Assembly: GCA_030611285.1 (NCBI GenBank)
Contig: JAUWQC010000018.1
Coordinates: forward strand, 1-11,391
Origin: a bacterium
Lineage (GTDB): Bacteria; Actinomycetota; Humimicrobiia; Humimicrobiales; Humimicrobiaceae
Direction: 5' to 3'
DNA: 11,391 bases
Shown: positions 1 to 11,391 of the stretch, one piece after another
How positions within the stretch are numbered: the stretch's first letter is position 1
Layout of the letters: the number at the start of each line of letters is the position of its first letter
Translations under genes and position numbers: made by a program
The notes under the pieces: model-generated
What the model saw: the letters and a program-made list of their open reading frames with translations, nothing else
The model's database searches: none
What the model was told of the DNA's origin: nothing

Positions 1-255
1 CCATCTAGATATATAGTCCAGGAATAATTGAAATACTGATTTTTTTATGGTGTCTTTGACTTTCCTTATAATTAAAAAACGATGGCCTTCTTCGGTCATC
101 ATTCTATATATAATCTTTTGACAGGCGAAATGGGATTTACCGGCTCCGGTTCCACCCTTCATTACCAAGTATCTATGGTGATCGTAGAGGTAGGGGATAT
201 ATACCGGGTTTAAGAGGGATTCAAAATTGGTTACATCGATAATTGTTTCATTCAT
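1..255 (-). CDS. Terminase large subunit, N-terminal part (runs off window)
   Basis: This is the ATPase/nuclease motor that pumps DNA into the procapsid; only the first 85 residues lie in the window and the frame is open at base 1. A Walker A loop, GGTGAGKS, is at residues 34-41, after a Tyr-rich stretch ending RYLVMKG, and is followed by FLIIRKVKDTI at about 62-72. This arrangement is typical of the PBSX/Terminase_3 type large terminase. The gene starts 2 nt after the stop of the preceding gene and follows the small terminase two genes upstream, which fits a packaging module. Its own ribosome binding site is weak (GAATTAAAG just before ATG), so translational coupling is likely. A second in-frame ATG is absent near the start. 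The nuclease domain is outside the window, so integrity cannot be judged. Confidence 0.9.
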   Translation of the reverse strand, partial: MNETIIDVTNFESLLNPVYIPYLYDHHRYLVMKGGTGAGKSHFACQKIIYRMMTEEGHRFLIIRKVKDTIKKSVFQLFLDYISRW

Positions 256-257
256 CT

Positions 258-662
258 TTAATTCACGATATCAATACCAACAATTTTAACTTTAATAACT
301 TCTGAATATGATATAAGTCTGCCTATATAAATCCATTCAGGTGCATCTTGGCATTTCTCTCCACCTTGTGGGCTGGGAATATGTATTATCCCACTAATAA
401 ATATATCTTCTTCATCTTCGCCAGGAAGTGTAAAGATATAACCATAATCTGGCTCGTCAAATTGCTTCCAATAAATTTCTACTTTTGCCCCAGGTCCTGG
501 ATTATTAATTTCTTCTATTTTTTTATTTTTACAATCAAATTCTATATATTCTGTTGGTTCTTTATATTTTTTAGTATATTCACGTTTTGCCGTTTCACAA
601 TCACAAGTCCCTATTTGTACATCCTCAATTAATTTCATTAATTCATTACTTGTTATTTTCAT
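258..662 (-). CDS. Hypothetical protein between the terminase genes (134 aa)
   Basis: I do not recognise this protein. I place the start at ATG 662 (MKITSNELMK) because a good AAGGAG lies 6 nt upstream; the open frame reaches back to 725 but that extension is a Lys/Glu-rich run inside the small terminase gene. The gene overlaps the end of the small terminase by 17 nt and ends 2 nt before the large terminase, so the three are almost certainly co-translated. The protein is acidic, with Cys at about residues 20, 22 and 44, and a C-terminal half rich in beta-prone residues (EVIKVKIVGIDIVN at the end). No membrane segment or catalytic motif is visible. Its position suggests a packaging or head-related accessory role, but this is inference only. 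Confidence 0.8.
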   Translation of the reverse strand: MKITSNELMKLIEDVQIGTCDCETAKREYTKKYKEPTEYIEFDCKNKKIEEINNPGPGAKVEIYWKQFDEPDYGYIFTLPGEDEEDIFISGIIHIPSPQGGEKCQDAPEWIYIGRLISYSEVIKVKIVGIDIVN

Positions 663-1080
663 TTCCCTCTCCTTTTTCTTCTTCTTTCTTCCTTCCCAAC
701 ACAATAACCTTCCTAGTTTCTTCATACTTCTCTGCCGGGTATGTTCCTTTTAATTTATAGGCGGTATCAAGATATTTATGTATAATAGCATAATCATCTA
801 TTGTTATAGGGGCTAACTTACCGACCGTTTTAGTGGAAGCTAATCCCTTTTGTAATATATCGGCAAGGAAAGCATCAGTCATTCCCATTTCGTTCAATAA
901 TTCATTTGTTGAAATGTCTACCTTTTGTAACATTCTGTAGCCATATTGCCGGGGATGTTTTGCATTTGGATTAACGACCAAATACGCCTGAGTTGCATTA
1001 CCACTATTTTTAATATATGCGGCGATAAACTTTCGTTCCCGCAATGTCCATTTAAACTTTTTCCGCTTTAATTTCTCCAT
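646..1080 (-). CDS. Terminase small subunit (Terminase_2-like, 144 aa)
   Basis: The small terminase recognises the packaging site and hands DNA to the large subunit. The N-terminal third carries the family pattern: WTLRERKFIAAYIKNSGNATQAYL at residues 11-34 (first helix plus the GNATQAY signature), then a predicted HTH and VDISTNELLNEMGMTDAFL, matching the usual N-terminal DNA-binding domain. The C-terminus is charged (RKKEEEKGEGNENNK), as is common where it meets the large subunit. Length is normal for the family. AAGGAA 8 nt before ATG supports the start. It overlaps the upstream 63-aa gene by 13 nt and the downstream gene by 17 nt. Its place one small gene upstream of the large terminase supports the call. 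Confidence 0.85.
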   Translation of the reverse strand: MEKLKRKKFKWTLRERKFIAAYIKNSGNATQAYLVVNPNAKHPRQYGYRMLQKVDISTNELLNEMGMTDAFLADILQKGLASTKTVGKLAPITIDDYAIIHKYLDTAYKLKGTYPAEKYEETRKVIVLGRKKEEEKGEGNENNK

Positions 1081-1259
1081 ATAACGCTTTCCTTACATTC
1101 CCCAACATATTCTTTAACTAAAACCTTTGAAATATAAGGCATAAAAATTATTACTTTGGCTTTTATTGGGATGATTGAGCATCTGCACATGGGATGATCT
1201 ACAAAATGTCTGTCTCTTTTTATGAAATAGTTTATATCATCAAAATTAAGTCTATCCAT
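1068..1259 (-). CDS. Hypothetical protein (63 aa)
   Basis: I do not recognise this small basic protein. The start at ATG 1259 has AGAGGTAGGTAA directly upstream, a plausible ribosome binding site, and the end overlaps the small terminase by 13 nt, which supports real translation. It contains HPMCRCS at about residues 22-28 and one more Cys at 55, which could bind a metal weakly, but the pattern is not a known finger. The middle (AKVIIFMPYISKVLV) is hydrophobic but broken by Lys and Pro, so a membrane segment is doubtful. About 47 AT-rich bases separate it from the VRR-NUC gene, and I see no signal in them. Confidence 0.6.
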   Translation of the reverse strand: MDRLNFDDINYFIKRDRHFVDHPMCRCSIIPIKAKVIIFMPYISKVLVKEYVGECKESVIWRN

Positions 1260-1306
1260 TTACCTACCTCTTTTCCATTTTATATTATTTAATTAATTTA
1301 ATCAAT

Positions 1307-1603
1307 TTATCCTATTATCTTAATCAAACTATCTAAATCATCGATTAGATAATATTCCCCTTTTTGAAATTTAATATTCCTCTCAAAGTCTACCTGGCCC
1401 GGACTTTGTTTTCCCCCTGGTTTTTTAATTTCAAGATATAAAGTCCGGCCGTTTTTAATAGCGATACGGTCGGGGATGCCATCAAAAGATCCTAGGCCTT
1501 GTAAGATGGGGAAATGATACCATCCCCGGAGATCAAGATATTGCTTGACCTGTGTCTTAATATCATTCTCGGATAGCTTAAACTTAAAACGTTTTAATAT
1601 CAA
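1307..1603 (-). CDS. VRR-NUC domain nuclease (98 aa)
   Basis: This is a small stand-alone VRR-NUC protein of the PD-(D/E)XK nuclease superfamily, widespread in phages near replication or terminase genes and thought to cut branched or other DNA structures. The core is visible: DGIPD at residues 41-45, LEIKKPGGK at 57-65 with the E-x-K pair at 58/60, and SPGQ ending at Q70, then a short helix and YYLIDDLDSLI. Length is normal. The start is a TTG at 1603: the frame is closed by TGA three codons upstream and there is no early ATG. AGGGGGAA lies 13 nt before it, a rather long gap, and the TTG overlaps the TGA stop of the preceding gene, so translation probably depends on coupling. Confidence 0.88.
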   Translation of the reverse strand: MILKRFKFKLSENDIKTQVKQYLDLRGWYHFPILQGLGSFDGIPDRIAIKNGRTLYLEIKKPGGKQSPGQVDFERNIKFQKGEYYLIDDLDSLIKIIG

Positions 1604-1851
1604 TCTGGATCAGTTCCCCCTACTTTAATATTTGCAATTTCTTCTTCGGACATCTGCTCTACTGGGATTTCTATAAGATCTTTTTTAATAATAAGATCTT
1701 TTTCTGATTTTATTTCAATCCAATGTTGTCTTGAACATTTTTCTTCCTCTTTTGGGTTCTCTAACTTCTCCAATCTATTAGTTATATCTGTCAACTGCCT
1801 TAAAACTCCTCTATTCTCTTTAATCATTTTATTTAACTCAACTTGATCCAT
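1600..1851 (-). CDS. Hypothetical coiled-coil protein (83 aa)
   Basis: I do not recognise this protein. Residues 1-33 form a likely amphipathic helix or coiled coil (MDQVELNKMIKENRG then LRQLTDITNRLEKLENP), and the rest is acidic (PVEQMSEEEIANI, ending GGTDPD). There is one Cys. AAAGGGGGTGA 7 nt before ATG 1851 is a strong ribosome binding site. It starts 19 nt after the replication initiator and its stop overlaps the TTG start of the VRR-NUC gene, so it sits between replication and recombination functions. A role as a replication partner is possible but nothing in the sequence shows it. Confidence 0.75.
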   Translation of the reverse strand: MDQVELNKMIKENRGVLRQLTDITNRLEKLENPKEEEKCSRQHWIEIKSEKDLIIKKDLIEIPVEQMSEEEIANIKVGGTDPD

Positions 1852-1870
1852 TAGGTTTCACCCCCTTTAT

Positions 1871-2596
1871 TTATTCTGATTCATTAGCAATCTTATATTT
1901 TACCGCCCTCTCTAACCAATCATTTATATATATAGCAAAATTCTTTATACCCCCTTCCTTCCCCGGATTATCTTTAAAATGCCCTCGGATCTTTATTAAT
2001 TCAACCCCAACCTCTATAGTCGGAAATCTCTTTACCCAATCATCAATTAAATCCTCATCTATCCCATGCCAACTTAATAGTTCCTGGTCAAATTCTATAT
2101 CATTGGCTGGTTTTTTTTCTAGGGATGCGGAAACTTGATTCCGCACCTCTTTAATCTCTTTCTCTTTTCTTTCATTCTTATCATTCTTACATTCTTGTAT
2201 AATAGTGTCGCTTTTATTTCGCTTTTGTTTCGCTTTTAAATCGCTTTTGATGTCGCTTTTCGTGTCGCTTTTGTAATTTTCTAATCTCTGATAACCGTTG
2301 TAATTTAAGACTTTAATAATAAAACCTCGTGTCGCTTTTCGTGTCGCTATCATTGTCGCCGATTTTAGCCATCTAATACAGTGATCTATTTCATTTTTAT
2401 TTGCCTTTGTTTTCTGCATGATCCACTCATATTTCATAAAGCAACTACCCCGGTTAAATTGCTTATTATCTTTATGGTTAACTTCATTAATCAAGTAAAA
2501 CCATATCTTAAACCACTTATCCGGTTTGTTATAAAAGATATCGCTATCTATTGTTTGTCTTGCCCAGAGGGTAGCGCCGCCATTAATTTTTGCCAT
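1871..2596 (-). CDS. Phage replication initiator / replisome organizer (241 aa)
   Basis: This protein is expected to bind the phage origin and recruit the host helicase loader. The N-terminal domain (residues about 8-105) has the pattern seen in phage replisome-organizer proteins: WFKIWFYLINEVNHKDN at 28-44, a winged-helix-like KANKNEIDHCIRWLKSATMI at 64-83, and ATRKATRGFIIKVLNYNGYQ at 84-103. A charged low-complexity linker follows (KSDTKSDIKSDLKAKQKRNKSDT, from 109), then a C-terminal helical domain (about 150-241) with GIKNFAIYINDWLERA, resembling the end of O-type proteins. The linker DNA carries regular repeats that look like iterons, so the origin is probably inside the gene, as in lambda O. 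AAGGA about 10 nt before ATG 2596 supports the start. I rely on remembered family patterns, not a search. Confidence 0.8.
   Translation of the reverse strand: MAKINGGATLWARQTIDSDIFYNKPDKWFKIWFYLINEVNHKDNKQFNRGSCFMKYEWIMQKTKANKNEIDHCIRWLKSATMIATRKATRGFIIKVLNYNGYQRLENYKSDTKSDIKSDLKAKQKRNKSDTIIQECKNDKNERKEKEIKEVRNQVSASLEKKPANDIEFDQELLSWHGIDEDLIDDWVKRFPTIEVGVELIKIRGHFKDNPGKEGGIKNFAIYINDWLERAVKYKIANESE
2208..2360 (-). repeat. Iteron-like repeats, probable replication origin
   Basis: On the minus strand the unit is AAAAGCGA, often followed by CA. In plus coordinates, TCGCTTTT occurs at 2208, 2219, 2230, 2241, 2253, 2265 and 2332, with degenerate copies (TCGC only) at 2344 and 2356. Spacing is 11 or 12 bp, about one helical turn, in a block of six and a block of three. 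The 11-bp steps shift the reading frame, so the repeat is read in all three frames of the host gene (KSDL, KAK, KRN). DNA-level selection is therefore the best explanation. AT-rich stretches on both sides could melt. That this is the origin is inference from lambda-type phages. Confidence 0.7.
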
Positions 2597-2602
2597 AATA
2601 TA

Positions 2603-2722
2603 TTAATCCTTTTTATTTTTTCCCTCTTTAAATATTTTAATACAGATATAGAAAGAAAACATATAACATGATGCTATAAATATAAAATATATCCAGAGTA
2701 AAATCTCTGTACTTATACTCAT
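2603..2722 (-). CDS. Small single-span membrane protein (39 aa)
   Basis: This short ORF starts at ATG 2722, overlapping the stop of the upstream gene in an ATGA junction, with AAGGTG six bases before it. It encodes MSISTEILLW, a hydrophobic helix at about residues 7-31 (ILLWIYFIFIASCYMFSFYICI) and a basic tail (KIFKEGKNKKD), so an N-out/C-in topology is likely. The stop lies 6 nt before the replication initiator ATG and the end of the ORF supplies that gene's AAGGA site. I do not know its function; small membrane proteins in this position may tether replication or affect the host membrane, but nothing proves it. Confidence 0.65.
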   Translation of the reverse strand: MSISTEILLWIYFIFIASCYMFSFYICIKIFKEGKNKKD

Positions 2723-2919
2723 TCATGCACCTTAAAATATAATGACATCTTATGCCATTCACCTTTTGATGGAAATAAATCAATTTTAACATCATCAACG
2801 TATATAGTACCAACCCCATTTTTACAATATTTTAATAATGCTTTCCCTATATCTTCATATAATATTTTTTGAAATTTGGTCATGTATTTATCCTTTGCCA
2901 TTATTGCTTTTTTAGCCAT
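2719..2919 (-). CDS. Hypothetical protein, paralogue of the 77-aa gene at 6565 (66 aa)
   Basis: I do not recognise the family. The start at ATG 2919 has TTAGGGGGTAAATTAAG immediately upstream, a strong ribosome binding site. The C-terminal half reads GTIYVDDVKIDLFPSKGEW then HKMSLYFKVHE, and it can be aligned by eye with the C-terminal part of the 77-aa protein at 6565-6798 (HVFLDNIKVTKKISEEWDHV, then SFDYRIED): D-(D/N)-(V/I)-K and EW-x-x-x-S are shared. The two are probably diverged duplicates. The N-terminus is basic (MAKKAIMAKDKYMTKFQK). The gene is the first long ORF after the promoter and structured RNA at 2942-3109 and is coupled to the 39-aa membrane protein. Confidence 0.75.
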   Translation of the reverse strand: MAKKAIMAKDKYMTKFQKILYEDIGKALLKYCKNGVGTIYVDDVKIDLFPSKGEWHKMSLYFKVHE

Positions 2920-2939
2920 CTTAATTTACCCCCTAAATA

Positions 2940-3062
2940 TTAAAGCATACAAAAAAGCCAACCATGAAGGGTAACCTGCCGCCGCAAAGTGGCAGGCAAT
3001 GAAAACATGATTGGCCTCTTGTATGCTTTTATATTCTTTTTATTTGATAGTTTTATTTTCAT
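2940..3062 (-). CDS. Possible 40-aa ORF overlapping the structured RNA
   Basis: An ATG at 3062 is preceded by AAGGG with a 7-nt gap, and the frame runs 40 codons to TAA, 20 nt before the next gene. It would encode a basic N-terminus (MKIKLSNKKNIKAYKRP) followed by IMFSLPATLRR and a Cys/Trp/Leu-rich end (LHGWLFCML). I recognise no family. The second half of the ORF is the long hairpin of the RNA element, so codon content there is forced by base pairing. It could be a real small protein, a leader peptide whose translation opens the hairpin, or a chance frame in a non-coding RNA. The ribosome binding site and consensus promoter favour translation; the folding favours RNA. Confidence 0.4.
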   Translation of the reverse strand: MKIKLSNKKNIKAYKRPIMFSLPATLRRQVTLHGWLFCML

Positions 3063-3074
3063 ATTTTTACCCTT
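2942..3074 (-). ncRNA. Structured RNA with nested stems and possible pseudoknot
   Basis: The predicted transcript starts near 3074 and folds into three stacked helices. P1 is 11 bp (3029-3019 with 2952-2942), P2 is 10 bp (3015-3006 with 2966-2957) and P3 is 6-7 bp (2997/2996-2991 with 2980-2975/2974). The pair 2962/3010 is G-U in minus-strand RNA but C-A on the plus strand, and 2974/2997 behaves the same way, so the fold belongs to the minus-strand transcript. The loop strand UUACCCUU (2974-2967) between P3 and P2 is exactly complementary to the 5' end AAGGGUAA (3074-3067), which is also the Shine-Dalgarno of the overlapping ORF. P2 is followed by six U, so it could also act as a terminator. 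It matches no RNA family I know. Confidence 0.65.
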
Positions 3075-3080
3075 AATAGC

Positions 3081-3109
3081 ATTATATATTATTTTTTATC
3101 GGATGTCAA
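3081..3109 (-). promoter_or_regulatory. Consensus sigma70-type promoter
   Basis: On the minus strand, TTGACA (3109-3104) and TATAAT (3086-3081) are separated by exactly 17 bp, a perfect housekeeping promoter. The -35 box contains the TGA stop of the upstream methyltransferase gene. Transcription would start at about 3074-3073, giving an RNA that begins AAGGGUAAAAAU directly before ATG. It drives the structured RNA and probably the small genes, replication initiator and terminase genes beyond it. Confidence 0.85.
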
Positions 3110-3666
3110 AATAGTGATTCTTCCCGGGGCCCCGGGCTATATGGTTTTTTTTGAAAGTATATTGCCACTCTGGGGACATGATAGGTCCTGTTCCCTATGA
3201 ATACTCTTTTTACTACCTTATACTTTCCCGGGTCCGGATTCGGCATAATATATTTATGATAGACAATTAATAATCCACCTTCTTTTAATATTAAATCACA
3301 TTGTTTTGTCCATTTCTTGTAATTCAATTTCCCAGTGCCATATAATTTTTTACTTTCTTCTTCGGAATATGGAGGGTCAGCCAGGATAACATCAAAAGAA
3401 TTATGCTCAAAATATTTAGCTACATTATGGGCATCACACTCGAGGTCCGGACCAACTTCTTTTCTAATATCAACCCTAATGCCCAATTTATTCATACCGC
3501 AAAATAAATTAAGCAATCTAATAGATTGGTCCTCGAGGATATCCTCTGCCAATTCGATTAACCACTTTTCACAATATAAGGGCATACCGCCCTTATATCT
3601 ATCCTTTTTCGGTCTTGGTAGAAACCAGGCAATATTTTTTTCTTGTGTTTTACTTTTATATCCCAT
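3106..3666 (-). CDS. DNA adenine/cytosine amino-methyltransferase, gamma-like order (186 aa)
   Basis: This is a SAM-dependent methyltransferase that most likely methylates an exocyclic amino group of adenine (N6) or cytosine (N4), protecting phage DNA from restriction. SAM-binding motif I is LLNLFCGMN at residues 51-59, an acidic DIRKEVGPDLECDAH follows, and the catalytic DPPY is at 97-100 after FDVILA. GGLLIVYHKYI at 130-140 fits a later core strand. Motif I before DPPY without a long insertion is the gamma arrangement, but the protein is short and no clear target-recognition domain is visible. AAGGGGG 4 nt before ATG 3666 supports the start. It follows the C5-methyltransferase-like gene by 9 nt. 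The substrate could also be RNA or protein. Confidence 0.8.
   Translation of the reverse strand: MGYKSKTQEKNIAWFLPRPKKDRYKGGMPLYCEKWLIELAEDILEDQSIRLLNLFCGMNKLGIRVDIRKEVGPDLECDAHNVAKYFEHNSFDVILADPPYSEEESKKLYGTGKLNYKKWTKQCDLILKEGGLLIVYHKYIMPNPDPGKYKVVKRVFIGNRTYHVPRVAIYFQKKPYSPGPREESLF
3123..3136. repeat. 14-bp GC palindrome near the gene end and promoter
   Basis: CCCGGGGCCCCGGG is a perfect palindrome in an otherwise AT-rich phage sequence. It encodes Ser-Pro-Gly-Pro-Arg near the C-terminus of the methyltransferase and lies 14 bp upstream of the -35 box of the consensus promoter. It may be an operator, an RNA hairpin slowing readthrough into the next unit, or chance. Confidence 0.45.
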
Positions 3667-3675
3667 AATTCCCCC

Positions 3676-4230
3676 TTATTTATTCGCCTCAAAAAATGCT
3701 TTTGCAAAACCAGCCGGAGTTATTGCTCTTTTACCAGCTTGCTTACTACTTGTAATTTCACTAATACTCGGTAAGCTTTTATTTGACTTAATCGAATTTT
3801 TCTTTGGTATATTAAAATATCCCCATAAATCAGTTTTCTTTGTGTAGGGGTCTCCAAAATCGCAAGGGTTAAATGTGAATACAGGTTTACCTAAAAATTG
3901 CCTTAAATATCCCATCGGATTTTCCATAGCCCAAAAAGCTAATTTATGCTCATAGCGGCATTCCCAGATAATATTTAAACAACCTATAACTAATTCCATA
4001 CCATCTCTTAAATTTCTCGGAGTTTTGGCTCTCGTCTTGGCAAAACTAAATTGAGTGCAGACTGGTGCAGCCAGAATACCATAAACATCTTTTATTAAAA
4101 CCATAAGATTTTCTTTATTCCCACCTTTAAAGATTATGTAATTAGCGAAAATCACTGTTTTTAATAAATCATAATATGGTAAGGTAACATTAATTACAAT
4201 ATAATCGGTTGAAGTCCATACGGTTATCAT
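3676..4230 (-). CDS. C5-cytosine-methyltransferase-like protein lacking motif I (184 aa)
   Basis: The protein resembles phage DNA cytosine-5 methyltransferase-like proteins. Visible parts are YGILAAPVCTQFSFAKT at residues 50-66 (motif IV region; the usual PPC is PVC, with catalytic-type Cys58), IIWECRY at 87-93, FWAMENPMGYLRQFLGKP at 99-116 (motif VI-like ENP), NPCDFGDPYTKKTDLWGYFN at 121-140 and a C-terminal TPAGFAKAFFEANK. The usual N-terminal FxGxG SAM-binding loop is absent: the ORF begins directly at VWTSTDYIVINVTLPYYD. AAGGAG is 12 nt from ATG 4230 but only 4 nt from another ATG (4238) that meets TGA after three codons. The gene may therefore have lost its first codons and be inactive, or use a shortened start. 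Confidence 0.65.
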   Translation of the reverse strand: MITVWTSTDYIVINVTLPYYDLLKTVIFANYIIFKGGNKENLMVLIKDVYGILAAPVCTQFSFAKTRAKTPRNLRDGMELVIGCLNIIWECRYEHKLAFWAMENPMGYLRQFLGKPVFTFNPCDFGDPYTKKTDLWGYFNIPKKNSIKSNKSLPSISEITSSKQAGKRAITPAGFAKAFFEANK

Positions 4231-4238
4231 TTATTCAT

Positions 4239-4412
4239 TTATCTCCTTTTTTTATGATCCTGCTCTGTATCTGTAATTGATATTTGATAAGGTGGCGCAT
4301 TTTTTATTAATAACTTAACTGCCCCCAAAACCTTATTCTTTGTATCAACTTCTTTTTTGACCATATCATAACTTTTACCATTCCACCAACGAGCCATTAT
4401 TTGATATCTCAT
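4239..4412 (-). CDS. Hypothetical protein (57 aa)
   Basis: I do not recognise this small protein. ATG 4412 is preceded by AAGAGGGGTATTAA, a good ribosome binding site. It begins MRYQIMARWWNGKSYDM and ends with a basic QDHKKRR. The middle (KVLGAVKLLIKNAPPYQISIT) reads like a helix followed by a strand, in the style of small phage proteins with an alpha/beta fold. Its last codons (AAA AGG AGA TAA) form the ribosome binding site of the C5-methyltransferase-like gene, so the two are probably coupled. Confidence 0.65.
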   Translation of the reverse strand: MRYQIMARWWNGKSYDMVKKEVDTKNKVLGAVKLLIKNAPPYQISITDTEQDHKKRR

Positions 4413-4438
4413 TTAATACCCCTCTTTTTATAGTTTAA

Positions 4439-4510
4439 TTATAGTTTAGAAAACACTATATAAATTACCGTTATCAGCCCGGAGTAAAATAGGTATACTA
4501 TAAAACTCAT
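4439..4510 (-). CDS. Tiny membrane peptide (23 aa)
   Basis: ATG 4510 lies one base after the stop of the 3D-domain gene and has GAGGGGGGCGAATAAG before it, so the last codons of that gene serve as its ribosome binding site. It encodes MSFIVYLFYSGLITVIYIVFSKL, almost entirely one hydrophobic helix with a single Lys near the end. Such a peptide would insert in the cytoplasmic membrane. Function unknown; a lysis-accessory or toxin-like role is only a guess from its position next to a cell-wall protein. It is short, so a chance frame is possible, but the strong ribosome binding site and tight spacing argue for it. Confidence 0.5.
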   Translation of the reverse strand: MSFIVYLFYSGLITVIYIVFSKL

Positions 4511-4511
4511 C

Positions 4512-4901
4512 TTATTCGCCCCCCTCTATCAAATAAACTCTAACTAACTTCCGGCCCCACTCCTGGGCTTCTTCAATCGTATCGAAACATAAATCAATTT
4601 TCCAATCCTTTATCGCTGATCCTCTATCGTTACATTTGCCCCGGCCATAGCCCTCAATATAAACCGTCTGCCCCATACGAAGCGGTCCATTCTTATCATC
4701 AATAGCTATAGATCCCTTGCCGGCTATATCCCCTATAGCGGTAAAACCATCATCCCAGGGATAACAACTTTCCGGTCCCGGATAATAGGCGGTTGCCGTC
4801 ATTAGATAATACTTCTGTTCTTGTGTTTCCGCCCCTGGTCCGGAAGCCACTAATAATAATATTATCATTAAGATCTCAATTAGAATGATCAGCTTTTTCA
4901 A
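4512..4901 (-). CDS. Secreted 3D-domain cell-wall protein (129 aa)
   Basis: 3D proteins share the double-psi barrel of MltA-type lytic transglycosylases and act on peptidoglycan. A signal peptide or membrane anchor covers residues 1-24 (KK then ILIEILMIILLLVAS). The domain shows MTATAYYPGP at 34-43, DGFTAIGDIAGKGSIAIDD at 51-69, MGQTVYIEGYGRG at 76-88 and NDRGSAIKDWKIDLCFDT at 91-108. The three family aspartates are probably D68, D92 and D103. Length fits a single domain with no binding repeats. The start is TTG 4901, with AAGGA 10 nt before it; the gene overlaps its upstream neighbour by 26 nt. Export would put it outside the membrane, so it could aid host lysis or DNA entry. It lies far from the holin-like gene. 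Confidence 0.82.
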   Translation of the reverse strand: MKKLIILIEILMIILLLVASGPGAETQEQKYYLMTATAYYPGPESCYPWDDGFTAIGDIAGKGSIAIDDKNGPLRMGQTVYIEGYGRGKCNDRGSAIKDWKIDLCFDTIEEAQEWGRKLVRVYLIEGGE

Positions 4902-5064
4902 TTTCTGTATATCCTTCCTTCTTTAGATATTTAGCGATAGATTCTCTATTCGATTCATAGGCCGGCAACAGATAACCGCCAACAGTTTTTCCATCTTCTA
5001 TTAAATCAATTGAAATAAAATCGGAATTTTCCTTATTCTTATGGATCTTAAATTGTTTTTTCAT
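4876..5064 (-). CDS. Hypothetical protein (62 aa)
   Basis: I do not recognise this protein. ATG 5064 forms an ATGA overlap with the stop of the Cys-rich gene upstream, and GAGG lies 10 nt before it. It has a basic N-terminus (MKKQFKIHKNKEN), a short strand-like FISIDLIEDGKTVGGYLLP and a helix (NRESIAKYLKKEGYTEI). It overlaps the 3D gene by 26 nt. The compact alpha/beta look is common among accessory phage proteins, but no function can be read from it. Confidence 0.7.
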   Translation of the reverse strand: MKKQFKIHKNKENSDFISIDLIEDGKTVGGYLLPAYESNRESIAKYLKKEGYTEIEKADHSN

Positions 5065-5261
5065 ACCGGATAATCCTCTAATTTACACCAGCCCGGGATA
5101 ATACCCCTATACACATTTTTTCTATTCATGATCCTGGCCTTACCGTTTTTCCTTAAATTCTTATGGTAGTAACATTTGAATCTTCCAGGTATTTTATAAT
5201 CCGGCCATTCAAATTTATAGTGCTTACAACTATGACAACTTTCTATCTTTAACATCTTCAT
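5061..5261 (-). CDS. Small Cys-rich putative zinc-binding protein (66 aa)
   Basis: The protein has SCHSCKHYKFEW at about residues 8-19, KCYYHKN at 29-35 and IPGWCKLEDYP near the end. The order CxxC, then CxxxH, then a final WC fits a small zinc-binding fold, and phage genomes often carry short proteins with this C-terminal IPxWC pattern; their function is unknown to me. I choose ATG 5261 because AAGGGGGAATAAGATA stands just before it; the open frame extends to 5306 but that part overlaps the HNH gene. It starts 4 nt after the HNH stop and is coupled by ATGA to the next gene. Confidence 0.72.
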   Translation of the reverse strand: MKMLKIESCHSCKHYKFEWPDYKIPGRFKCYYHKNLRKNGKARIMNRKNVYRGIIPGWCKLEDYPV

Positions 5262-5265
5262 TATC

Positions 5266-5640
5266 TTATTCCCCCTTATTCTTTTCAAAATAAAATACTC
5301 CATCAAATGGCCTAACCTCTATAATCCCATAATCTATAGCTACCTTTGAAATATACTGATCACTTATTCTTTCATGTAAGATTTTTATTAATATCCTAAA
5401 TCCTTCTAAATCTTGTTCTCTTTTATAATGATTGCACCTTCTGCAACTCGGCATAAGATTTTTGAAAGAATTTATTGCAGAAAGAGATATTTTAGGAATA
5501 AAATTATATGCTTCTCTCGCATATATCGATATCATGTGGTCAACCTGCATATCTTTATACTCCAAATCTTTCCCGCAATAGGCACAATGTTTGTTATATT
5601 TTAACCATACCTTTTGTCGTAATAAAGTTCTTTTATTCAT
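5266..5640 (-). CDS. HNH endonuclease-like protein (124 aa)
   Basis: The protein carries an HNH nuclease fold with a zinc-binding knuckle: HCAYCG at residues 18-23, DH at 34-35, NLMPSC at 61-66 and CRRCNHYK at 66-73. D34/H35 would be the general base pair and N61 the middle Asn; the last position is N70 or H71 rather than a clean His, so catalysis is likely but not certain. The basic first helix (NKRTLLRQKVWLKYN) could touch DNA. ATAAGGGGGAATAG immediately before ATG 5640 supports the start, which follows the preceding TAG with no gap. HNH proteins in phages serve as packaging nicking enzymes, homing endonucleases or restriction enzymes; none is proven here. Confidence 0.85.
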   Translation of the reverse strand: MNKRTLLRQKVWLKYNKHCAYCGKDLEYKDMQVDHMISIYAREAYNFIPKISLSAINSFKNLMPSCRRCNHYKREQDLEGFRILIKILHERISDQYISKVAIDYGIIEVRPFDGVFYFEKNKGE

Positions 5641-5886
5641 CTATTCCCCCTTATCCATTCTTAACATCGTAACTTTCGCCTTTTTCATCTTCCCCTTTTT
5701 GGCCTGCCATTCCTTCCATTTAGCTTTAAGGGCCGGGATATCTGCACCCCAAACAAAAGCAGTATCGTAGGAATAATTGTAAATAATAACATGATAAGTA
5801 ATCATTTCCTTAATCTGATCTTCTGTAACCCCTGCCCTTTTGGCTGCATCCTGAATCGAATATAATTTATTTCTGTAGATTTTCAT
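5641..5886 (-). CDS. Small HTH (MerR/excisionase-like) protein (81 aa)
   Basis: The N-terminus reads LYSIQDAAKRAGVTEDQIKEMI (residues about 7-28), the usual pattern of a winged-helix HTH of the MerR/Xis type, where the AAKRAGVT piece is the turn. The rest (ALKAKWKEWQAKKGKMKKAK) is strongly basic, fitting DNA binding. The start is ATG 5886, which forms an ATGA overlap with the upstream gene; a TTG 12 nt earlier would add four residues but lacks support. Translation seems to rely on coupling because no clear ribosome binding site precedes it. It may regulate phage genes; an excisionase role cannot be shown and no integrase is in view. Confidence 0.65.
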   Translation of the reverse strand: MKIYRNKLYSIQDAAKRAGVTEDQIKEMITYHVIIYNYSYDTAFVWGADIPALKAKWKEWQAKKGKMKKAKVTMLRMDKGE

Positions 5887-6074
5887 ATCTGTACCCAAAA
5901 ATCATTATTCATATATTCAAAAAAAACATCGGCGCAATCCTGCAAGGTATCAATGCAGACCTCAAATAAATTAAGTGTAGAATATATATCTATTATACAT
6001 ATCGATGTTATAATTACCCAAACAATTAAAAGTATCATCATAATATCTTTAAATAATTGAACTTTATTTAGCAT
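5883..6074 (-). CDS. Small membrane protein (63 aa)
   Basis: ATG 6074 is preceded by AAAGGGGGGTAAAG, one of the strongest ribosome binding sites here. Residues about 8-31 (FKDIMMILLIVWVIITSICIIDIY) form one membrane helix; the remaining part is acidic with two Cys (FEVCIDTLQDCADVFFEYMNN) and would lie on the outer side. It overlaps the Cys-rich 105-aa gene by 11 nt and is coupled to the HTH gene. No family recognised. Phage single-span proteins of this size can affect lysis timing or exclude other phages, but there is no direct evidence. Confidence 0.7.
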   Translation of the reverse strand: MLNKVQLFKDIMMILLIVWVIITSICIIDIYSTLNLFEVCIDTLQDCADVFFEYMNNDFWVQI

Positions 6075-6381
6075 CTTTACCCCCCTTTATTTCTTTTAGT
6101 CCATCTTCCGTTAATAAGAATCTTCTTCCTGTTTGTATAAACCCATTCTTTAGACTTCTACACCTTCCACTTTTTCCATTACAAGGACTATACACAGGAC
6201 ACCATTTATCACAATCGCCTTTTTCTACAAATCTCTCATTTTCTTCACACCACATTTCCCCACCGATATCTCTTTTTGTTTCAAGTAATTCTATTTCTTT
6301 TAAGTCCTTGTCTAACTCATTTTTATAAAATGCTAATGTTTGAACTCCATCTGCATCCATACTTTCTACAAAATATTTCAT
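6064..6381 (-). CDS. Cys-rich phage protein, intact paralogue (105 aa)
   Basis: I do not know the function. I choose ATG 6381 (MKYFVESM) because AAGGGGGTAAAG precedes it and because the paralogue at 7817 starts at the same point (MKYYIFED). The N-terminal part ends in an acidic helix (ELDKDLKEIELLETKRDIGG). A dense Cys segment follows at about residues 45-75: EMWCEE, KGDCDKWCPVYSPCNG and SGRCRS, five cysteines that could hold a metal or disulfides. The C-terminal RRFLLTEDGLKEIKGG resembles a short strand-helix. A nonsense-interrupted copy lies at 7515-7817. The two copies flank the beta-class methyltransferase and two small genes, suggesting a local duplication. Confidence 0.75.
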   Translation of the reverse strand: MKYFVESMDADGVQTLAFYKNELDKDLKEIELLETKRDIGGEMWCEENERFVEKGDCDKWCPVYSPCNGKSGRCRSLKNGFIQTGRRFLLTEDGLKEIKGGKDAK

Positions 6382-6397
6382 TATTTTCTTTACCCCC

Positions 6398-6559
6398 TTA
6401 ATTTTGATAATCATCCGGATCATCATCCCTGGAAGTTTCTTCCATCACAGTATCGCATTCCGGGCATCGCATCGGATCATGTGGATACCAGGATTGTACT
6501 TCCATGCTGTCTAAATTTCCGCATTCAGGACATTTGTAACATACCTCGAAACAACCCAT
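6398..6559 (-). CDS. Zinc-ribbon protein (53 aa)
   Basis: ATG 6559, with AAAGGGGATAAATAAT before it, opens a 53-codon frame: MGCFEVCYKCPECGNLDSME, a linker VQSWYPHDPM, then RCPECDTVMEE and an acidic tail with DDDPDD. CPEC pairs at residues about 10-13 and 33-36 form a classic two-knuckle zinc ribbon, with extra Cys at 3 and 7. Such ribbons bind nucleic acid or proteins; the acidic tail makes a protein partner as likely as DNA. The stop is 16 nt before the 105-aa gene and the following GGGGGTAAAG serves that gene. Confidence 0.75.
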   Translation of the reverse strand: MGCFEVCYKCPECGNLDSMEVQSWYPHDPMRCPECDTVMEETSRDDDPDDYQN

Positions 6560-6564
6560 ATTAT

Positions 6565-6798
6565 TTATCCCCTTTCATCCATTGCATTTTTAAGATCTTC
6601 GATCCTATAATCGAAACTGACATGATCCCATTCCTCTGATATTTTCTTTGTTACTTTGATATTATCCAAGAAAACATGACCTTTTGAAACGTGATCTATT
6701 AATTCTCTAAACCATTCCACACGCTTGTCAAATATTAATATAGGTTTTTTCTTCATTCTAATTTTATCCCCCCTCAAAATTCTAATTTCTTCTTCCAT
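6565..6798 (-). CDS. Hypothetical protein, paralogue of the 66-aa gene at 2719 (77 aa)
   Basis: Two starts are possible. ATG 6798 has AGGGGGTAACCA (a 6-nt gap) and I prefer it; an internal ATG at 6756 (MKKKPILIFDK) also has GAGGGGGGATAAAATTAGA before it, and would give 63 aa. The C-terminal half (HVFLDNIKVTKKISEEWDHV, SFDYRIED) resembles the end of the 66-aa protein at 2719-2919, with D-(D/N)-(V/I)-K and EW-x-x-x-S shared. Function unknown; no membrane segment. The stop falls 5 nt before the zinc-ribbon ATG, and the gene starts 20 nt after the beta-class methyltransferase stop. Confidence 0.72.
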   Translation of the reverse strand: MEEEIRILRGDKIRMKKKPILIFDKRVEWFRELIDHVSKGHVFLDNIKVTKKISEEWDHVSFDYRIEDLKNAMDERG

Positions 6799-6818
6799 TG
6801 GTTACCCCCTATTCTAAT

Positions 6819-7466
6819 TTAAAATAATAATTCCGGAGTAGCCTTTATTCGCCTTCTGGCTATCTCGCAATATTCTTCACTTATTTCTATGCCTATATAT
6901 TTACGCCCTAATTCTTTACAAGCTACTGCGGTAGTGCCTGATCCGAGGAAAGGGTCAAAAATGATGTCATTTTCTTTAGTATATTTTCTTATGATATATT
7001 TGATAAGTTTTAATGGTTTTTGTGTAGGATGATTATATCTTCTTTCTAACTTCGCCAAATCCCTTAAATAACCAGCCCACATACAATGAAAAATATCATA
7101 ACCTTTTCTTAAAGTCGTACTTGCTATTTCTACTGGTGTGGAAATACCCCTACCATTTACCTGTGGTTGTTTATCCCATACAATCCAGCCAGTCGCTTGG
7201 TAATCAGGGATATAAGGATAACCAAAAATACATCTTCTCTTAAATTCAAATAATAACTTGTAATCAATCTCGCCATTATCATTTATTATTTTATTGTCAG
7301 TTTTATTGGGTTTAGTCCCCTTAGCGATATTCATATCGCTAAGCCATTTCGGGTCATAACCTATCCCATACGGTGGGTCAGTAAATAACACCATAGAATA
7401 TAAATCAGGTATTCTCTTCATCACTTCTATATAATCACCTTGTATTATTTGGTTAATATAATCCAT
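6819..7466 (-). CDS. DNA N4-cytosine/N6-adenine methyltransferase, beta class (215 aa)
   Basis: This is a site-specific amino-methyltransferase of the permuted beta class: catalytic DPPYGIGY at residues 30-37, then a middle region that can hold the target-recognition segment, HPTQKPLKLI at 146-155, and SAM-binding DPFLGSGTTAVACKELGRKYIGIEI at 171-195. DPPY before FxG is the class signature. DPPY is shared by many N6-adenine enzymes, but the base cannot be settled from sequence. It is short, so the recognition part (about 38-130) is compact. GAGGGGTGAAGA before ATG 7466 supports the start. No restriction endonuclease partner is adjacent, so an orphan phage enzyme that masks DNA from host restriction, or marks it for packaging or timing, is likely. 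Confidence 0.9.
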   Translation of the reverse strand: MDYINQIIQGDYIEVMKRIPDLYSMVLFTDPPYGIGYDPKWLSDMNIAKGTKPNKTDNKIINDNGEIDYKLLFEFKRRCIFGYPYIPDYQATGWIVWDKQPQVNGRGISTPVEIASTTLRKGYDIFHCMWAGYLRDLAKLERRYNHPTQKPLKLIKYIIRKYTKENDIIFDPFLGSGTTAVACKELGRKYIGIEISEEYCEIARRRIKATPELLF

Positions 7467-7514
7467 TCTTCACCCCTCTTTTCTTATTTACTTTACATAA
7501 TATATCTTATAGGA

Positions 7515-7817
7515 CTAAGATTCTATCTCCCTTAATCCTTCTTTGGTTAATAAAAACTTTAATCCTGTTATTACAAAGCCATTCTCTAAATTTCTACATC
7601 TACCACTTTTTCCATTACATGGATTGTATTATTTACACCATTTTCCACAATCACCTTTTTCTATAAAATCTTCTTTTTTACAACAATACATTTCTCCACC
7701 AATATCTCTTTCCATTTCTAATAATGTCATTTCTTCTAAATCATCCTCTATTAATTCTTCTTTGAAGCAATCTAATGGCATAACGTATTCTCCATCTTCA
7801 AAAATATAATATTTCAT
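7515..7817 (-). pseudogene. Cys-rich paralogue interrupted by an in-frame TAA
   Basis: The frame starts at ATG 7817 with GGGGTAAAGGAAA upstream and runs MKYYIFED through the acidic helix to GGEMYCCKKEDFIEKGDCGKWCK, where TAA (7631-7629) ends it after 62 aa. The same frame continues as YNPCNGKSGRCRNLENG, then FVITGLKFLLTKEGLREIES and TAG at 7515. Against the intact copy (6064-6381) the alignment passes straight through: WCPVYSPCNGKSGRC there, WCK-stop-YNPCNGKSGRC here. So a single codon (GTG in the copy) has become TAA, with no frameshift. Either the gene is newly broken, a 62-aa form with most Cys lost is made, or TAA is read through. Other genes here end normally, so general recoding is unlikely. 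Confidence 0.8.
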
Positions 7818-7872
7818 TTTCCTTTACCCCTCCCCTCTTTAATCTAACTAATAAAATATAAAATATAATAGC

Positions 7873-7893
7873 AGCCGGGAATTTCACCCGGCT
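7873..7893 (-). terminator. Hairpin, possible rho-independent terminator
   Basis: AGCCGGG and CCCGGCT form a perfect 7-bp GC-rich stem with a 7-nt loop just after the stop of the SH3-like gene at 7898. On the minus strand it is followed by GCTATTATATTTT, an AT-rich but not pure T run, so termination may be partial. It separates the early operon from the accessory genes beginning at 7817. I found no convincing promoter between them, so readthrough probably feeds the downstream genes. Confidence 0.55.
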
Positions 7894-7897
7894 AATT

Positions 7898-8140
7898 TTA
7901 TGGATGGCTTCTGATTCCACCACCAGGACCAGTTTCGTTTTTATCTACTTGTTCTGATGGTCGTGCTAAAACTACAAGCTGTCCTTCATCAATCCATTCG
8001 GATTTAATTATTTCCTTTTCCTTTAATCCTCTGGGTTGAACTAAAAATTGAATGCATCCATTTAGATAGTTAGCTTTAGCAATGGCCATCCCTTTGAGAT
8101 CAGTTACAGTATCTTTTACTTTATCACCTAACTCAATCAT
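7898..8140 (-). CDS. Small SH3/KOW-like phage protein (80 aa)
   Basis: Short proteins starting GDKVKD-VT-LKG-A-AKA-YLNGC-QFLVQP and later SEWIDEGQLVV are frequent in phages and are predicted as small beta-barrels of SH3 type. Here these parts are residues 5-37 and about 50-60. I start at ATG 8140 because AAAGGAGTAAACCA is an ideal ribosome binding site; the open frame extends to 8173 but that part overlaps it. The C-terminus is flexible and Gly-rich (GPGGGIRSHP). It starts about 33 nt after the RDF-like stop and is the last gene before the hairpin at 7873. Its role is unknown to me. Confidence 0.72.
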   Translation of the reverse strand: MIELGDKVKDTVTDLKGMAIAKANYLNGCIQFLVQPRGLKEKEIIKSEWIDEGQLVVLARPSEQVDKNETGPGGGIRSHP

Positions 8141-8173
8141 TGGTTTACTCCTTTCTTCTTTATTTCGTATCAC

Positions 8174-9361
8174 CTAAAACGGCAAATCCCCTGTCGCAAT
8201 TTCCTGATCAGCCTTAATTTTTTCTTTAAACTCCTTAACCACTTTCGGATCCTTAACTAAAAGATCCATAGCCGTATGCCAGGTATAGATCTCCTTATGG
8301 AATATCTTATATCTTCGGCCTAATTCAATTAAATCAGCCCATTTATTTATGCCATATTTTTTCGCATATTCTTCTATTTCTTTTTTAAGATCTGCCCTAA
8401 ATTTATTCCTCTTCTCGGTGATAGCCTTGGCTTCTTTCGGGGTCCTTAGGGCTGTCTTACCGGCTGCCTTATCCTTCTTTAATTGCTCTGCCTTTACCTT
8501 GCTTTCCTTTTGATATACTGCTTCTGCTTCTTGGGCCTCTTTTGCTTTTTCTTTTCTGGCTGCAGTTTCTTCGTCAGTATCTTCCCTGGGATATGCCTTA
8601 TTTTCTTCCGGTAATCCAGGTGCCTCAATCTGATATTTAGCATTCTTCTGCTGTCCTAGATATAATATTTCCCCTGCCATAACCCTTCTAATTTCTTCGG
8701 TACTGGCTGCAACCTCTAATGTAATTACCCAATGAGTTTTCATTTTGGCCGTCCCCGGGATCTTTAATTTCTTCGCTACCCTTTTCATCCGAAATGGGAT
8801 CATAGCCCAGCGGCCACCGGTTGTGATATCCGCTAGATGAAAAGCACTATTTAATTCTGATATTGAAACTGTCCCATGTGTAGAACATTCAAAAAAAGTT
8901 CCTATTGAAACTTCCGGGATCATAAAATATAGGTGGCCAACTTTATCACATCCGCCGGTTCTAGTCTTTGGATCCCATTTCTTAAAATGTTCGCAAGGGC
9001 ATTTAACATCTTCCCATCTGCCATTTTCCAAGTTCAATCTTTGGGCCGTCTTTGATACCTCTCCATCACCTTTGCAAAGCAGGGCATTATTGCCGCCATA
9101 TTTTTCATAAGCCTGGGGAAATACCTCTTCCCTCACTTTTGAAGGAAAGAATACGGTTAATTCTGTAGGCTCTTCTCCAAATACCGCCTTTACTTCCGGT
9201 GGGCATACAAAGTAAGGTAATTCTACCGGATGGGATATGCCTTTTTCATTTACTGTCTTGATCCCTAATCTTATCTTACCGCCGATCGGTAATTTGATGT
9301 TTTTAGTTTCCGGGATCGTTACATAACGTCCCTGGTCAAATTTTCCATCTCCATTACTCAT
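8174..9361 (-). CDS. Gp3/RDF-like DNA-binding protein with SSB-like C-terminal tip (395 aa)
   Basis: The first 245 residues resemble the Gp3-like 'recombination directionality factor-like' family: GGKIRLGIKT at 27-36, LPYFVCPPEVKAVFGEEPTELTVFFP at 48-73, LLCKGDG at 94-100, CPCEH at 121-125 with GGCDKVGHL at 136-144, and GGRWAMIPFRMKR near 182-194. The Cys cluster (C121, C123, H125, C138) could bind zinc. A long charged helix or coiled coil follows (about 255-335), then a helical end. The last residues, GDLPF, look like the tip that lets bacterial SSB recruit repair and replication proteins. Next to the Gp157-like gene and with no SSB or RecT in view, a single-strand DNA or recombination role is as likely as integrase control. 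AGGGGG-like GGGGGTGAAATAAGA precedes ATG 9361. Confidence 0.65.
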   Translation of the reverse strand: MSNGDGKFDQGRYVTIPETKNIKLPIGGKIRLGIKTVNEKGISHPVELPYFVCPPEVKAVFGEEPTELTVFFPSKVREEVFPQAYEKYGGNNALLCKGDGEVSKTAQRLNLENGRWEDVKCPCEHFKKWDPKTRTGGCDKVGHLYFMIPEVSIGTFFECSTHGTVSISELNSAFHLADITTGGRWAMIPFRMKRVAKKLKIPGTAKMKTHWVITLEVAASTEEIRRVMAGEILYLGQQKNAKYQIEAPGLPEENKAYPREDTDEETAARKEKAKEAQEAEAVYQKESKVKAEQLKKDKAAGKTALRTPKEAKAITEKRNKFRADLKKEIEEYAKKYGINKWADLIELGRRYKIFHKEIYTWHTAMDLLVKDPKVVKEFKEKIKADQEIATGDLPF

Positions 9362-9363
9362 TC

Positions 9364-9840
9364 TTATTTCACCCCCGTATACTTATACTCGAATTTCTTG
9401 TCCTGTTTCTCTACGGTAACAGTTTCCAATACTTCAATCCTTATGGTTTCATCCTTTACTAATTGATTTAATTTCTCTTTCCTTATTGAATATACTTCTA
9501 CATATTTAATAAGGAAGTCTGCGAAGCTCGGAAGTTTTACCTTGATTTCTTCTATTGTTTTTGACACATCTTCAATAACAATCTTATCTTTCATGGCCTT
9601 GAAATGCGCCCAGCCACATTTAGGCTTGATAGCGTCCTCTCCGGATTTGGTTAGGGTATCTTTAATTGTAGCTTCTGTTTCAGTCAATTTACCTTTAAGT
9701 TCGATAATCTTCTTGTCATTTTCCAAATTCATCTTTTCGTTATCGTCCTTCAATTTCCTAATATTGAAGATAATATTATCAGTTTCCTTTAGCAATTTTC
9801 CTATTGATTCTTTATAAATCTCTCCATTTTCCATTTTCAT
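9364..9840 (-). CDS. Gp157-like (possible Gam-like) protein (about 158 aa)
   Basis: Residues 8-70 are a long charged helix or coiled coil (NIRKLKDDNEKMNLENDKKI, LKGKLTETEATIKDTL). It is followed by TKSGEDAIKPKCGWAHFKAM and DKIVIEDV (about 64-93), which fits the siphovirus Gp157 pattern of a long helix pair, SGE-x-x-I and a short beta unit. Gp157 proteins sit in phage recombination operons and have been linked to resistance against host nucleases; Gam is the alternative. Two ATGs are possible: 9840 lies 3 nt after AGGGGGG, while 9834 (MENGEIYKES) lies 9 nt after it and is equally or more likely. The last codons, GGG GTG AAA TAA, are part of the RDF-like gene's ribosome binding site. Confidence 0.5.
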   Translation of the reverse strand: MKMENGEIYKESIGKLLKETDNIIFNIRKLKDDNEKMNLENDKKIIELKGKLTETEATIKDTLTKSGEDAIKPKCGWAHFKAMKDKIVIEDVSKTIEEIKVKLPSFADFLIKYVEVYSIRKEKLNQLVKDETIRIEVLETVTVEKQDKKFEYKYTGVK

Positions 9841-9842
9841 TA

Positions 9843-9859
9843 ACCCCCCTGGTTAATTT
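9843..9859 (-). repeat. 17-bp repeated ribosome-binding cassette, copy 1
   Basis: ACCCCCCTGGTTAATTT here is identical to 10200-10216. On the minus strand it contains the end of the preceding gene and the AGGGGGG ribosome binding site of the Gp157-like gene. This suggests a duplicated translation start segment. Confidence 0.7.
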
Positions 9860-10191
9860 ATTTTGGTCTTATTTTTCTTTATTTTTTTTATTAAAGCTAT
9901 CACTTTTTTATGTTTTCTTACACATTCGAGGACTTCTGGTACTTGAGAAAGATAACAAGTAAATTTGATATCACCGTTATGTGGGTATTTATCTTCCGAG
10001 TTGTGGAAAACCAGTATATCACTACCTGGATCATTACCATTAAAGTGAAGCTTAAGATAATCTTTATTAAGCATCACATTCATAATATCTTGGTTTGGTT
10101 TAAATACGTTCGCTTCAAATTGCAATCCCGTACAATTGTTTAAACAGACCTCTATGATTTCGATTCCCTTTCTTATAAATTCAACTTTCAT
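9853..10191 (-). CDS. Hypothetical protein (112 aa)
   Basis: I do not recognise this protein. It starts MKVEFIRKGIEIIEVCLNN and alternates short strands and polar loops (GLQFEANVFKPNQDIMNVML, YLKLHFNGNDPGSDILVFHN, NGDIKFTCYLSQVPEVLECV), then ends in a very basic helix (RKHKKVIALIKKIKKNKTKIN) that could contact nucleic acid. Cys at about 16, 20, 79 and 90. The start at ATG 10191 lies 9 nt after GGGGGG; another ATG six bases earlier hits TGA after two codons. It is the third gene of the early operon, next to the Gp157-like gene, so a DNA-metabolism role is possible. Confidence 0.72.
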   Translation of the reverse strand: MKVEFIRKGIEIIEVCLNNCTGLQFEANVFKPNQDIMNVMLNKDYLKLHFNGNDPGSDILVFHNSEDKYPHNGDIKFTCYLSQVPEVLECVRKHKKVIALIKKIKKNKTKIN

Positions 10192-10199
10192 TTCATTTG

Positions 10200-10216
10200 A
10201 CCCCCCTGGTTAATTT
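10200..10216 (-). repeat. 17-bp repeated ribosome-binding cassette, copy 2
   Basis: This copy is identical to 9843-9859. It supplies AGGGGGG to the 112-aa gene at 9853-10191. Confidence 0.7.
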
Positions 10217-10223
10217 TATTTTT

Positions 10224-10367
10224 TTATCGCCATTTATTTTTACAGTAAAATCTCCCATTTATATAATCTTTATATCGCCCCCTTTTTATATTTGCTTTCC
10301 GGATCTTGCAGATTCCCCGGATGATCATAATTATAAATAACCCTAATATTAAATATTCATGCCACAT
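10224..10367 (-). CDS. Small membrane-anchored protein (47 aa)
   Basis: ATG 10367 directly follows the TAA of the HTH gene, and AAAGGGGACTTTTAA gives a good ribosome binding site. The protein starts MWHEYLILGLFIIMIIRGI, a single membrane helix at about residues 4-20, and continues as a very basic, Tyr-rich tail (RKANIKRGRYKDYING and RFYCKNKWR). A cytoplasmic basic tail could bind DNA, RNA or lipids. I know no family. As the second gene after the early promoter it may be a host-takeover protein, but this is inference from position. Confidence 0.6.
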   Translation of the reverse strand: MWHEYLILGLFIIMIIRGICKIRKANIKRGRYKDYINGRFYCKNKWR

Positions 10368-10550
10368 TTAAAAGTCCCCTTTCAATTCTTTTAATCTTTT
10401 TTTCAGCCAATTACTTTTATCTACATCTTTATCCCATTCCGTAACTGTGGAATTACTAGTACCAAATATTTCCGCTATTTCTGTAATACTTTTGCCATAC
10501 TTTAAAACGTATTTATTCGGTCTGTCCTTTATTTTGCTTTCTTTCTTCAA
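10368..10550 (-). CDS. Small HTH DNA-binding protein, first early gene (60 aa)
   Basis: The core KYGKSITEIAEIFGTSNSTVTEWDK (about residues 17-41) is a textbook helix-turn-helix, followed by a basic helix (WLKKRLKELKG). I choose TTG 10550 because AAGGGGGTGAGGAAG lies at the right distance; an in-frame GTG at 10559 is inside that ribosome binding site and has no room. The protein is the first product of the promoter at 10583-10611 and the only DNA-binding protein near the repeats at 10617-10775, so it may control its own operon or the lytic programme. It lacks the extra domain of a CI-type repressor. Target and sign of regulation are unknown. Confidence 0.7.
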   Translation of the reverse strand: MKKESKIKDRPNKYVLKYGKSITEIAEIFGTSNSTVTEWDKDVDKSNWLKKRLKELKGDF

Positions 10551-10582
10551 CTTCCTCACCCCCTTTTATGTTTTCTAATACT

Positions 10583-10611
10583 AATATATATCATTATTTC
10601 GGAAAAGTCAA
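10583..10611 (-). promoter_or_regulatory. Early sigma70-type promoter
   Basis: TTGACT (10611-10606) and TATATT (10588-10583) on the minus strand are separated by exactly 17 bp. Transcription would start near 10576, about 8 nt before the ribosome binding site of the HTH gene. The first ATTTTGATTT repeat lies six bases upstream of the -35 box, well placed for an activator or repressor. Confidence 0.75.
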
Positions 10612-10616
10612 GGTTT

Positions 10617-10775
10617 ATTTTGATTTATTTTTAATTATTATTAATAAATAGCATCATCGCCAAATCATCACGAAAATGGGTCATATTTTGATTTGAGGTT
10701 GTCCGCCTTACGTTTGTATGTCTTTCTACAAATAAATCATAACATTTAGGCGGATATGGGGTAGGATTTTGATTT
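10617..10775 (-). repeat. Three direct repeats of a 10-bp possible operator
   Basis: ATTTTGATTT (AAATCAAAAT on the minus strand) occurs exactly at 10617-10626, 10685-10694 and 10766-10775, all in the same direction and all in the noncoding region upstream of the early promoter. AT-rich words recur by chance in such DNA, but three exact 10-mers in 160 bases just upstream of a promoter suggest protein binding. The HTH protein encoded next is the obvious candidate. Confidence 0.55.
10702..10754. repeat. Nested inverted repeat in the control region
   Basis: Outer arms TCCGCCT (10702-10708) and AGGCGGA (10748-10754) enclose inner arms TTTGTA (10713-10718) and TACAAA (10727-10732) with an 8-bp centre. 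The arms are perfect. It may be a pair of operators or a cruciform. No T run follows on either strand, so it is not a simple terminator. Confidence 0.55.
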
Positions 10776-10784
10776 TAGACAAAA

Positions 10785-10815
10785 AAATACCGGGGTCTGA
10801 TTAGCCCCGGTATTT
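10785..10815 (-). terminator. Strong rho-independent terminator of the late unit
   Basis: An 11-bp perfect stem (10785-10795 with 10805-10815, core ACCGGGG/CCCCGGT) has a 9-nt loop and is followed on the minus strand by a run of T (10787-10781). It ends transcripts coming from the holin-like gene and the ORF at 10870, isolating the early promoter. On the plus strand only three T follow, so it works mainly for the minus strand. Confidence 0.85.
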
Positions 10816-10869
10816 CAGGAGGTATAAAAATAAAAAGTGCCGGCTGGATTTACCCCCGGTTGGGCGGTT

Positions 10870-11106
10870 TCAAGCATAACCAAATTTTTCTTTGAGTAAT
10901 TTATCTATCTGTATTTCTAATCTTGCATCAAAAAATTTTGTATACATATCTAATTTTACAAGTTCAATATATTCCCGGTATCTTTTTTGCTTAATATGTT
11001 TCCTGTATTTATCGTGATAATCCTCATTAAACAACCCTAGTTTCTTAAAGATTACACTCCAAAACGGAAGGGTAATATTCTTCTCTACCCAACTTTCCTC
11101 TATGAA
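10870..11106 (-). CDS. ORF without a normal start codon, maybe a frameshift extension
   Basis: The frame is open from just after 11130 to TGA at 10870 and reads like real protein: FIEESWVEKNITLPFWSVIF, then KKLGLFNEDYHDKYRKHIKQ and KRYREYIELVKLDMYTKFFD, ending LLKEKFGYA. It is basic and helical with no membrane part. No ATG or GTG lies at its front; the first usual start is TTG 11034, poorly spaced from AGGG, giving only 54 aa. The holin-like gene ends inside a run of seven C on the coding strand, and a -1 slip there would join the two frames after VTTPP. A one-base sequencing error, a programmed frameshift, a non-standard start or gene decay all remain possible. I recognise no family. Confidence 0.5.
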   Translation of the reverse strand, partial: FIEESWVEKNITLPFWSVIFKKLGLFNEDYHDKYRKHIKQKRYREYIELVKLDMYTKFFDARLEIQIDKLLKEKFGYA

Positions 11107-11384
11107 GGGGGGGTAGTTACTCCACCCTTCTTGAATATATTAACTGCATTAAAGAAGGCTACAATAGCATCTATTGCCTTTCCTACAAAATCTAATATCT
11201 GTGCTTTATCTAAAGGCAATGTCGTAAGGAAAGATTTTAAAGTATCGATTACCATACCTACCATCAATAATACCGCATTCTTCTTTTCCTCACCAAATCC
11301 CGGCACTTCAAAGGCTTTTATTAAGGCCATAACCGAAGCTATTAATGCCGGTAGAAATTTTAATAATTCAAGTATCTTAGTCAT
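11100..11384 (-). CDS. Small hydrophobic holin-like protein (94 aa)
   Basis: The protein has three hydrophobic or amphipathic helices: ILELLKFLPALIASVMALIKAF at residues 4-25, AVLLMVGMVIDTLKSFLTTL at 37-56 and ILDFVGKAIDAIVAFFNAVNIF at 63-84, with FEVPGFGEEKKN between the first two. Phages often carry short proteins with this layout (a PG-x-G-x-x-KK loop and a final IVA-x-x-NA-x-x-F) that are annotated as holin-like; I rely on memory for this and the pore role is unproven. It would act in the cytoplasmic membrane to time lysis. ATG 11384 is near the window edge and only part of its ribosome binding site is visible. The stop (TAG 11102-11100) lies just after a seven-C run. Confidence 0.5.
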   Translation of the reverse strand: MTKILELLKFLPALIASVMALIKAFEVPGFGEEKKNAVLLMVGMVIDTLKSFLTTLPLDKAQILDFVGKAIDAIVAFFNAVNIFKKGGVTTPPS

Positions 11385-11391
11385 CTTATTT

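Follow-up and report, generated by a model that had tools for sequence, protein, structure and literature searches.

The window, by which we mean the whole stretch of DNA analysed, is contig C52 (11,391 bases) of an assembly of 1.32 Mb in 282 contigs. Its minus strand carries genes of phage type: a terminase small subunit, DNA methyltransferases, an HNH nuclease and a DnaD-like helicase loader. Two small cysteine-containing proteins, at 7629-7817 and 6064-6426, look related by eye, the copy at 7629-7817 being much shorter. The element described here sits between a methyltransferase-like gene (3666-3106) and the genes 2919-2719, 2722-2603 and 2596-1871. The last of these is the DnaD-like helicase loader gene of the replication module (1871..2596, minus strand; phrog_2514, E 8.4e-10). 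For the 66-aa protein of the gene next to the element no viral relative was found.

The element begins with a consensus promoter of the sigma-70 type on the minus strand (3081..3109), composed of TTGACA (3109-3104), a 17-nt spacer and TATAAT (3086-3081). The preliminary description had called it perfect, and it does match at 12 of 12 positions, a score unique to this site among the 42 promoter-like sites listed; at least one such site arose in 10 of 400 dinucleotide shuffles of the window. The RNA is predicted to start near 3074, and its 5′ end is the Shine–Dalgarno (SD) strand AAGGGUAA (3067..3074). At 7 nt from the SD core stands the start codon strand AUGAAAA (3056..3062). It opens the 40-codon ORF noted earlier, which the ORF list places at 3062-2940 (2940..3062, minus strand) and which extends across the whole of a hairpin, its stop lying just past the hairpin's helix P1.

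A terminator-like hairpin and its loop strands

The minus-strand RNA folds into three stacked helices, all placed by folding and covariation together. P1 (11 bp, 3029-3019/2952-2942) joins the arms AAAGCAUACAA (3019..3029) and UUGUAUGCUUU (2942..2952), P2 (10 bp, 3015-3006/2966-2957) joins GCCAAUCAUG (3006..3015) and CAUGGUUGGC (2957..2966), and P3 (7 bp, 2997-2991/2980-2974) joins GCCUGCC (2991..2997) and GGCAGGU (2974..2980). This is the architecture first described, with P3, then given as 6-7 bp, counted as 7 bp. The two G-U pairs that had been read as the mark of a minus-strand fold are indeed present, one in P2 and one in P3. The folding energy of the minus-strand RNA is -50.9 kcal/mol (z -5.56), equalled by 0 of 200 shuffles, against -40.8 kcal/mol (z -4.94) for the plus strand. 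Directly after P2 comes a tract of six U (2951..2956), as in an intrinsic terminator, and this tract also pairs partly into P1. A terminator scan of the window did not list the hairpin, probably because of its 8-nt loop limit.

Two strands of the internal loop concern us most. L5, UUUUCAU (2999..3005), is complementary to the start codon strand. L3, UUACCCUU (2967..2974), whose first U doubles as the closing G-U pair of P3, is the exact 8-nt complement (2974-2967) of the RNA start (3074-3067), as had been noticed. Judged by sequence, the tip of the hairpin is a split antisense of the ribosome binding site (RBS), since L5 can pair with the start codon and L3 with the SD.

Homologues and covariation

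A second copy of the element is found in the same assembly (C183:1957-2126, 85% identity to the window element), flanked by a DNA methyltransferase gene (phrog_757) and a Phage_rep_org_N replisome organiser gene. Its -35 box matches the consensus at 4 of 6 positions. The replisome organiser gene of C183 (L003:2134-3168) has an internal HNH endonuclease domain, and its C-terminal part resembles, by eye, the DnaD-like gene of the window.

Is there a more distant relative? A search of IMG/VR with the phrog_757-type methyltransferase of the window gave 37 loci. The best of them, L020 (73% identity), has a weak BLASTN match to the element (60% over 213 nt, E 0.031) about 900 nt past its methyltransferase gene. 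L020 was chosen for this position and this match, before its complementarity was known; among the 40 BLASTN matches listed, other loci have better E-values, which we took to be chance matches of AT-rich sequence. The L020 element (at 6483) has TTGACA-N17-TATAAT, the SD UAGGAGA, a GUG 7 nt past the SD core and a hairpin laid out in the same way. It stands ahead of a DUF559-type gene and then a replication O/DnaD-like gene. The replication gene downstream of the element is the third gene in the window, the next in C183 and the second in L020. Synteny between methyltransferase and element is loose: the window has a second methyltransferase gene there, C183 nothing and L020 small ORFs, and in many of the 19 loci examined, of the 37, a long reading frame directly follows the methyltransferase instead. 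The L020 record also contains a tandem duplication (5970-6465), which repeats a gene of 57-71 aa and holds a truncated first copy of the element, with promoter, SD and the 5′ side of P1, ending inside P2. A further variant, P0001, is known from its protein only, as the one database match of the C183 ORF protein. It would imply an extra base in the P1 3′ arm which, as read back from the protein, would pair as G-C in the place where the window has A-U and C183 has G-U.

How well are the pairs preserved among the window, C183 and L020? When MAFFT aligns the three by their sequence only, without structure, 98.1% of 104 cells are paired (35 pairs, three sequences). Both sides have changed in 15 of the 35 pairs; the shuffled mean is 5.6, none of 500 shuffles reaches as high, and slid versions of the structure give 0-2. 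Compensatory changes occur in all three helices, and in the SD:L3 helix four of seven pairs have changed on both sides, three are invariant and one cell is unpaired. Compensatory change in the 8-nt SD pairing had been named in advance as decisive; it is found, in 4/7 columns, on only three sequences. A manual, anchored count over the three loci finds pairs formed in 107 of 111 cells; both sides have changed in 4/9 pairs of SD:L3, 3/11 of P1, 9/10 of P2 and 3/7 of P3; the P2 of L020 lies one column apart in this count and in the MAFFT alignment, which gives 5/10 for P2. RNAalifold, run on the same alignment, predicts P1, P2 and P3. Because there are three clear homologues only, two of which (the window and C183) are close relatives, the covariation rests mainly on L020. 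We hold it very probable that the RNA structure and its pairing with the RBS are real.

Might the complementarity nevertheless be a chance property of an AT-rich phage terminator, where purine SD-like strands easily meet pyrimidine anti-SD strands? A loose descriptor of the plan indeed fails to separate real from shuffled sequences (660 real matches; 635, 682 and 635 shuffled). However, a strict descriptor, written after the three members had been seen and applied to 190 loci and six shuffles, scores 39 for the window, 39 for L020 and 38 for L003 (C183), followed by 31 for L042 and 27 for L030, with a shuffle maximum of 31. Over the 37 methyltransferase loci this means that L020 scored, while L042 and L030 are at chance level. 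We regard chance as refuted by the covariation in the structure-free alignment, albeit of three sequences only. It seems to us extremely improbable, and would seem marginally more so had the covariance model not missed L020.

That model, R2, was built from the window and C183. It misses L020 at E up to 10, matches only the window and C183 among 51 sources, and finds its own genome only, one of 40 genomes of the class and one of 396 of the phylum. DNA pattern scans picked out 0, 57, 7, 15 and 77 stretches in viral sequences and 0 and 30 in genomes. Among the 57, the strict descriptor scored only L169, which is the L020 contig; in the 7 and 15 viral and the 30 genome stretches the plan was seen in none but L169. 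Of the 77, only L301 (the L049 contig) has at least 8 complementary nt, and the strict descriptor scored none of them, L301 included. Four Aeromonas phage matches, obtained by BLASTN of the window element against phage records, lie in recA-like genes (E 0.2) and are not homologues. BLASTN found none for the C183 element among plasmids and none for the L114, L020 and L049 elements among phages. Since pattern, BLASTN and covariance-model searches gave so few members, the family is rare in the collections searched. No Rfam family, in a library that includes C4, matches at gathering, in agreement with the first impression that the element belongs to no known RNA class. Four weak Rfam matches to other families (E up to 5) were judged chance; one of them is PhrS (E 0.054, 16 bits where gathering requires 37). 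A limited search of the open-licence literature found no paper on this element, which is not proof of absence.

A general descriptor was run on 195 loci, L115, duplicates of the window, C183 and L020, and loci of cellular genomes being left aside. It scores 39.4 for L114, 30.2 for L020 at 612, 26.0 each for the window and L049, 25.2 for L003 and 23.4 for L057; the best of five shuffles is 23.0. By manual count, L020 at 6483 falls below its pairing threshold. Among the Phage_rep_org_N loci, 80 kept from 122, only L114 and, marginally, L057 (23.4) stand above the shuffles. At L114:4839-5000, and in a near copy at L115:2836-2997, 18 nt of the RNA 5′ end can pair, one G-U included, with the loop of a long hairpin that has a U tail and immediately precedes the Phage_rep_org_N gene; the 5′ strand holds SD and start codons. 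A second element-like stretch of L020 (588-720) shows a 19-nt near-complementarity between the RNA 5′ end, AUG included, and the inside of an 11-bp, U-tailed hairpin ahead of gene 737-1450. A comparable element lies at L049:2381-2560, with a divergent replication-initiation gene on one side and other early genes on the other. The replication gene is thus next after the element in L114, while the L049 element precedes other genes and diverges from the replication gene. L049 shares with the window a core, CTCTGCGGC-AGG-ACCCT, that resembles the P3-L3 strand. Its homology to the window element is uncertain, because 77 stretches match this core, the strict descriptor failed on it and its L5 matches its own RBS over 3 nt only. 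As both descriptors required long-range pairing, L049 and L114 are not independent evidence for that pairing. We treat L049, L114 and L020 at 612 as leads, not homologues.

Pairing with the RBS and the predicted order of folding

How closely do the loop strands fit the RBS of their own RNA? L5 is complementary to the start region over 7-8 bp in all three loci, the GTG start of L020 included: AUGAAAA/UUUUCAU in the window, AUGAAUA/UAUUCAU in C183 and AACGUGUA/UACACGUU in L020. The L020 pairing lies one column off the alignment register and was for that reason left out of the covariation count. In a 4×4 matrix of loci, the SD:L3 duplex energy of the own pair is the best in every row and column, and the same holds for the L5+L3 duplex (-16.5, -14.8, -21.8 and -15.5). 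With L5 alone, the C183 RBS prefers the L5 of L020 (-7.4) over its own (-4.9). In-strand shuffles reach the observed energy in 4, 12 and 0 of 5000 cases for the window, C183 and L020. The strand borders for these energies and shuffles, and for the anchored count above, were chosen after the complementarity had been seen.

If the hairpin tip can pair with an RBS, must it be the RBS of its own molecule? A terminated or processed hairpin that exposes L5 and L3 could act in trans, like C4 of P1/P7 or CI of P4. The RBS that it closes would then be carried by a second copy of the same transcript, by a superinfecting phage or by several phage genes. The two strands antisense to SD and start do resemble the a′ and b′ loops of C4, and the position ahead of replication genes resembles that of P4. 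With start sites picked from ORF lists (28 in the window, 10 in C183, 25 in L020), the own RBS ranks 5/28, 2/10 and 1/25 for L5+L3, and 5, 4 and 5 for L3 alone; four other RBSs of the window therefore pair with L5+L3 at least as well as the own one, which favours a trans partner. On the other hand, the RBS of the next gene, AGGGGGUAAA (2925..2934), with which L3 is able to pair, is not a special target. It ranks 10/28, 5/10 and 11/25 for L5+L3, which lends it no support as a specific third partner, and 8, 2 and 7 for L3 alone. The fit of L5 to its own start region in three loci argues for a cis partner. C4 (RF01695) gave no match at gathering, and the L020 and L049 records (42 and 45 kb, possibly fragments) gave no match to integrase, resolvase or HTH_3. 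An integrase was found in one of four records, L114; the window and C183 contigs are too short to tell. We consider action in trans rather unlikely. Because other phage RBSs are equally able to pair with these strands, we see in the element an anti-RBS that fits its own RBS and could touch others.

What role might be played by the ORF? In the window, C183 and L020 the SD core stands 7 nt from the start codon, 121, 120 and 122 nt separate the start codon from the end of P1, and the reading frame is open through the hairpin, as it is in L049. Such openness is mildly unusual, with a shuffle chance of 0.118, 0.085, 0.035 and 0.234 for the window, C183, L020 and L049. Between the window and C183 a 1-nt indel shifts the frame. 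That the frame stays open despite this indel suggests that what counts is translation across the hairpin, not the peptide made.

Two further readings turn on this point. The RNA could be a type I toxin-like mRNA, its small, partly hydrophobic peptide silenced by intramolecular closing of the RBS as in hok and AapA. Anti-SD closing of the RBS, even from far downstream, and transient co-transcriptional folds are described for type I toxin mRNAs (PMC6733600), and in C183 and L020 the ORF product seems, by eye, to have a hydrophobic C-terminal end. But the indel leaves the peptide unconserved, the hairpin lies within the ORF and not behind its end, and across the window element there is no opposite-strand promoter-like site of at least 9/12, with one of 9/12 each in C183 and L020. 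We think a toxin mRNA quite unlikely. Alternatively the product could be a stable non-coding phage RNA, with its 5′ end tied into the hairpin mainly for protection and the ORF incidental; the strong promoter, the strong hairpin with its U-tract and a structure better kept than the peptide would suit it. Yet the paired 5′ end is a proper RBS at the right place before a start codon in three loci, the start region matches L5 and the frame crosses the hairpin without a stop, all of which make this reading very doubtful.

When, then, would the RBS be closed? The order of folding was taken from nested predictions on partial transcripts, for which RNAfold does not score pseudoknots. In all three loci the SD core is predicted to be 0.55-0.78 unpaired up to 70 nt (prefixes from 40 nt). 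The start codon closes before the SD (0.00-0.30 unpaired at 80-110 nt). The SD core is then shut (0.09, 0.08 and 0.01 unpaired at 110, 110 and 120 nt in the window, C183 and L020) and reopened (0.77, 0.55 and 0.61 at 120, 120 and 130 nt); earlier dips occur at 90 nt in the window (0.25) and at 100 nt in L020 (0.24). The probability of SD:L3 pairing in the window is 0.01 at 104 nt, 0.83 from 108-115 nt and 0 from 118 nt, the length at which the P2 3′ arm has been finished. C183 has 0.40 at 107 nt, 0.95-0.98 at 111-117 nt and 0.04 at 120 nt, the end of the P2 3′ arm. In L020 it is 0.14 at 110 nt, 0.95-0.96 at 114-120 nt and 0.01 at 126 nt; here the SD remains paired (0.95) when the P2 3′ arm ends and is released six nt later. 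In the window intermediate the start codon is predicted in another register, overlapping the P2 5′ arm, with 0 pairs between start and L5. Among the leads, L049 is predicted to show the same closing and opening, L114 closes, opens and has its SD closed again at 120-150 nt, and in L020 at 612 the 5′ pairing persists at 115 nt (0.94).

In nested folding, SD:L3 pairing and a finished P2 are thus mutually exclusive. The element had been proposed to be a pseudoknot switch that closes the RBS. The long-range SD:L3 pairing, with its four compensatory columns of seven, upholds part of that proposal; the nested folds predict a transient closing, beside which a static pseudoknot holding both pairings at once would be a further possibility. 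Likewise the 5′ pairing does cover the SD, as had been said, but the complementarity takes in the start codon too, and the SD is predicted to reopen after the P2 3′ arm. Since RNAfold cannot score a pseudoknot, the final opening is not certain: after P2 forms, the RBS is predicted to be open or in loose contact with the loop.

We give about even chances to the reading that the element is a co-transcriptional attenuator ahead of phage replication genes, and we infer its termination, its sign of control and its target genes as follows. In the leader RNA, the RBS of a short ORF would compete with the arms of a terminator-like hairpin. RNA polymerase would start at about 3074, and the RBS is predicted to be mostly open for about the first 70 nt. 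Once the tip L5-P3-L3 has been made, it would fold back on the RBS and close it, first with the L5 side on the start codon and then with L3 on the SD, P3 being the third arm of the junction. When the P2 3′ arm and the U-tract have been made, P2 and then P1 would form, displace the junction and reopen the RBS. A ribosome that is early on the RBS would prevent the junction, and so change whether the P2-U6 terminator forms before the polymerase leaves. The outcome would set the amount of transcript that reaches the downstream replication genes.

Two features of attenuators can be recognized: a terminator-like hairpin with U-tract inside the leader ORF and, in the nested predictions only, a competing fold with which the terminator cannot coexist. 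Efficient termination is reported for terminators that lie within the first 100 bp of a coding region (PMC4824070). The U-tract lies about 106-111 nt past the start codon, and ribosome-driven antitermination may therefore be weak.

Comparison with known RNA switches

Control of early and replication genes by RNA has been described in a few phage model systems, namely P4, P1/P7 and Gifsy-1. The present element is compact, its pairing is backed by compensatory change and its predicted folding order can be tested. A distant relative has preserved the pairing with altered letters, which points to a phage gene-expression switch that is real and probably a new variant. If the attenuator reading is true, the phage would read ribosome availability at its first RBS to set the expression of its replication module. 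More tentatively, we entertain the possibility of a distinct class of ribosome-sensing phage attenuator, in which the leader RBS is the antiterminator strand, the terminator hairpin carries the split antisense of SD and start codon, and early regions of several phages share this plan without being related in sequence; the loci counted are the window, C183 and L020 at 6483, with L049, L114 and L020 at 612 as leads.

C4 antisense RNA, Rfam RF01695 (PMC2864571), is described as having three stem-loops, being cut out by RNase P and acting on a target mRNA (PMC5320573); it has antisense loops a′ and b′, of which b′ partially occludes an RBS (PMC5320573; PMC12197685). The element resembles C4, as these sources present it, in being a phage RNA with two antisense strands in loops, one partly over an RBS, and loops antisense to an RBS are what we find. 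In contrast to C4, both of its strands lie in one internal loop of one long hairpin, and their partner is the RNA's own 5′ RBS.

In P4, CI RNA shuts off the expression of the replication genes, and the leader transcript is said to be untranslated (PMC4825925). With its seqA-seqB-seqC system the element has in common, on that account, an RNA–RNA pairing in the leader of replication genes with the antisense partner upstream (PMC4825925): an antisense strand complementary to an upstream leader site, and a leader of replication genes, are both present here. The element differs in that no special downstream partner of the seqC kind emerged from the ranking of RBSs and no integrase was found in the L020 and L049 records, and in that its leader has an ORF.

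IsrK of Gifsy-1 is described as a small RNA produced with a read-through mRNA from one promoter, with a terminator, a short ORF and alternative folds that open or close an RBS (PMC4825925). Promoter, terminator, short ORF and RBS-switching folds are the points of likeness to the element, as far as that account goes (PMC4825925). The short ORF of IsrK (orf45) comes after the terminator, whereas the RBS of the element precedes the hairpin and its ORF runs through it; the sequences were compared by Rfam scans only.

Like hok and AapA3, the element would combine an anti-SD closing of the RBS with ordered, transient folds during transcription (PMC6733600). It departs from them in having no conserved toxin peptide and no clear promoter for an antisense antitoxin, and in placing the anti-RBS inside a terminator-like hairpin. 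Finally, in transcription attenuators of the tet(M) type a short leader ORF overlaps the terminator. The element shares this arrangement, but in it the RBS itself would compete with the terminator hairpin.
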